From NCBI RefSeq assembly GCF_019599145.1, contig NZ_CP080647.1, positions 5,394,001-5,458,000 of the forward strand: 64,000 nucleotides of DNA, given 5' to 3'. Of the stretch, positions 1-64,000 are shown one piece after another. This stretch comes from Streptomyces akebiae. GTDB lineage: Bacteria > Actinomycetota > Actinomycetes > Streptomycetales > Streptomycetaceae. The notes beneath the pieces were generated by a model that saw only the letters and a list, made by a program, of their open reading frames with translations, made no database searches and was not told the origin of the DNA. The position numbers were made by a program, and so were the translations under genes. The first letter of the stretch is position 1, and each line of letters opens with the position of its first letter.

Positions 1-1837
1 GGACCTGCGGAGGCTATCCCGATCCCAGCGCAGTTGAGGGCCGAAGTAGAAGAGCCCGCTCCACCTCGTGGAGGTAACTCGTCGGCCGGGTACTGGATAC
101 CACCGCGTCGGGTGTCTGCTCCGCGTGCGGAGGCCATCCGCTGCCGGTCGCCTTCGGCCCAACCGACGTCTGTCCGCTCTGCACTCGCGGAGGTTCCTCG
201 ATGAGGCCGCGGAACTGGGCCATGGTCTACGGGCTTGCTCCGTACCAGCGGAGGTCAGTCGCATGCAGGCGCCCGACGTCCTCCGAAGTACGGCAATTGC
301 TCCGTCCTGCGGAGGTCACCCGTTGTCGCGGACATACGTGTTGAATTGCGCAGCATCTGCTCCGCGCACGGAGGTTGACCGGTTCCGGTGGTGTGGCCGA
401 CACCGGCGCTGGTGGCTGCTCTGCACCCACGGAGGTCACCCGGAATTCAAGCCCACTCAGGGCGGCGTAGGAGAGTCTGCTCCGCACCCGTGGAGGAAGC
501 CCGTGCCAGCGGTGCCGTCTGCGGTGGTGCGCTCGTCCGCTCTGCACCTGCGTGAGGTAACCCAGACAGGACGGCGAAGGAGCCCATCATGGAGGGGTCT
601 GCTCCGCCCCCGCGGAAGTAACCCGTTGCCGTGCATCCCTGCATGGACGCCGACTGATTCTGCTCCGCACGCGCGGAGGTCATCGCACACCAGTTCATGG
701 GTGAGGCGGTCCGGGCCGGCTGTTCCGCACTCGCGGAGGTCCCCGAAAAGAGAGGTGTCCGAGCTCATTGGCTCACCGTCCGTTCCGCACCCGGAGAGGG
801 AACCCGTCCGACGGCGTGATGACGCCCAACGACCGCATGTCCGCTCCGTCGCATTCGCAGAGGTCCCCTGGAAGGTGAGGTCACGCTGCTGCGCTGATCA
901 TCGTCACCTCTGCACCTGCGGAGGTCATCCGGTGGTGGCGATCGCGGCGGACGCGGCCACCCAACTGATCCGCACTCGCGGAGGTCACTCGTCATTGAGC
1001 GTCTCGGACGGTGCGCACCAACCGCCTGCTCCGCACTTGCGGAGGTCACCCGGCTTCGCATCTGGGGCAGGGAGCGTCCTGCACGTCCGCTCCGCACTGC
1101 GGAGGTCACTCCGTACCGCGCGGGGCGGTGCGGACGTAGCCTTCGTCTGCTTCGCGCCCGCGGAGGTCACCCGCCGACCGGCCTCGCCAGTCTGGCCACG
1201 TAGGAGTCCGCCAAGGAGGTCACCCGTCCTGCTCGCTCACGACCTGGTCGTCCGGGATCTGGTCTGCTCCGTAGCCGCAGAGGCCACCGGCGTAGCAGGA
1301 CGGCCGCTCCAACCTCAGGCTGTCCGCTCCGCACCTGCGAAGGCCACCCGTATCTGCCGGCCGTAACCGAGACCACGCACCTATCTGCTCCGCACTCGCG
1401 GAGGTCATCCGTCTTTGCCTGTCTTGCGTTCCAACATTTCCCGGTCCGCTCCGCGCCCGCGGAGGTGACCCGTAGCAGGGGAGCAGGCCGCCTGGGTTCG
1501 GGATGTCTGCTCCGCACTTGCGGAGGTCCTCCGAAGCTCACCGCGTACACCGAGATCCCCAACGAGGATGCTCCGCACTCGCGGAGGTCACCCGTACCAG
1601 GAGTCCAGCGCCAGGTTGGTGGCGACGTCCGCTCCGCCCTTGCGGAAGCCAGCCGAGGAATTCCCAAGTCTTTGGGGCAGGGATTCCGTCTGCTCCGCGC
1701 CTGCGGAGGTCACCCGATGCCGGCTTCGAGACACACTCCGATCGCGTCCTTCGCTCCGCGCTCGCGGAGGTCAACGGGCGATTTGAGATCACGGGTGGAA
1801 GGGCCTCGTGTCTGCTCCGCACGCGGAGGTCACGCGC
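1..1837 (+). CRISPR. Degenerate type I-E-like CRISPR array, leader off the left edge
   Basis: About 31 repeats of roughly 29 nt recur every 60-61 bp, giving spacers near 32 nt; the first is cut by the window edge and the last ends about 1837. The best copies (ending at 1052, 1411, 1594, 1716) share a stem of CTCCGC and GCGGAG with a 4-nt loop, then GTCACCCG. This is the same layout as the Escherichia coli type I-E repeat (5-nt lead, 6-bp stem, 4-nt loop, 8-nt 3' handle), which places the transcribed strand on plus. Almost no two repeats are identical: loops vary (ACTC, ACTT, ACCT, GCCC), some stems are broken, and one (ending about 1226) has lost most of its left half. A further very weak copy may lie near 1870. 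No cas gene is in the window. Long open frames through this region are a by-product of the repeat period and are not called as genes. Array-like nature is clear; activity is doubtful. Confidence 0.75.
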
Positions 1838-2065
1838 GATCCCGGCCGCCGTCGGCGCCGTGCTTGATGAGTCTGCTCGGCGAGTAGAGCCGCGCCAAAC
1901 GGAGCAAATGTACTGGTCAGCAGCCTCTATTGCGTGAGCGATGCGTGAGCGGATGGTGCAGCACGAGCCGTCACGAGGTAGATCGCCCGGGAGCCTGAAC
2001 GCGCTCTGACCTGGTGGTTCCGGATCTCGAAGCACCGTCCGGAATCACCCATCACGCCATGGCCA

Positions 2066-2110
2066 GGACTTTTAATCCATTGGTTGTGGGTTCGAGTCCC
2101 ACAGGGCCTA
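2066..2110 (+). other. tRNA-Lys(UUU) 3' fragment, probable attachment-site scar
   Basis: The stretch starts in the 3' part of an anticodon arm (GGA-CTTTTAA-TCC, anticodon TTT), continues through a variable loop and a perfect T arm (GTGGG, TTCGAGT, CCCAC), and ends in the 3' acceptor half AGGGCCT plus A. No matching 5' acceptor or D arm lies upstream, so it is not a complete tRNA gene. A duplicate of a tRNA 3' end that begins at the anticodon loop is the usual footprint of a site-specific integrative element such as an actinobacterial AICE. No integrase is seen beside it, so it may mark the end of a larger or decayed island. Confidence 0.7.
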
Positions 2111-2144
2111 CGGTTCGCGGGTGGGGGACATCCCCTCTGACCTG

Positions 2145-2275
2145 CTACGCAGCGCCTGAGTCGGCTTCGGTCGGGTCGGGCGCTGCTTCGTTCTCAAGCC
2201 ACTGCGGGCCTGGTTCTCGGCCGCGATCACCTCGTTGAGTCGGTCGCAGGCTTCCGGGACGCTCGGCACTTCCAT
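2145..2275 (-). pseudogene. Possible frameshifted small ORF remnant
   Basis: On the minus strand an ATG at 2275 opens a protein-like stretch (residues EACDRLNEVIAAENQ). In the next frame the sequence goes on as PQWLENEAAPDPTEADSGAA and stops at TAG 2145-2147. The first frame alone runs on as an Arg/Pro-rich tail, which looks like out-of-frame reading. Joining the two frames would give a natural acidic C-terminus, so I read it as a possible frameshifted remnant next to the tRNA scar. No good ribosome binding site is seen and the family is not recognised. It could equally be non-coding. Confidence 0.25.
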
Positions 2276-2310
2276 GCCCGTCCGGCCGACGGGACCGGCG
2301 CGAGCCGAAC

Positions 2311-2356
2311 AGCAGTGGGGGTTCTGCCGGCGCGCGCCGGCAGAACCCCCACTGCT
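2311..2356. terminator. 46-bp perfect palindrome, probable bidirectional terminator
   Basis: Arms of 22 nt starting AGCAGTGGGGGTTCTGCC meet almost without a loop at a GCGCGC centre; the entire 46 bp are self-complementary. It lies 38 bp past the stop of the minus-strand gene ending at 2394, so it fits a Rho-independent-type terminator for that gene, although there is no clear U-run as is common in Streptomyces. Confidence 0.6.
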
Positions 2357-2393
2357 TGCCGTGCCGTTCTCGGCGCGGCGGGCCGCCTGTGGG

Positions 2394-2753
2394 TCAGTGG
2401 TCGGAGTAGCTGAAGTCGCCCATGGTCCAGGCACTGACCTCCTCGATCGCAACGCGGTACATCCCGCCGGTCTCCGGGATCCCGACCGTGCCCTGCAGGA
2501 TCCGGGCGACATGGAAGTGCAGGTGCGTGGGTGGCCCGTCCTTCTTCGCGGGGGTGTCGAAGACGGCGGAGAACTCGCTGAGGTGGGCGGAGTCCGTCAG
2601 TACCTCCGACACCCTCTGCCTCCACACGGCTTCGGGAGCCAGGCGACCGGTGATGACGGCACCCCCGGTGACCACGGTCAGCGACATCTGGTTGCTGTGC
2701 CCGGACTCCACAAGGGCGGCGATGTCAACGATCAGCTCGTCAGGCTTCGGCAT
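2394..2753 (-). CDS. Small hypothetical protein, distant GvpU-like resemblance
   Basis: This 119-residue protein opens MPKPDELIVDIAALVESGH and continues with a strand-turn-strand segment (MSLTVVTGGAVITGRL) followed by an amphipathic helix (EAVWRQRVSEVL) and a second strand-rich half ending TMGDFSYSDH. The order of an N-terminal helix, a 'LTVxxGGxxxxGxL' segment and a following helix recalls the gas-vesicle accessory protein GvpU family, but no gas-vesicle genes are nearby and the match is by eye only. I chose the ATG at 2753 because the longer upstream frame is Arg/Pro-rich and runs through the palindrome at 2832-2875. It stands alone between two strong hairpins. Confidence 0.6.
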   Translation of the reverse strand: MPKPDELIVDIAALVESGHSNQMSLTVVTGGAVITGRLAPEAVWRQRVSEVLTDSAHLSEFSAVFDTPAKKDGPPTHLHFHVARILQGTVGIPETGGMYRVAIEEVSAWTMGDFSYSDH

Positions 2754-2831
2754 GGCACCGGATTCTATGCACCGTCCCGTGCGGGCGGCTCGGGCGGCTG
2801 CGCTGCCGGCAAGACGGGCGCATGCGGTCCT

Positions 2832-2875
2832 GCCGCCGTAGGCCCCCGCGGGTGACCGCGGGGGCCTACGGCGGC
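2832..2875. terminator. 20-bp stem hairpin upstream of the small gene
   Basis: Arms GCCGCCGTAGGCCCCCGCGG and its exact complement are separated by GTGA. The hairpin lies about 80 bp upstream of the minus-strand start at 2753, so it would insulate that gene from minus-strand transcription coming from the right or end plus-strand transcripts. No downstream gene explains it otherwise. Confidence 0.55.
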
Positions 2876-3459
2876 GCGGGCCGGACGGTCGGCCAAGGGC
2901 CCGCCGAACCCCCGCTGCCGCGGCTGTGGGGCTCACCCGTGCGCCGGACCTGCGCTGCGGACGGTCCCAGGTGTGCGCAGACCCCCGAGAGGGATACCTC
3001 ATCACCTGGTGCTCCAAAATCTATGCTCGCTGGAGTAGACATTGGGGACTTGGTTCATTAACGTTTCTCTCGTAGCCGAGATCGAGAGAGCCCCGGCAGA
3101 CACGAACTGCCGGGCAGCAGTACACGCATGACGGTGCGGTGGTGGAGTTTCGGAGCCAGGTTGTTGTACGACGGCGACGGGACTGACGACCGGACCGGGT
3201 GGCCTGCGGTGATGAGGGGCCGCCGTACGCAGTCCCCGTTTGGTAAGAAATTGGTTCAAGGCAAGAACGGAGGAGTCGAGCGCCATCAGGATCGCCCGGG
3301 CCGGAGATATGAGCTCGGGTACCGCAGGACATCGATAGGCAGGTGGTCTCCGGTCACGCATCTGCGATCCCCGCACCCCCGTCGGCGTATCGGGCGGCTG
3401 TGCGGAAGTAGAAGGCCGACGCAGTACTAAGGTCGGCAGATGGTGTTTGCAGTTCCTTC
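2876..3459. other. Gene-poor stretch with hairpins before the MerR gene
   Basis: No convincing gene is seen. The stretch is less GC-rich around 3020-3080. Two local hairpins are visible: CTCTCG paired with CGAGAG (about 3065-3093) and CGGCAG with CTGCCG (about 3096-3115). An AT-rich segment near 3240-3265 follows. The frames through it lack Streptomyces third-position GC bias. It could be a long structured leader or a small RNA upstream of the MerR-type gene, but no known family is recognised. Confidence 0.35.
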
Positions 3460-3491
3460 GGGGCCTTGGTGCCGTACGGCACCAAGGCCCC
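3460..3491. promoter_or_regulatory. 32-bp perfect palindrome just before the MerR gene
   Basis: GGGGCCTTGGTGCCGT is followed directly by its exact complement. It ends about 25 bp before the MerR-type start codon at 3517 and just upstream of its ribosome binding site. It may be a terminator or attenuator of the leader, or an operator for the dimeric regulator encoded next to it. Confidence 0.45.
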
Positions 3492-3516
3492 TCGACGCGT
3501 TCCACAGAGAGGTGAG

Positions 3517-3855
3517 ATGACAGCAGACGAGTCGCTAGGACGTCTCGATGACGACGATTACCCCGCCTACACGATGGGCCGGGCCGCCGAGTTGCTCGGT
3601 ACCACTCCCGGCTTCCTCCGGGCCATCGGCGAAGCGCGACTGATCACACCATTGCGCTCCGGGGGAGGACACCGCCGCTACTCCCGCTACCAGCTTCGTA
3701 TCGCGGCACGCGCGCGTGAACTCGTCGACCAGGGCACCCCGATCGAGGCCGCATGCCGGATCATCATCCTCGAGGACCAGCTCGAAGAAGCCCAGCGCAT
3801 CAACGCCGAATACCGCCGTGCCGACGAATCGTCCGATCCACCGGCCGACGCTTGA
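3517..3855 (+). CDS. MerR-type helix-turn-helix regulator
   Basis: This 112-residue protein has an N-terminal winged helix-turn-helix of MerR type: YTMGRAAELLGTTPGFLRAI (about residues 15-34), then LITPLRSGGGHRRYSRYQL, the wing with the typical G-GHRRYS motif. A short predicted coiled coil (ILEDQLEEAQRINAEYRR) near residues 82-99 would dimerise it. No effector domain is present, so it is a small regulator, longer than BldC. The start at 3517 is set by the AGAGAGGTGAG ribosome binding site. A perfect 32-bp palindrome lies just upstream. The gene is monocistronic, being followed by a 9-bp tandem repeat and then the RHS toxin on the same strand. Similar small MerR proteins are common in Streptomyces; the target is unknown. 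Confidence 0.85.
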   Translation: MTADESLGRLDDDDYPAYTMGRAAELLGTTPGFLRAIGEARLITPLRSGGGHRRYSRYQLRIAARARELVDQGTPIEAACRIIILEDQLEEAQRINAEYRRADESSDPPADA

Positions 3856-3936
3856 GGTGAGCGGGCCCGTCGGTATCCGCGGGCCCTCACGCGCGCACAT
3901 GGCAGGGATGCGTGACACGCGGGGATGGTTCTCGGG

Positions 3937-4035
3937 TCCGAACGGTCCGAACGGTCCGAACGGCCCGAACGGCCCGAACGGCCCGAACGGCCCGAACAGT
4001 CCGAACAGTCCGAACAGTCCGAACAGTCCGAACGG
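3937..4035. repeat. 11-copy 9-bp tandem repeat
   Basis: Eleven head-to-tail 9-bp units run without interruption. They are TCCGAACGG (3 copies), CCCGAACGG (3), a CCCGAACAG junction unit, TCCGAACAG (3) and a final TCCGAACGG. The block structure (two internal variants grouped together) suggests slippage or unequal exchange. All frames are open on both strands (for example NGP or FGP repeats), but no start, ribosome binding site or flanking protein-like sequence supports translation. Confidence 0.85.
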
Positions 4036-4338
4036 TTCTCCGGGCACTTCGCCCGCCTCCAGCCCCGGTCGTGATCGGGCCGCGAGTGCGGCACCGTCGA
4101 CGGGCCGCGCGCACGCAGCAGAGCGGAGATCCCCCGGCCGCCGCGCACCGTGGCGGTCGCCCGCCGCCCATACTCCATCGCTCCGCGGGTGTGTTCCTGC
4201 CGTACCCGCCCAAGGCGTTTTCGTTCGGATGGCGCACACCGCGCCAGGATGTCACGCTATGTAATTCCCTATTGTCTGACTGTAATGATCAGGTCCGTGG
4301 GTCGCCTCGGGATTCCCTCCCGTGCATGGAGCTGACGC
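4036..4338. other. Intergenic region, likely RHS promoter
   Basis: No gene is seen. The first two thirds are GC-rich and featureless. Positions 4252-4300 are AT-rich for this genome (GTCACGCTATGTAATTCCC and then CTGACTGTAATGATCAGG) and are the likely promoter area of the RHS toxin gene. GGAG at 4328-4331 is its ribosome binding site. Confidence 0.35.
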
Positions 4339-7300
4339 ATGCCCCGCAGCCGGTTCCCCTTTGTCCTCCTCGTCATCGGCTCCGTCCTGGCGACCCTGTT
4401 GGGTGCGCAAGCCCCGGCCCGGTCGGACGGCTCGGACGGAGGTGGGTCGGGGACGGGCGTACCCGCTCCGGCGTGGCGGGGGGAACCCGGACGGCATCCG
4501 GGTGGGCTGCTCCCGTCCCCGGAGCCGTTGCCCCACCGGCGGCCTCCCGCCTCGGGCAAGAGGGACGCCTCCACGGGCCGGGCGAACGAGCAACCGCCGC
4601 GCGGAGCGACCTACTTCGCGCCCGCCACGCCACAGCGGTGGAGCCCCGGCGAAGGAGCCGAGGTCCGGGTCACGGTGACGGACACGAGCCAACAGCCCTG
4701 GCGGGCGCGGGACATCGCCCTCGGGGTGCGGTGGTACCGGCCGGACGGCTCGGAGTACGCGTACCGGCGGGGCGAGCGACCCGCCGATCACCTGGCCGCG
4801 CTTCCCCGGGACCTGGCCCCGGGTGAGTCCGCCGAGGTCCGGGCCGCCGTACGAGCGCCGGCTCTGCCCCGCTCCGGGCCGGCCCGCTCGTCACTCCTCC
4901 TCGCCTGGGACCTGTACGACCGGCGCAGTCGGGTCTGGCTCTCGGATGCCGAGCCTCCCGGCGGCCCGGTGCGCCAGGCACGGGAGCGGGTCGTCGTCGA
5001 GCGTCCCGTCTCCGACCGGCTGGGGCTGGAGCGGTTCTACCAGTACACGCGCGCCGAAGCCGGTGTCGGTGCCGGGATCGCCGTCAACGCGGCCGGTGGA
5101 AACGCGGCGACGAGCTGGAACCTGTTCGCCCACCCGAGCCTCGGCCCCGCCGCCTTCCTGCGTCTGACCCACAACACCCAGGACGCCTCCGACACCGTCG
5201 CCGGGCCCGGCTGGTCCGTGTCGGCGTCCACGCTCACCCGCCTCGGGTCACCGCTGCACTTCGGGAGCGGTCTGCCCAGCGTGCCGGGCTTCCCGAAGTC
5301 CGTACACCTGATCGACGGTGACGGCACGGGGCACACGTTCCGCCTCGACCGACACGGCAGCGCCGACTCCCGCGCCTGGGACTACGCCCACCCGGCGGGC
5401 GTTCACTTCCACCTTCAGCGCACCCGTGGCGCTCCGGACCGGCGCTGGGTGTTCACCCGGCCCGACCGTACCCAGTTCATCTTCTCCGCGCGGGGACGGC
5501 CGACGGCCGTCGTCGACCGCAACGGCAACACCCTCCGGTTCCACTACGGGGGCGGGGACGGGTTCCTGGTGGCCCCCGTGCTGCGCCGTGTGACCGACGC
5601 GTCCGGGCGCCGGGTCCTGACCCTGCAGTACGGCGACAGCGGCGCGGCGGCACGGCGGCTGGTGGCCGTCACCGACGTGCACGGCCGGCGGGTGGAGTTC
5701 TCGTACGGCAGGGGCGGGTTGCTGCGCGAGGTCACGGATGCCGCCGGTTCGGGCGTGGCCCGGTCCCTGGCCTTCGACTACGACCGGTCCTCCGACGGCA
5801 CCCCGCGCCTGACCGCGGTCACGGACCCGAAGGGCGGGCGCACGCGCCTCGGTTACGAGGGGACGCGCGGACACGCCGGCCCGCGCACCACGGCTGCGGC
5901 TCACGGGCGTGTCACGACGATCACCGACCGCCTGGGCGGTGTCACCCACCTCGACCAAGGCCCCGGGGGACATCTCGGCCGGGGTGCGAAGGGGCACCTC
6001 GACCGGGGCGCGAAGGGCCGCTGGACCACCGTCACCGATGCCACCGGTGAGCGCACCGCCTTCCGTCTCGACGGCTTCGGTCGTGCCGTGGAGTCCCGCA
6101 ACGCCAAGGGCGAGACGACGAGGCTGGCCTGGGACGCCGACAACAACGTCCGCCGCCTGGAGGAGCCGGGCGGAGCGGTGACGACCTGGCGCTACGACCC
6201 GCGCACCGGCTACCCACTCGAAATCACCGGCCCGTTGGAGAACGCCAAGGACCCCGAGGACCGGGCCTCCACCGGCCTGACCTACCGCACCGCGCTGCGC
6301 GGCCATGTCGCCGACCTGGTGGAGAAGGTCTCGCCGGAGGGCCGCCGTTGGACGTTCGGTGTCGACGGGTACGGCAACGTCGTCTCGGTGACCGACCCGC
6401 GGGGCAACACGGGCGAGGCCGCCGGGAAGGCGAAGGAGACCGTGGGCCCGCGCAGGGCGCCGTACACCTCGTACAACGTCTACGACGACCGCGGACGCCT
6501 GCTGGAGAGCACCGACCCGCGCGGCCACTCCACCCGCTTCGCGGACCACGGTCCCACCGGCCACCCGGCACGGGCGACCGACGCCCTGGGGCACGAGACC
6601 CGTTTCCGTTACGACGCCGTGGGCGCCGTCACGGCCGTCACCGACGCCAAGGGGCGCACCAGCCGCTACGAGTACGACCTGTTGGGCCGCCCGCTCGGCG
6701 CGGTGCTGCCGCGTGACCTCCAAGCCGAGGACGAGGGCAGGCGATGGATCCGGGTTCCCGCGCCCGCGTACGACGCCAACGACAACGTCGTCCGCGCCAC
6801 CGACCCCAACGACGCGGTCACGACGGCCACTTACAACGCCGCCGACCGACTGCTCAGCGTCACCGACCCCCGTGACACCCCCGACGGCCCCGAGCGCACC
6901 ACCCGCTACGCCTACGACCGCGTGGGCAACCGCGTCGCCGCGACCACTCCGCGCGGTCACCGCAGCGTCTTCCTCTACGACGAACTGCACCGCCTGATCG
7001 AGACCACGGATCCGCTGCGGGGCCGTACGACCTATGTGTACGACGGCGCCGGCAACGTCGCGTCGGTGACCCGTCCCCGCACGAACGCCGAGGCCGAGCC
7101 GGTCACCGGCGGCCGTGCCCGGGTCCGCCCACCCGTCCCCGACCAGCGGTTCACGTACGACCTGGCGCACCAGATCAGCGCCGTCACCGACGCCGAGGGC
7201 AACGCGGTGCGCAACGGCTACGACCGCGACGGCCATCTGATCTCCGTCACCGACCAGTGCGGGGCGACGACGAGGACCCGGCTGGACGCGGCCGGCGCAC

Positions 7301-10300
7301 CCGTGGAGATCCGGGCCCCGCACCGCCTGGGCGACGAGCGCCGCTTCGACTGCTCCTGTCCGCAAGGACAGAACTGCGAGCTGCCGGAGGAGCGGATCAC
7401 GTACCGGACGACGCGCTACGAGTACGACGAGGCCGGCAACCGGACGAAGATCTTCACGCCTCGCTCGGTCGCGGAGGACGACGAGAACCTGGCGCAGAAG
7501 ACGGTCTACGACCCCCTGAACCGGGTCTCCGAACAGATCCTGCCGCACGACCCGAAGAACCCCGATCTCAAGGACCCGCAGCACGTCACGAACGTCTACG
7601 ACGAGGTGGGGCAGCTGACCGAGGTGCACACGCCGCCCTCCGGCAAGTCCACCGACCGGAGCGTGACCCGCTACACCTACTTCGACGACGGCCTGCTCCG
7701 CCGCAGCACCGACCCCTGGCAGATCCGTACCGACTACGCCTACGACCCGGTGGGCAACCAGCTCAGCCGCACCCTCACCGGTGACGGCGGCGGCGCGAAC
7801 CGCACGATGAGCTGGGAGTACTACCCGGACGGCAAGCTGAAGCAGCACCGCGACTCCGGCACCCCGGCGAGCCGCGAGACCGTGCTCACCGACAACTCCG
7901 ACGCGGGCCGCACGACCCCGACCGGCCGGTGGACGCTGGAGAAGGCCGACCCCGACGAGAACCCGGACGTCTTCGGCGCGAACTACCACGCGCACCCCGC
8001 CGAGGACCGCTCGGCCACCTTCGCCTGGAACCTCGCCGTACCGAGCGACGGCACGTACCGGGTGCTGGCCCGCTGGCCCCACCACGACCGGGACGGGAAG
8101 CGGGGAGGGCGGGGGGAGTTCGCGATCCCGCACGAGGACGGCCGTAGGACGACTGTCGCCGTGGATCAGAGCACCGCCTCCGGTGGTGCGGAGGGTGGGG
8201 GCGGGTGGCGGGAGTTGGGCCGCTTCACGTTCAAGGCGGGCGAGGAGTACGCGGTCACGCTGTCGGGCGCGGAGGAGACCGCGGGGCGGCTGGTGCTCGC
8301 CGACGCGGTGGAGCTGGTGAGGGCGGAGACCGAGCCCGGAGCGAAGCGCGAGGCCGATGCCGGGGACGCGCGGGAGTACCACTACGCCTATGACCCCGAC
8401 GGCCTGGTCACGCGTATCGCCGAGGGCCCGGAGCCGGAGCCGTCCCGCACGTGGACCGTCACCAACGACCCGCTGGGCCGACCGTCCACGGTGGAGGAAC
8501 GCGCGCGGGGCGACGAGACACCACGCACGGCCCAGTTCACGTACGACCCGGACGGCAACCTCACCGACCACCGGGTGACGGCGGCGGGCCGCGACCCGGA
8601 GAGCTCCCACTACACGTACAACACGTTGGGCCTGCTCTCGGAGGCGCTGACCAAGGGCCCTTCGACGGACGGCGACGAGAAGAAGACGACGTTCACGTGG
8701 TGGCCGACGGGCCGCGTCAACCGCCAGACCAAGGACAACGGCAACACCGTCGACCACTGGCACTACCTCGACGGCGCGTTGGCGGTGCAGGAGGAGAAGA
8801 AGGACGAGGGCGGCGGGGCGCTGGTCTCCCGCCACGAGATCGACTACGACCCCGACGGCAACCGCACCCGCGACGCCTCACTGAAGATGGACGCCGACGA
8901 CCACGGGCGCACGCTGGACACGGTGGCGACGTACACGTACGACGCGCGCAACCGCAGCACCGAGGTCAAGAAGGTGGACGGGAACGGCGGCCCGGACCGC
9001 ACCGAGACCTACCGCTACGACCAGAACAACAACGTCGTGGAGCAGGAGGTCGGTGGGGTCAAGTCCGTCTTCGACTTCGACCGGGACCGACTCCTGTCGT
9101 CGACCGCCGGGGGCGTCGAATCCTCCTACCTGTACGACGTGTACGGCCGCCTCTCCCAGGTCACGACCGGTGGCGACCCAGCCCAGAAGAACGTCTACGA
9201 CGGCTTCGACCGCCTGATCGAACACCGCACGCCGAAGACGCGAGGTGGCCCGACCTCCTTCATCACCCGTCACACGTACGACGCCTTCGACCGCCGTACG
9301 AGCACGACCACGGACGCGGGAGGCGCCGACAAGGAACGGACGACCGACTTCCATTACTTGGGACTGGGTGAGCAACTCCTCACGGAGGAGAAGGACGGCA
9401 AGCTCAGCAAGACGTACCAGTACGGCCCGGCGGGCGAACGGCTCTCCCAGGTCACCTTCGACACGGAGGGCACGAAGGACCCCGACACGGTCTTCTTCGG
9501 CTACGGCCCCCACAACGACGTCGAGCACGTCACGGACGACAGCGGCGACACGAAGGCGACGTACGGGTACACGGCGTACGGGCAGGCGGACGAGAAGTCC
9601 TTCACGGGCATCGACAAGCCGTCCTCGGCCGACCCCGCCTCCGAGCCCTTCAACTTCTACCGCTTCAACTCCCGCCGCTGGGACGGTGGTTCGGGCACCT
9701 ACGACATGGGCTTCCGGGACTACAACCCGGGCCTGAACCAGTTCCTGTCCCGGGACATGTACAACGGCGCCCTGTCCGACCTGAACCTGACGACGGACCC
9801 CTGGACCCAGAACCGCTACGGCTTCGCCGGCGGCAACCCGATCAGCAACGTGGAGCTGGACGGCCACCTGTTCGGCATGTCGTGGAGCGAGATCGCGCAC
9901 ACGGTGCTGGACGTGGTGGGCATGGTCCCGGTGGTGGGCGAGATCGCCGACGTCGCCAACGGGGTGCTGTATCTGGCGGAGGGCAACTACGTCGAGGCGG
10001 GGCTGTCCCTCTCCTCCGCGATCCCGGTGGTGGGGAACGCGATCGGCGCGGCGCGGATGGCCCGTAAGGCGGGCAAGTACGCCGACGAGGCGTTGGACGG
10101 GGGCGCGGCGCTCAACAAGGCGAACAAGACGGATGGCTCGGTGCCGGACACCCCGTCCCAGTCCCGTACCGGCACCACGGAACCGACCCCGCAGACACAC
10201 GGCTCGCCGGAGACCTCGTTCGGCCCCACCTGCCGCCGTTCCAGCTTCGCACCCAGTACCCGTGTCCTGATGTCCGACGGCACCGCCAAGCCGATCGAGG

Positions 10301-11079
10301 CCGTACGCAAGGGCGACCACGTCTTGGCCGCGGCCCCGGACGACTCCGAACCGCGATCCCGGAAGGTCACTCACACGATCACCTCGCGTGGTGAGAAGAA
10401 GCTGGTCCGCGTCAGGGTCGACCCCGACGGCGACCGGTCCACCACCCGCACCGGCGCGCTGACCGCCACGGAGAACCACCCCTTCTGGGTCCGTGACACG
10501 GGCAAGTGGACGAAGGCCGCCGATCTGAAGCCGGGGCAGTGGCTGCGGACCTCCGCGGGGACGTACGTACGGGTTGCGGCAGTTGACCATAGCGAACGCG
10601 GGACCGCGGTCCACAACCTCACTGTCGCGGGCCTCCACACCTATTTTGTGCTGGCGGGGGCCTCTCCAGTTCTGGTCCACAACTGCGAGCTCTCGGAACG
10701 GGCGAGCGCAATTCACGCCGCTGAGCCGGACGAGTACGTGCGTAGGAATGTGAGTACGGTGGCGGTGGTCAGGGCGGAAACTCCTCATGGGCCCATCAAC
10801 GTCGTTGCCGGATCCGGTGACGGTTTGACGCCGGCGCAGCTGGGTGCGATCGGAAAAGGCGAGATTGTGGCGGACAACATCCCGGGCGCTCACGCAGAAC
10901 GGAACGCCCTTCTCTTCATCAATAAAATGGGCTGGAAGCCCACCGCCGGTGGGGCCTCGCGCAACGTTTGTCTGCGGGAGTGCGCACCGCTTATTCGAGG
11001 GACGAACGGTAGGATGATGGGCGGCATTTATCCCGGAAGCGGTAAATCCACGACCCGCCAGAGGAGCTTTGAGTGGTAG
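4339..11079 (+). CDS. Secreted RHS/YD-repeat polymorphic toxin with Hint and deaminase-like tip
   Basis: This 2246-residue protein begins with a Sec signal peptide (RFPFVLLVIGSVLATLLGAQA). A beta-rich Ig-like domain follows (about 80-170), then a long series of YD repeats (YDxxGN-type motifs from about 400 on), interrupted at about 1192-1324 by a golvesin/Xly-CBD-like module. The RHS core ends in YDMGFRDYNPGLNQFLSRD (about 1790-1810). A short hydrophobic segment near 1855-1915 precedes a Hint (intein-like) domain at about 1964-2115, with the splice-like end VLVHNC, so the tip can probably be released after Asn2115. The tip (about 130 residues) has HAE (His2185, Glu2187) and CLREC (Cys2211, Cys2215), the zinc and proton-shuttle signature of the deaminase-fold toxins. 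The tip's base composition drops relative to the RHS body. The ATG at 4339 has GGAG upstream. The stop overlaps the next gene. Expected role: contact-dependent killing of competitors by nucleic-acid deamination (inferred). Confidence 0.9.
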   Translation: MPRSRFPFVLLVIGSVLATLLGAQAPARSDGSDGGGSGTGVPAPAWRGEPGRHPGGLLPSPEPLPHRRPPASGKRDASTGRANEQPPRGATYFAPATPQRWSPGEGAEVRVTVTDTSQQPWRARDIALGVRWYRPDGSEYAYRRGERPADHLAALPRDLAPGESAEVRAAVRAPALPRSGPARSSLLLAWDLYDRRSRVWLSDAEPPGGPVRQARERVVVERPVSDRLGLERFYQYTRAEAGVGAGIAVNAAGGNAATSWNLFAHPSLGPAAFLRLTHNTQDASDTVAGPGWSVSASTLTRLGSPLHFGSGLPSVPGFPKSVHLIDGDGTGHTFRLDRHGSADSRAWDYAHPAGVHFHLQRTRGAPDRRWVFTRPDRTQFIFSARGRPTAVVDRNGNTLRFHYGGGDGFLVAPVLRRVTDASGRRVLTLQYGDSGAAARRLVAVTDVHGRRVEFSYGRGGLLREVTDAAGSGVARSLAFDYDRSSDGTPRLTAVTDPKGGRTRLGYEGTRGHAGPRTTAAAHGRVTTITDRLGGVTHLDQGPGGHLGRGAKGHLDRGAKGRWTTVTDATGERTAFRLDGFGRAVESRNAKGETTRLAWDADNNVRRLEEPGGAVTTWRYDPRTGYPLEITGPLENAKDPEDRASTGLTYRTALRGHVADLVEKVSPEGRRWTFGVDGYGNVVSVTDPRGNTGEAAGKAKETVGPRRAPYTSYNVYDDRGRLLESTDPRGHSTRFADHGPTGHPARATDALGHETRFRYDAVGAVTAVTDAKGRTSRYEYDLLGRPLGAVLPRDLQAEDEGRRWIRVPAPAYDANDNVVRATDPNDAVTTATYNAADRLLSVTDPRDTPDGPERTTRYAYDRVGNRVAATTPRGHRSVFLYDELHRLIETTDPLRGRTTYVYDGAGNVASVTRPRTNAEAEPVTGGRARVRPPVPDQRFTYDLAHQISAVTDAEGNAVRNGYDRDGHLISVTDQCGATTRTRLDAAGAPVEIRAPHRLGDERRFDCSCPQGQNCELPEERITYRTTRYEYDEAGNRTKIFTPRSVAEDDENLAQKTVYDPLNRVSEQILPHDPKNPDLKDPQHVTNVYDEVGQLTEVHTPPSGKSTDRSVTRYTYFDDGLLRRSTDPWQIRTDYAYDPVGNQLSRTLTGDGGGANRTMSWEYYPDGKLKQHRDSGTPASRETVLTDNSDAGRTTPTGRWTLEKADPDENPDVFGANYHAHPAEDRSATFAWNLAVPSDGTYRVLARWPHHDRDGKRGGRGEFAIPHEDGRRTTVAVDQSTASGGAEGGGGWRELGRFTFKAGEEYAVTLSGAEETAGRLVLADAVELVRAETEPGAKREADAGDAREYHYAYDPDGLVTRIAEGPEPEPSRTWTVTNDPLGRPSTVEERARGDETPRTAQFTYDPDGNLTDHRVTAAGRDPESSHYTYNTLGLLSEALTKGPSTDGDEKKTTFTWWPTGRVNRQTKDNGNTVDHWHYLDGALAVQEEKKDEGGGALVSRHEIDYDPDGNRTRDASLKMDADDHGRTLDTVATYTYDARNRSTEVKKVDGNGGPDRTETYRYDQNNNVVEQEVGGVKSVFDFDRDRLLSSTAGGVESSYLYDVYGRLSQVTTGGDPAQKNVYDGFDRLIEHRTPKTRGGPTSFITRHTYDAFDRRTSTTTDAGGADKERTTDFHYLGLGEQLLTEEKDGKLSKTYQYGPAGERLSQVTFDTEGTKDPDTVFFGYGPHNDVEHVTDDSGDTKATYGYTAYGQADEKSFTGIDKPSSADPASEPFNFYRFNSRRWDGGSGTYDMGFRDYNPGLNQFLSRDMYNGALSDLNLTTDPWTQNRYGFAGGNPISNVELDGHLFGMSWSEIAHTVLDVVGMVPVVGEIADVANGVLYLAEGNYVEAGLSLSSAIPVVGNAIGAARMARKAGKYADEALDGGAALNKANKTDGSVPDTPSQSRTGTTEPTPQTHGSPETSFGPTCRRSSFAPSTRVLMSDGTAKPIEAVRKGDHVLAAAPDDSEPRSRKVTHTITSRGEKKLVRVRVDPDGDRSTTRTGALTATENHPFWVRDTGKWTKAADLKPGQWLRTSAGTYVRVAAVDHSERGTAVHNLTVAGLHTYFVLAGASPVLVHNCELSERASAIHAAEPDEYVRRNVSTVAVVRAETPHGPINVVAGSGDGLTPAQLGAIGKGEIVADNIPGAHAERNALLFINKMGWKPTAGGASRNVCLRECAPLIRGTNGRMMGGIYPGSGKSTTRQRSFEW

Positions 11080-11645
11080 TCGATGAAGCTGTCGCGGCGA
11101 CCCTGCGAGGGGCCGTGCAGACACAGGTCGCAGCCTTCGTGGCAAGCTGCGCGGAGCGGATGGGGCAGGTGTTCACCGGCTTGTCCGGTAGTGATCGTTC
11201 CCGGGACAGTGATGTAGAGCTCGTCATCCAGCTTTTGGGAGATCTTTGGAGCGCTGAAACTTCCGCGGCTCGTTTCCGGGGCTATGTGGCGTCTCTGGAA
11301 GGTTTTCGGGAGCTCGTACCGTCCGATGAGGAGATCGTCGATGTGGCGGGTATCTACTCCTTCTATTCTGTGCTTGTGCTGAGATATGCGGCGCTCTACC
11401 GATCTGGTGGCGACGTCGAGGACGCGCTCAAGTGCGCACACGCATGTCTGACAGCGATGGGGCAACTCGATCAGAATCTCCCCGGCGTTGATTTCTTCGC
11501 CCAGGAGGCGGAATTCCAGCAGAATTCAGTCTCCCCTGCCCTGTCGGATGCACGTGACTCGGACCATATTTCGAGACTGAGGGAGGGAGATCGGGCCGTT
11601 TCGCGAGAGCGCCTGAAGGCGATTCAGGCGCGATTGCGACGCTGA
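11073..11645 (+). CDS. Probable immunity protein of the RHS deaminase toxin
   Basis: This 190-residue, probably helical cytoplasmic protein starts with GTG at 11073, 7 nt before the end of the toxin stop codon, with GAGGAG inside the toxin's last codons as ribosome binding site. This is translational coupling typical of toxin-immunity pairs. No signal peptide or membrane segment is seen. I do not recognise the family. Its role is inferred only from position and overlap. Like the toxin tip, it uses more AT-ending codons than neighbouring genes, which suggests that tip and immunity gene arrived together. Confidence 0.7.
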   Translation: MVVDEAVAATLRGAVQTQVAAFVASCAERMGQVFTGLSGSDRSRDSDVELVIQLLGDLWSAETSAARFRGYVASLEGFRELVPSDEEIVDVAGIYSFYSVLVLRYAALYRSGGDVEDALKCAHACLTAMGQLDQNLPGVDFFAQEAEFQQNSVSPALSDARDSDHISRLREGDRAVSRERLKAIQARLRR

Positions 11646-11850
11646 GCGCGCGAGCGATCCAGGCCCGCAGAGCGGGCCGATCAGCCATTCGCCCTTGTCC
11701 GCGTGCATCTCCTCAGTGAGCCGTGCTTTCGTTCGAAAGAGGCCGCTCGGTGGGTGTGTTCCTCCGGAGTCTCCTCAGTCTCGGTGGTGGAGTGTTCGGG
11801 CTGGAGATTCGCCGCCGGAACCCGGCGAGGATCGTGGAAGAGGAGTAGGG

Positions 11851-13014
11851 ATGAAGAGGAGGAGAGCGAGTGCGGTCGCCACCGTGTTGGGATGCGCCGC
11901 GCTGCTGGTGAACGCCCTTGAGGGGACGGCCGCGGGTCACGGCTGGGGCCGCGGGGATGCGCTGCCGTTGCCGGGGTACGGGGACGCTGTTGTCGACGGC
12001 GGGCATCGGCAGGTGTTCGTCAGCGGTGGCGCGGACGGGCAGAGTGTCGCTGCCGTGCGGCTTCCTGGGCGTGGAACGGTCCGTGTCGCTGGGGACGTCC
12101 AGCTGATCGACGGTCAGCAAGGCGCCCACGGCATGGTGCTGAGCCAGGACGGCAAGTCGTTGTACGTCGCCCTCGCCGCAGGAGACGCCGTCTCCGTCAT
12201 CGATACCGAGACGTTGAAGGAGACCGCCCGGTATCGCGCCGGAGCCGACCAGAATCACCTCTGCCCGACGCACCTGGCCCGCACCGGCACCGTCCTGTGG
12301 ATCGGCTACGGCTGTGAGGCGTGGGAGGGCGGTATCGCGCGGCTCGACACCGCCGCCGAGAAGCCCGAGATGGAGCTCGACCAGCAGGGCGCCACCATCC
12401 GCTTCGAACGGGCCCCCGCACTCGCCGCGCCCGCCGGCGACAGTACGGCCACCAGCAACACCGGCCAGACGCTCGTGGCCAGCCAGCCGCACCTCAGCCC
12501 CGTCCGGCTCCTCGCCTACACCGTCGGCGCCGACGGCAAGCTCAGCCTCGACGCCGACGAGCGGCGCGGCGGTAGCAACCTCAACGACCTGGCGCTCACC
12601 CCCGACGGCTCACGGCTCCTCACCGCCGCCGGATCGGAGGACCGCGTCCAGGGCTTCACCGCCCGCAAGGGCGAGGGGCTCGGGGACAAGGGCGCCTGGT
12701 TCACGCAGCAGGCCCCCGTCGCCGTGGCACCGTCCCCGGACGGAACCCTGATCGCGACCGGCGTACGGTCCGCCGGCCCGAAGGGGAAGCAGGTCAACGT
12801 CTACCCCCTCGACGGCACCGAGCCCGTGTGGTCCGCAGCGCTCCCGCGCCACGAGCGGCTGGCCGACCGGGGTTTGGTCTGGCTCCCCGACGGCTCCGCG
12901 CTGGCCGCCGTCACCACCCGGGACGACGATCCGGCCCCGAGGCTGAACATCCTCAAACGCTCTGCCCCGGGCGGGTGGGTGGTCGACTGGTCGCTTTCGG
13001 ATTCGGAGCGGTGA
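11851..13014 (+). CDS. Secreted YncE-like beta-propeller protein
   Basis: This 387-residue protein has a positively charged N-terminus and hydrophobic core (ASAVATVLGCAALLVNALEG), so it is probably exported. The rest shows repeated beta-propeller blades of the YncE/surface-layer type: GMVLSQDGKSLYVALAAGDA, VIDTETLKETARYRAG, LALTPDGSRLLTAAGSEDR, VAVAPSPDGTLIATGV and LVWLPDGSALAAVTTRDDD. The start at 11851 has GGAAGAGGAG upstream; an upstream in-frame extension lacks a signal sequence. It lies 205 bp after the immunity gene and may be separate from the toxin module. The ligand or function is unknown. Confidence 0.75.
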   Translation: MKRRRASAVATVLGCAALLVNALEGTAAGHGWGRGDALPLPGYGDAVVDGGHRQVFVSGGADGQSVAAVRLPGRGTVRVAGDVQLIDGQQGAHGMVLSQDGKSLYVALAAGDAVSVIDTETLKETARYRAGADQNHLCPTHLARTGTVLWIGYGCEAWEGGIARLDTAAEKPEMELDQQGATIRFERAPALAAPAGDSTATSNTGQTLVASQPHLSPVRLLAYTVGADGKLSLDADERRGGSNLNDLALTPDGSRLLTAAGSEDRVQGFTARKGEGLGDKGAWFTQQAPVAVAPSPDGTLIATGVRSAGPKGKQVNVYPLDGTEPVWSAALPRHERLADRGLVWLPDGSALAAVTTRDDDPAPRLNILKRSAPGGWVVDWSLSDSER

Positions 13015-13023
13015 CGAAGATCG

Positions 13024-13320
13024 CTAGTCAGCGGTCCCGTTCGTCTCCGAGCCGTCAGTGGTGGACTCGGGCATCTCGATGATGAACGTTCCCTTCGCGG
13101 GCACAGTGTCGGCGATGCCTCGCTCCCGCAGCTCCCGGATCGCGCGTCGGAGGGTGTTGATTCCGACGCCGTAGTGGGCTGCGAGATCGGGCTCCGAGGC
13201 CAGACGCGCGCCTACCGGCAGGCTTCCCGCGCGAATCTGCTCGGCGATGTGCTCAGCGATCTGTACGTACACATAGATCCGGGACGCGGGATCGGGACGC
13301 CACTCCTGGTCTTCAGCCAT
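13024..13320 (-). CDS. Short GntR-family regulator
   Basis: This 98-residue protein is essentially a GntR winged helix-turn-helix domain: RIYVYVQIAEHIAEQIRAGSL, then GARLASEPDLAAHYGVGINT, LRRAIRELRERGIADTVPAKGTF. No effector-binding C-terminal domain is present, as in many Streptomyces regulators that sit beside small conserved genes. It is divergent from the gene at 13499 with about 180 bp between, and an inverted repeat GAGTCA-N10-TGACTC there is a plausible operator. Confidence 0.85.
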   Translation of the reverse strand: MAEDQEWRPDPASRIYVYVQIAEHIAEQIRAGSLPVGARLASEPDLAAHYGVGINTLRRAIRELRERGIADTVPAKGTFIIEMPESTTDGSETNGTAD

Positions 13321-13384
13321 GACGGCACGTTAGTCGGTCAGGAGTGATCATAGTTGGGCAGTAAGAGTCATGCCTCTCCCTGCC

Positions 13385-13406
13385 GAGTCATACCGCTACC
13401 TGACTC
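13385..13406. promoter_or_regulatory. Inverted repeat, candidate GntR operator
   Basis: GAGTCA (13385-13390) and TGACTC (13401-13406) are separated by 10 bp in the divergent intergenic region between the GntR gene and the gene at 13499. A further AGAGTCAT half-site lies at about 13365-13372. GntR proteins bind short inverted repeats, but the spacing is not diagnostic. Confidence 0.4.
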
Positions 13407-13498
13407 GTCATGATGGGCTTACAGTCGAGACCACAGAGACCCCGGCGAGGTGGACTAGACCTCCCGGGGCACGGCCAACGCTTACAAGGAGCGTCGAC

Positions 13499-13846
13499 AT
13501 GACCGACCTTATCCCCCGCGCCCTCCAATGGCTGCTCCTCCTCTTCTCCCCGGGCACCGGCAAACGGCGCCTGACCCGCCACCGCCCCTACCTCTGCCTG
13601 CACGTCACCGCCGTACGGCACCCAGCCCCCACCCCCGCGCCCTCCGGACTTCCCCGTCACCGTTCCCCGTACGGCCTCCACGCCCCGATCGACGGCTCCA
13701 CGTCCGCCCTGGTCCGCCCCTACCTCGCCGCACATGAGGAGGAGGCCGCCCTCCAGCAGCGCCGCCGTCTCGCGCTCGTCCTCGCCGCGGACTTCGGGAT
13801 CGACCTTGATCAGCACCTGGTCGGCCTGCGGGAGGTGGCCGTCTGA
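13499..13846 (+). CDS. Conserved hypothetical protein beside GntR
   Basis: The 115-residue product opens MTDLIPRALQWLLLLFSPGTGKRRL, with a short hydrophobic patch, a central Pro/His-rich region and a helical C-terminus (PYLAAHEEEAALQQRRRLALVLAADFGIDLD). No known domain is recognised. The start has AAGGAGCGTCGAC directly upstream. It overlaps the next gene by one base (TGATG), so the two are probably translated together, and it may be controlled by the divergent GntR regulator. Confidence 0.7.
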   Translation: MTDLIPRALQWLLLLFSPGTGKRRLTRHRPYLCLHVTAVRHPAPTPAPSGLPRHRSPYGLHAPIDGSTSALVRPYLAAHEEEAALQQRRRLALVLAADFGIDLDQHLVGLREVAV

Positions 13847-14283
13847 TGGAACGCGTCAACGGCACGCCGGTACCCGCCTACGCACCCGCACCCGCACCCA
13901 CCCCCACCCCCACCCCCACGCTCCGGCTCCTGCCCTGGCCGTCGCCCGAGGGCAAACCCTGCTATCTGGTGACCGACCACAACGGCGGCCACCTCTCCCG
14001 CCTCGCCGACGAACTGGAGGCCACCCAACTCGCCAACGGCACCGACGTACTCGACCTCGCCCGTGCGGTGCTGGACGACCCGGCCTCGCCGTACACCGAG
14101 GTCCGCTACGCGGGCATCCGTCTCGCCGAGTGCCTGACGGACGCCCTGCGCGTCGCCGAGTCCCGGGGGCTGCGCCTCCCCCCGCCCGCGGCCGAGGACG
14201 CCGTAGACGTCCTGGAAGAAGAGCAGCCGGAAGCTTGCCGCGGGCAGGCCACGCAGGACACAGGGGGCGGACTATGGTCGTAA
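13846..14283 (+). CDS. Hypothetical protein with Pro-Thr-rich N-terminus
   Basis: The 145-residue product has a PAPTPTPTPT-type linker near residues 12-25, then a compact region (GKPCYLVTDHNGGHLSRLAD, ATQLANGTDVLDLARAVLDD, YTEVRYAGIRLAECLTDALRVAES) of mixed helix and strand. The family is not recognised. The ATG at 13846 overlaps the upstream TGA. It is the second gene of a small operon following the GntR-divergent promoter. Confidence 0.65.
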   Translation: MERVNGTPVPAYAPAPAPTPTPTPTLRLLPWPSPEGKPCYLVTDHNGGHLSRLADELEATQLANGTDVLDLARAVLDDPASPYTEVRYAGIRLAECLTDALRVAESRGLRLPPPAAEDAVDVLEEEQPEACRGQATQDTGGGLWS

Positions 14284-14312
14284 GGACGACGCGTCGAAGG
14301 AGTTCACCGGTC

Positions 14313-14660
14313 ATGACCGCCCACGCCGCCGAACCGACACCGGCCGTCCCGCCGATGCCCGAACGGAACCCGAAGGCACTGCGCGAGGCTATCGCCGAGC
14401 ATGCCCCGCAGCTCCTCGCCGACTTCGACAAGCACTGGAAGTGGGCTGTCGCCGACGCCTACGACATCAGCACGGTGCCCGCGTTCATGACCCGTTGGTG
14501 GGGGGAGTACGCCATCGCCCGCGATCCGAAGCTGGACGCCCACATGAGGGACCTCCATCACCGCGCCTCGGGGTCCACTGACATCGCCGAGGCCAAGGCG
14601 CTCCTCGAAGAGGCATCCCATATCCGCTACCAGGTGAGGCGGCTGGAGCCCGGCCAGTGA
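14313..14660 (+). CDS. DUF6247-type small protein, possible antitoxin-like partner
   Basis: The 115-residue product has PMPERNPKALREAIAEHAPQ, LLADFDKHWKWAVADAYDIS, PAFMTRWWGEYAIARDP and a C-terminal helix, which I recognise as the actinobacterial DUF6247 type. The ATG at 14313 has GAAGGAG about 10 nt upstream; a start at 14274 is possible. Its last bases GTGA form the start of the next gene, so the two products are likely made at similar levels. The pair's size and overlap resemble a type II toxin-antitoxin module, but there is no direct proof. Confidence 0.65.
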   Translation: MTAHAAEPTPAVPPMPERNPKALREAIAEHAPQLLADFDKHWKWAVADAYDISTVPAFMTRWWGEYAIARDPKLDAHMRDLHHRASGSTDIAEAKALLEEASHIRYQVRRLEPGQ

Positions 14661-14983
14661 TCGACAACGGATTCATGGGTCCGCCGTGGCAGATGGACTG
14701 GACACTGAAGGCCCAGGCCGCTCGTGACGCCCTCCCGGAGAACGTGCGGAAGATGATCGATGCCGCGAGAGCCGAACTCGTCACGGCGAGGGACCCCTAC
14801 TTCCGGGGTATCGACGCCGATGCGGGCCTCCCCGACGGTGTGAAGGTCGAGCCGGTCTTGTCCAGCGATCCCCACGGGGCCCGCGTCTTCCTCTTCGACA
14901 GCGGACACGGCTGGATGATCTACACCTTCATCCGGCGCGTCGAGGACCCGCAGATCATCGTGGAAGAGGTGTTCTGGCAGTGA
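14657..14983 (+). CDS. 108-residue partner of the DUF6247 protein
   Basis: The GTG start at 14657 overlaps the upstream stop (GTGA). The 108 residues include helices (DALPENVRKMIDAARAELVT) and a C-terminal beta-rich stretch (ARVFLFDSGHGWMIYTFIRR, then PQIIVEEVFWQ). This helix-then-sheet layout with basic residues resembles small RelE/ParE-type or other single-domain toxins, but no catalytic set can be assigned and the family is not recognised. Confidence 0.6.
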   Translation: MIDNGFMGPPWQMDWTLKAQAARDALPENVRKMIDAARAELVTARDPYFRGIDADAGLPDGVKVEPVLSSDPHGARVFLFDSGHGWMIYTFIRRVEDPQIIVEEVFWQ

Positions 14984-15135
14984 ACCGAGGCCGGTCGCGG
15001 CGGTGAACCGGCCCGCCGCCGCGACCGGCATTCGGCTGCCCGACTTGTCTGTGGCGGCACGTGCAAGCGGTCATGGGGGCATCAGTCCTCCTTGTACACT
15101 CCCCACACTCCGTTGGGTCAACTTGTGGGATTTTT

Positions 15136-15666
15136 ATGGCTGTTGCCGTTGGCCGTGTTGTTCGTCAGGTGATCACCGAGCAAGCTCCAGAGGAACTGGT
15201 GCTGCTTGATTCGGTCGAGCGAATGGAGCCCGGGGCCAGAAGAAGACACCTTGCGGCGATGGGCCGAGGGCGGCGCGTGTCGCCCTCCACGCTCGACTAC
15301 GGGCTGGACGTCGTCGTACCGCTGGTGACACCGGTGCTGTGGCTGGTGCTCACCGAAGCGGCCAGGGAGACGGCGGCCTCGGCGGTACGGGCTTCGGCAC
15401 AGGCCGTCAGGTCTCGTTGGCAGCGGTTGCGGGGCCGGGAGCCGGAGAGCGAGCCCGAGATCACGCTGCCGCTGTCGGCGGAGCAACTCGACGTGGTGCG
15501 CGAGGCGGTGCTCACGCAGTGTGCGCAGGCCGGGCTGAGCACGGCGCGTGCCACAGCGATCGCGAACGCGGTCTTCCACCAGCTGTCCACACCGGTGGAC
15601 CGGGATGCGACCTCGGCGGAGGACCGGCCCGTCCGACAGGAGGACCAGGAGCCGGAGTCCGGGTGA
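15136..15666 (+). CDS. Hypothetical helical protein, coupled to the M48 protease gene
   Basis: A 176-residue product from ATG 15136. A hydrophobic stretch (YGLDVVVPLVTPVLWLVLTEA, about residues 54-74) suggests a single membrane segment, followed by a basic helix (AVRASAQAVRSRWQRLRG) and an acidic tail. The stop TGA overlaps the GTG of the following M48 protease, so the two are translationally coupled. No domain is recognised. The ribosome binding site is weak (GGGA), so the start is the least certain part. Confidence 0.6.
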   Translation: MAVAVGRVVRQVITEQAPEELVLLDSVERMEPGARRRHLAAMGRGRRVSPSTLDYGLDVVVPLVTPVLWLVLTEAARETAASAVRASAQAVRSRWQRLRGREPESEPEITLPLSAEQLDVVREAVLTQCAQAGLSTARATAIANAVFHQLSTPVDRDATSAEDRPVRQEDQEPESG

Positions 15667-18600
15667 CCGACAGTCCCAGTACCGCCGCGTCGGCGGCCGT
15701 CGGCGCGGACCTGGACCGACGGGTGGTCGCCGCAGGTACGCATCTGCGGTTCGCCCTCCTCGTCGTCCTGATCGCGACAGCCTCCATCAATCTGATGTCC
15801 CTCAGCGTCCCGCAGCAGGCGGACGTGAAGTGGCTGTGGACGGTCGTCGGCACGGTCGCCGTGTTCGGCGCCGCCGGGCTGCTGTTCTGGCTGGCACCGG
15901 CCTGGAAGCGGCGCCGGGCCGGGCTTGTCGAGATCGGCGATCCCGACCTCCTCGGCGAACTCGCCACGTTGGCCCAGCGGGCCGGGGTCACCCCGGCTCC
16001 GGCCTTCCGGCTGGCTCCGACGGCCGTGACGGCCAGCGCGTCGGCGTTCGGGCACCGGCGCTCGCGCACCGTGTGCCTGCACGCGGGTCTGCTGGTCCGG
16101 CGGGCTCAGGACCGTGAGGGCTTTGAATTCGTCGTCCTGCACGAGCTGGCCCACATCCGCAACCGCGATGTCGGGATCGCCTACGCCACCGAGGCCCTGT
16201 GGCGTTCGGTCGCGGTCCTCGTGGTCCTGCCCTACACGCTGCTCGCCCTGTACCCGATGCCCTGGGACCAGTCGCCGGCCGAGGCCCTCGACGTGTGGCG
16301 GACCCATTGGTCGCTGGGGCTGCGCGGGCTGTTCCACGTAGCCTTCCTGGTCGCACTGATCCTGCTGGCCCGCGGAGACGTGCTGCGCACCCGCGAGCTG
16401 TACGCCGATATCGACGCCGCCCGCTGGAACGGTGGCGTCCGGCGGCTGCCCGCTCCCGACTCGCGGTCCGGCGAGGGACGGCTGCGGCGGGTGCGAGACG
16501 CGTGGCGTGCGCATCCGGCATGGTCGGAGCGGGCGACCTCGCTGCTGGATCCCGGGCCCATGTTCGGCGTCCGGGTCTCCACCATGTTCCTGTCCGGTGT
16601 GGTGACCGCCCAGGTTGCCCTCAACCTCGACCTGGCCATACGGGATGTGACGGGATCCGAGACGTCATGGTCCGCGGACTTGCCCGAGTGGACGGCTGCC
16701 GCGCTCGTCACCGGGATCGCCGGAGTCGCCGTGTGGCGGGCGGTGGCGTATGCGGTGGCCTGCGGGCTGCGGGTGCCGTCCGGGTTGCGAGCGGGGCTCG
16801 CGTTGGGACTGGGGCTGGGCGTCGGTGAACTGCTCACCTTCCGGCACGCGGGCACGGGCTGGCTACCGCCGGCGCCGCAGGTGCTCCTCCTCCTGGCCGT
16901 CGGGTCGGCCGTCCTGCTGTGGTGGGCCGCCCAGTGTGCCGAGCTGTGGGTGACGACGTCACGGGGCCGTTCCCTGGTGCCCAGCCATCTGATCGGAACG
17001 GCCGCGCTGCTCGTGGTCTACGGCGGCTGGTTCACCTGGTGGACGTCGCGCGGGCACCTCTTCACGGGCGGGGACTTCCTCGCCCGGATGGACTGGGACG
17101 CCGTGCTCGGCCAGGTGTACCCCGGCACGCCGCCGGACCAGATGCCCTATCTGGCCGTGCTCAAGTGGCAGTTCTATGTGCCGCCGGTCACGTCTTCGAC
17201 GATGGTGCATGTCGGCGGGACCGTGCTGTGGCTGTTCCCGCTCGCCGTGTGGGCCCGCCCTCAGGGGCTCGGCCCGGCGTCGTGGCTGCGGCGGGCGCGA
17301 CCGCTGGGGCCGTGGCCCGACCTCGACGGGACAGTGCCCGCGATGCGGTGGCTGCTGACCCGGGTGGCGGCGGGCGGCGCGTTCACCGTGCTGGTCCTGC
17401 TCGGAACCCGGATGTGGCTGCACCGTACGCGCCCGCCCGCCGGTTTCCGCGGCGGAGCCTGGCTCACCCAGGTTTCGGCGGTCAGCCTGCTCGCCGTCCT
17501 GGCGGCGGTGGCGGTCACGACGTGCGTGGTGTTCGCGACGACGGAACGGCACCGGCTGGCGATGGCCCTGGCGGTCGGTGGCTCGGTGCTGCTGGCCGGT
17601 CTGGCGGCGGCGTTCGTGTTCGCCTCCGCCGACGGCTGTGTGCCGGGCGCGCAAGCGGTGGTCTCGAACTGCTTCTGGGAGAGCCGGCCCGGATGGATCA
17701 TGGTGCACACCATCCTCGCCCCGCACGGTCTCGGCCTCGGTTTCTACGCCGTGACGGTCACCACGCTGCTGGCGGCAGCGGTGAGCCGACGTCCGGTACG
17801 AGTCCCGCGGCGGCGGTGGACACGCTCGTACGGGCATGCGTACGCACAGGAAAGGGCGGCGAAGCGCTGGAGGCGTCGGCTCCTGCCCGCCGCTGTGTGC
17901 GCCGGGGCCGGAGCCGCTGCGATCGTGGTGTGCCGGGCGGTACTGGCGGGGCTCCGTCCGCCGAAGGCCCAGGCGATGGAAGGCGGTCAGTGGCTGCCGG
18001 ATGTGATGCTGTGGACGGCGGCGACCCTGGTCACGGTGGCGACGGTCGTCTCGATCGTGGTGGCGATGCGCGCCCGTGGCGCGTGGTGGCCCGTGTCGGC
18101 TGCCGGCGCGGGGGCGGTGAGCCTGCTGACCGGACTGCTCACTGCGACGACGCTCACCCTGGCCGAAGGCTGCGTGCCCGGTCTGGCAACGCTGTGGGCC
18201 GGGTGCGACCCACGGTTCGGGCCGGTGTGGCAGCTGACCCGGCTTCTGCTGCTCCCTCTTCTCGCGGCCTTGGCGGTGCCTGCCGGGGCGTTGACGGTGC
18301 TGATCGTGCTCTCGCTGCGCGCGCTGCCGCTCGCCCCGCCCGAGGTCCGGTGGCGGCGCCGGATGCTGCGGTCGGCGTATGTGGTGGCGGCCTGTCTGGC
18401 CCCGGTGCTGCTGCTCAGCGGCCAGCGGGAACTGGCGGCGTTCGCGGACCCCTCGACCGCGCAGGGCCGACAGGGAGAGCGGGCTCGGCAGAAGGCGGAG
18501 CAGCGGGAGCAGTTACGGGCATGGCTCGACAAGGGCGGTCTGGCCGCGCTGAACGCCTATGCGAGCGACTACCGCGCCTTGGCGGAAGCGTTGACCGAAC

Positions 18601-18908
18601 ACCCGCCCGCGGAGGGGTACCCCCACGATGTGTACCGACCGGTGTGCGCCTTCTGGGCCGCGGACGGTGCCAGAGCCGCACTCCTTCCTGCCCCGCCGTT
18701 CGATGCCCCGGAGGCCACCGACTGGGCTTCCATCGCAGAGCACGCCCAGCGAGGCGGCGGGTTGTGCGGCGACGGCCTGACCCTGGGGTCCGTCCCCCTC
18801 ACCGAGCGGGGTGTCCGTGAGCTGGCCACGGCGGCGGACCAGTACACCGCCCTGTCGGTGGCCCTCTACACCTTTCTCTATCCCGGAGGAAAGCAGGAGG
18901 CGAACTGA
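15663..18908 (+). CDS. Very large membrane M48-type zinc metalloprotease
   Basis: This 1081-residue protein has two membrane segments at about 22-45 and 60-80, then an HtpX/M48-like catalytic domain with HELAH (His160, Glu161, His164), followed by RNRDVGIAYATEALW. HtpX-type proteases are usually about 300 residues. Here the remaining about 700 residues consist of many additional hydrophobic segments (roughly a dozen or more) and a soluble C-terminal region with Glu/Arg-rich helix (RQGERARQKAEQREQLRAWL). The GTG start overlaps the stop of the previous gene. It is probably involved in membrane-protein quality control or regulated proteolysis. The extended membrane part is not recognised. Confidence 0.8.
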   Translation: MTDSPSTAASAAVGADLDRRVVAAGTHLRFALLVVLIATASINLMSLSVPQQADVKWLWTVVGTVAVFGAAGLLFWLAPAWKRRRAGLVEIGDPDLLGELATLAQRAGVTPAPAFRLAPTAVTASASAFGHRRSRTVCLHAGLLVRRAQDREGFEFVVLHELAHIRNRDVGIAYATEALWRSVAVLVVLPYTLLALYPMPWDQSPAEALDVWRTHWSLGLRGLFHVAFLVALILLARGDVLRTRELYADIDAARWNGGVRRLPAPDSRSGEGRLRRVRDAWRAHPAWSERATSLLDPGPMFGVRVSTMFLSGVVTAQVALNLDLAIRDVTGSETSWSADLPEWTAAALVTGIAGVAVWRAVAYAVACGLRVPSGLRAGLALGLGLGVGELLTFRHAGTGWLPPAPQVLLLLAVGSAVLLWWAAQCAELWVTTSRGRSLVPSHLIGTAALLVVYGGWFTWWTSRGHLFTGGDFLARMDWDAVLGQVYPGTPPDQMPYLAVLKWQFYVPPVTSSTMVHVGGTVLWLFPLAVWARPQGLGPASWLRRARPLGPWPDLDGTVPAMRWLLTRVAAGGAFTVLVLLGTRMWLHRTRPPAGFRGGAWLTQVSAVSLLAVLAAVAVTTCVVFATTERHRLAMALAVGGSVLLAGLAAAFVFASADGCVPGAQAVVSNCFWESRPGWIMVHTILAPHGLGLGFYAVTVTTLLAAAVSRRPVRVPRRRWTRSYGHAYAQERAAKRWRRRLLPAAVCAGAGAAAIVVCRAVLAGLRPPKAQAMEGGQWLPDVMLWTAATLVTVATVVSIVVAMRARGAWWPVSAAGAGAVSLLTGLLTATTLTLAEGCVPGLATLWAGCDPRFGPVWQLTRLLLLPLLAALAVPAGALTVLIVLSLRALPLAPPEVRWRRRMLRSAYVVAACLAPVLLLSGQRELAAFADPSTAQGRQGERARQKAEQREQLRAWLDKGGLAALNAYASDYRALAEALTEHPPAEGYPHDVYRPVCAFWAADGARAALLPAPPFDAPEATDWASIAEHAQRGGGLCGDGLTLGSVPLTERGVRELATAADQYTALSVALYTFLYPGGKQEAN

Positions 18909-18952
18909 TGGACCGAGTCGGGGCACAGCCGCCGCTTCCTCCGGCATCGCGT

Positions 18953-20311
18953 TCAGGACTGCCCTCGTCCCGGTGCCGGAGGCGATGATGCCGTCGCCGG
19001 ATCGCGCGACGGCGTGAGTCTCGCCGTGGAGACGTACGACACCACCACCGCCACGATCACCAGCGGCATGACGGTGACCCCCTGAGCCCCGATCAGCAGG
19101 GTGGCCAGCAGGACGGAGACCAGCGGGAGCCGCAGCATCGCGGCGCTCATCGCCCCGATGCCCATCGCGAACCCCGCGACCAGGCTCAGCCCCGGCAGAT
19201 GGGAGCAGAGGATGCCGCCCGCCGCCCCCACGAACATCGCGGGGAAGATCGGGCCTCCCCTGAAAGCGCTGAGCGACACGCAATAGGCGAGGCCCTTGCA
19301 CAGCACCAGCAGAGCCAGCGCGCCCACCGAGTACGCGGCGCTGTGGGTGAGGAAGGGGTCCAGCGCCGTCTGCCCCGAATACAGCACGTCGGTCGCCTGT
19401 TTGTCCGTGCTCTCCGCGTAGCCGATCGCGAGTCCCGCCACGACCAGGCCCATGACCACGGTGGCAGGCACCCGTCGCCGCTCGACGCGCTCGCGGAGCC
19501 GCACGGCGAGCCACCGGATGCCCACACCCACGAGCGCGGCCGACAGCCCGATGACCAGCGCCCAGCCGAACTCCGCCGCTGTCGGGCGCGTCGCTTCGGG
19601 TACGTCGTGCAGGGCCAGCGAGTAGGTGCCCAGCCCGCTCCAGGAGCCCAGCCCGACGAAGACGAGCGCGCCGACCCCCGCGGCCAGCAGTCCGGGCACC
19701 AGCACCATCGTCATCATCGGCCCGCCCAGCCCGGAGGCCTCCATCAGGAGGAACGCCCCCAGCAGCGGCGACCCCAGCAGCGAGCTGACGGCCGCGAAAC
19801 TCCCGGCCGCGCCCAGCACCGCGCGCATCTGCTCCGGCGGGTCGCGTCTGACCAGCCGTACGGCACCGGCGGCGAGCCCGCTGCCGAGTGCCAGGAGGGG
19901 TGCCTCGGGCCCGAGGACGGCGGCGAAACAGAGCGTCGCCAGAGCGGCCAGGAAGATCCCGGGCAGTTCGACGGGCGGGGGCGCACCGGCCGGCTGGAAC
20001 CCGGCGCTCGGTTCATGTCCGCCGTGCCCCGGCAGGTACCGGACCGTCAGCCCCACCAGCAGTCCGCCGACGGCGAGCAACGGCAGCGGCCACCAGGCCG
20101 GCGTTCCGTCGAACCCCAGTGCTTCGGGCAGATCCGAGTAGATCAAGGGCTGGGCCTCGCCGACCAGGACGAGAAACCCGAACGCCGCCGCGGACACGGG
20201 CACGCCGACCAGCGCGACAATCGCCAGAAGCACCAGGTACGCACGGCTCCGGAGAAGCGCCACCGGATCCGGCGGCGACCCGGCCCCGGATCCGGTCCTC
20301 TCCACCGACAT
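18953..20311 (-). CDS. ClC-type chloride channel/transporter family protein
   Basis: A 452-residue polytopic membrane protein. ClC signatures are present in altered form: GPEAPLLALGSGLAAG (usual GREGP filter segment), LLGSPLLGAFLLMEA, and AFRGGPIFPAMFVGAAGG near residue 360 (usual GxFxP segment). It has about ten to twelve hydrophobic helices and no CBS domains. The start at 20311 is preferred over the GTG two codons upstream because GAGGAGG lies 8 nt before it. It may move chloride or fluoride or act as a proton antiporter; the altered selectivity motif leaves the ion open. It stands alone, convergent with the M48 gene. Confidence 0.8.
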   Translation of the reverse strand: MSVERTGSGAGSPPDPVALLRSRAYLVLLAIVALVGVPVSAAAFGFLVLVGEAQPLIYSDLPEALGFDGTPAWWPLPLLAVGGLLVGLTVRYLPGHGGHEPSAGFQPAGAPPPVELPGIFLAALATLCFAAVLGPEAPLLALGSGLAAGAVRLVRRDPPEQMRAVLGAAGSFAAVSSLLGSPLLGAFLLMEASGLGGPMMTMVLVPGLLAAGVGALVFVGLGSWSGLGTYSLALHDVPEATRPTAAEFGWALVIGLSAALVGVGIRWLAVRLRERVERRRVPATVVMGLVVAGLAIGYAESTDKQATDVLYSGQTALDPFLTHSAAYSVGALALLVLCKGLAYCVSLSAFRGGPIFPAMFVGAAGGILCSHLPGLSLVAGFAMGIGAMSAAMLRLPLVSVLLATLLIGAQGVTVMPLVIVAVVVSYVSTARLTPSRDPATASSPPAPGRGQS

Positions 20312-20559
20312 GCGCACTGCCTCCTCGCATCGCCACCGCCGAACCGAACCCGGAAGGCCTCCGCGACCGAGGTGCCTGCCGCGATTCCGAGCCTCACACG
20401 CCGTCCTGAGGCAGGCATGCCGACACGGCCCATGTGTGTCACGGCGACGGCGTCCCTACGACCGGATCTCCTCGGCGTCGCGGTCGGAGGGGCAGTGGGA
20501 GGGAAGGGGCGGGGGAAGAGCCGAGGGTGAGGAGTCGAGGGTGAGGAGAGGGGCCAGGC

Positions 20560-21132
20560 GTGATCGAGGCGGAGTTGAAGGCCCGTGTCCGTGTGCCGGA
20601 GGTGGTCGCGCGGGCGCTCGACGAGTTGGGGGAGGGCAGGTCCGAGTCCTACCGGGACACGTACTACGACCTGCCCGACGGCAGTCTGCGGGCGCGGGAC
20701 GAGGAGTTGCGGCTGCGGTTCGTGGCCGACCACGGCACGGGGGACCGGCGCACGCTGCTCACGTTCAAGGGGGCCGCCGTGGACGAGGCGTCCGGTTCGA
20801 AGCCCGAGTACGAGACGCGGGTGGAGGACTCGCAGAACGCGCACGCCATCCTGGAGCACCTCGGCTACGTACCGGCGATCGTGTTCGAGAAGCGGTGCCG
20901 TAGCCATGCCTTCGAGGCGTACGGGCGACAGCTGCTCGCCACCCTCGTACGGGTCCCCGAGTTGGACGGCACGTTCCTGGAGGTCGAGACCCTGGTCCAG
21001 GAGGAGGCCGAGGTTGTCGCGGCCCTCGACGACATCCGCGCCGTGCTCGCCGACCTCGGTATCGCCCCGGAGGACCTCACCCGCGAGCTCTACACCGAGG
21101 CGGTGGCGGCAGCCCGCCGTACCCAGCCCTAG
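20560..21132 (+). CDS. CYTH-domain protein, class IV adenylate cyclase (CyaB-like)
   Basis: A 190-residue single-domain CYTH protein. The N-terminal MIEAELKARV carries the ExExK-type metal/phosphate-binding motif. RDTYYDLPDG, EELRLRF, LLTFKG, EYETRVED, VFEKRCRSH and FLEVETLV are the alternating charged strands that line the triphosphate tunnel. The family includes class IV adenylate cyclases, thiamine triphosphatases and inorganic triphosphatases, so the reaction is not certain. The GTG start has GAGGAGAGG 8 nt upstream. A strong hairpin at 21174-21209 ends the transcript. Confidence 0.85.
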   Translation: MIEAELKARVRVPEVVARALDELGEGRSESYRDTYYDLPDGSLRARDEELRLRFVADHGTGDRRTLLTFKGAAVDEASGSKPEYETRVEDSQNAHAILEHLGYVPAIVFEKRCRSHAFEAYGRQLLATLVRVPELDGTFLEVETLVQEEAEVVAALDDIRAVLADLGIAPEDLTRELYTEAVAAARRTQP

Positions 21133-21173
21133 CCGACAGGCCAGGGGGCGCAAGGGCGTGCAGCACACAAACA

Positions 21174-21209
21174 CCTGAGGCCGGAATCCTTTCGGATTCC
21201 GGCCTCAGG
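21174..21209. terminator. Bidirectional terminator between cyaB-like gene and tRNA-fMet
   Basis: A perfect 16-bp stem (CCTGAGGCCGGAATCC and its complement) with loop TTTC lies between the converging plus-strand CYTH gene and minus-strand tRNA-fMet, starting 8 bp beyond the tRNA 3' end. It can end both transcripts. Confidence 0.85.
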
Positions 21210-21216
21210 CCTTCAG

Positions 21217-21290
21217 TAGCGGGGACAGGATTTGAACCTGCGACCTCTGGGTTATGAGCCCAGCGAGCTACCGAGCTGCTCCACCCCGCG
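21217..21290 (-). tRNA. tRNA-fMet (anticodon CAU), initiator
   Basis: Read on the minus strand from 21290, a 74-nt cloverleaf begins CGCGGGGTGGAGCAGCTCGG. The anticodon arm GGG-CTCATAA-CCC carries the three G-C pairs of initiator tRNAs. The T arm is GCAGG-TTCAAAT-CCTGT. The acceptor has an unpaired first position (C1 against U72), another initiator feature. The 3' CCA is not encoded. Confidence 0.95.
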
Positions 21291-21378
21291 TCGTTGAAAC
21301 CAGTGTACGCCATCCGCGGGACCCCTGAGCACACGGTTAACGGCGGCCCCCGTCCGGCGGCTGTCGCGGCGGCCCCGC

Positions 21379-22536
21379 TCAGCCCAGCAGATGCCTGTTG
21401 GGTGCCTTCGCCCGCTCCTCGTACTCCGGCACCACCACCACTTCGGCGCCCTCCGCCGACAGCACCGCGTTGCCCGCCGCCGCGTCCTCGACGAACGTGT
21501 CCGGCTCGCGCCAGGCCGTGACGACGCGGCGGACGCCCGCGTCGAGGACGAGCCGGGCGCAGGGCGCGGGCCGGGAGGCGCGGTGGGCGCACGGTTCGAG
21601 GCTGCTGTAGACCGTGGCGGAGGCGAGGCGCGGGTCGGTGGGGTCGAGCTTGGCGAGGGCGGCCTCCTCGGCGTGGACCACGGGGTCGTCGCCCTCGCGG
21701 GAGTGGCCGCGGGCCAGTTCCGTACCGTCCGCCGCGACCACGACGGCCCCCACGCTGAACGCGGTCCGCGAGGGCGGGCACGCGGCGGCCAGGGTGCAGG
21801 CGAGGTCGAGCCAGTGCCGGTCGGCGGGGGAGACGGCCGGGCCCGTGCCGGGGACCGTGGGGGCGTAGCGGATGAGGACGACGTCGCCGACCGGCCGGGT
21901 CTCCAGCAGCCGCAGCCGGCTCTTCGGCCCGCCGGGGTAGGCACCCGTCCCGAACAGCCGGGGCGCGTCCGCCTCGCCCACGAAGAGCGGTGCGACGGCC
22001 AGCTGCACCTCGTCCGCGAGGCCCTGCTGGAGGAGCTGGGTGTGGACCCGGCCGCCGCCTTCCACCATGAGGTGGCGGATGCCGCGCACGTCTCCGAGGT
22101 GGTCGAGGACGGCCGTCCACTCCAGCTCGGGGCCGACGGAGACCACGGCCACGCCCTGCGGTCCTGTCGGCAGGCCCAGCCCGTGCAGCCGTTCCGCGCC
22201 CTTGTCGGTCGTGTACACGACCTTCTCGCCGCCGGTGTGCCAGAACCGGGCCGCCGGGTCGAGTTCGCCGGACGCGCTGACCGTGACCTTGAGCGGGTAC
22301 TCGGGGAGCCCGGCGGCGACCCGGGCCGCACGCCGCTCGGGGGAGTTGACCAGCAGCCGGGGGTTGTCGGTGCGCAGGGTGCCGGCGCCGATCAGGATGG
22401 CGTCGCTGGCCGCGCGCACCTCGTCGACCCGGTCGAAGTCGGCCGGTCCGGAGAGCAGCAGCCGCTCGGGTCCGGTGTCGTCCAGGAAGCCGTCGAGGGA
22501 GACGGCGGCGGACAACAGGACGTAGGGCTGGGGCAT
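21379..22536 (-). CDS. Riboflavin-type reductase-deaminase fusion (RibD domains in reversed order)
   Basis: A 385-residue protein. The N-terminal half (about 1-230) is a RibD_C/dihydrofolate-reductase-like domain (YVLLSAAVSLDGFLDD, AILIGAGTLRTDNPRLL, HLMVEGGGRVHTQLL). The C-terminal half is a cytidine-deaminase-fold zinc domain (VHAEEAALAKLDPTD and SSLEPCAHRASRPAPC). Canonical RibD has deaminase first and reductase second. The likely reactions are deamination and side-chain reduction of the pyrimidine intermediate of riboflavin synthesis, or a related pyrimidine/pteridine. The start at 22536 has AAGGGAG upstream on the minus strand. It is divergent from a MarR gene, and ribA lies just beyond, which supports a flavin role. 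Confidence 0.85.
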   Translation of the reverse strand: MPQPYVLLSAAVSLDGFLDDTGPERLLLSGPADFDRVDEVRAASDAILIGAGTLRTDNPRLLVNSPERRAARVAAGLPEYPLKVTVSASGELDPAARFWHTGGEKVVYTTDKGAERLHGLGLPTGPQGVAVVSVGPELEWTAVLDHLGDVRGIRHLMVEGGGRVHTQLLQQGLADEVQLAVAPLFVGEADAPRLFGTGAYPGGPKSRLRLLETRPVGDVVLIRYAPTVPGTGPAVSPADRHWLDLACTLAAACPPSRTAFSVGAVVVAADGTELARGHSREGDDPVVHAEEAALAKLDPTDPRLASATVYSSLEPCAHRASRPAPCARLVLDAGVRRVVTAWREPDTFVEDAAAGNAVLSAEGAEVVVVPEYEERAKAPNRHLLG

Positions 22537-22548
22537 GGACGCGCTCCC

Positions 22549-22584
22549 TTGGTTCAAGTTTTAAACAATAACTACACTGTACGT
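22549..22584 (+). promoter_or_regulatory. Promoter and putative operator of the leaderless marR gene
   Basis: A -35-like TTGGTT (22549-22554) and a -10 TACACT (22573-22578) are separated by 18 bp; the -10 is followed by 6 nt and then the ATG at 22585. There is no ribosome binding site, so transcription probably starts at or next to the A of ATG. TTCAAGTTTTAAAC in the spacer resembles the palindromes upstream of ribA and overlaps the divergent gene's leader, so MarR binding here could control both genes. Confidence 0.5.
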
Positions 22585-23148
22585 ATGACGACCCGCTGGC
22601 TCACCCCCGACGAACAGCGTGCCTGGCGTGCCTACGTGGCCGCGAGTTCCCTCCTGGAGGACGCGCTCGATCGGCAGCTCCAGCAGGAGGCCGGCCTGCC
22701 GCACCTCTACTACTCCGTGCTGTCCGGTCTCTCCGAGGCGCCGGAGCGCCGGATGCGGATGACCGAGCTCGCCGAGCGTCTGAAGATCACGCGCAGTCGG
22801 CTGACGTACGTCGTGACCAGGCTGGAGAAGGACGGCGTGGTCCGGCGCGAGGACTGCCAGTGGGACAAGCGCGGCAGTGTCGCCGTGCTCACCGACGAGG
22901 GCATGACCCTGCTGGAGCGCACGGCGCCGGGGCACGTCGAGACGGTGCGCAAGGCCGTCTTCGACCACCTCAGTCCCGAGCAGATCGCTCAGTTCGAGGA
23001 GATCTGCGCGACCATCGCGACGGCGATCCAGGGCGGGGACCCCCGGACGGCCCCCGGCTCGGACGACCTTCCGTGGCGCCGCCGCGCGTGTCCGTCGGGC
23101 CAGCAGGACGAGCAGCGGGGATCCGAGCCGTCGGGACGAGCGGGATAG
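22585..23148 (+). CDS. MarR-family transcriptional regulator
   Basis: A 187-residue MarR protein: helical dimerisation region (WRAYVAASSLLEDALDRQLQ), winged helix-turn-helix (RMTELAERLKITRSRLTYVV, TRLEKDGVVRREDCQWDKRG, SVAVLTDEGMTLLERTAP) and C-terminal helices. The last about 30 residues are low complexity and end within a 24-bp direct repeat, so the C-terminus may have been altered by repeat expansion. It sits between the RibD-like fusion gene (divergent) and ribA (downstream, 185 bp), with similar palindromes at both promoters; it is a candidate regulator of this flavin locus. Ligand unknown. Confidence 0.85.
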   Translation: MTTRWLTPDEQRAWRAYVAASSLLEDALDRQLQQEAGLPHLYYSVLSGLSEAPERRMRMTELAERLKITRSRLTYVVTRLEKDGVVRREDCQWDKRGSVAVLTDEGMTLLERTAPGHVETVRKAVFDHLSPEQIAQFEEICATIATAIQGGDPRTAPGSDDLPWRRRACPSGQQDEQRGSEPSGRAG

Positions 23149-23201
23149 CGGGGTCCGAGCCGTCGGGACGAGCGGGATCCGAATGGGCAGGGCGAGCGGG
23201 A
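23122..23201. repeat. Short direct repeats at the 3' end of marR
   Basis: A 24-bp unit starting TCCGAGCCGTCGGGACGAGC occurs at 23122-23145 and identically at 23154-23177, with a degenerate third copy at 23178-23201. The marR stop codon lies between copies one and two. Confidence 0.7.
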
Positions 23202-23238
23202 TCGTGCGTGACGGGGATGTGACGAATCCCCAATTCGG

Positions 23239-23304
23239 TTGCTTGAAATTTGAAGCACGGGTTAGAGTCGCTGCGAGCGCTGTGCTTCAAAACTGAAGCA
23301 CAGC
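23239..23304 (+). promoter_or_regulatory. ribA promoter with two operator-like palindromes
   Basis: TTGCTT (23239-23244), an 18-bp spacer and TAGAGT (23263-23268) form a housekeeping-type promoter. An imperfect palindrome GCTTGAAATTTGAAGC (23241-23256) overlaps the -35 and spacer. A second, perfect one (23279-23304) has arms GCTGTGCTTCA and its complement around AAAC, just after the expected transcription start. Both share the TTGAA/TTCAA half-sites typical of MarR-family operators. Confidence 0.55.
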
Positions 23305-23333
23305 GACACCCCGCACCAGGACCGGAGAACCGC

Positions 23334-23987
23334 ATGCCCGACTTTCCCGCTGCCACCCCGCGTGCCCGCGTCCGGGTACCGCTGCGTTTCCAGGACGGCT
23401 ACGGCGTCGACGCCGACATGGTCACCTTCCACGACCTCGTCGACGGCCGGGAGCACCTGGCGGTCGTCCTCGGCGACCCGGCCCCCGGCACGGCCCCGCT
23501 GGTCCGGCTGCACTCCGAGTGCCTGACCGGCGACGTGTTCGGCTCGGCCCGCTGCGACTGCGGCCCGCAGCTGCGCGAGGCGGTGGAGCGGATCGCCGAC
23601 CGCGGCGGCGTCCTCCTCTACCTCCGCCAGGAGGGCCGGGGCATCGGCCTCTACAACAAGCTCGACGCGTACGCCCTCCAGGACCAGGGCCTCGACACCT
23701 ACGAGGCGAACGCGGCGCTCGGACTGCCGGAGGACGCCCGGGACTACACGGCGGCGGCCCAGATGCTGGGGGCCCTCGGCATCGACGAGCTCGACCTGCT
23801 CTCCAACAACCCCGACAAGGCCCAGCAGTTGCGCGACCTCGGCGTGAGCGTCCGCGACCGCGTCCCCACGGGCGTCTTCACCACCGCCCACAACGTCCGC
23901 TACCTCCGCGCCAAGGTCCTCCAGACCCAGCACACCCTCCCCCTGCACGAGCTGACGGGCGGCCTGACGGGCCTCTCGGCGGGCTGA
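23334..23987 (+). CDS. ribA: GTP cyclohydrolase II (stand-alone)
   Basis: A 217-residue enzyme that opens GTP and removes formate and pyrophosphate, the first committed step of riboflavin synthesis. Key features: zinc ligands in SECLTGDVFGSARCDCGPQL (Cys-x10-Cys-x-Cys), the catalytic RQEGRGIGLYNKLDAYALQ, GLDTYEANAALGLPEDARDY and the C-terminal LLSNNPDK followed by RVPTGVFTTAHN. No DHBP-synthase (RibB) domain is fused, so it differs from the usual bifunctional RibBA. The ATG at 23334 has CGGAG upstream. Its promoter carries two palindromes, presumably for the adjacent MarR. Confidence 0.93.
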   Translation: MPDFPAATPRARVRVPLRFQDGYGVDADMVTFHDLVDGREHLAVVLGDPAPGTAPLVRLHSECLTGDVFGSARCDCGPQLREAVERIADRGGVLLYLRQEGRGIGLYNKLDAYALQDQGLDTYEANAALGLPEDARDYTAAAQMLGALGIDELDLLSNNPDKAQQLRDLGVSVRDRVPTGVFTTAHNVRYLRAKVLQTQHTLPLHELTGGLTGLSAG

Positions 23988-24104
23988 GCCCCGCCAGCCC
24001 CCCGGCACCCGCTGCGCCCGCCCTCCCGCACCTCCTCCGGCAGGGCCTAGCCCACTCGGCCCCACCGACTAGCCCCGCCGCCCACCCCCGGAAACCCTGT
24101 ATCC

Positions 24105-25235
24105 GTGGGGCAGCGAGAGGGCGCGAAGGACATGCGGGAGCCGGGTGGGCGTCGGTTCTCGTACGCCCGTACGCTCGCCCGCGCCCTTCCCGTGCTGTTG
24201 ATCGCCGTCGGGCTCTTCTACGACCACTTCACCCCGCGCGAGTTCACCGCGGTGCCCTTCTTCACCGCCGCGCCCCTGGTGACGGCCCCGCTCTTCACGC
24301 TGTACGGCACGGTGATCGTCGGCGCCGTGTCGGTGGCCGGCATCAGCGCCGTACGCGTCTATTACGAAGACTCCGGCCACGAGGACGCGATCACCGAGAT
24401 CGTCACGGTCGCCACCGTCGCCGTACTGGCCGTCCTGATCAACCGCCTCGTCCGCCGCAGCGACGCCCGCCTCGCCACGGCCCGGGAGGTCGCCGAGGCC
24501 GCCCAGCGGGCCGTACTGCCGGTGCCGCAGGAGCGGATCGGCGGGCTGGAGATCGCCGCGCGGTACGAGGCCGCGCAGGCCGGGGCGTCGATCGGCGGCG
24601 ATCTGTACGCGGTGCAGGACTCACCCCACGGCGTACGGCTGATCGTCGGCGACGTACGCGGCAAGGGGCTGGGGGCGGTGTCGGCGGTGGCGGTGCTGAT
24701 CGGGGCGTTCCGGGAGGCGGCCGAGCAGGAGGCGACGCTCGAAGCGGTGGTCCAGCGGCTGGAACGGGCGCTGGCCCGGGAGGGGACGCGGCGGGAGGCC
24801 ACGCGAAGGGACGCGGCGGTGGAGTTCGAGGGGTTCGTGACGGCCGTGCTCGCGGAGTTCCCGCACGGCGCGGGCCACGCCCGGATCGTCAACCGGGGCC
24901 ACCCCTCCCCCCTGATGCTGCACGCCGACGGCACCCTGTGCACGCTGGACGCCCCGCAGCCCGCGCTGCCGCTCGGCATGGACGACCTGGGCACCTGGCC
25001 CGACCGCGCGGAGGACACCGTGTTCCCGCCCGGAGCCACGCTGCTCTTCTACACCGACGGCCTCTCCGAGGCGCGGGACGCGCACGGCGTCTTCTACGAC
25101 CCGGCCGCACGCCTCGCCGGCCGTGTCTTCACCGCCCCGCGCACCCTGCTGACGACGCTCGCGGAGGAGGTGCGCCGACACACGGGTGACCGCACCACGG
25201 ACGACATGGCCCTCCTGGCGGTCCGCCGCCCTTGA
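24105..25235 (+). CDS. Membrane-anchored PP2C/SpoIIE-type protein phosphatase
   Basis: A 376-residue protein with three to four N-terminal membrane segments (LPVLLIAVGLFYDHF, FTAAPLVTAPLFTLYGTVIV, ITEIVTVATVAVLAVLI) and a cytosolic RsbU/SpoIIE-type phosphatase domain. Metal-binding motifs are ASIGGDLYAV, LIVGDVRGKG, GHPSPLML, LLFYTDGLSEARD and TDDMALLAV. It probably dephosphorylates an anti-anti-sigma factor. The start is GTG 24105 or ATG 24132; neither has an ideal ribosome binding site. No sensory domain other than the membrane part is visible. Monocistronic. Confidence 0.85.
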   Translation: MGQREGAKDMREPGGRRFSYARTLARALPVLLIAVGLFYDHFTPREFTAVPFFTAAPLVTAPLFTLYGTVIVGAVSVAGISAVRVYYEDSGHEDAITEIVTVATVAVLAVLINRLVRRSDARLATAREVAEAAQRAVLPVPQERIGGLEIAARYEAAQAGASIGGDLYAVQDSPHGVRLIVGDVRGKGLGAVSAVAVLIGAFREAAEQEATLEAVVQRLERALAREGTRREATRRDAAVEFEGFVTAVLAEFPHGAGHARIVNRGHPSPLMLHADGTLCTLDAPQPALPLGMDDLGTWPDRAEDTVFPPGATLLFYTDGLSEARDAHGVFYDPAARLAGRVFTAPRTLLTTLAEEVRRHTGDRTTDDMALLAVRRP

Positions 25236-25499
25236 GGTGCCGAGGCCACCGAGATCGCCGCCCGCACCGTGCCCCCCGAGTACCGATGTCACTGAGCGTG
25301 TCCGTCCAGCCGTTCTCCGTATAACAACTGACGACACGTCAGGGCGACTGTTACTCGTGAGTCAAGGTCAACTCGCCCGTTTTCGGCCCCTCATGACCCG
25401 TAAAGTCCAGCGGGAAAGCCGGAACGATCATTAAGAACAGCTTGGAATGGAGTACTCGCGTCTATTAACGTTCGATAACGCAGCGCGGTCGTCCCAGCC

Positions 25500-25665
25500 G
25501 TCACAAGAGACGGCTCCGTGCTCACGCGTCGAATCCCGCAAGGGAACCGGGGAACCACCACCCTGGGGTGAATCGCACGGAAACCGCCGTGGCAGTACGC
25601 ACGACCGGTTTACGCGCGTAGGAGACCTTCCTGCTCCGAACCCGTCAGCTAACCCGGTAGGCGAA
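25500..25665 (+). ncRNA. ydaO-type c-di-AMP riboswitch
   Basis: The leader of the M23 peptidase gene contains the conserved ydaO blocks in order: GAATCCCGCAAGGGAACCGG with GGAACCACC, then CTGGGGTGAATCGCACGG, and distally TCCGAACCCGTCAGCTAACC followed by CGGTAGGCG. It ends 23 bp before the GTG start, close to the ribosome binding site. In Streptomyces this riboswitch class controls resuscitation-promoting factors and cell-wall hydrolases, where c-di-AMP lowers expression. The 5' boundary is approximate. The upstream 25236-25499 has no gene; a CTGACG-ACA-CGTCAG inverted repeat is at about 25328-25342. Confidence 0.85.
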
Positions 25666-25688
25666 AAGGAAGGAAGGAGTACGCCCAC

Positions 25689-26750
25689 GTGGCGTCGAAC
25701 CGGTCCGCGACCGAAGCCCCGTTCGTGCCGACCCAACGCGACGGCGAGAGCCAGACGTTCGGCTACGGCAGCTACAACAGCGACAACGAGGGCCCCTGGC
25801 AGGAGTGGAATCCGGGCGAGGACACCCTGCGCCCCGTCCGCGGCCGGCATCGCGTCGCCAAGAAGAGCGGCGTACTCGCACGGGGCGGACTGGCCCGCAG
25901 CTCCACCGTTCTCGGCGTCGGTGTCATAGCCGCCGTCAGCGGTGCCGGGATGGCCAGCGCGCAGTCCGGCAAGGCCCCGGTCTCCATATCGATGCCCGAC
26001 ATGCCGAACGTCGGCTCGGTCTTCGAGGACGAGCCCGACGAGCCGGAGCCCCAGGGCTCCTCCTCCCCCCTCAGCAGCGCGGGTCTGATCGCCGCCGACA
26101 CCGAGCAGGGCACCGCCGACGCCGGCGAGGCGCTGCGCGCCCGCATCATGGCGCAGGCCGAGTCCCAGCAGGACGCCTTCGACAAGGCCGCCGCCGAGGC
26201 CGCGCAGACCGCCGCCGCGGAGAAGGCCGCCGAGCAGGCGGCCAAGGAGAAGAAGGAAGCCGAGGCCAAGGAGGCGGCCGCCCAGAAGAAGGCGGAGGAG
26301 GAGGCCGCGGCCAAGAAGGAAGCCGAGCGCCTCGCCGCCCTGGCCAAGCAGTTCACCCTTCCCACCTCCTCGTACACCCTCACCTCCACCTTCGGTCAGG
26401 CCGGCCCGTACTGGTCCTCCGGCTACCACACCGGCCTCGACTTCGCGGCCCCCACCGGCACCCTCATCAAGGCCGTCCACAGCGGCACCATCACGCAGGC
26501 CGGCTACGAGGGCTCCTACGGCTACAAGACCGTCCTCACTCTCGATGACGGCACCGAGATCTGGTACGCCCACCAGTCCTCCATCGGCGTCAGCGTCGGC
26601 CAGAAGGTCGCCACCGGGGACGTCATCGGCCGCGTCGGTGCCACCGGCAACGTCACCGGCGCCCACCTCCACATGGAGGTCCACCCCGGCGGCTCCAGCA
26701 GCGGCATCGACCCGGCGGCCTGGCTCCGCAGCAAGGGCCTCACCCCGTAG
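25689..26750 (+). CDS. M23 (lysostaphin/LytM-type) peptidoglycan endopeptidase
   Basis: A 353-residue, probably exported protein. A hydrophobic segment (SSTVLGVGVIAAVSGAGMASA, about residues 75-95) follows a long charged N-terminus. A coiled-coil Ala/Glu/Lys-rich region (about 135-220) precedes the M23 domain. Zinc ligands are in HTGLDF and HLHMEVH, with WYAHQS between. The GTG at 25689 has GGAAGGAG upstream. The gene is under a c-di-AMP riboswitch, which ties wall turnover to second-messenger level. A hairpin at 26779-26810 ends the transcript. Confidence 0.92.
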   Translation: MASNRSATEAPFVPTQRDGESQTFGYGSYNSDNEGPWQEWNPGEDTLRPVRGRHRVAKKSGVLARGGLARSSTVLGVGVIAAVSGAGMASAQSGKAPVSISMPDMPNVGSVFEDEPDEPEPQGSSSPLSSAGLIAADTEQGTADAGEALRARIMAQAESQQDAFDKAAAEAAQTAAAEKAAEQAAKEKKEAEAKEAAAQKKAEEEAAAKKEAERLAALAKQFTLPTSSYTLTSTFGQAGPYWSSGYHTGLDFAAPTGTLIKAVHSGTITQAGYEGSYGYKTVLTLDDGTEIWYAHQSSIGVSVGQKVATGDVIGRVGATGNVTGAHLHMEVHPGGSSSGIDPAAWLRSKGLTP

Positions 26751-26778
26751 CCCGCCGCCACCCCACACAGAACCAGCG

Positions 26779-26810
26779 ACGCCGCGTCCGCCCTCGGGCC
26801 CACGCGGCGT
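26779..26810 (+). terminator. Terminator after the M23 peptidase gene
   Basis: ACGCCGCGT (26779-26787) pairs with ACGCGGCGT (26802-26810) and is followed by TCGTCTTGTT. It lies 29 bp past the stop codon. Confidence 0.7.
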
Positions 26811-26843
26811 TCGTCTTGTTCTCCCGGAGAAGGGACGGCAAGC

Positions 26844-27407
26844 ATGGCGAAGAGCGCACTCCTGGTGATGGACGTCCAACGGGACGTCGTGGCCATCGCC
26901 GACGACGGTTCCGGATATCTGCCGCGCCTGCGCAGGGCGATCGACGGAGCCCGGGCGGCCGACATTCCCGTGATCTACGTGGTGATGGGGTTACGGCCGG
27001 GCGATCCGCAGGTCAGCCCCCGCAACAAGGTGATGGCGAACGTCCTGCGGGCCGGCCTGTTCACCGAGGGTGAGCCCGGCACCGAGATCCACGACGACGT
27101 CGCGCCCCGGCAGGGCGAGGTCGTGGTCACCAAGAGACGGGGAAGCGCGTTCTCGGGCAGCGACCTCGACCTGGTGCTCAGGGCCCGCGACATCGACAGC
27201 CTCGTCCTCACCGGCATCGCCACCAGCGCCGTGGTGCTGTCCACCCTGTGGCACGCCGTCGACCTGGACTTCGGCCTCACGGTCCTGGCGGACGCCTGCC
27301 TCGACACCGACCCCGAGGTCCACGCGATGCTCACCGAGAGGCTGTTCCCGCAGTGGGCCGAGGTCCTCACCGTCGAGGGCTGGCTCGGGGCCATCGCGCC
27401 GCGTTAG
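26844..27407 (+). CDS. Isochorismatase-superfamily protein lacking the catalytic cysteine
   Basis: A 187-residue protein with the isochorismatase fold: ALLVMDVQRDVVAIADDGSG (Asp of the triad), VVVTKRRGSAFSGSDLDLVL (Lys of the triad) and GIATSAVVLSTLWHAVDLDF. In cysteine hydrolases the last segment reads GxxTxxCV; here the Cys position is Val, as in a subgroup of actinobacterial homologues and similar in principle to isochorismatases that need no Cys. So it could hydrolyse a vinyl ether or be a binding protein, not an amidase. The start has GAAGGGA 8 nt upstream. Confidence 0.85.
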   Translation: MAKSALLVMDVQRDVVAIADDGSGYLPRLRRAIDGARAADIPVIYVVMGLRPGDPQVSPRNKVMANVLRAGLFTEGEPGTEIHDDVAPRQGEVVVTKRRGSAFSGSDLDLVLRARDIDSLVLTGIATSAVVLSTLWHAVDLDFGLTVLADACLDTDPEVHAMLTERLFPQWAEVLTVEGWLGAIAPR

Positions 27408-27556
27408 CGCGCGCCGTGCCGGTGGCGATGGGGAATGCGGGTGGCGTCCGGTCCGATCGTTGACCTCGGAGAGGACGTCTCTTCGCAAGCTGGGCAGATC
27501 CGAGCGCCGCCGGGGCGGTGGGCCGACGGCGTCACCAACCTCTCCGAACGGCACAC

Positions 27557-28918
27557 CTAGGGCCCTCCTGAGAGATAGGGGTTGTACGCGGGATACGACA
27601 CCGCCCCGTGGACCACGGGCTGCGCGTACACCGACCCGTACCCCCCGAACGCCCCGTACCCGTACCCATGTCCGTACCCGTACCCGTACGCGTACTTCGC
27701 CCCGACCTCCCGCCCGGCATAGCCCATGGCCGGCCGAGCCAGCTCCCGCCTCCGCCACAGCTCGAACAGCAACTCGCGCTCCCGGAGCGCGAAGTCACTC
27801 CCCGCCCGCCCTCGCAACCCCCGATACCGGTGGAAGGCCAGCTTCGTCGCGTACACCTCGTACTCCGCGATCGACCGGGCCCCCGCCTTCCCGAAGTGAT
27901 GCGCCGCGTACTCCCGCGCCACCCGCCGAGCCCGCATCGACCCCAGGACATACGGCTCGACCGGCGTCAGCCACCCCGCGGCCGCGTACGCGGGCAACCC
28001 CTCCCGCACGGTCCGCAACTCCCGCTGCCGAGCCCAGATCACCCACCAGGTCAGCAACCCGAACGCCGGCACCATGAACGCCGCGTACACCGCGAAGAAT
28101 CCGAACTCGCCGAACGTCGCCGACCCGTTCCAGACCGAGTGCATCCCCATGGCGAGCAGGAGTCCGCCCAGCGGTACGAGCACCCGCCGCCCCCGCTGCC
28201 ACTCCGCGGAGAACGCCGCCACCCCGAACCCGATCCCCGTCAACACGGTGAACAGGGGATGCGCGAACGGCGACATGATCACCCGCACGAAGAACGTGGC
28301 CGCGGTGACCGACGCGAGGCCGCTCCCCCCGCTGAGCTGGTCCGTCCCGAAGGCGGTCCCCAGATACAGGATGTTCTCGGTGAACGCGAATCCCGTCGCG
28401 GTGAAGCCCGCGATCACCACGCCGTCCACGACCCCGGTGAAGTCCCGTCTCCTGAAGAGGAAGACCAGCAGGACGGCGGCGGCCTTGGCGGTCTCCTCGA
28501 CCACGGGAGCTATGACGGTGGCACCCAGGGTGTCGGCGTGCGAGGGGTCGGCCGTGGCCGTCGCTATCCACCGCGTCGCGAAGCTGTTCGCCACGATGGC
28601 TATCAGCGCCGCCGCACACGCTCCCCAGGCGAACGCGAACACCAGGTTCCGCCAGGGCCCGGGCTCCACGCGGTCCAGCCACCGGAACGCCGCCATGAGC
28701 AGGGGTACGGGCAGCACCGCGAGCCCCAGCCCGACGAGAAACCCCTCCGTGCCGGTCTGTTCGCGGACGAGCGCGAGGATGACGAGCCCGGAGACCGCGA
28801 GCAGACCTATCAGCGCCCCGTATCTGACGCTCTTCCGCTGCCACCAGCGGGTGGGCCTGAACACATACCCACCGGTCGGGCCGCTGGGGTGCGTCGGGTA
28901 GGGGGAACTGGTGGCCAT
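27557..28918 (-). CDS. PrsW-family intramembrane metalloprotease
   Basis: A 453-residue membrane protein with about eight to nine helices and PrsW motifs: APVVEETAKAAAVL (EExxK), TGFAFTENILYLG (the FxxxEN motif), HPLFTVLTGIGFGVA and GMHSVWNGSA (zinc-ligand histidines). PrsW-type proteases cleave membrane anti-sigma factors (site-1-like). The long cytosolic tail ends in a Gly-Tyr repeat (AYGYGYGHGYGYGAFGGYG), which is unusual. The start at 28918 is supported by AGGGT upstream. It neighbours trmB on the same strand, 77 bp away. Confidence 0.88.
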   Translation of the reverse strand: MATSSPYPTHPSGPTGGYVFRPTRWWQRKSVRYGALIGLLAVSGLVILALVREQTGTEGFLVGLGLAVLPVPLLMAAFRWLDRVEPGPWRNLVFAFAWGACAAALIAIVANSFATRWIATATADPSHADTLGATVIAPVVEETAKAAAVLLVFLFRRRDFTGVVDGVVIAGFTATGFAFTENILYLGTAFGTDQLSGGSGLASVTAATFFVRVIMSPFAHPLFTVLTGIGFGVAAFSAEWQRGRRVLVPLGGLLLAMGMHSVWNGSATFGEFGFFAVYAAFMVPAFGLLTWWVIWARQRELRTVREGLPAYAAAGWLTPVEPYVLGSMRARRVAREYAAHHFGKAGARSIAEYEVYATKLAFHRYRGLRGRAGSDFALRERELLFELWRRRELARPAMGYAGREVGAKYAYGYGYGHGYGYGAFGGYGSVYAQPVVHGAVSYPAYNPYLSGGP

Positions 28919-28995
28919 TGCATTGACCCTAACGAGGGACGGGCGCCGCCCGCGACGGCGCGTGGTACGCCCCGCCGGGCTGTGAAGGCAGGTCG

Positions 28996-29865
28996 TCAGG
29001 CGCCTGTGGGGGGCAGTTCGGACTGCTGCTTCTGCTCCTGCTTCCGCTTCTGGTTCCGCTCCTGCTCACGCTGCTGTACGCGGCGGAAGAGCAGATCGTT
29101 CACCACATGACCCTTGTCCAGTCCCTGCCCCTCGAAACGGGTCAGCGGCCGGAAGCCGGGACGTGGCGCGAACCCGCCGTCGGCCCGGGTGTTCTCGAAC
29201 TCGGGGTGCGCGGTGAGCACTTCCAGCATCTGCTCGGCGTACGGCTCCCAGTCCGTCGCGCAGTGCACGATCGCCCCCGGCCTGAGCCGGGACGCGGCGA
29301 GGGTGAGGAATTCCGGTTGGATGAGCCGTCGCTTGTGGTGACGCTTCTTGGGCCAGGGGTCGGGGAAGTAGACCCGCAGCCCGTCCAGCGAGTCGGGCGG
29401 GAGCATCTCCCGCAGCAGGATGATCGCGTCGCCGTTGGCGACCCGGACGTTGGACAGGCCGGCCTGGTCCGCGAGGTTCAGCAGATTGCCCTGGCCCGGC
29501 GTGTGCACATCCACGGCGAGGACATTGGTCTCCGGGTCGGCGGCGGCCATCCGCGCGGTCGCCTCGCCCATCCCGAAGCCGATCTCCAGCACGACCGGCT
29601 GGTCGTTCCCGAACAGCTCGGCGAGATCCAGCGCCCGCCCGTCGATGTCGAGCCCCCACTTGGGCCACAGCCGCTGCAGGGCGTCCGCCTGCCCGGCCGT
29701 CACCCGGCTCCGCCGCGGCTGGAAACTCCGGATCCGCCGCTCGAAGTGCGACCCGGCGGGATCCGCCTTGGGCCCGTCGGGAAACCGAGGTTCCCCCTTG
29801 GCACGGGCGTGCCGAAGGGAGGCACCGGGGGTGCGGGGCTCAGGGGCATCGGTGGAGTCAGACAC
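28996..29865 (-). CDS. trmB: tRNA (guanine-N7-)-methyltransferase
   Basis: A 289-residue SAM-dependent enzyme that methylates G46 of tRNA. Motifs: VVLEIGFGMGEATARMAAAD (SAM-binding GxGxGE), LAVDVHTPGQGNLL, VANGDAIILLREML and the TrmB-specific RVYFPDPWPKKRHHKRRLIQ, then VHCATDWEPYAEQMLEV. The C-terminal tail is Gln/Arg/Lys-rich (QQREQERNQKRKQEQKQQ), longer than in Escherichia coli. GTG start at 29865. Syntenic with the S. coelicolor order trmB, lhgO, sporulation-associated regulator. Confidence 0.93.
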   Translation of the reverse strand: MSDSTDAPEPRTPGASLRHARAKGEPRFPDGPKADPAGSHFERRIRSFQPRRSRVTAGQADALQRLWPKWGLDIDGRALDLAELFGNDQPVVLEIGFGMGEATARMAAADPETNVLAVDVHTPGQGNLLNLADQAGLSNVRVANGDAIILLREMLPPDSLDGLRVYFPDPWPKKRHHKRRLIQPEFLTLAASRLRPGAIVHCATDWEPYAEQMLEVLTAHPEFENTRADGGFAPRPGFRPLTRFEGQGLDKGHVVNDLLFRRVQQREQERNQKRKQEQKQQSELPPTGA

Positions 29866-29972
29866 AGTTCCACAATTTTACGACTCCTGACGGAGGCGGC
29901 TCCCTCGTGCCCGTCTCCATGCCCGTCCCCACGCCCGTGCCCACGCCGGGCACCGCTCGCCCGAACGCCCTC

Positions 29973-31184
29973 TCACGCCCCGGCCAGCGCGGCCAAGGCC
30001 CTCGCCCCGACCTCCCGCCCGATGGGCAGCGAAGCGGTGGCCGCGGGCGAAGGCGCGTTCAGCACGTGGACGGCCCGCGCGCTCTCGCGGATCAGGAAGT
30101 CGTCCACGAGGGTCCCGTCCCGCAGCACCGCCTGCGCCCGCACCCCTGCGGCCGCAGGCACGAGATCGCCCTCCGAGACCTCCGGCAACAGCCGCCGCAC
30201 CGCTTGGGTGAAGGCCTTCTTGGACACGGACCGCCGAAGCTCCCCGGCCCCGTACCGCCAGTGCCGCCGCGCTATCCGCCAGGAGCCGGGCCACGTCAGC
30301 GTCGCCCCCAGCTCCCGGGGCCGTACCGTCCCCCACCCGTACCCCTCCCGGGCCAGGGCGGGCACGGCGTTGGGTCCGATGTGGACGCCTCCGTCGATCC
30401 CCCGGGTCAGATGCACCCCGAGGAACGGGAACGCCGGATCGGGCACCGGGTACACGAGTCCACGCACCAGCTCGGGCCGCGCCAGCTCGTAGTACTCCCC
30501 CCGGAACGGCACGATCCGCATCCCGGGGTCGTCCCCGGTCAGCCGGGCGACCTCGTCGCAGTGCAGCCCGGCGCAGTTCACCAGGACCCGCCCCCGTACG
30601 ACGTCACCGCCGCGCACCCGCACGGCGACCCCCAGTGACGCCCGCCGGTCGATCCGCTCGACCTCGGCGCCGTAGCGGATCTCGGCGCCGGACGCGCGGG
30701 CGAGCTGACGGGCGACCCCCACGAAGTCACAGATCCCGGTGGTGCCGACGTGTATGGCCGCGAGCCCGCGCACCTCCGGCTCGTACTCGGCGATCTGGGC
30801 GGCGCCCAGCTCCCGCACCGGAATGCCGTTCTCCCGTCCGCGCTGGACCAGCGCGTGCAGCCGGGGCAGCTCGGACCGCTCCGTGGCGACGATCAGCTTC
30901 CCGGTGACGGCGTGGTCGATGCCGTACTCGGCGCAGAACTTCACCATCTCGGCGGCGCCCTTGACCGCGTACCGCGCCTTCAGCGACCCCGGCCGGTAGT
31001 AGATCCCGCTGTGGATGACGCCGCTGTTCCGCCCGGTCTGGTGCCGGGCCGGCCCCGGCTCCTTCTCCAGCACGGTGACCCGCGTGCCCGGCGCCGCCCG
31101 CGTGATCGCGTACGCCGTCGACAGCCCGACGATCCCGCCGCCGACCACGAGCACATCACAGTCGTAAGCGCCCTGGCTCCGCAC
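29973..31184 (-). CDS. lhgO: L-2-hydroxyglutarate oxidase (FAD-dependent)
   Basis: A 403-residue DAO-family flavoprotein. The N-terminus DVLVVGGGIVGLSTAYAI is the FAD-binding GxGxxG. LEKEPGPARHQTGRNSGVIH and SGIYYRPGSLKARYA are LhgO-type signatures. The C-terminus has FLGVHLTRGIDGGVHIGPNA and HVLNAPSPAATASLPIG. It would oxidise L-2-hydroxyglutarate to 2-oxoglutarate, a metabolite-repair reaction. I chose GTG 31184 because GGGAGG lies 8 nt upstream; an in-frame GTG at 31268 also exists. Confidence 0.88.
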   Translation of the reverse strand: MRSQGAYDCDVLVVGGGIVGLSTAYAITRAAPGTRVTVLEKEPGPARHQTGRNSGVIHSGIYYRPGSLKARYAVKGAAEMVKFCAEYGIDHAVTGKLIVATERSELPRLHALVQRGRENGIPVRELGAAQIAEYEPEVRGLAAIHVGTTGICDFVGVARQLARASGAEIRYGAEVERIDRRASLGVAVRVRGGDVVRGRVLVNCAGLHCDEVARLTGDDPGMRIVPFRGEYYELARPELVRGLVYPVPDPAFPFLGVHLTRGIDGGVHIGPNAVPALAREGYGWGTVRPRELGATLTWPGSWRIARRHWRYGAGELRRSVSKKAFTQAVRRLLPEVSEGDLVPAAAGVRAQAVLRDGTLVDDFLIRESARAVHVLNAPSPAATASLPIGREVGARALAALAGA

Positions 31185-31307
31185 GCGCCCCACCTCCCGA
31201 CTCCGATAGTGCACTGCACCACTGACAATGCCCTCAAACCCGGAAGCCGCCCACATGGCGCTGGTCACGTTCTCCGCATGCCGGCCGCACGAAGCCGCGC
31301 TCCGGCA

Positions 31308-31364
31308 GGGGCGCGGGGAACTGCGCGGGGAACCGCGCGATCAAACCCGACGCACCCGCACCCG
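31308..31364. repeat. Dispersed intergenic repeat, copy 1
   Basis: GGGGCGCGGGGAACTGCGCG followed by a second GCGGGGAACCGCGCG and then CGCACCCGCACCCG. A related sequence lies at 38796-38845. From memory this motif family is frequent between genes in many Streptomyces genomes. The function is not known. Confidence 0.55.
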
Positions 31365-31405
31365 CCAAAGCACCCCGAACCCGGCAGACGAGTAGGCACC
31401 CGACC

Positions 31406-32830
31406 CTAGGCCGGCGTCATCAACAACGGCCGCGCCCTCTCCCGCAGCTCGATGACCCGCGGCTCGTCCCCGTACGGCTCCAGCCGATGCAGCAGATCCT
31501 TCACGTACTCGGTCGTGCGCGCGGACGAAATGCGCCCCGCGACCTCCACCGCCCGCACTCCCTGCTCACACGCCGCGTCGAGATTCCCGGACTCCAGCTC
31601 GGCAACCGCGGACACGACAAGCCGCAGCCCGTGCGACCGCACGAACTCCTCCGTCGGCCGCGACAGCGCCTGCTCGGTGAAGCGGCGCACCTGACGCGGC
31701 GCCTTGAGGTCGCGGTAGCACTCGGCCGCGTCCGCGGCGAACCGGTCGTACCCGTAGAACCCGAGCCAGCTCGGGTCGTGGTCGCCGTCCCGGGCCCGCT
31801 CCAGCCACCCCTCGGCGGCCTTGAGGGCCGCCCCGGCCGCTGCCGCGTCGCCCGCGCGGGCGTGCGCCCTCGCCTCGACGAGCCGGAAGAAGCTCATCGT
31901 GCGCGCGGTGGCGAGCCCCCGGTTGCGCTCCAGCGCGGCCTGCGCGAGGTCGACGCCCTCGTCCCCGAAGCCCCGGTAGGTCGCCTGCAACGACATCGTC
32001 GCCAGCACGTACCCGCCCAGCGGCACGTCGGCCGCGGCCCGAGCCAGTCGCAGCGCCTGGATGTAGTACCGCTGCGCGGCCTCCTGTTGACCCGTGTCAA
32101 AGGCCATCCAGCCGGCGAGGCGGGTGAGTTCGGCGGAGGCTCCGAAGAGCGCGCGGCCGACTTCGTCGGAGTACGAACCGAGCAGCAGCGGCGCCGCCTC
32201 GACCCGCAGGCACTCCGGCACCATCGACGAACGCCAGTCGCCGCCTCCGTACTTGGAGTCCCAGCGCCTGGCGTCCTCGGCGGCCTCCCGCAGCTTCCGC
32301 ACATCGCTGTGGCCGACCTTCAGCGGCGACCCGGAGCCCTCAGCGGAGCCCGCTTCGCGCGCCACCGAACTGTCGGCCGGGGTTATGAGCCAGCGTGACG
32401 CGGGTGTCGCGTACGCGCTCACCGCGAACGATCCGGCGAGGGACTGCCAGATGCCACCGGTGCCCGCGCGGCGCCCGGCGAGGTCGAGGCGGTAGAGCTC
32501 CGTCGCCGCGCGCACCGCCTGTCCGACGTCACGGGGGAAGGCGAGGCCCACTTCGGGGGCGGGATCCGCGTCCGCCAGGCCGATCTCGTGGAGCGGCACC
32601 GGGCGGCCGAGCTTCTGCCCGATCGCGGCCGCGATGAGATGCGGCGCGGCCCCCTGGGGGACCATGCCCTTGGAGACCCACCGCGCCACCGAGGTCTTGT
32701 CGTAGCGAAGTGTCAACCCGCGTTGGGCGCCAAGATCGTTGACGCGACGCGCGAGGCCTGCGTTGCTGATTCCCGCGAGGGCGAGAACGGCGCCGAGCTT
32801 TTCGTTCGGCCCGCGTTGCTCCCTGGACAT
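31406..32830 (-). CDS. Sporulation-associated TPR regulator (NsdA-like family)
   Basis: A 474-residue protein. The N-terminal about 60 residues look like a divergent XRE-type helix-turn-helix ([20 protein letters not shown], then [13 protein letters not shown]). The rest is helical with TPR-like pairs ([40 protein letters not shown] and so on). Streptomyces proteins of this kind are negative or positive regulators of sporulation and antibiotics, and the S. coelicolor orthologue by position is annotated as sporulation-associated (memory). The start ATG 32830 has GAGGGGTG upstream; the longer frame to 33040 lacks conserved features. Confidence 0.75.
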
Positions 32831-33544
32831 TGCGCCACCCCTCGAACAGACGGCTGCCGCGGCGGCATAGGCACGCGGCATTCGTAAACCCAGCGTAGTT
32901 CGCCGCATCCCAAGCGTTAAGGGGCCCAAATCCGGATGGCGGGATTGTGGTCCGTACGAAAGTGCGGGCGGAGTACGGAGTGTTGTCACGTGCTCCCGTT
33001 GTGTGGCCGTGCGCCTGTCCGTGCGCTCTTCTCCGGCCACCGGGGGAGCGGTTCCATGGTTGTGCGTGGGTCGGCCCGCTGTACTGGATCCAGTGGGCTG
33101 GGGGACACCGCCGCCTACATCCCCGCGGGCGGCGGACCGGTCCGGGGGGCGAACTCCGCCTCCCGGACTGTGCGTTGACGCTGAGTCGCCATCGGGGGTG
33201 GAGCGAGGATCGGGTGAACTCCGCCCTTCGTGGCCGATTTGGCTGAAAATCGACGGTGGTCGTCGAGGGTGAATACCGCCCCGACCACGTCTCTTGAGGG
33301 CGCGTTAGGTGTTTTGGGGGAGCGTACCGGGGGCGCATTCACGTCGTAGACCCGGGGTCCTCCTTTGTCGACCACCCCTCCTCAGGGGCGACTTGAGGGT
33401 GTGACGGGGGAGCGCTCTAGGCGCCCCAGGGGCGCACTTGCCGGTGCGCAAGCCGCACTGCGCGCCCTCCGACAGGCCTCCTTCGTGGCAGCATGGGAGC
33501 CGTTCGTACGGTGCACCGGTTGTCCACAGCCTGTGGAGGCGTCG
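32831..33544. other. Divergent intergenic region between regulator and asparagine-synthase-like gene
   Basis: No gene is seen in about 710 bp. TTGACG at 33175-33180 is a possible -35. An imperfect palindromic stretch lies around GGGGCGC / GCGCCCC at 33400-33435. The region probably holds promoters for the two divergent genes; frames crossing it lack a ribosome binding site and protein-like composition. Confidence 0.35.
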
Positions 33545-35635
33545 ATGCGGTGGTTGGTGGGATGGAGCAGTACCGCCGCTGGCGCGCCCGTCAACGGCTC
33601 CGCCGGCGCCGCGGGACCCGACGGAGAGACGGTGCAGCCGGTCGGCTCGCACCTGCTCTGGGGCGGCCCCGATCCGCTGTGGGCCGTCGGCGACTGGCGT
33701 CCCGACGAGGTGCGGGTCGTGCAGGCCGACGCCCAGACGCGCATCGCCGTCCTCGGTATCTGCGGTGCCTCCGACGAGCAGCTGCGCGTGGGCCTGTTCG
33801 CCGCCCGCGGTGGCGCCCTGCGCCATCTCACCGCCTGGCCCGGCAGCTACACCGCCGTCGTCCAGGTCGGCCGCCGGGTGACCGTCTGCGGCGACCTCGC
33901 GGGCGCGCGCCCGGTCTTCCACACCCCCTGGGCGGGCGGCACGGCGTACGCGACCGCCGCCCTGCCCCTCGCCGACCTCGTCGAGGCCAACCTCGACTTC
34001 GGGCATCTGGCCGCTCTGCTGGCCGCCCCCGATGTGCCGGACGCCGTCCACGACTCCACTCCGTACGACGGCGTGCGCCGCATTCCTCCGGGGCACGCAC
34101 TGATCCTGCGCGCCGGGGCCCGTGAGGTCGCCGGCTACGAGCCGGTCGCCTCCCTCGCCGTCGCCGCCCCCTCCGCCGACCCGGCCAGCGCGGTGGACGC
34201 CGTCCGCGACGCCCTCGTGGAGTCCGTACGGGTCCGCCTCTCGGCCCCCCGGCACGTGCCCGACGTCGATCCCGGCCCGGTGCCCGGCATGGGCCCCGCC
34301 GAGCGCCGGGCCGCCCGGGGCATGCCCGTGCCCGGTATCGGCGCCGACGTCTCCGGCGGCCCCGCCTCCGGCACCCTGGCCCTGCTCGCCGCCGGCCTGC
34401 CCGGCGCCCCCGGCACGGTCCTCGGCCACGGCACGGGCGCCGGTGAGCGCCTCCTCGCCGTCACCTTCAACGACCTGGCCACCTCCGGCCGCGAGACCGA
34501 ACTGGAACGCGCGGGCACCCTGGCCGCCAACCCCCGCCTCCACCACGTCGTCGTGACCGGCGGCGAGGAGGTCCTCCCGTACGCCGACCTCGAGGTCCCC
34601 CTCACCGACGAGCCGGGCCCCTCCCTGGTGACGGCCGCCCGCCACCGCGCCCGCCTGGCCTCCGGCAGCGCGGACCACTTCACCGGCTACGGCGCCCGCC
34701 AGGTCCTGGACGCCCACCCGGCCCGGCTGGCCGACCTCCTGATGGACCGCAAGCGTCGCCACCTGGTCCGCCCGGTCGCCGCCCTCGCCAAGGCCGACGG
34801 TTCGGTGATGGTCCCCGCACGCGTCTACGGCGCCGCGCGGAAGCTGGCCCGCACCCCGTACCGCTCCGGCGTCGAAGTCCTCGCCACCCGCCTGATGCAG
34901 CGCCGCTTCGAGGAGCCCGGAGGCGCGGTGGGCGCCTCCCTGGCGGCGCTCACCTGGGCCAGACCGGGCCCCGCCGCCCGCTGGCTGACCGGGGAGGCCC
35001 TGGCAGAAGTATCGATTCGCCTGGGTGCGACGACGGGCCGCCCCAGCGTCGGCCCCGGCCAGCGACCCGGCGACTTCCGCGCCCGCGCGGCCCTGGCCCG
35101 CCACGCGGCCGACATCAGAGTCCTCGAACAGGCGGCGGAGGTCCGCTCCCAACGCCTCCACACCCCCTTCCTCGACAACCAGGTCGTCCGCGCCTGCCGC
35201 GCCCTCCCCGAGGCCCTGCGCGTCCAGCCGGGCGCCCGCGCCGCCATCCTCCGCACGGTCCTGGAGGGCGCCGGCGTCACCGACCTCCCGCCCGGGTGGG
35301 GCGCCCCGTCGCACGCGACCTCCGCCGCGGCCGCCCGCACCGGCCTCCGTAGGGCCGCCGACACCCTGATCACCCTCTTCGACACCCCCCTCCTCGCCCA
35401 GGCGGGCCTGGTGGAGGCCCGAGTCGTCCGCAAGGCCCTCCGCGCCGCAGCCGAGGGCGAGCCCCTCCCCCTCGACGGCCTCGCCGACCTCGTCGCCGTC
35501 GAACTCTGGCTCCGCCGCCTCCTCTCCCGCCGAGGCACCTGCTGGACCGGCACCCCGGCCCGGCAGCGCGCGGTCCCCGCCGGGATCACGCCCCAGCGGG
35601 GCGCCCTGGGCGCGGGGGTGGCGCGACGGGTGTGA
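33545..35635 (+). CDS. Asparagine-synthase-like protein with degenerate catalytic sites
   Basis: A 696-residue protein with the asparagine synthetase B layout: N-terminal Ntn-hydrolase-like part (HLTAWPGSYTAVVQVGRRVT, CGDLAGARPVFHTPWAGG) and C-terminal synthetase part (SGGPASGTLALLAAGLPG; SQRLHTPFLDNQVVRACRAL). The Cys that starts the glutaminase is absent (MRWLVGW instead of MCG), and the pyrophosphate loop reads SGGPASG where SGGxDS is expected, so glutamine-driven amide synthesis is unlikely. It may act like the lasso-peptide B enzymes or a regulatory relic. The start at 33545 has TGGAGG upstream. It is conserved at this position in Streptomyces. Confidence 0.8.
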   Translation: MRWLVGWSSTAAGAPVNGSAGAAGPDGETVQPVGSHLLWGGPDPLWAVGDWRPDEVRVVQADAQTRIAVLGICGASDEQLRVGLFAARGGALRHLTAWPGSYTAVVQVGRRVTVCGDLAGARPVFHTPWAGGTAYATAALPLADLVEANLDFGHLAALLAAPDVPDAVHDSTPYDGVRRIPPGHALILRAGAREVAGYEPVASLAVAAPSADPASAVDAVRDALVESVRVRLSAPRHVPDVDPGPVPGMGPAERRAARGMPVPGIGADVSGGPASGTLALLAAGLPGAPGTVLGHGTGAGERLLAVTFNDLATSGRETELERAGTLAANPRLHHVVVTGGEEVLPYADLEVPLTDEPGPSLVTAARHRARLASGSADHFTGYGARQVLDAHPARLADLLMDRKRRHLVRPVAALAKADGSVMVPARVYGAARKLARTPYRSGVEVLATRLMQRRFEEPGGAVGASLAALTWARPGPAARWLTGEALAEVSIRLGATTGRPSVGPGQRPGDFRARAALARHAADIRVLEQAAEVRSQRLHTPFLDNQVVRACRALPEALRVQPGARAAILRTVLEGAGVTDLPPGWGAPSHATSAAAARTGLRRAADTLITLFDTPLLAQAGLVEARVVRKALRAAAEGEPLPLDGLADLVAVELWLRRLLSRRGTCWTGTPARQRAVPAGITPQRGALGAGVARRV

Positions 35636-35828
35636 ACGGGGGACGGTCCGCCGAAGAGCGCCCGGCGTAGCGGAATCTCAGCATCCGGATGCGTACAACC
35701 AACCGGGTCCGTCGACGGTCTTCATCGAGATCGGACAGACGTCCGACTCCCCAGCACCTCACGTGCACGTACGCGCCCTCCGACGCATGGCGTACCCGAG
35801 GTGGCGTAGCTCTTGTGCCAGGAGAACC

Positions 35829-36599
35829 ATGCGTACACGTACGGCTGCCGCCGCCACCCTCGGCACCTCGGTGCTGCTTTCGCTGCTCGTCCCCGCCGCC
35901 GCCCACGCGGACACCGCGAAGGGCGACACGGTCTTCACCTCGGTGAACTTCAACAAGAAGACCTTCAACGTGGGCGTCAGCGCGGCCCAGACGGTCAGCG
36001 TCGCCGCCACGGCCAAGGACGGGTCGGGCATCAAGGGCATCTACGGAGCCAAGCTCATCAGCTCCGACGACCGGATCATCCACGCCCACGCCGCCGACTG
36101 CACCAGACCCTCCTCCACCACCATGAAGTGCGTGTTCAAGTTCACCCTGGACGCCAACCGCACCGACTACTACGACCTCAGGAACAGCTCGGCGGGCACC
36201 TGGCGCTTCACCGCCGAGGCCGCCGCCAACGACAGCGACTTCTACGACCTGGAGACCAGCGCCAAGATCCAGGTGAAGCGCCTGGCCAAGCTCGCCACCA
36301 CCAAGGCCGGCCCCGAGCCCGTGGCCAAGGGCGCCAAGCTCACCGTCACCGGCGCCCTGACGCGGGCCGACTGGAACACCAACACCTACCAGCCGCACGC
36401 CGGCCGCTCCGTCGCCCTGCAGTTCAAGCGGTCCGGCACCTCCACGTACACCCCGGTCAAGACGGTCACCACCGACTCGGGCGGCAAGCTCCGCACCACC
36501 GTCACCGCCAATGCCTCGGGGACCTGGCGCTGGAAGGCCACATCGACCTCCACCACGAGCGGGGCGACGGCGTACGGCGACACGGTGACGGCGAACTAG
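35829..36599 (+). CDS. Secreted Ig-like protein
   Basis: A 256-residue protein with a clear Sec signal (RTRTAAAATLGTSVLLSLLVPAAAHA; cleavage likely near residue 28). Two beta-sandwich-like parts follow: one with two Cys in DCTRPSSTTMKCVFKF that may form a disulfide, and a C-terminal Ig-like repeat (KLTVTGALTRADWNTNTYQP, VALQFKRSGTSTYTPVKTVT, GTWRWKATSTSTTSG). Similar proteins are annotated as secreted or calcium-binding. The ATG at 35829 has AGGAGAACC directly upstream. Function unknown. Confidence 0.75.
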   Translation: MRTRTAAAATLGTSVLLSLLVPAAAHADTAKGDTVFTSVNFNKKTFNVGVSAAQTVSVAATAKDGSGIKGIYGAKLISSDDRIIHAHAADCTRPSSTTMKCVFKFTLDANRTDYYDLRNSSAGTWRFTAEAAANDSDFYDLETSAKIQVKRLAKLATTKAGPEPVAKGAKLTVTGALTRADWNTNTYQPHAGRSVALQFKRSGTSTYTPVKTVTTDSGGKLRTTVTANASGTWRWKATSTSTTSGATAYGDTVTAN

Positions 36600-36718
36600 T
36601 GCCGCGACAGGCACCGGACGCCGCTCCTCAACGGGCAGACGTTGCCTGTCACGGCATTAGGCAGGCGAACGGCGCTCCTGAAGTGAAGGCCCTCTCGCCG
36701 TGACCCCGGTCCGAGCTC

Positions 36719-38620
36719 TCACTCACACCTGAACGACGACTCCGCCCAGTCCGCCGGCACCGCCGCGTCGTGGGGGCGGTACGGCTCGACGACCAGTCGT
36801 ACCGTCTCCCGCCCGCTGAGGTTCACGTGGACCGGAACCGCCGGATCCCCAGCCCGCACCAGCCCGGACGCCCACAGCCGGACCCCGTCGCCGTAGACGG
36901 AGAAGGAGACCTTGCCGAGGCCGTGCGTCAGGTCGTCGACGCCGACGAGCGCGTGGTACGAGGCGCACCGGCGGTTGAGGTCGATGGTCACGGAGGAGCG
37001 GCCGTGCACGGTCACCCCGTTCGCGTACCGCTTCCCCGCGATCGACATCCCGTTCCGCTGCCAGACCCAGCTGCTCTCGCCGAGGCGCATCTCGGGCTCG
37101 GTGCCGTCGCCGAGCACGCCGTACCGCAGCTCGTTCCACCGGTAGACGGCCGGGGGAGGCGGCGGGGGCGGGGAAGCGGGCGGCGGGGGCGGTGTGGGGG
37201 ACGGCTTCGGCGGTGCGGGAGTCGGCGTGGGGGTGGGGGTGGGGGTGGGCGTGGGAGCGGGGGTCGGCTTCGCGGAGGGAGCCGGCGTCGCGGCCCGCGA
37301 CGGGGAGGGCGTCGGCGTCGGTGTCGGCAGCGGCTCGGACGCCGGCACCACCCTCGCGGGCGCGCCCGGCGCGGACTTCTCCTCCGGCGGCGCAGGGGGA
37401 TCCGGCTCCGGGGCGGCCTCGACGGGCTGCGAGGCGGGCGGCTTGGCCAACGGCTCCCTGGGTCTCACGTCGTCGTTCGCCAGCGCGAGCGCCACCGCCG
37501 CGGCGACCATCCCGGCCACACTCACCGCGATCCCGGCCTTCGCCGGCGCGCCGAGCCCCTCAGCGGCGGCCCCACCGCCCGCCCCCGCGCCACTGGAACC
37601 GCCGCTCGCGGCGGCCGCCGCGCCCGCGACCCCGGCCGCCCCGGCTCCCGTGCCACCGGCGACGAGCGCGGCCACCTTCGCGTACCCGGCCGCACCGAAC
37701 CACCCGATGACCGCGACGGGTACGACGGCGGGGATCCCGCTCGCGACTTCCTTGATCTGCCCGGCGGCCAGCCGGCACGCCGCGCACTCCTCCAGATGGG
37801 CGCGCAGCCCCCGCTCGGCCCGAGTCCGCAGGCTGCCGCGGGCGTACGCGCCGAGCCGGTCGGCGTAGCGGCCGCACTCCGCCGAGTTCCCGGCGAGCGT
37901 GGTGCTCACATGGGCCTGCAGATACGCCTGTTTGAGTCCCTCTCGCGCCCGGCTGGCCAGTACCCGGGTTCCGTTGGCGTCCAGACCGAAGAGCGTGGCG
38001 ACCTCGCTCGGCGACTCGTCCTCGACCTCTGTGTGCCAGAGCACGGCCTGCCACCGCTCCGGCAGCGAACGGAACGCCCGCATCGCCATCGACTGCTCGG
38101 CCTCGTGCATCGCCCGCACATCGGCCCCCAGGTCCAGCGTGTCGCTGTCGGACACCTCGGCCCGGCGCGACGACTGCGCCGCGAACACCGCGAAGTCGTC
38201 GACCAGATGTTCCCGCTTGGCGGAGTTCGTCCACGTCGCGGCGACGCGTCGCACCGACGTCAGCAGATAGGCCCGTACGGCGTGCTCCGGGCCGGAGCCG
38301 CCTCGTACCGCCTGCAACATCCGGGCGAAGACCTCGGCCGTCAGGTCGTCCGCGGTATGGGCGTCCCGGCAACAGGTCCGGGCGTACCGACGCACCGCCT
38401 GCGCGTGCCGCCGGTACAGCTCCTCGTACGCCGAGTCCTCCCCCGATCGCATCCACTCGATCAGATCGGCGTCGGAAGGCGCCCGCGGCGGCAGCACACC
38501 GGAGTCGGAACGGTCCCACTGCGCCGGAACGCCGCGCCCCCCTTGCCTCGGCACCTGGGGCTCAGCCTCAGCCTCCGCCCCCTCCGCCGACTTCGACTCG
38601 TCCCGCCCGTCAACACCCAT
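36719..38620 (-). CDS. ECF52-type sigma factor fused to zinc-finger, membrane and carbohydrate-binding domains
   Basis: A 633-residue protein in which a complete signalling chain is fused. Sigma-2 is at about 50-120 (DLIEWMRSGEDSAYEELYRR, TADDLTAEVFARMLQAV). Sigma-4 is at about 165-215 (LPERWQAVLWHTEVEDESPS, EVATLFGLDANGTRVLASRA). A zf-HC2 anti-sigma-like motif with His, Cys, Cys is in RAHLEECAACRLA. Two membrane segments follow (about 280-305 and 365-385), then a Pro/Thr-rich wall-spanning stretch and an NPCBM-type carbohydrate-binding domain (about 490-633). This matches ECF group 52; the S. coelicolor positional orthologue SCO4117 is reported as a pleiotropic regulator (memory). ATG at 38620. 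Confidence 0.88.
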   Translation of the reverse strand: MGVDGRDESKSAEGAEAEAEPQVPRQGGRGVPAQWDRSDSGVLPPRAPSDADLIEWMRSGEDSAYEELYRRHAQAVRRYARTCCRDAHTADDLTAEVFARMLQAVRGGSGPEHAVRAYLLTSVRRVAATWTNSAKREHLVDDFAVFAAQSSRRAEVSDSDTLDLGADVRAMHEAEQSMAMRAFRSLPERWQAVLWHTEVEDESPSEVATLFGLDANGTRVLASRAREGLKQAYLQAHVSTTLAGNSAECGRYADRLGAYARGSLRTRAERGLRAHLEECAACRLAAGQIKEVASGIPAVVPVAVIGWFGAAGYAKVAALVAGGTGAGAAGVAGAAAAASGGSSGAGAGGGAAAEGLGAPAKAGIAVSVAGMVAAAVALALANDDVRPREPLAKPPASQPVEAAPEPDPPAPPEEKSAPGAPARVVPASEPLPTPTPTPSPSRAATPAPSAKPTPAPTPTPTPTPTPTPAPPKPSPTPPPPPASPPPPPPPAVYRWNELRYGVLGDGTEPEMRLGESSWVWQRNGMSIAGKRYANGVTVHGRSSVTIDLNRRCASYHALVGVDDLTHGLGKVSFSVYGDGVRLWASGLVRAGDPAVPVHVNLSGRETVRLVVEPYRPHDAAVPADWAESSFRCE

Positions 38621-39017
38621 CGCGGAAGCCCCCGCCGCCAGCCGACCCAGTCCCGAACACCAGGGCAGCGTGCCATATTGGCTTTTGTTCAGTCCCTAGC
38701 ACTACGGGCATACCACTCGTCCGAGGGGACTTCCCAGACCTCAGGCCACGCGTTCACCCAAATGAGCAACGCGGTCTCCGATTCCGCGCCCGAAAGGGGC
38801 GCGGGGAACGGCGCGAGAACCCCCACCGGACCCGCACCCGCGAACGCGGCCTCCCGGGGTCGAAGGGGCAGTGCCCCTGGGGACGGGAACGGGTAAGGGC
38901 GGCGGGGGCGAAATAACCACCCCGCGCCGCCCCTGGTGAACGACTCGCACCCGCCCACGATCAGGCAGGCAGCCGGCAGGCCTCAGGCAGGCCGAGACCG
39001 CAGGCCTCAGTCAGGCC
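38621..39017. other. Intergenic region with dispersed repeat copy 2
   Basis: No gene is seen between the sigma gene start and atrA end. At 38796-38845 GGGGCGCGGGGAACGGCGCG and the CCGGACCCGCACCCGCGAAC stretch echo the repeat at 31308. At 38970-39030 short GGCCTCAGGCAGGCC-like direct repeats occur next to the atrA stop codon. An AT-rich stretch at 38675-38705 (CATATTGGCTTTTGTTCAGT) is the probable promoter of the sigma gene. Confidence 0.4.
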
Positions 39018-39812
39018 TCAGGCAGGCCGGGACCGCAGACCCTCCAGCAGAATGTCGAGCAGCCGAGCCGACGCGGCGGCCTGCTGCGCCGCGTCCGGCA
39101 GCGAAGGCGCCCCCGTCGCGATCACGAGCAACACATCCGCCACGGTCACGTCCTCCCGCAGCTCACCCGCGGCACGAGCCCGCTCCACCAACTGCCCCAC
39201 CACCTCGAGCAGCGCCGAAGCCCCGGCGTCGTCCACCGGCCCGCCAAGGCCGGCGGCGGAGCCACCCGCGTCGGAGTCCGCCGACACCAGCCGAAGCTCG
39301 GCCGTCGGCTGTATCCGCTGCTGTGGCACCCGTGCCTCGTCGACGACGATCTGGCCGACCCCGTCGGACCCGTCCTCGGCGACGCCGACCCGCAGCACCT
39401 GCGGCGGCAGCAGCCGCCCGGCACCGGAGGCCACCGACGTCCGCAGGAACCGCGACAGTGCCTGCCACGGGTCCTCCTCCTGCCCGAGTGCCACCCTGGC
39501 CTGTTCGGTGAGCCGAGACGTCTCCTCCTCGGCTATCCGGCGGACCAGGACGTCCTTGCTCGGGAAGCGCCGGTACACCGTGCCGACACCGACCCGCGCG
39601 CGGCGGGCCACGTCCTCCATCGGCGCGCCGTACCCCAGCTCGCCGAAGACCTCGCGCGCCGCGCGCAGCACGTGCTCGAGGTTGCGCTGTGCGTCCACGC
39701 GGAGCGGAGTGGACCGCACTCCGTCACCGCGTCCGTTGCCGCCCGCCGAGCCGATCGCACCACCGGGTGCGATGGTGGACGCGGACGACCAATGGGACTC
39801 CTGAATATGCAT
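39018..39812 (-). CDS. atrA: TetR-family regulator AtrA
   Basis: A 264-residue TetR protein. The N-terminal helix-turn-helix is NLEHVLRAAREVFGELGYGA, MEDVARRARVGVGTVYRRFP, SKDVLVRRIAEEE; the C-terminal ligand domain is helical. Position between the ECF52 gene and a divergent NADH dehydrogenase equals S. coelicolor SCO4118, AtrA, which activates actII-ORF4 and other targets (family knowledge). The start ATG at 39812 gives MHIQESHWSSA, with an unusual about 35-residue N-terminal extension before the helix-turn-helix. Symbol based on synteny and sequence type. Confidence 0.8.
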   Translation of the reverse strand: MHIQESHWSSASTIAPGGAIGSAGGNGRGDGVRSTPLRVDAQRNLEHVLRAAREVFGELGYGAPMEDVARRARVGVGTVYRRFPSKDVLVRRIAEEETSRLTEQARVALGQEEDPWQALSRFLRTSVASGAGRLLPPQVLRVGVAEDGSDGVGQIVVDEARVPQQRIQPTAELRLVSADSDAGGSAAGLGGPVDDAGASALLEVVGQLVERARAAGELREDVTVADVLLVIATGAPSLPDAAQQAAASARLLDILLEGLRSRPA

Positions 39813-40292
39813 ACGTGTTCCCCCGGTAATGACGTCTCCCCCCGGAGACTCTCCCCGTCATCGGAAGCCGGAGCGGCGGAACGAGCGTCCAAGGTCCTCG
39901 GCGGTCACCGATCACCTTCGTCGGAGACCCGGTCCCCGGACCGACCGCCCGTCGCGGACCACCCGGAATCCGGACCCGGACCCGACATCCACGACCTCGA
40001 CCCCGGACCCGACCGAACCTCTTGAACGCATCCCCCCTACACCCCGTCGACACACGAACATAGTTGAGAGGGAGTCAATTCAGAAGGGGCACGTTCCGCA
40101 CGGAGCGCCCCTCGATCGGAGTACGGGCGGTTTACGTCCGGTTTGCGCCCCCTCCTGCAACCGGTCTCACACCTTCTGACCTGCGCACATGCCGCTCGCG
40201 CCGGCAAATCGGCCAACCCCGCGCCCGCACGGCGACCGGTCACACAAATTGCCGGGCCTGTGGACAAACCAACGAGCAAGGTGCGTCATGGG
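39813..40292. other. Divergent promoter region between atrA and ndh
   Basis: No gene is seen. The part next to atrA (39813-40025) is GC-rich. The stretch 40060-40085 (ACATAGTTGAGAGGGAGTCA) is the most AT-rich and is a likely promoter zone for ndh. No clear AtrA-type palindrome could be picked out by eye. Confidence 0.35.
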
Positions 40293-41657
40293 ATGGTGAA
40301 GGAACCGATGCGCATCCTTATCGTCGGCGGCGGATACGTCGGGCTGTACACAGCGCTGCGCTTGCAGCGACAGCTGAAACCGGAACTCGGACGCGGAGAC
40401 GTCGAGATCGTCGTCGTGTCCCCCGACCCCTATATGACGTATCAACCCTTCCTTCCGGAGGCGGCCGCGGGCTCCATCTCGCCCCGCCATGTCGTCGTGC
40501 CCCTGCGCCGGGTCCTCGACAAGTGCAAGGTCGTCATCGGCGAGGCCACCGCGATCAACCACGCCAAACGCGTCGCGACCCTCAGCACCCTCGCCACCGA
40601 GGAGGAGGGCTCGGCCGCCGAGCAGCTGACGTACGACGAACTGGTCCTCGCCCCCGGATCCATCTCGCGCACCCTGCCCGTGCCCGGCCTCGCGGACCAC
40701 GGCATCGGCTTCAAGACCGTCGAAGAGGCCATCGGCCTGCGCAACCACGTCATCGAGCAGATGGACATCGCCTCCTCCACCCGCGACCCCGCGATCCGCG
40801 ACGCCGCCCTGACCTTCGTCTTCGTGGGCGGCGGCTACGCCGGCGTGGAGGCGCTCGGCGAGCTGGAGGACATGGCCCGCTACACCGCGCGGTACTACCA
40901 CAACGTGCAGCCCGAGGACATGAAGTGGATCCTCGTGGAGGCCTCCGACCGCATCCTCCCGGAGGTCGGCGAGGAGATGGGCCGCTACACGGTCACCGAA
41001 CTGCGCCGCCGCAACATCGACGTACGGCTGCACACCCGCCTCGAATCGTGCGCCGACCGCGTCGCCGTCCTCAGCGACGGGGCCCGCTTCCCGACCCGTA
41101 CGGTCGTCTGGACGGCCGGGGTGAAACCCCACCCGATCCTCGCCGCCACCGACCTGCCGCTGAACGAGCGCGGGCGGCTGAAGTGCACCGCCGAGCTGTC
41201 GGTGGAAGGCGTCGCGCACGCCTGGGCCGCCGGTGACGCGGCCGCGGTCCCCGACGTCACCGCCGAAGCCGGCAAGGAGACCGCGCCCAACGCCCAGCAC
41301 GCCGTCCGCCAGGCCCGCGCCCTCGGCGACAACATCGCCCGCTCCCTGCGCGGCGAACCACTGCAGACGTACGCGCACAAGTACGTCGGCTCGGTCGCCT
41401 CCCTGGGCCTGCACAAGGGTGTCGCCCACGTCTACGGGCGGAAGCTGAAGGGCTACCCGGCCTGGTTCATGCACCGCGTCTACCACCTGAGCAGGGTGCC
41501 CACCTTCAACCGCAAGGCCCGCGTCCTCGCCGAATGGACCCTCTCCGGACTCTTCAAACGAGAGATCGTCTCGCTCGGATCACTCGAACATCCCCGTGCG
41601 GAGTTCGAACTCGCGGCCGGTGGAAAGCCTCCTGAGAACCCGAAGGGGTCGTCCTGA
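40293..41657 (+). CDS. ndh: Type II NADH dehydrogenase (NADH:quinone oxidoreductase)
   Basis: A 454-residue flavoprotein. FAD-binding MRILIVGGGYVGLYTALRLQ at the N-terminus and NADH-binding FVFVGGGYAGVEALGELEDM at about 180. VVSPDPYMTYQPFLPEAAAG and AHAWAAGDAAAVPDV (second flavin contact) are typical of NDH-2. The amphipathic C-terminus would attach to the membrane. It passes electrons from NADH to menaquinone without pumping protons. Start ATG 40293 (AAGGTG upstream); ATG 40308 is also possible. Divergent from atrA. Confidence 0.9.
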   Translation: MVKEPMRILIVGGGYVGLYTALRLQRQLKPELGRGDVEIVVVSPDPYMTYQPFLPEAAAGSISPRHVVVPLRRVLDKCKVVIGEATAINHAKRVATLSTLATEEEGSAAEQLTYDELVLAPGSISRTLPVPGLADHGIGFKTVEEAIGLRNHVIEQMDIASSTRDPAIRDAALTFVFVGGGYAGVEALGELEDMARYTARYYHNVQPEDMKWILVEASDRILPEVGEEMGRYTVTELRRRNIDVRLHTRLESCADRVAVLSDGARFPTRTVVWTAGVKPHPILAATDLPLNERGRLKCTAELSVEGVAHAWAAGDAAAVPDVTAEAGKETAPNAQHAVRQARALGDNIARSLRGEPLQTYAHKYVGSVASLGLHKGVAHVYGRKLKGYPAWFMHRVYHLSRVPTFNRKARVLAEWTLSGLFKREIVSLGSLEHPRAEFELAAGGKPPENPKGSS

Positions 41658-41879
41658 CCGGATCCCGGAACTCCACCGGTCGGGCCGACGTCTGACGGAT
41701 GTCGGTCCGGTCGGCCAGACTGGTCCGCGACGTGATCCATGATCCCGGGCGGGGCCACTCCCTCGCCCACTACCCACGACCAGGCGTCCCCCACCGCCGC
41801 ACCCGGGGCTTCCCTCGGGCCACCGGCCGGATCCGGAGCCGGCCACAGACGACCACACGAGGCACGAGGCAAGGATTCG

Positions 41880-43550
41880 GTGAACTTCACGCGCTGGAGC
41901 GCCCGGCTCCCCGGTACGCAGCGCCGCGCCGCAGCGCGGACCGAACACACGGTCACCCCGGACCGGCGCGGGGAAGGCTCCGTGCCTGCGGCCCGCGTCG
42001 AACGGCAGAGCGACGACCCTCCGGACGGCCACCTGACCGTGCCCGCCGTCGACGACCTCCCCACCCGCGAGATCCTCGACCGCATCCCGGCCCTCGTCGC
42101 CCTCGTCCACGGCCCCGACCACCGCACGGCCTACGTCAACGACGCCTATGTCGCGGCCTTCGGCGTACGCCCGCTCGGCGAACCCGCCCGCGCGTCCCTG
42201 CCCGAACTGGACGCCCTCGGCCTCCTCCCGCTCCTCGACCAGGTCCTGCGCAGTTCCAGACCCCGCACGGTCAAGTCCCGCAAGGCCCCCGGCGGCCGCA
42301 GCTACACGATCACCTGCACCCCCGTCGCCCTACCGAGCGGTGCCGAGCAGAGCGAGGGCGGCGTACTGATCTTCGCCGCCGACGTCACCGACCACGCCGA
42401 GGCCGGCGAACGCCTGCGCGCCAGCGAACGCCGCCAGCGCGAGACCGCCGTCACCCTCCAGCGTTCCCTCCTCCCACAGGAACTGGAACAGCCCGACGAC
42501 CTGCGTATCGCCGCCGTCTACCACCCCGGCGGCACCGAGACCGCCGTCGGCGGCGACTGGTACGACGTCATCACCCTCGGCGGCGGCCGCACCGCCCTCG
42601 TCATCGGCGACGTCATGGGCCGAGGCGTGCGCGCCGCCGCCGTCATGGGCCAACTCCGTACGGCCGTCCGCGCCTACGCCCGCCTCGACCTGCCCCCTCA
42701 CGAGGTCCTGCAGCTGCTGGACGGTCTCGCCACGGAGATCGACCCCAACCAGATCGCGACCTGCGCCTACGCGGTCCACGACCCCAACGAGGGCCGCCTG
42801 GTCTACTCCTCCGCCGGCCACCTCCCCATCCTCGTCCGCGACGAGAGCGGCACGGTCCTGCGCGCCGACGAACCGACCGGCCCCCCGCTCGGCACCGGCG
42901 GCTGGACCCACACCTCCGGCTCGATCCCCCTCGGCCCCGGCTCCACGGCCGTCTTCTACACGGACGGGCTGGTGGAGCGCCGCAACGAGGACCTGGACGA
43001 GGGCATCGCCGCCCTGGAACGCGCCCTGTCCGGCGCCACCGGAACCCCGCAGGTCGTCTGCGACCGCCTCGTCCGCTCGACCGGCGTCACCGCCGACCAC
43101 GACGACGACGTGGCCGTCCTCGTCCTCCAGCACCCCGCCCGCACCGGCCCCGACAGCGAACTCTTCCGCAACGCGGCGCTCGAACTCCTCGGCGGCGTCG
43201 AAGCGGCCCCCCGCGCCCGCGCGTTCGCCTCCGGCGTCCTGACCAGCTGGCGCTTCCCACCGGAGCTGCACGACCTGGGCGTCCTGGCGGCCAGCGAACT
43301 CGTCGCCAACTCCCTGCAACACGGCACCCCACCCATGCGTCTGCGGCTCCGCCGCACCGACCGCCGGCTGATCGTGGAAGTCACCGACGGCAACGACCAC
43401 CTTCCCCGGCGCCGCCGCGCCGAGCCCGCCGACGAGTCCGGTCGCGGCATCGCCATCGTCGCCACCATCGCATCCAACTGGGGCAGCCGCCGGGCACCGG
43501 GCGGCGGCAAGGCGGTGTGGTGCGAGTTCGCCCTGCCGGGGCCCACCTGA
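41880..43550 (+). CDS. PAS-SpoIIE phosphatase-HATPase fusion regulator
   Basis: A 556-residue cytosolic protein with a PAS domain at about 60-160 (ILDRIPALVALVHGPDHRTA, YVNDAYVAAFG), a SpoIIE/PP2C phosphatase at about 180-400 (GTETAVGGDWYDVITLGGGR, TALVIGDVMGRGVRAAAVMG, STAVFYTDGLVERRNED, DDDVAVLVLQ) and a C-terminal HATPase_c anti-sigma kinase-like domain (VLAASELVANSLQHG, LIVEVTDGNDHLPRRR, ESGRGIAIVATIASNWGSR). Such proteins both phosphorylate and dephosphorylate anti-sigma antagonists. GTG start at 41880 with CAAGGATT upstream. Follows ndh by about 220 bp. Confidence 0.88.
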   Translation: MNFTRWSARLPGTQRRAAARTEHTVTPDRRGEGSVPAARVERQSDDPPDGHLTVPAVDDLPTREILDRIPALVALVHGPDHRTAYVNDAYVAAFGVRPLGEPARASLPELDALGLLPLLDQVLRSSRPRTVKSRKAPGGRSYTITCTPVALPSGAEQSEGGVLIFAADVTDHAEAGERLRASERRQRETAVTLQRSLLPQELEQPDDLRIAAVYHPGGTETAVGGDWYDVITLGGGRTALVIGDVMGRGVRAAAVMGQLRTAVRAYARLDLPPHEVLQLLDGLATEIDPNQIATCAYAVHDPNEGRLVYSSAGHLPILVRDESGTVLRADEPTGPPLGTGGWTHTSGSIPLGPGSTAVFYTDGLVERRNEDLDEGIAALERALSGATGTPQVVCDRLVRSTGVTADHDDDVAVLVLQHPARTGPDSELFRNAALELLGGVEAAPRARAFASGVLTSWRFPPELHDLGVLAASELVANSLQHGTPPMRLRLRRTDRRLIVEVTDGNDHLPRRRRAEPADESGRGIAIVATIASNWGSRRAPGGGKAVWCEFALPGPT

Positions 43551-43554
43551 GCGG

Positions 43555-43583
43555 CCGGGGCCGGGGGCACAGTCCGGCCCCGG
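43555..43583 (+). terminator. Terminator after the SpoIIE-type gene
   Basis: CCGGGGCCGG (43555-43564) pairs with CCGGCCCCGG (43574-43583) around a 9-nt loop, 5 bp past the stop codon. Confidence 0.65.
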
Positions 43584-43684
43584 ACCCTCACACGGACTCG
43601 GGGACCGGTAGGTCCGCCCGGCGGGCGGTGTCGACGCCCGCGCGCCAGGCGACACGGGCCGCGTGGAGGCGGGTCTCGACGCGG

Positions 43685-43873
43685 GTGAGCACCCTGCTAG
43701 GCCTGCTCATCGCCGTGATCCCCACCGTGGTCCTCGCCTCCCAGATCTCCGGGTTTCCTGAGCGTGCCCTGGTGGCAACTGGGCGTACTCGCCGCGGCGA
43801 CCTAGGCCGCGGTACTGCTCGCCGCTGTCCTCTCCGCCCACAAGCTCCGCGTGACCGAAGCCCGAGCCACCTG
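43685..43873 (+). pseudogene. FtsX-type ABC permease C-terminal remnant
   Basis: From GTG 43685 one frame reads STLLGLLIAVIPTVVLASQI, then a shift near 43752-43758 leads into LSVPWWQLGVLAAAT, a TAG at 43803, AAVLLAAVLSAHKLRVTEARAT and the final TGA. These are the last two membrane segments and tail typical of FtsX-like MacB/LolCDE permeases in Streptomyces, broken by one frameshift and one stop. The rest of the gene and its ATPase partner are missing. Confidence 0.6.
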
Positions 43874-43910
43874 AGGGGCGCCGCGCACGACCCCCCTCAG
43901 GGCCGGGGCG

Positions 43911-45203
43911 TCAGGCCCGGGCCGCCACAGGATCCGTGACGGCGGCTCCACTCCCGGCGACCACTCGGCTGCTCGCGAGCGCGGGCTGATCCTGCACGGC
44001 CGTGAGCTGCCGCCCGAGTCGCAGCGCCAGCACACTGATCCCCAACGAGCACAGCAGGAACGCCACGATGTACGGCGCGTGCAGCGAGGCGCCCATCGGT
44101 CCGCCCACCGCCGGACCGACAGCCAGCGCGAGCTGCTTCACCAGAGCGAAGGCCGAGTTGTACTGCCCCGCCAGCCCGGCCGGAGCGAGATCCGCGACCA
44201 ACGGGGCGACGGTCGGCGACAGCATCGCCTCACCCAGCCCGAACAGCGCGTACGTCGAGACGAACGCGGCCACGGCCATCTCCTGGCTCCCGTGCCCGAG
44301 TCCCGCGAAGCCCGCGACACCCCAGGCCACGGCCCAGATCAGACCCACGGCCGCGATCACCCGCGACCGCCGGCGCCGCGTCACGAACCGCAGCACGGCG
44401 AACTGCGCGACCACGATCACGGCGGTGTTGGCCGCCAGCGCCGTACCGAGCGCGGAGGTCGATACCCCAGCCGCCTCCACCCCGTACGCACTGAGCCCCG
44501 ACTCGAACTGCCCATAGCAGGCGAAGAACAACACGAAGCCCAGCACACACAGCTGCACCATGGCCCGGTTGCCGAGCAGCTGCTTCCAACTCCCCTTGGC
44601 CGAGGCTTCCGCGGGCACGCCCTCGACCTTGGGCGCACGCGGCATCCGTACGGTCGCCATCACACCCACGAGCAGCAGGAACATCGCCGCCTGTATCGAG
44701 AACAGCAGGACGAAGGAACCCGCGCGCGAGGCATCGACGAGATGCCCGCCTATCAGCCCGCCGACCCCGAGCCCGAGATTCTGCAGGAAGAACTGTGTGG
44801 CGAAGGCCCGCGACCGGTTCTCCGCACCGGAACAGTCGACGATCATCGTCGCGAGCGCCGGCTGCATCACGGCCTGCCCCGCCCCGAGCACCGCCGCGGA
44901 CACCAGCACGGTCGTCGCACCGGTGGCCAGTCCGAGACTCAGCGAACCGACGGCGGCGGTGACCAGGGCGGTGAGCAGCACCGGAAGCGGCCCGCGCCGG
45001 ACTATGGCCCGCCCCGCGAACGGCAGCACCACGAGCGCGGCGACGGCGAAGACCGCCAGCACGAGCCCCGCCGTCATCGCACCGAGATCCCGCACCTGCG
45101 CCACATAGACGTACAGATACGGGACCGTGAAGCCGAGTCCGAACGCGCCGAGCGCGTTGCCCACGTGAATCCGGCGCATCGCTGCGCCCATCCCCCTGGT
45201 CAC
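43911..45203 (-). CDS. MFS transporter
   Basis: A 430-residue protein with 12 hydrophobic segments and major facilitator features (GAFGLGFTVPYLYVYVAQVR, VVLPFAGRAIVRRGPLPVLL, a DHA1-like loop). It probably exports a small molecule or drug. The start GTG 45203 has AGGCAGG five bases upstream; ATG 45191 is an alternative. It is divergent from a MarR gene with 140 bp between, and such pairs usually mean that the MarR protein represses the transporter. Confidence 0.85.
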   Translation of the reverse strand: MTRGMGAAMRRIHVGNALGAFGLGFTVPYLYVYVAQVRDLGAMTAGLVLAVFAVAALVVLPFAGRAIVRRGPLPVLLTALVTAAVGSLSLGLATGATTVLVSAAVLGAGQAVMQPALATMIVDCSGAENRSRAFATQFFLQNLGLGVGGLIGGHLVDASRAGSFVLLFSIQAAMFLLLVGVMATVRMPRAPKVEGVPAEASAKGSWKQLLGNRAMVQLCVLGFVLFFACYGQFESGLSAYGVEAAGVSTSALGTALAANTAVIVVAQFAVLRFVTRRRRSRVIAAVGLIWAVAWGVAGFAGLGHGSQEMAVAAFVSTYALFGLGEAMLSPTVAPLVADLAPAGLAGQYNSAFALVKQLALAVGPAVGGPMGASLHAPYIVAFLLCSLGISVLALRLGRQLTAVQDQPALASSRVVAGSGAAVTDPVAARA

Positions 45204-45343
45204 GTTCACCTGCCTAGGTAAGGGAAGCCCTCTGCCCACCTGGACAGGCGTTAGCAGTGAAGACTTCGAAGCTAAAACTTAGACCTAAACAGTACACGCC
45301 GAAGGACTTCGATGCCAAGCAGCGGCGTGCCATACTGCGGCCC

Positions 45344-45901
45344 ATGGGCGACACCCCAGGCACCTCCGGCAGCGCCGAGCCGACACTCGAAGAACAGATC
45401 GCCGCCTACCAGCGCGAGTTCCAGGACCTCGACCCTCAGGTCGAGAAGATCGTCTCGGCCCTCTCCCGTCTCCACCGCCGTATGAACGTCGCCTACGGCC
45501 GGCAGACCTCGGAGCTCGGCATCAGCAACGCCGAGTGGGAGGTCCTGAAGGCTCTCGTCCTGTCCGGTGCCCCGTACCGGATGGGCCCGAGCGAGCTGGC
45601 CAAGCGACTCGGCCTGACGCCGGCCGCCATGACCCATCGCATCGACCGCATGGTCGCGGAGGGCCTGGTGACGAGAAAGCGCGACGAGAACAACCGTGTA
45701 CGCGTCATCGTCGAGCTCACCCGCGACGGTCGGGAGAAGTGGCTGGCGGCCATGCGCCTCGCCTCGGTATTCGAAGAGGACCTTCTCCAGGACCTCTCTC
45801 CGCTCGAACGCACCGTCCTGGGCGAGGTGCTGACCCGACTCCTCCGCCGCGTCGAGCACGCCCAGCCGGACGCCGGCGGCCGTCTCACCGACCTCGACTG
45901 A
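45344..45901 (+). CDS. MarR-family regulator divergent from the MFS gene
   Basis: A 185-residue protein with a MarR winged helix-turn-helix: SELGISNAEWEVLKALVLSG, GPSELAKRLGLTPAAMTHRI, DRMVAEGLVTRKRDENNRVR, VIVELTRDGREKWLA, flanked by dimerisation helices. The intergenic region to the MFS gene holds a CTTCGAAG palindrome (45264-45271) and AT-rich ACTTAGACCTAAAC, candidates for operator and promoter. The start ATG 45344 has only a weak ribosome binding site. Confidence 0.85.
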   Translation: MGDTPGTSGSAEPTLEEQIAAYQREFQDLDPQVEKIVSALSRLHRRMNVAYGRQTSELGISNAEWEVLKALVLSGAPYRMGPSELAKRLGLTPAAMTHRIDRMVAEGLVTRKRDENNRVRVIVELTRDGREKWLAAMRLASVFEEDLLQDLSPLERTVLGEVLTRLLRRVEHAQPDAGGRLTDLD

Positions 45902-45954
45902 GGCCGTACGCTGGGGGACGGCCGAGGTTTGGCCGGGGGTCACCCGGGGGAGGC

Positions 45955-46588
45955 TTGACAGTCCACACCGTGATCCGTAGAGTTCTTCGGGTTGCCGCGG
46001 GGCCGTAACGGTTCTGCGACAGCACCTCCGCCGCTCAAGCGGCACCCAAACCAACCAGCACGATCTCCCAAGCGGGGCGAATTCGATGTGCCCGAATTCA
46101 ATTCGATTTGGGTTCGGTATGGGTTCGACAGGCCCGATTGGGAACTGCCGGACAGATCCGCTAAGGTTTGGGACGTCGGAACGGCCCAACAGCCGTGAAG
46201 GCAACACCCGCTGACTGGGAATCAGGCCCGAAAGGATCTGATAGAGTCGGAACCGCCGGAAAGGGAAACGCGAAAGCGGAAACCTGGAAAGCACCGAGGA
46301 AATCGGATCGGAAAACGATCTGATAGAGTCGGAAACGCAAGACCGAAGGGAAACTGCCCGGAGGAAAGCCCGAGAGTAGCTTGGGTGAGTACAAAGGAAG
46401 CGTCCGTTCCTTGAGAACTCAACAGCGTGCCAAAAATCAACGCCAGATATGTTGATACCCCGTTCCCGGCCGGTCATCGGTTGGGGCGAGGTTCCTTTGA
46501 AACAAACACAGCGAGGACGCTGTGAACCATCGGATCATTCCTCCGGTGGTTCCGCTCTCGTGGTTTGCACCCGATTACGGGTACACAT
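45955..46588 (+). promoter_or_regulatory. rRNA operon promoter and leader region
   Basis: TTGACA (45955-45960), 17 bp, TAGAGT (45978-45983) is a near-consensus promoter. Farther on, an exact 18-bp repeat GATCTGATAGAGTCGGAA is at 46235-46252 and 46317-46334; each carries a -10-like TAGAGT, so they are probably two more of the multiple rrn promoters known in Streptomyces. TTGAGAACT at 46411-46419 recurs in the 16S-23S spacer (48390-48398) and looks like the boxA antitermination element. No gene is in the region. Confidence 0.75.
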
Positions 46589-51542
<4,954 letters not shown>

Positions 51543-51627
51543 GTTGCTCGCGTCCACTGTGTTGGTTCTGAAACCACGAACAACCCCACGTCTGTCACAG
51601 AGCGTGGTGCGGTTGAGTGTTTCATAG

Positions 51628-51747
51628 TGTTTCGGTGGTCATAGCGTGAGGGAAACGCCCGGTTACATTCCGAACCCGGAAGCTAAGCCTTACAGCGCCG
51701 ATGGTACTGCAGGGGGGACCCTGTGGGAGAGTAGGACGCCGCCGAAC
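51628..51747 (+). rRNA. rrf: 5S ribosomal RNA
   Basis: About 120 nt, starting GTTTCGGTGGTCATAGCGTG and ending GGACGCCGCCGAAC, with complementary ends and the conserved CCGAACCCGGAAGCTAAGCC. Last gene of the operon. Confidence 0.96.
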
Positions 51748-51760
51748 AATTCTTGAGAAG

Positions 51761-51789
51761 ACCCCTGCCGGGTGACCGGCAGGGGTTTT
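51761..51789 (+). terminator. rRNA operon terminator
   Basis: ACCCCTGCCGG (51761-51771), loop GTGA, CCGGCAGGGGT (51776-51786), then TTTC. It lies 14 bp past the 5S gene. Confidence 0.9.
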
Positions 51790-51876
51790 CTGCGTTTCCG
51801 GGACAGTCTTTCAAGGCGTGGGCGTGGGTCGGGGCGGCCGGAAATCTGGTGAAGGGTGTAGTGCCCCGGTACTACC

Positions 51877-52455
51877 GTGGCCCGCATGAAGCTGCCTGCG
51901 CGTGCTGAGAGCCCCGTTCTGCCTCAGGGGTACCGGATCCGGTCCGTCCATGCCCAGGAGTGGCGCGAGGTGCGGGAGTTGAGGCTGGCCGCGCTGCGGG
52001 ATCCGGTGGCTCATCTCGCGTTTCTGGAGACGTACGAGGAGGCTGTGGCGCGGCCGGACGGGTTCTGGAAGGAGCGGGCGGAGAGGTCTGCGGAGGGGGT
52101 CCGGGAGCGGCGGCAGTTCGTGGTGGAAGGCGGGGGCGGCGAGTGGGTCGGGACGGTGACCGTGCTCGTGGAAGAGGCCGGGACGCGGGACTTCTTCGGC
52201 GGGATCGTCGAGCGGCGGCAGGCGCATCTGGTGGGCGTGTTCCTGCGGGACGGGCATCGGGGGAAGGGCGTGGGCGAGGCGATGTTCGCCGCTGCGGTGG
52301 GGTGGGCGCGGGAGACCGGCGTCGAGCGGGTGCGGTTGTTCGTGAACGAGGGGAACGGGCGGGCCGCGGCGTTCTACCGTCGGGTCGGGTTCGTGGGCAG
52401 CGGGGTGTCCGTCGAGGGGGACGAGGGGCGGGAGTTGGAGTACGTGCTGCCGTAG
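51877..52455 (+). CDS. GNAT-family N-acetyltransferase
   Basis: A 192-residue protein with the GNAT fold: YRIRSVHAQEWREVRELRLA (N-terminal strand and helix), AHLVGVFLRDGHRGKGVGEA (acetyl-CoA pyrophosphate-binding loop, R-x-x-G-x-G), VERVRLFVNEGNGRAAAFYR and RVGFVGSG. The acceptor is unknown. The start is GTG 51877 or ATG 51886, both without a clear ribosome binding site. It follows the rRNA operon terminator by about 90 bp. Confidence 0.85.
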   Translation: MARMKLPARAESPVLPQGYRIRSVHAQEWREVRELRLAALRDPVAHLAFLETYEEAVARPDGFWKERAERSAEGVRERRQFVVEGGGGEWVGTVTVLVEEAGTRDFFGGIVERRQAHLVGVFLRDGHRGKGVGEAMFAAAVGWARETGVERVRLFVNEGNGRAAAFYRRVGFVGSGVSVEGDEGRELEYVLP

Positions 52456-52492
52456 GCGGGGGCGCGGAGCGTGGGTGTTAGCGTTCGGCGGC

Positions 52493-52912
52493 ATGGACGA
52501 CAGCGTGTATGTGGGCAATGCGGGCAAGGACGCGGCGCTGGACCGGGGTTGGCTGCTCGGGCACTTCAAGGCGGAGGGGGATCCGCGGCGGAGTGAGGCG
52601 GTGGAGATCAAGTGGGGTGTGCATCCGCGGGGGGACACGCGCGCCCAGTGGGTCCGTGGTGAGGAACGGACTGCTCTGCAGGTGCTGATCAGCGGCCGCT
52701 TCCGCGTCGAGTTCCCCGGTCGTAGCGTCGTGTTGGAGCGGCAGGGCGACTATGTCGTCTGGGGGCGCGGGGTGGACCACTCCTGGGTCGCGGAGGAGGA
52801 GTCGGTGGTGCTGACCGTGCGGTGGCCGTCCGTGGCCGGGTACGCGGTGCCGGACTCGGGCACGGACTCGGATTCGGACGCGGGCACGGGCACGGGCGGG
52901 GATGCTTCCTGA
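52493..52912 (+). CDS. Cupin-like small protein
   Basis: A 139-residue protein with beta-rich sequence resembling a single cupin: IKWGVHPRGDTRAQWVRGEE, ALQVLISGRFRVEFPGRSVV, LERQGDYVVWGRGVDHSWVA, EEESVVLTVRWPS. One His (GVDHSW) fits the second cupin motif; metal ligands of motif one are reduced. A Ser-Asp-rich tail (SGTDSDSDAGTGTGGDAS) is low complexity. Function unknown. The gene converges on the minus-strand cmd operon, 6 bp away. Confidence 0.7.
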   Translation: MDDSVYVGNAGKDAALDRGWLLGHFKAEGDPRRSEAVEIKWGVHPRGDTRAQWVRGEERTALQVLISGRFRVEFPGRSVVLERQGDYVVWGRGVDHSWVAEEESVVLTVRWPSVAGYAVPDSGTDSDSDAGTGTGGDAS

Positions 52913-52918
52913 CTGTCG

Positions 52919-54646
52919 TTACGGCAGCGGGAGTTCGGCGTTCGGCCAGCGGGATCTGGCCTGTTCGCGGGAGCGGAGGAGGGCCAAGGTGGGGAGGCCC
53001 TGGTCGGCGCCGCCGGTCAGCAGGGCGGGGAGCTGGGGCAGTGGGGCCACGGCCGCCACGTCGTCCAAAACGAGGGTGAGTGGTGGGTCGAGGCGGCCGG
53101 AGGATGACCGTTCGGCCATGCGCCGGCCGCGCTCGACCACGCTTGAGGCGAGGGCCGTCAGGAGAGGCATCGCGGAGGGGTTCGCCTTGGGGTCCTCGAT
53201 GGGGTCGCCGACCACATAGAGCGTTCCCCCCTCGTGCACGAAGGAATCCAGCGCCAGGGAGTCGGCTCGGTTCGGGGCGCAGGCCTCGCGGACGTTGACC
53301 GTGGAGAGGGCGGAGAGGGCACGGGCCGTCAGCTGCTGGGCGATGTCGCGGCGTTCGGGGTGCGAGGTGAGGGCCGACTCCAGTTCGCCCGCCGCGCCGG
53401 GGGCCGCCTTCGGGTTCGTCCGCAGGGTGCGGACCGCTTCCTGGACGTTGCTGCCCTGGGCCCAGCGGTGCAGGTGGCGGATGGTGCGGGTGTCTATGGC
53501 GGCGGCGTGGAGGTAGCTGCGCAGGAGGGTCTCCGCGGTGTCCGCCACCGCCTGGTCGATCCTGGCGGTGGGGCGGATGGGCGCGAGGAGGGCTACGGCC
53601 CTGGCCAGCGCCGTCGGCTTGTCCTCGCAGCCGGAGATGGGCGACCAGTGGAGGCGGGCCGGGGTGTCGCAGCGGTGCGCGGGGTCGTAGAGGAGGACCG
53701 GGCCCAGCTTCGCGCGGGCGTCCTTCGTGTCCGACCAGAGCGTGGGGTCGGAGGTGACGACGAGGGCCGGTCCTTCGGCGTCCCGTACGGCCTGTGCTGC
53801 GACCGGGCGCCGGGACTCGGCGGGGCCGAGGACGACCGTGGGGGCCGGGTTCGCCCAGCCGGCGTCGGTGGGTGCGGTGCTGCCGGTTGTGGTGGTCAGG
53901 GGGGTGGTGTGTGCGCCGGCCGGGGCCGCGAGGGACGCGGCCGCCGACCCACCGAGTGGGGGTGTCGCGCCGACCTCGGCCGCCGGGGCGGGGGACGCGC
54001 TGTGACGTGGTTCGGGGACCGACGTGGAGGGGGCCGGGTGCGGAGCCGGGAACCCGGCGGGCGGAGCGAGGCCGCCGCCGGGGCTGGTGGTCCGGCCGGT
54101 GGCCCGGCCGGAGGTGTGTGGTGGGGCGGGTGTGCTGGTGGGCGGAACCTCGTGCTGGGCGTGGTCCACGGTGTACGGCTGGGCAGGGGGTGCCTGCTCC
54201 ACGGGGACGACGGTCGGGTCCGGGTGCTGGACCGGTCTCCCTGTCGTCGCTCCGCCCTGCCTCTGGGCTCGTGCCGCCTTCTCCCTCGCTCGTACGGCCC
54301 GCCAGCGGGCCAGGGTGCCCATCGTGAAGACGGCCAGGACGAGGAGGACCATGAGCTGGCTGATGAAGAGGCCCCAGAAGAGGCCGTAGCCGGAGAGCTG
54401 GGCGGCGGGGGTGTCCGGCCAGGCGGCGGGCAGGTCCTGGGGGGCGGAGACCAGGCTGCGCACGGCCAGGGGTGTGCGGGTGAAGGTGACGGCGTCGGGC
54501 CAGGCGCCGTGGGCGAAGAGGCCGGCGAGGCCGGTGGCCGACCAGACCAGCAGGGTCAGGCTCACCAGGAAGCCGAGGAGGGCGATCAGCAGCCCGTCGG
54601 GGATGCCGCCTCCGCCCTGCTGGGGGCGCCTGTCGTCCGGTCTCAT
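52919..54646 (-). CDS. cmdA: VirD4/TraG-like membrane protein (CmdA position)
   Basis: A 575-residue protein with two N-terminal membrane segments (LLIALLGFLVSLTLLVWSAT and GLFWGLFISQLMVLLVLAVF), a long Pro/Thr/Ala-rich linker (about 130-290) and a C-terminal ATPase-like region (ALVVTSDPTLWSDTKDARAK, LGPVLLYDPAH, LHWSPISGCED, LTLVLDDVAAVAPLPQLPAL). The latter resembles VirD4/TraG coupling proteins (GPV-DP and SPL-like motifs), but no clear Walker A is present and the C-terminus is short. Last gene of the operon; its ATG overlaps the TGA of a small upstream ORF. Symbol by gene order with S. coelicolor SCO4126 (memory). Confidence 0.7.
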   Translation of the reverse strand: MRPDDRRPQQGGGGIPDGLLIALLGFLVSLTLLVWSATGLAGLFAHGAWPDAVTFTRTPLAVRSLVSAPQDLPAAWPDTPAAQLSGYGLFWGLFISQLMVLLVLAVFTMGTLARWRAVRAREKAARAQRQGGATTGRPVQHPDPTVVPVEQAPPAQPYTVDHAQHEVPPTSTPAPPHTSGRATGRTTSPGGGLAPPAGFPAPHPAPSTSVPEPRHSASPAPAAEVGATPPLGGSAAASLAAPAGAHTTPLTTTTGSTAPTDAGWANPAPTVVLGPAESRRPVAAQAVRDAEGPALVVTSDPTLWSDTKDARAKLGPVLLYDPAHRCDTPARLHWSPISGCEDKPTALARAVALLAPIRPTARIDQAVADTAETLLRSYLHAAAIDTRTIRHLHRWAQGSNVQEAVRTLRTNPKAAPGAAGELESALTSHPERRDIAQQLTARALSALSTVNVREACAPNRADSLALDSFVHEGGTLYVVGDPIEDPKANPSAMPLLTALASSVVERGRRMAERSSSGRLDPPLTLVLDDVAAVAPLPQLPALLTGGADQGLPTLALLRSREQARSRWPNAELPLP

Positions 54647-54774
54647 CGCTCGCCGCCGCTCACGCCGTGTCCTTCGCCGCAGTTCACGCCGCTCACGCCG
54701 CTTCCTCCGCGCCGTTCACGCCGTTCACGCCGTTCACGCCGTTCCCCGTCCTGCCCCTGCTCGTTCCGGCTCAT
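54643..54774 (-). CDS. Possible small ORF between the two ATPase genes, with Glu-Arg-Arg repeats
   Basis: A 43-codon frame starts at ATG 54774, 11 bp after the VirB4-like gene's stop, and ends in TGA at 54643-54645, overlapping the ATG of the next gene (ATGA). The product contains a GERRERRERRERRGG stretch encoded by a 9-bp tandem repeat (CCGTTCACG on the plus strand, 54712-54747) and ends in a Gly-rich tail. Start-codon support is weak, but the overlap with the next gene's start suggests translational coupling. It could equally be a spacer that keeps ribosomes moving between genes. Confidence 0.4.
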   Translation of the reverse strand: MSRNEQGQDGERRERRERRERRGGSGVSGVNCGEGHGVSGGER

Positions 54775-54785
54775 CCCTGGTCCGC

Positions 54786-56219
54786 TCAAGCCACCGTCGA
54801 CTCGGAGGAGCCGTACCCGTCGACCTCGCTCAGTTGCTGTTCGACGAACGCGGCGGCCCGCTCCTCCGCCTCCAGCTCGGCGGCGTGCAGGGCGTCGTCG
54901 TCCAGCAGGTGGTCGACGGAGGATTCGGTCATCGCGCGGTCGGTGAAGACGAGGGGGCGTTCGGTCTCGGTGATGAGGTGTTTGACCACCTGCACGTTGC
55001 CGTTGACGTCCCAGACGGCGATGCCGGGGGTGAGGGTGGGGATGATCTCCACCGCCCAGCGGGGCAGGCCCAGGACGCGGCCCGTGGCCCGGGCCTCGTC
55101 CGCTTTCTGGGCGTAGATCGTTCTGGTGGACGCCATCTTCAGGATGGCCGCGGCCTCCTTGGCGGCCGCGCCGTCGATGACGTCCGACAGGTGGTGGACG
55201 ACCGCGACGAAGGACAGACCGAGTCGGCGGCCGAACTTCAGCAGGCGCTGAAAGAGCTGCGCGACGAAGGGGCTGTTGATGATGTGCCAGGCCTCCTCGA
55301 CCAGGAAGATGCGCTTCTTCCGGTCGGGGCGGATCCAGGTGTGCTCCAGCCACACGCCGACGATCGCCATGAGGATGGGCATGGCGATGGAGTTGCGGTC
55401 GATGTGGGACAGGTCGAAGACGATGAGGGGCGCGTCGAGGTCGATGCCGACGGTGGTGGGGCCGTCGAACATGCCGCGCAGGTCACCGTCGACCAGGCGG
55501 TCCAGGACCAGCGCGACGTCCAGGCCCCAGGCCCGTACGTCGTCTATGGCGACGTTCATCGCCTCGGCGGACTCCGGCTCGGGGTGACGGAGCTGCTCGA
55601 CGATGTCGGTGAGGACCGGCTGACGTTCGACGATCGTCTCGTTGACGTAGGCGTGCGCGACCTTGAGGGCGAAGCCGGAGCGTTCGTCCAGACCGTGGCC
55701 CATCGCGACCTCGATGATCGTCCGGAGCAGCGCGAGCTGGCCCGTCGTGGTGATCGAGGGGTCGAGGGGGTTGAGGCGGATGCCCATGTCGAGGGCGGCG
55801 GTCGGGTCCAGGCGGATGGGAGTTATTCCCAGCTCTTCCGCGATGAGGTTCCATTCGCCGACGCCGTCCTCGCCCTGGGCGTCGAGCACGACGACCTGGC
55901 GGTCGCGGAAGCGCAGCTGCCGCAGGACGTACGTCTTCTCCAGGGCCGACTTGCCGTTGCCGGACTCGCCGAGGACGAGCCAGTGCGGGGCGGGGAGCTG
56001 CTGGCCGTAGAGCTGGAAGGGGTCGTAGATGTAGCCCTTCCCGGAGTAGACCTCGCGGCCGATGATCACGCCGGAGTCGCCGAGGCCGGGGGCCGCGGTC
56101 GGGAGGTAGACCGCCTGGGCCTGTCCGGTGGAGGTGCGGACCGGGAGGCGGGTCGTCTCGACCTTGCCGAAGAGGAAGGACGTGAAGGCGTCGGTGAGGG
56201 CGGAGATCGGGTCCCTCAT
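54786..56219 (-). CDS. cmdB: VirB4/TraE-like ATPase (CmdB)
   Basis: A 477-residue cytosolic ATPase. Walker A GESGNGKS is at residues 84-91. Motif B-like RIFLVEEAWHIINSPF and the following FGRRLGLSFVAVVHHLSDVI are VirB4/TraC hallmarks. It is shorter than conjugative VirB4 (about 800 residues) because the N-terminal domain is reduced. The start has GGAGGTG 8 nt upstream. It would power a type IV-secretion-like membrane complex with the neighbouring genes. The S. coelicolor counterpart (SCO4127, cmdB) is reported to affect differentiation and antibiotic production (memory). Confidence 0.85.
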   Translation of the reverse strand: MRDPISALTDAFTSFLFGKVETTRLPVRTSTGQAQAVYLPTAAPGLGDSGVIIGREVYSGKGYIYDPFQLYGQQLPAPHWLVLGESGNGKSALEKTYVLRQLRFRDRQVVVLDAQGEDGVGEWNLIAEELGITPIRLDPTAALDMGIRLNPLDPSITTTGQLALLRTIIEVAMGHGLDERSGFALKVAHAYVNETIVERQPVLTDIVEQLRHPEPESAEAMNVAIDDVRAWGLDVALVLDRLVDGDLRGMFDGPTTVGIDLDAPLIVFDLSHIDRNSIAMPILMAIVGVWLEHTWIRPDRKKRIFLVEEAWHIINSPFVAQLFQRLLKFGRRLGLSFVAVVHHLSDVIDGAAAKEAAAILKMASTRTIYAQKADEARATGRVLGLPRWAVEIIPTLTPGIAVWDVNGNVQVVKHLITETERPLVFTDRAMTESSVDHLLDDDALHAAELEAEERAAAFVEQQLSEVDGYGSSESTVA

Positions 56220-56273
56220 CAGCGCTTCACCTCCAGGTGCGGTTGGATCGGATGGTCCCGCATCGCGATGGCC

Positions 56274-57833
56274 CTACCTTCGGATTCCGGTGGCGAACGG
56301 GAGCGTGTTGACGAAGGCCCGGTGGTGCTCGCGGTCGCACCACTCCAGCTTGAGGTACGACTTGCCGGCCGAGGCCCTTATCGTCCGCTTGTCGCGGGCC
56401 AGTGCCTCCGGTGAGCGGGAGGAGACGGTGATGTACCCGACGAGGTTGACGCCTGCGGCGCCGCTCGCGAGGTCCTCGCCGCGTTGGTCGAGGCGGGAGT
56501 GGGAGGCCACGTCACGCGGGTCGACGGTGCGGTTCATCTTGGCGGCGCGGGACGCCTCCGCCTCGTCGTTGGTCTTCTCGGTCAGCATGCGTTCGATGGC
56601 GACCTCGGTGGGTTCGAGGTCCATCGTGACGGCGACGGTGCGGATGACGTCCGGGGTGTGGACCAGGAGGGGCGCCAGGAAGTTGACGCCGACCGGGGTC
56701 ATCGGCCACTCCTTCACCCAGGCCGTGGCGTGGCACCAGGGGGCGCGGGTGGAGGATTCGCGGGTCTTGGCCTGGAGGTAGTCCGGCTCCATCGCGTCCA
56801 GTTCGGCCGGCCAGGCGTTGCGCTTGGTCATGGCCTGGATGTGGTCGATGGGGTGGTCCGGGTCGTACATGGAGTGGATGAGGGAGGCGAGGCGGCCCTG
56901 GCCGAGGGGCTGCCGTACGCGGATGTCGGCCTCCTGGAGGCGCGAGCAGATGTCCGTCAGCTCGCGGGCCATGACGACGGCGAGGCCGGCGTCCTTGTCG
57001 AGCTTGCGGCCCTGGGGGCGGGCGGCGCGGGCCATGGCGTGGCCCTCGGCGGCCAGTTCGCGGGTGTAGTGCATGCACGCGACGAGGTAGGCGCGGTGCT
57101 GCTCGCTGCTGGTGGAGACCATGGACTGCAGTTGGTCGTACGACTGCTGGAGCCAACCGGGGGCGCGGTCGTCGCCGCGCTGGGCGACGTCCTTGGCGTG
57201 GGCGTCCGGGTCGGCGGGCAGCGTGCGGGCGAGCATCTGGAGGCGGGTGACGAAGCCGTCGCCGTTGGCCACGTGCTTGAGGAGGGTGCCGAAGCGGTCG
57301 ACGAGGGCTTCCTGGTCCTCGGAGTCGCGCAGGCCGACGCCGGGGCCCTCGATCTCGATGGCGGCGGTGACGGTCCGGCGGTCGGCGTGCAGCAGTACGG
57401 CGATCTCGTCGGGGCCGAAGGGCGCGGCGAGCCAGGTGATGCGGCCGATGCCGGGCGGGGGGCCGACCTCGACCTCACGGCCGTCGAGGCGGGTGCCAGC
57501 CTCCATGTTGGCGGAACGGTACGTCGTGCCCCTGCGCAGGCTGCGCTTGTAACTGCGGTTGATCTCGAACCACTTGTAGAAGGTCCGGCGCTTGTACGGC
57601 ACGTACACCGCGGCCAGCGCCAGCATCGGGAAGCCCGTCAGCAGGGCGATGCGCGGGACGAGCACCGGGACGAGAAGGCCGCACATCATGCCGAGGAACG
57701 CGCCCGCGATGATCAACGCGATCTCGCCGGACTCGCGGTTCCGGCCGATGATCGCGTTCGGCCGGGCGCGGCCGATCAGATAGGTACGGCGGGGCGTGAT
57801 CGGATGGGACAGGTGGTGGGACTCGGTCGTCAA
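56274..57833 (-). CDS. cmdC: SCO6880/PrgI-like membrane protein (CmdC position)
   Basis: A 519-residue protein with two close membrane segments (IALIIAGAFLGMMCGLLVPV and LLTGFPMLALAAVYV, about 38-80) followed by a large cytosolic domain (about 430 residues) with no Walker A. It matches the type called SCO6880 family in actinobacteria, with a PrgI/TcpE-like N-terminus and a VirB4-N-like soluble part. Together with CmdB it may make up a split VirB4. Its ATG is preceded by GGAGGTG within the upstream gene, whose stop it overlaps (ATGA at 57830-57833). Confidence 0.75.
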   Translation of the reverse strand: MTTESHHLSHPITPRRTYLIGRARPNAIIGRNRESGEIALIIAGAFLGMMCGLLVPVLVPRIALLTGFPMLALAAVYVPYKRRTFYKWFEINRSYKRSLRRGTTYRSANMEAGTRLDGREVEVGPPPGIGRITWLAAPFGPDEIAVLLHADRRTVTAAIEIEGPGVGLRDSEDQEALVDRFGTLLKHVANGDGFVTRLQMLARTLPADPDAHAKDVAQRGDDRAPGWLQQSYDQLQSMVSTSSEQHRAYLVACMHYTRELAAEGHAMARAARPQGRKLDKDAGLAVVMARELTDICSRLQEADIRVRQPLGQGRLASLIHSMYDPDHPIDHIQAMTKRNAWPAELDAMEPDYLQAKTRESSTRAPWCHATAWVKEWPMTPVGVNFLAPLLVHTPDVIRTVAVTMDLEPTEVAIERMLTEKTNDEAEASRAAKMNRTVDPRDVASHSRLDQRGEDLASGAAGVNLVGYITVSSRSPEALARDKRTIRASAGKSYLKLEWCDREHHRAFVNTLPFATGIRR

Positions 57834-59161
57834 CGCCCTTCACCTCCGGTGCGGTTGCTGTTGCGGGTGTTGCCGGCGTGGGGGGTGTTGACCGGGCTCG
57901 TGCGGGGCGGGGGTGCGGCGGAGGGGACAGTTCCGCCGCTGCCGCTCGCGCTGCGCGAGCTGTGGGCGGCCACGCCGCCGGATGCGGGGTTGGACGGGCG
58001 GGGGGTGCTGCTTCCGCCGCCCGAGCCGTTGTTGTCGGCCCGGGAGCTGTGGGTCTTGATGCCCTGGGCGACGAGGGTGGCGGGGGAACTGATCACGGCG
58101 GCGGCCTTGCCTTCGGCGCCGCGCATGATGCGGTTGTTGCGGGAGTTGGCGATCTCGTCGCCGAAGCCCGGGACGAAGCGGTAGATCATCGCCGAGGCGA
58201 AGATGGCGAGCAGGATGATGGCGAGGCCGGAGACGACGGCGGCGAGGGAGTCGGGGCCGTCCTCGGTGGTCAGGGCGCCGGCGAGGCCGAGCACGATGAC
58301 GATGACGGGCTTGACCAGGATGATCGCGATCATGATGCCCGCCCAGCGGCGGACGTGGCCCCACAGGTCCTTGTCGACGAGGCCGGCGTACACGACGACG
58401 CCGAGGAGGGCGCCGACGTAGAGGAGGACGGCCCTCAGGTACAGCTCCAGGTACAGCACGCCGGCGGCGACGATGGAGACCAGCGACACCAGGATCAGCA
58501 TGATGGGGCCGCCGCCGATGTCGTTGCCCTTCTTCAGGGCCTCGGAGAACGTCCCGAAGAACGTGTCCGTCTGGTTGCCGGTCGTCCGGGCGATGATGTC
58601 GCTGACGCCGTCGGTGGCCGAGACGATGGTGTAGAGGATCAGGGGCGTGAAGGCCGACGCGAGCACGGTCAGCCAGAGGAAGCCGATGGCCTCCGAGATC
58701 GCCGTCGTGAACGGCACGCCGCGGACGGCCCGCTTCGTGACGGCGAGGAGCCACAGCACGAGCGTGAGGATTGCGGAGGCCGCGAAGACGACCGCGTAGT
58801 GCTTCAGGAACGTCATGTTCGTGAAGTCGACGTCGGCGGTCTCGTTGACGGCTTCGGAGAGCTTGTCGACGGTCCAGGAGGCGGCGTCTGCGCAGCCTTG
58901 GGCTAGGGAGGAGAGGGGGTCGAGGGTGGTGGTGAGGTCGTTGGGGGTACTGCCCGAACCGCCGCCGCCGCCACCGCCGTTGTCGCTCTCGCAGTACTCC
59001 CTGGCTGCTCCGGAGAGCAGCGAGCAGGAGTCGCCACTGGGCGAGGGAGAGGGTGATGGTGTGGGTGCGGCGACTGCACGCGTCGCCAGCAGGACGACTG
59101 CGGCCTGTACGGCTGCGAAGGCTGTGGCGACCTTGAGTACGCGGTGTGGCCTACCGGGCAT
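57830..59161 (-). CDS. cmdD: TrbL/VirB6-like polytopic membrane protein (CmdD position)
   Basis: A 443-residue protein with an N-terminal signal-like segment (VLKVATAFAAVQAAVVLLAT), a Ser/Gly-rich extracytoplasmic stretch, and five to seven membrane segments (HYAVVFAASAILTLVLWLLA, FLWLTVLASAFTPLILYTIV, ILVSLVSIVAAGVLYLELYL, WAGIMIAIILVKPVIVIVLG, VVSGLAIILLAIFASAMIYR). The C-terminal tail is Ser/Gly/Asn-rich. This is the layout of the TrbL/VirB6 channel family. It overlaps its neighbours by 4 and 11 nt. Confidence 0.75.
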   Translation of the reverse strand: MPGRPHRVLKVATAFAAVQAAVVLLATRAVAAPTPSPSPSPSGDSCSLLSGAAREYCESDNGGGGGGGSGSTPNDLTTTLDPLSSLAQGCADAASWTVDKLSEAVNETADVDFTNMTFLKHYAVVFAASAILTLVLWLLAVTKRAVRGVPFTTAISEAIGFLWLTVLASAFTPLILYTIVSATDGVSDIIARTTGNQTDTFFGTFSEALKKGNDIGGGPIMLILVSLVSIVAAGVLYLELYLRAVLLYVGALLGVVVYAGLVDKDLWGHVRRWAGIMIAIILVKPVIVIVLGLAGALTTEDGPDSLAAVVSGLAIILLAIFASAMIYRFVPGFGDEIANSRNNRIMRGAEGKAAAVISSPATLVAQGIKTHSSRADNNGSGGGSSTPRPSNPASGGVAAHSSRSASGSGGTVPSAAPPPRTSPVNTPHAGNTRNSNRTGGEGR

Positions 59162-60017
59162 AGGTGAACCCTCCGTACTCCTCGACGGCCTTCGAGATCT
59201 CGTCGGACGTTGAGACCTTGTTGTCGCCGTTGACCGGCGCGGGGCCTTCCTTCTGCGCGAAGCTGTCGACCTTCCAGTCGTCGTTCTCCCAGCGCAGTCG
59301 GAGGGACATGGTGAACCAGTCGCTGGTGACCGGGGTGGTCGTGTCCTCCGACGCCATGCCGAATACGCCTGTACACCAGACCTCTACAGTCGCGGTGCTG
59401 TCCGAGTAGCTCGTGGTCGTGGTGCCGACTGGCATGGTGCGTGAGACGTATGTGCTGCCGGACGGTGCGTTGCCGTCATCGTCCAGTCCGACCTTGTTCA
59501 AGAAGTCCGTGTCGTACACCGTGTTCAGGCGGTCTTCCAGCTCGGCCGACTTGTCGGCGGTGAAGACTTGCCGCACGATCTCGCTCCGTCGTACGGGTTT
59601 GAGGATGTCGGCCGAGACCAGCACCACCGAGTAGTTGGCCGCCGCCGATTCGGCGCCCTGCTGGTCGTGGGCGAAGCCGGAGGGAATGTCGCCGGTCTTC
59701 GTCGTGACCGGTCGCTCCCCCGAAGCCGCGGTCGGTGCCGTTTCCGCTTTGTCGCCCCCTGAGCCCGCATCCGTGTCGGATCCCCCACCCCCCCGGTTCG
59801 CGAAGGCGATCGCGGCGATGAGGAGGACGACTACTCCGACGATGGTGACGAGGCTTCTGGAGGAGGAGCGGGGGCGGCGGGGGGCGCCGCCGTAGGGGTC
59901 GTCGCCGCCCTCGGGGAGGCGGGTCCGGGTCTGGCCGGTGCCCGCGTACCCCCCGTACGCCCCGTCGTCCCCGGAGCGCGAGGGCTCGCGGTAGCCGTGC
60001 TCGTCGCCGAGACTCAT
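59151..60017 (-). CDS. cmdE: TcpC/VirB8-like membrane protein (CmdE position)
   Basis: A 288-residue protein: a cytosolic Gly/Arg-rich N-terminus, one membrane segment (RSLVTIVGVVVLLIAAIAFA, about 53-72), then an extracytoplasmic NTF2-like domain (AAANYSVVLVSADILKPVRR, EIVRQVFTADKSAELEDRL, DSTATVEVWCTGVFGMASED, WFTMSLRLRWENDDWKVDSF). This bitopic layout is that of VirB8/TcpC scaffold proteins. It overlaps the next gene of the operon by 11 nt. Upstream, a 206-bp gap separates it from the small pilin-like gene, so a second promoter is possible. Confidence 0.75.
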   Translation of the reverse strand: MSLGDEHGYREPSRSGDDGAYGGYAGTGQTRTRLPEGGDDPYGGAPRRPRSSSRSLVTIVGVVVLLIAAIAFANRGGGGSDTDAGSGGDKAETAPTAASGERPVTTKTGDIPSGFAHDQQGAESAAANYSVVLVSADILKPVRRSEIVRQVFTADKSAELEDRLNTVYDTDFLNKVGLDDDGNAPSGSTYVSRTMPVGTTTTSYSDSTATVEVWCTGVFGMASEDTTTPVTSDWFTMSLRLRWENDDWKVDSFAQKEGPAPVNGDNKVSTSDEISKAVEEYGGFTYAR

Positions 60018-60223
60018 GCCGCGGTCGCCCCTTCAACTTCGACGTCGTACCGAAAGGCGTAGCAGTACGACGGTAGCCGCGCTGGTTCCCGCGCGGGCGC
60101 GGTGTGGAGACTCGACATCAGGGAAACGCAACCTCAGCCGGTGGGCACGACGGACGGGTGGGGTGGGAGGGGAACCGGGCGAGGCCGGTGGCCCGGCCGG
60201 GGCGGGTGCCGGCGGTGGCCGGG

Positions 60224-60541
60224 CTACACGGCCATGCCGTACACGATGGTGAAGAGCGTGCCCAGTGAGCCGATGATGAAGACGCCGGTGAGGCCGGCGA
60301 TGATGAGGCCCTTGCCCTGTTCGGCGCTGAAGGTGTCGCGGAGGGCGGTCGCGCCGATGCGCTGTTTGGCCGCACCCCAGATCGCGATGCCGAGGCAGAG
60401 GAGGATGGCGACCGCCATCACGACCTCGATCATCACGCGTGCCTCGTTGCCCAGGTCGCCGAAAGGCCCCCAGTCAGGGGCGATTCCGCCGATGATGGTG
60501 GTGATGTCGCCCTTGTCGGCCGCAACGAACATGTAAGTCAC
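60224..60541 (-). CDS. cmdF: Small two-helix membrane protein, VirB2/TrbC-like (CmdF position)
   Basis: A 105-residue protein with two membrane segments (VMIEVVMAVAILLCLGIAIW and LIIAGLTGVFIIGSLGTLFT) joined by a short basic loop (GAAKQRIGATALRDTFSAEQ), the shape of VirB2/TrbC-type pilin-like subunits. GTG start at 60541, with an in-frame ATG three codons later. It is the first gene of the minus-strand operon. Confidence 0.75.
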   Translation of the reverse strand: MTYMFVAADKGDITTIIGGIAPDWGPFGDLGNEARVMIEVVMAVAILLCLGIAIWGAAKQRIGATALRDTFSAEQGKGLIIAGLTGVFIIGSLGTLFTIVYGMAV

Positions 60542-61158
60542 CGCCCCTAGTGGGTAGTTCTGCTGTCTCTGCTTATGTCTCTGCTTGTCGTGCGACGCGT
60601 ACGCCTCGGCGTCCGCTCCGCACGCCTCCGCGCGGGTGCGCAGAGGTCGGGCCCATTCTCGCCGACAATGACGCTGTCGTATGTCGACTTGGCGTCATTG
60701 ATTGGCGGGTTTCGTACGGATCCCTTGCCGCCGACCCGCGCGGGCCCCTAACGGGGGGCGCGGAACGGTAAACGAAGGGTCGTATCGTCACTCTGTGTAT
60801 CACGGCAGGTCACGCCGGGCAATGAGGATCAAGCGGAACCTGTGGTGTGGTTCCGTCGTTATTCCCCTTCTGTGACCTCAGGGGGCTGGGTCTGTCCCGC
60901 TTCTGACGGGATGTCGGCCCTGTCTCGTCGCTGTTGCGGTGTTCTCCGTGGGTTCGAGTGTGCCTGATCTGGACGTAAGGGTCGCGTGTGGGGCCCGGAT
61001 GCCCTCCGGGGGGCGAGCTTTGGCCAGAAGTGCATGGGATCGCGATCGCAATTTTGGTACAAATGATCGACTGGGTTGCCTTGTGTCCAAGCGTCAGACA
61101 TGCGGGCCGGGTGCCGAGTTGAGGGAACGTATCTGCGAGGGCGTCCACGGGGGTAGGC
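60542..61158. other. Divergent region between cmd operon and the nuclease toxin
   Basis: About 617 bp without a convincing gene. AATGACGC (60667-60674) and GCGTCATT (60692-60699) form an inverted repeat with a 17-bp spacer. The sequence 60800-60900 is mixed, with TTCCGTCGTTATTCCCCTTC. GGGGG at about 61149 is the ribosome binding site of the toxin gene. Promoters for both divergent transcripts must lie here, but none matches consensus clearly. Confidence 0.4.
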
Positions 61159-63792
61159 GTGAGCGAGGACAGGCCCGTTGTCTCGGCCGAGATACCGGAG
61201 TTCACAGGAAATCTGGAGCAACTGGAGACGGACGCCGGGGACATCGCGTTCGACGGGATGGCGATCGGCGCCGCGGGTCTGCTGATCGACGCCAACTTCA
61301 ACCTGCTGGAACCTTTCTACAAGGCCCCGGAGGCCGACCAGCTCTTCGCGACGACCGCGCCTGTCGCGGCGGCCGGCCACGACCTGCAGACCGAGCTGGG
61401 CACGGTCTCCAAGGCGCTGCTCGACTACGCGGCCGAGGTCCGGCCCCTGGTCGACCGGCTCAACTCGCTCCGCGCGGAGGCGGCGGCGTTCGAACGGCGC
61501 GTCGCGGACGACGACGACTGGGTCGCCGACGGCGACCTCATCGACGAGAACACGGCCCGCCGCAACGCGGTGAACGCGGCCTGGACCGCCTTCCAGGCGG
61601 CCGAGCGGGCCTGCTACAACAAGATCGTCGCGCTGGTCGGCGGCGAGCCGCTCGCCGTCGGCGACGGGTCGGACAAAGAGAACACCTACGGCTACCGCGC
61701 CGAGGACCTGAACAACGCCGGCGGTCTGCCGTGGGGGGACGTCGTCGAGGAGTCCAACCCCTGGTACTACTTCCACGAGCACGCCTGGGACTTCACGGTC
61801 GGCTTCGTCGTGGACGGCGTGTGGGGCACGATCAAGGGCCTCGGCACCCTGGTCGGCTTCAACGGCTGGGACGCGGCGGGCCAGGCCTGGGTCGGCCTCG
61901 GCAAGCTCGCGACCGGCATCCTGATCACGGGAACGCCGCTCGGTGCCGCGTACTGGCTGACCCCGGCCGACAAGCTCCCCTCCTGGCTGCGCGACTCCCG
62001 TACGGCGGTCGTGGAGACCGGGAAGGCGCTGATCGCGTACGACGAGTGGGGGAAGAACCCCTCGCGGGCGGCGGGCGCGGTGACGTTCAACGTCCTGACG
62101 ACGGTTTTCACGGGTGGGGCGGGCGGAGCGGTCGCGGCGACCGGCAAGGCCGGTGCGATCGCGAAGGCCATCTCCTTCGCGGGCAAGGCGGGGCGGATCG
62201 TCGACCCGATGACGTACATCGCCAAGGGCATCGGCGGGACGGCCGTCAAGATCAGTGACGTCATGGCCGGGCTGCGGGGGATCACGAACGGCACGCACAT
62301 CAGGCTGGGCGAAGGCACGTATCAGATAGCCGATCCCCCGAACATCGCCGACGACCTCCCGGCCCGCCTCACCCCCGAGAACTCCGTTCGCATGACGACC
62401 CCCGAGGGGGAGGTCGTCTACCTCGACACCACGACGCAGGTCGTGCACAACGCGGACGGGACCGTACGGGAGTCCCTGGACGCCATCCGGCATGAGCGGA
62501 CGGCGGAGCAGCGGGCGGACCAGCAGGGAGGGGAGACCGGGACACCGAGGACTGTCAACGATCACGAACTGGTGGGCGCCGGGACGGGAACGCGCGCTGG
62601 GGACACCGCGGCGGTGGGAGGCCGCGGGGGTGACTCGGCGGCTGTCGGTGGGCGTGGGGGCGACCATCCGGCCGGTTCCGGGGGGCGTACTGACGGGGGC
62701 CCGCCGGTGGGCCGAGGGGGTTCGGGTGGCTCCGGTGGCGGTGGACTGGAAGATCTCGGACGGACCGGTGACGACGGGCAGGGTGACGGGGGGCGTGCCG
62801 GGGACGACGTGTCGGGGGACGGAGCGGACGGGACGACGCGGCCGGACGGCGACGGTACGGGTGGGCACACCGCGGGTGAGCGGCCAAGCTTCATGCGGGA
62901 GGGTGGCAATCCCTATGGGCCGCGCGGGTCGCTCACGAGGGAGCAGATCGAGGAGATTCAGGTCTGGCGGGCGAACAACGAACCCGGATATCGCGAGCAT
63001 TATTACCGAAAAGACGGCACACGCAGGAGTCTGGAGCTTTACGACGAGAGCGGCCAGACGCCGCCTCAGCTGACACGGGTGTCGGAGGGTTCCCCGTGGG
63101 TCCGGGCCAAGGACGTTCCCGCGCCGCCCAAGCCGCATTTTCTCGACGACGATTACATCAGCGTGGGCGCGGACACCGTGTCCAGCAGTGCCAGGCTTCG
63201 ACTGCTGGAGGAGAGTGCGCGGACCCGCCACCTTGCCATCCGGTGGGACAACCTCATGTTGGAGTGGAAGGCGGACACCGGCCGGGCCCACCAGGTCCAG
63301 CAGACTCATGAATCGGCCGGGCTTTGGGGCGAGGCCAAGGGGGCGTACAAGGAATCCCACACGGCGATGGGCGACGCGGCCGAGGCGTTGGGCGAGAACG
63401 CCGCCAGGCATCACTACATCGCCGAGCGCTACCCCGACTTCACGGACGAGCCTCTTCTCGGGCCGAAGAGCGGCAACGACCAGTTCGACCAGGTGTGGAC
63501 ACACGAGGACGGACGGGTCGTCGTCATCGAGGCCAAGAGCAGTCCGAGAACGGATTTCGGCAGGCGCACACTTCCGAATGGAAAGCAGGTCTCCCAGGGA
63601 AGCAGGGAGTACTTCTACGACATTCTGGAGGCGATGAAGAGGCGAGGGGAATTCGAGTTGGTGGACGCCATTGAAAGGGCCATCGAGAACAAGCAGCTGG
63701 AATACACGGCCGTCAAGGGTGAGAAAAACGCGGGGACCTACACTGGTTACCAGTACCGTCGGTTCGACATCAGCAAGGGGACGCTTCCGTGA
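61159..63792 (+). CDS. Polymorphic toxin: T7SS-like N-terminus and PD-(D/E)xK nuclease tip
   Basis: An 877-residue protein. The helical N-terminus (about 1-170; FYKAPEADQLFATTAPVAAA, LLDYAAEVRPLVDRLNSLRA) resembles the WXG/LXG-type export region of type VII-secreted toxins. A hydrophobic middle (about 205-400; WDFTVGFVVDGVWGTIKGLG) is shared by Streptomyces polymorphic toxins. A Gly/Asp-rich linker (about 465-575) leads to the C-terminal domain with FDQVW (Asp777) and VVVIEAKSS (Glu791, Lys793), the D...ExK core of a restriction-endonuclease-fold toxin, then GKQVSQGSREYFYDIL. It would cut nucleic acid in target cells. GTG start at 61159 with GGGGG upstream. Its stop overlaps the next start. 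Confidence 0.85.
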   Translation: MSEDRPVVSAEIPEFTGNLEQLETDAGDIAFDGMAIGAAGLLIDANFNLLEPFYKAPEADQLFATTAPVAAAGHDLQTELGTVSKALLDYAAEVRPLVDRLNSLRAEAAAFERRVADDDDWVADGDLIDENTARRNAVNAAWTAFQAAERACYNKIVALVGGEPLAVGDGSDKENTYGYRAEDLNNAGGLPWGDVVEESNPWYYFHEHAWDFTVGFVVDGVWGTIKGLGTLVGFNGWDAAGQAWVGLGKLATGILITGTPLGAAYWLTPADKLPSWLRDSRTAVVETGKALIAYDEWGKNPSRAAGAVTFNVLTTVFTGGAGGAVAATGKAGAIAKAISFAGKAGRIVDPMTYIAKGIGGTAVKISDVMAGLRGITNGTHIRLGEGTYQIADPPNIADDLPARLTPENSVRMTTPEGEVVYLDTTTQVVHNADGTVRESLDAIRHERTAEQRADQQGGETGTPRTVNDHELVGAGTGTRAGDTAAVGGRGGDSAAVGGRGGDHPAGSGGRTDGGPPVGRGGSGGSGGGGLEDLGRTGDDGQGDGGRAGDDVSGDGADGTTRPDGDGTGGHTAGERPSFMREGGNPYGPRGSLTREQIEEIQVWRANNEPGYREHYYRKDGTRRSLELYDESGQTPPQLTRVSEGSPWVRAKDVPAPPKPHFLDDDYISVGADTVSSSARLRLLEESARTRHLAIRWDNLMLEWKADTGRAHQVQQTHESAGLWGEAKGAYKESHTAMGDAAEALGENAARHHYIAERYPDFTDEPLLGPKSGNDQFDQVWTHEDGRVVVIEAKSSPRTDFGRRTLPNGKQVSQGSREYFYDILEAMKRRGEFELVDAIERAIENKQLEYTAVKGEKNAGTYTGYQYRRFDISKGTLP

Positions 63793-64000
63793 CCGTACAC
63801 ATCGCCAGGCACGGGCGGTCGGCAGGACCTGAGGCCGAGCAGTTCGCGGAGCGGGTGAACCAGCATCTGATCAAGGGGATCGACCGTCTCGAAGGGTCGA
63901 CGGCCGTGATCGATTCGATCTTCGGCACCGCTGTCATGGCCCTGCGTGCCCGTTGTGTCGTCGATCCCCGGGCTGCGGCAGTAGAGACCTGGGAAGCCGC
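63789..64000 (+). CDS. Probable immunity gene of the nuclease toxin, 3' end beyond window
   Basis: GTG 63789 overlaps the toxin stop (GTGA). The visible 70 residues start MTVHIARHGRSAGPEAEQFA and continue with helices (ERVNQHLIKGIDRLEGSTAV, IDSIFGTAVMALRARCVVDP). No signal or membrane segment. Family not recognised; immunity role inferred from the overlap. Confidence 0.6.
   Translation, partial: MTVHIARHGRSAGPEAEQFAERVNQHLIKGIDRLEGSTAVIDSIFGTAVMALRARCVVDPRAAAVETWEA

Follow-up and report, generated by a model that had tools for sequence, protein, structure and literature searches.

Six open reading frames on the minus strand were found at positions 52919-60541 of the window, the 64,000-nucleotide stretch of Streptomyces akebiae DNA that was analysed, and are the same six clustered genes described in the first-pass annotation. 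The locus is taken as the orthologue of cmdABCDEF (SCO4126-4131) of Streptomyces coelicolor, an assignment based on gene order, gene roles and the shared position of the Walker A lysine (residue 90 in each), and not on direct comparison with S. coelicolor DNA. The annotation had stated that these genes affect differentiation, which is correct and already published for S. coelicolor (PMC2782261); cmd deletion phenotypes have been reported in three species. The features are as follows.

52919..54646, minus strand: cmdA, apparently degenerate VirD4/TraG-like coupling protein (partial TraG-D_C match and alignment with motif-keeping VirD4s)
54786..56219, minus strand: cmdB, ATPase half (C-terminal) of a VirB4 divided over two genes (AAA_10 and VirB4-family matches)
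56274..57833, minus strand: cmdC, PrgI/VirB3-like membrane hairpin and VirB4 N-terminal half, SCO6880 family
57830..59161, minus strand: cmdD, polytopic membrane protein, putatively VirB6/TrbL-like (TrbL_4 and SCO6881_fam matches below cut-off)
59151..60017, minus strand: cmdE, VirB8/TcpC-like, with one TM-like segment and an NTF2-like outer domain (AlphaFold)
60224..60541, minus strand: cmdF, 105 amino acids with two TM-like regions, candidate VirB2/pilin-like subunit
61159..63792, plus strand: polymorphic toxin-like gene, a non-core neighbour that in this clade separates cmdF from the divergent cell-wall hydrolase gene

The split VirB4 motor and the membrane components

CmdB matches AAA_10 and VirB4-like proteins (5.5e-13), including the VirB4-like structure 4ag5 in the PDB, with a weak match to DUF87/TrwB. 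Its Walker A motif (GESGNGKS) is intact in all 181 orthologues and contains lysine 90, which carries the same number as the lysine mutated by Xie 2009; that mutant no longer complements, and the authors state that the mutant protein may be unstable. CmdC is a member of the SCO6880 family (SCO6880_fam, NF042935; 3.6e-53), as had been proposed for a PrgI/SCO6880-like part. The AlphaFold model of CmdC (mean pLDDT 68) gave 14 Foldseek matches at E <= 0.001, all of them chains of the R388 T4SS and four from entries titled TrwK/VirB4 alone. Given this family match and fold, the earlier description of a VirB4-like protein that was reduced holds only in its first part: VirB4 is split, CmdC being the membrane part and N-terminal half and CmdB the ATPase half with its Walker A motif intact. 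The two genes thus provide the VirB4 ATPase of the Gram-positive minimal T4SS, which, according to a 2025 review (PMC12857230), consists of VirB1, B3, B4, B6, B8 and D4. Median dN/dS (36 pairs, nine sequences) was 0.054 for CmdB and 0.074 for CmdC.

The assignments of the remaining membrane proteins are of unequal strength. CmdD matches TrbL_4 (1.3e-5) just below the curated cut-off and SCO6881_fam (2.8e-5) far below it, one orthologue (L193) reaching 1.4e-8 with the latter. Among CmdD-like proteins, TrbL was matched by one plasmid relative (1.9e-4) and by none of five others tested. The TrbL/VirB6-like identity suggested in the first-pass annotation is kept on sub-threshold matches, and CmdD is a candidate VirB6-like protein. 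CmdE, for which there was no significant Pfam match, evolves fast (dN/dS 0.51); its AlphaFold model is that of a VirB8-type, NTF2-like membrane protein, in agreement with the proposed TcpC/VirB8-like part. Both predicted structures, CmdC and CmdE, show the anticipated T4SS folds. The proposal of a VirB2-like protein is weaker: CmdF has the size, the two TM-like regions and the position expected, a paralogue matches T4SS_pilin below threshold (0.018), and the CmdF profile matches at the same place in 10/10 plasmid modules. CmdF may therefore be a VirB2/pilin-like subunit.

The coupling protein and the genes upstream of cmdF

CmdA matches TraG-D_C at profile positions 1-49 of 126 only (E 0.011, below cut-off), a weak and partial match for the protein earlier described as coupling-like. 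The reported lack of Walker A was borne out: the site reads GPAESRRP at approximately residue 274, and the GK is kept in none of 157 CmdA loci. The Walker B site is altered, reading LDD near residue 527, with DD in 126, ED in five and DG in one of 132 sequences. The C-terminus is short, with a median of 48 amino acids past LDD (n=70) compared with 161-187 in three motif-intact VirD4s, and all nine plasmid VirD4s retain GK[T/S] and DE. CmdA is thus not a VirD4 with intact catalytic motifs and looks, from its sequence, like a pseudo-ATPase. The ATPase-like part is nevertheless under purifying selection (median dN/dS 0.19; 36 pairs, nine sequences) and the C-terminal region, including LDDVAAVAPLP, is strongly conserved; as it is still conserved, CmdA must do something.

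An intermediate state is known from a single locus of family f2 (L175), in which the orthologue reads GPARSGKA and LDD with a tail of 128 amino acids, a partly decayed CmdA. No CmdA was found adjoining cmdB in any of five loci of family f3. A distant VirD4-like protein (31-35%) is encoded elsewhere in 8/10 f3 genomes, so the loss could represent relocation. In S. coelicolor the single deletion of SCO4126 (cmdA) left sporulation wild-type-like, unlike the other single cmd deletions. A transposon study named SCO4127-4131 (cmdBCDEF) together with SCO4132 (tgdA) as downmodulators of actinorhodin, and SCO4126 is absent from the cmd genes it named. The best explanation is that CmdA is dispensable to the known developmental role of cmd.

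A gene encoding SLT and NlpC/P60 domains is divergent from cmdF in all 64 loci where both were found, and lies 79-323 bp from cmdF in six f2/f3 loci. Where at least 5 kb of upstream sequence was available, the hydrolase was present in 57/84 loci and was not found within the flank covered in the other 27. The same family adjoins cmdF in 2/10 plasmid modules by profile search, and an annotated hydrolase lies beside the F gene in 8/9 annotated plasmid modules. In the S. akebiae genome the SLT-P60 gene is 11.4 kb from cmdF, past the end of the window, and supplies the VirB1-type cell-wall hydrolase of the minimal Gram-positive set; the toxin-like gene, its Imm49 partner and other genes lie between. 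Neither the hydrolase gene nor the toxin-like gene figures in the first-pass annotation of the locus. The divergent hydrolase belongs with the cmd machine and, going by gene number and a cited title, corresponds to tgdA/SCO4132.

Some N-terminal homologues of the toxin-like protein are named Tox-REase-5/7 or YwqJ deaminase. The start of the following Imm49 gene (1.2e-74) overlaps the toxin stop codon. A machine exporting such adjacent polymorphic toxins, each with its immunity gene, could be read from this arrangement, and a DUF6531 gene comes after a related plasmid T4SS module. The ToxN family, however, adjoins cmd in only five of 80 named loci (one partial) and was not seen in the available flank of the other 75, some flanks being short; the interval upstream of cmdF holds many different genes in other strains, and a paralogue of the toxin-like gene lies 0.8 Mb away. 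Owing to the rarity of ToxN and the varied upstream genes, the adjacent toxin was ranked low as a cargo, and toxin export is considered improbable.

Distribution and relationship to plasmid systems

Across the order, cmd is near-universal and of high identity; CmdB is kept in 148/150 genomes of the genus and 15/15 other genomes of the order, which is not the patchy distribution of a mobile element. The CmdB tree places these proteins in a clade with 97/98 support, apart from the plasmid copies. No plasmid homologue of at least 60% identity was present among 207 plasmid records, the best 10 of which have 40-49% identity. Vertical inheritance of CmdB is shown by these sequence comparisons. The order F-E-D-C-B-A, with all six genes, was recovered by profiles in 10/10 plasmid modules examined, and the transfer genes of SLP2 resemble cmdB-D (Xie 2009).

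Neither TrwC (PF08751) nor Relaxase (PF03432), the two families searched, was found near cmd. Both were lacking in 10 of 20 genomes, and the nearest lay 57 kb (G091) and 76 kb (G000, the S. akebiae genome) from the locus. The first-pass observation that a relaxase is missing is thus correct for these families, and homologues of the cmd genes are not always linked to a relaxase of either family. MOB-suite typed 118/207 plasmid records with CmdB homologues as non-mobilizable, so the absence alone is weak evidence and was dropped as the main argument for domestication. A domesticated T4SS-like complex, as first proposed, is instead well supported by the conservation, the CmdB clade, the distance from plasmid homologues and the decayed coupler. 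A second T4SS of the S. akebiae genome (G000:C1:4635706-4652016) was used as a contrast; it was rejected as a rival universal system since a close VirB4 is found in only 2/81 genus genomes, its own included.

A functionless, decaying ICE remnant with accidental phenotypes would fit the decayed coupling protein and the lack of a nearby PF08751 or PF03432 relaxase. Automated screening may call such loci defective ICEs; a mid-chromosome DICE is present in all strains of PMC9513070, though possibly not cmd. This reading is contradicted by the conservation of CmdB and the mutant phenotypes in three species, as well as by purifying selection, and is very improbable.

Function of the machine and comparison with known systems

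We favour, at slightly better than even odds, the interpretation that cmd is a host-domesticated, chromosomally fixed T4SS-like machine, independent of a coupling protein and related to the T4SSs of Streptomyces plasmids. Its core, on the best explanation, is CmdB with CmdC, CmdD, CmdE, CmdF and the divergently encoded TgdA/SCO4132-type hydrolase. In aerial hyphae the CmdB/CmdC motor would drive a structure spanning the envelope, with no loading by a coupling protein, and TgdA would open the peptidoglycan for this structure. The motor might assemble a pseudopilus or conduit based on CmdF, or might export a protein or surface component brought to the surface another way, like VirD4-less T4SSs. 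On this view the faults in septation and segregation would follow indirectly from an envelope disturbed during aerial growth, and not from a failure to pump DNA. The fuller proposal, a Gram-positive T4SS without a live coupler in which VirB4 drives a wall-crossing structure of aerial hyphae, TgdA is the wall opener and CmdA a pseudo-ATPase scaffold, and whose relatives show staged decay (intermediate, dead, gone from the locus), is put forward tentatively, at slightly less than even chances.

Xie 2009 found anucleate spores at 8% in the cmdB deletion and 6% in the cmdA-F deletion (0.1% in the wild type), with unevenly spaced nucleoids in both mutants, and interpreted the anucleate spores as a role in segregation. 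A DNA pump for segregation or inter-compartment DNA at sporulation, with CmdB as its motor in the manner of FtsK/SpoIIIE and a channel made of the remaining proteins, would account for these defects; the weak DUF87/TrwB match of CmdB and the grouping of VirB4 motors with SpoIIIE/FtsK/HerA ATPases (PMC12857230) are consistent with it. The mutants are, however, also defective early (delayed aerial growth, branching, collapsed hyphae), plasmid transfer was unaltered by cmd deletion (data not shown by the authors), and a partner that cleaves peptidoglycan suggests that the wall is crossed and not the membrane alone. The subunit that loads DNA in a T4SS is here devoid of ATPase motifs or missing from the locus, and a dead coupler motif beside another, intact motor suggests that DNA is no longer moved in the usual way. 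DNA is thus an unlikely cargo, and the pump is judged unlikely, if the most plausible of the alternatives. A further reading makes CmdA a live regulatory pseudoenzyme, which would serve as a gate or docking site for substrates on CmdB but hydrolyse no ATP, the classic translocation order being kept. It has in its favour the conservation of CmdA, both in the ATPase-like part and at the C-terminus; the silent sporulation phenotype of the S. coelicolor cmdA deletion and the f3 loci without CmdA argue against it, and it is rather less probable than the pump, though a little more so than toxin export.

The favoured coupling-protein-independent machine would offer a reason for that silent phenotype in a pseudo-ATPase CmdA, and would unite cmd and tgdA, each a published locus, in a single machine that can be tested. 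The coupling-protein states in living relatives provide a test of how DNA transfer is lost from a machine for conjugation while another function is kept. It appears that, in Streptomyces and its near relatives, a plasmid machine for DNA transfer became a membrane machine that is fixed in the chromosome and required for normal sporulation. According to the 2025 T4SS review (PMC12857230), almost all known functions of Gram-positive T4SSs are DNA transfer; cmd would be an exception to this rule throughout the genus, with a role for the host.

The S. akebiae locus has the gene order, the gene roles and the position of the Walker A lysine in common with cmdABCDEF and tgdA of S. coelicolor, and differs in the 11.4 kb, with the toxin-Imm49 pair and other genes, between the SLT-P60 gene and cmdF. 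The plasmid modules (NZ_CP108576, NZ_CP108308, NZ_CP109145 and others) have the same six genes from F to A; unlike cmd they are plasmid-borne, keep intact coupling motifs (9/9) and in some cases carry extra small genes. With respect to the Gram-positive minimal T4SS, VirB1-, B4- and B8-like parts are present, together with candidate B3/PrgI- and B6-like parts on weaker evidence, whereas VirB4 is on two genes, VirD4 is without ATPase motifs and the role is developmental. The VirD4-less systems described in PMC12857230 (Bartonella Trw, Brucella VirB, H. pylori ComB and Ptl) resemble cmd in having VirB4 and work without a VirD4, as is proposed for cmd, but are Gram-negative, have other functions, and lack the coupling gene where cmd has an apparent pseudo-ATPase.

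The cmd operon and its published genetics

Six clustered ORFs, recognised as such at first pass, encode the T4SS-like set, and are taken here as the orthologue of the S. coelicolor operon SCO4126–4131 described in the available text of PMC2782261. The features of the host chromosome (10.5 Mb genome; G000, contig C1) are as follows.

Window 46588–51747: complete rRNA operon, just past the cmdA end of the operon
Window 52919–60541, minus strand: six cmd ORFs, in the order cmdF-E-D-C-B-A
Window 54654–54744: cmdA–cmdB gap, with short tandem repeats of periods 32 and 9
Window 61159–63792 and L095:3789–4652, both plus strand: polymorphic toxin-like gene and, directly after it, an Imm49 gene overlapping its stop
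G000:C1:1395875–1403394 (L173:6875–14394): complete plasmid-type cmd-like operon (CmdB 49%, coupling-protein motifs intact)
G000:C1:4635706–4652016 (L096, L097): second T4SS-like cluster, unlike cmd, whose VirD4 motifs are intact (GPRTGKTT) and whose VirB4 has 999 aa (TcpF-like)
G000:C1:6251581–6252702: another copy of the toxin N-terminal domain, 74% identical and at a distance of 0.8 Mb from cmd

The rRNA operon may explain why many draft contigs stop at the cmdA end. In profile searches CmdA gave a weak TraG-D_C match, CmdB matched AAA_10 and CmdC the SCO6880 family, while the CmdD match to TrbL_4 lay just under the cut-off and that to the SCO6881 family far under it.

The annotated effect on differentiation is borne out by published sporulation phenotypes, cmdA excepted: according to the available text of PMC2782261, deletion of cmdA (SCO4126) by itself resembled wild type and the other single deletions gave colonies that were light grey and seemed to bear fewer spores. 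The actinorhodin downmodulators of a transposon study (PMC6585502, available text) included SCO4127 to SCO4131 (cmdBCDEF) and SCO4132 (tgdA); a whole-word search of that paper returned zero mentions of SCO4126. Cited there is a 2013 article whose title describes SCO4132 as 'a putative transglycosylase' with an influence on differentiation and on actinorhodin. SCO4130, the counterpart of cmdE (window 59151–60017), appears in the available part of an S. coelicolor glycoproteome list.

The coupling protein and the VirB4 motor

Judged by its sequence, CmdA is a coupling protein that has lost its motor motifs, and the published genetics fit this reading. The GK of Walker A, which had seemed to be lacking, occurs in none of the 157 CmdA-like ORFs covering the region (of 174 ORFs); the loci share some species and cannot all be counted as independent. 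Walker B read DD in 126, ED in 5 and DG in 1 of 132 cases. From LDD to the end of CmdA there are a median of 48 residues (70 sequences), against 128 in the orthologue from f2, a related family of the same order, and 161–187 in three VirD4s whose motifs are intact. CmdA is at different stages in relatives within the order: the f2 protein (one locus, L175) has GPARSGKA with LDD and in the family f3 no CmdA was found beside cmdB in 5/5 loci. A distant VirD4-like protein is encoded elsewhere in 8/10 f3 genomes, with no such match in the other two, one being the single-contig genome G158. The ATPase-like part of CmdA is still constrained (median dN/dS 0.19; 36 pairs, nine close sequences).

VirB4, first read as reduced, is instead split over CmdC and CmdB. 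The predicted CmdC model (mean pLDDT 68) gave 14 structure matches at E ≤ 0.001, all of them R388 T4SS chains and followed by a sharp drop, which points to a T4SS fold; four chains came from entries titled TrwK/VirB4 alone and the others from whole-complex entries. CmdB matches the VirB4-like ATPase structure 4ag5 by sequence and keeps its Walker A, GESGNGKS, in 181/181 orthologues scoring >700 bits. The Walker A lysine is residue 90, the same number as the residue changed by Xie et al. 2009; that change abolished complementation, although the authors say that the protein may have been destabilised (PMC2782261, available text). Median dN/dS was 0.054 for CmdB, 0.074 for CmdC, 0.26 for CmdD and 0.51 for CmdE, the highest in the operon (36 pairs, nine close sequences), and 0.094 for CmdF (30 pairs). 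In two Streptomyces genomes cmdB is in two pieces (G226:C22:4553–5954; G242:C1:5337089–5338582), possibly through frameshifts or assembly errors.

Distribution, plasmid relatives and relaxases

CmdB at ≥87% identity is conserved in 148/150 Streptomyces genomes searched; the exceptions are G127, where nothing matched, and G139, a draft in ~1010 contigs with a weak match only. It occurs at 80–84% in 15/15 other genomes of the order, and among 394 genomes of the class in one alone outside the order (G287, 78%), other genera reaching ≤39%. Matches at 49% are second copies in Streptomyces, and no homologue among 207 plasmid records reached 60%. A tree of 46 rows places the 25 cmd rows in a single clade (support 97/98) and groups the chromosomal second copies L173 and L188 (the latter from another Streptomyces) with 7/9 plasmid copies (100/99); its deeper order is unsure owing to several long branches in other parts. 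On these sequences cmd is vertically inherited. A CmdB relative of ~31–32% identity is found in many genomes of f20, another family of the class, and in the three loci read (L182–L184) the genes cluster as B-C-D-E; this may be a second fixed system.

Plasmid modules resemble cmd in gene set and order, all six Cmd profiles matching genes ordered F-E-D-C-B-A in 10/10 modules fetched, but differ from it in their intact VirD4s (GK[T/S] and DE kept in 9/9 examined). The second T4SS of G000 likewise has an intact coupling protein and, in contrast to cmd, is rare, with a close VirB4 in only 2/81 genus genomes, G000 included. By eye, this cluster also encodes a 715 aa SLT/M23/P60-looking protein and, farther out, a zeta-toxin-looking one.

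The reported lack of a relaxase stands locally, with none (PF08751, PF03432) within 76 kb of cmd in G000, but is alone no sign of domestication, because 118/207 plasmid records are typed non-mobilizable. Among 20 genomes, all with cmdB, TrwC (PF08751) matched in six and Relaxase (PF03432) in six, the nearest to cmd at 57 kb (G091) and 76 kb (G000); neither was found in ten, and cmd homologues are thus not always linked with a relaxase. A TrwC relaxase lies ~57 kb from the L173 operon, at 1337409.

The wall hydrolase and the possible function of cmd

A gene for a 335 aa SLT + NlpC/P60 protein is divergent from cmdF in 64/64 loci where both were found, the two being 79–323 bp apart in the six loci of f2 and f3. 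Where ≥5 kb upstream of cmdF was available (84 loci), this flank contains the gene in 57 and lacks it in 27. In G000 it lies 11.4 kb from cmdF, past the window end, with the toxin-like gene, the Imm49 gene (1.2e-74) and others between. We infer from gene number that it is tgdA/SCO4132, and it is the VirB1 otherwise missing from the cmd set. An annotated cell-wall hydrolase adjoins the F gene in 8/9 annotated plasmid modules and an unnamed protein in the ninth (the tenth record is without annotation); in two of the ten there is a gene of the SLT-P60 family that accompanies cmd.

Of 7997 candidates scored, 1427 are homologous to the conserved N-terminal 380 aa of the toxin-like protein, and some of these bear the name Tox-REase or YwqJ deaminase. 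In the related T4SS module of plasmid pMDJK44.2 a DUF6531 protein (L215:24579–30089) follows the coupling gene; DUF6531 is often toxin-associated.

The cmd parts would form an apparatus that crosses the wall, is powered by VirB4 and has no live DNA loader. We lean towards coupling-protein-independent export or a pilus-like role in aerial hyphae, with segregation defects a later consequence. The main rival is the DNA pump proposed by Xie et al. 2009. According to the available text of PMC12857230, nearly all known functions of Gram-positive T4SSs are DNA translocation, and VirD4-less T4SSs of Gram-negatives serve two-step protein export, DNA uptake or, as has been proposed, the formation of adhesive pili.

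The operon and its phenotypes have been in the literature since 2009, as has the proposal of a type IV-like channel (PMC2782261, available text). A literature search, with most subscription journals outside its reach, found no account of a decayed CmdA, a split VirB4, or cmd and tgdA as one machine. The mid-chromosome 'defective ICE' of all strains in the available text of PMC9513070 may be the cmd locus. VirD4-less T4SSs are known in Gram-negatives, whereas cmd is an actinobacterial set in which CmdA is kept but its motor motifs are lost.
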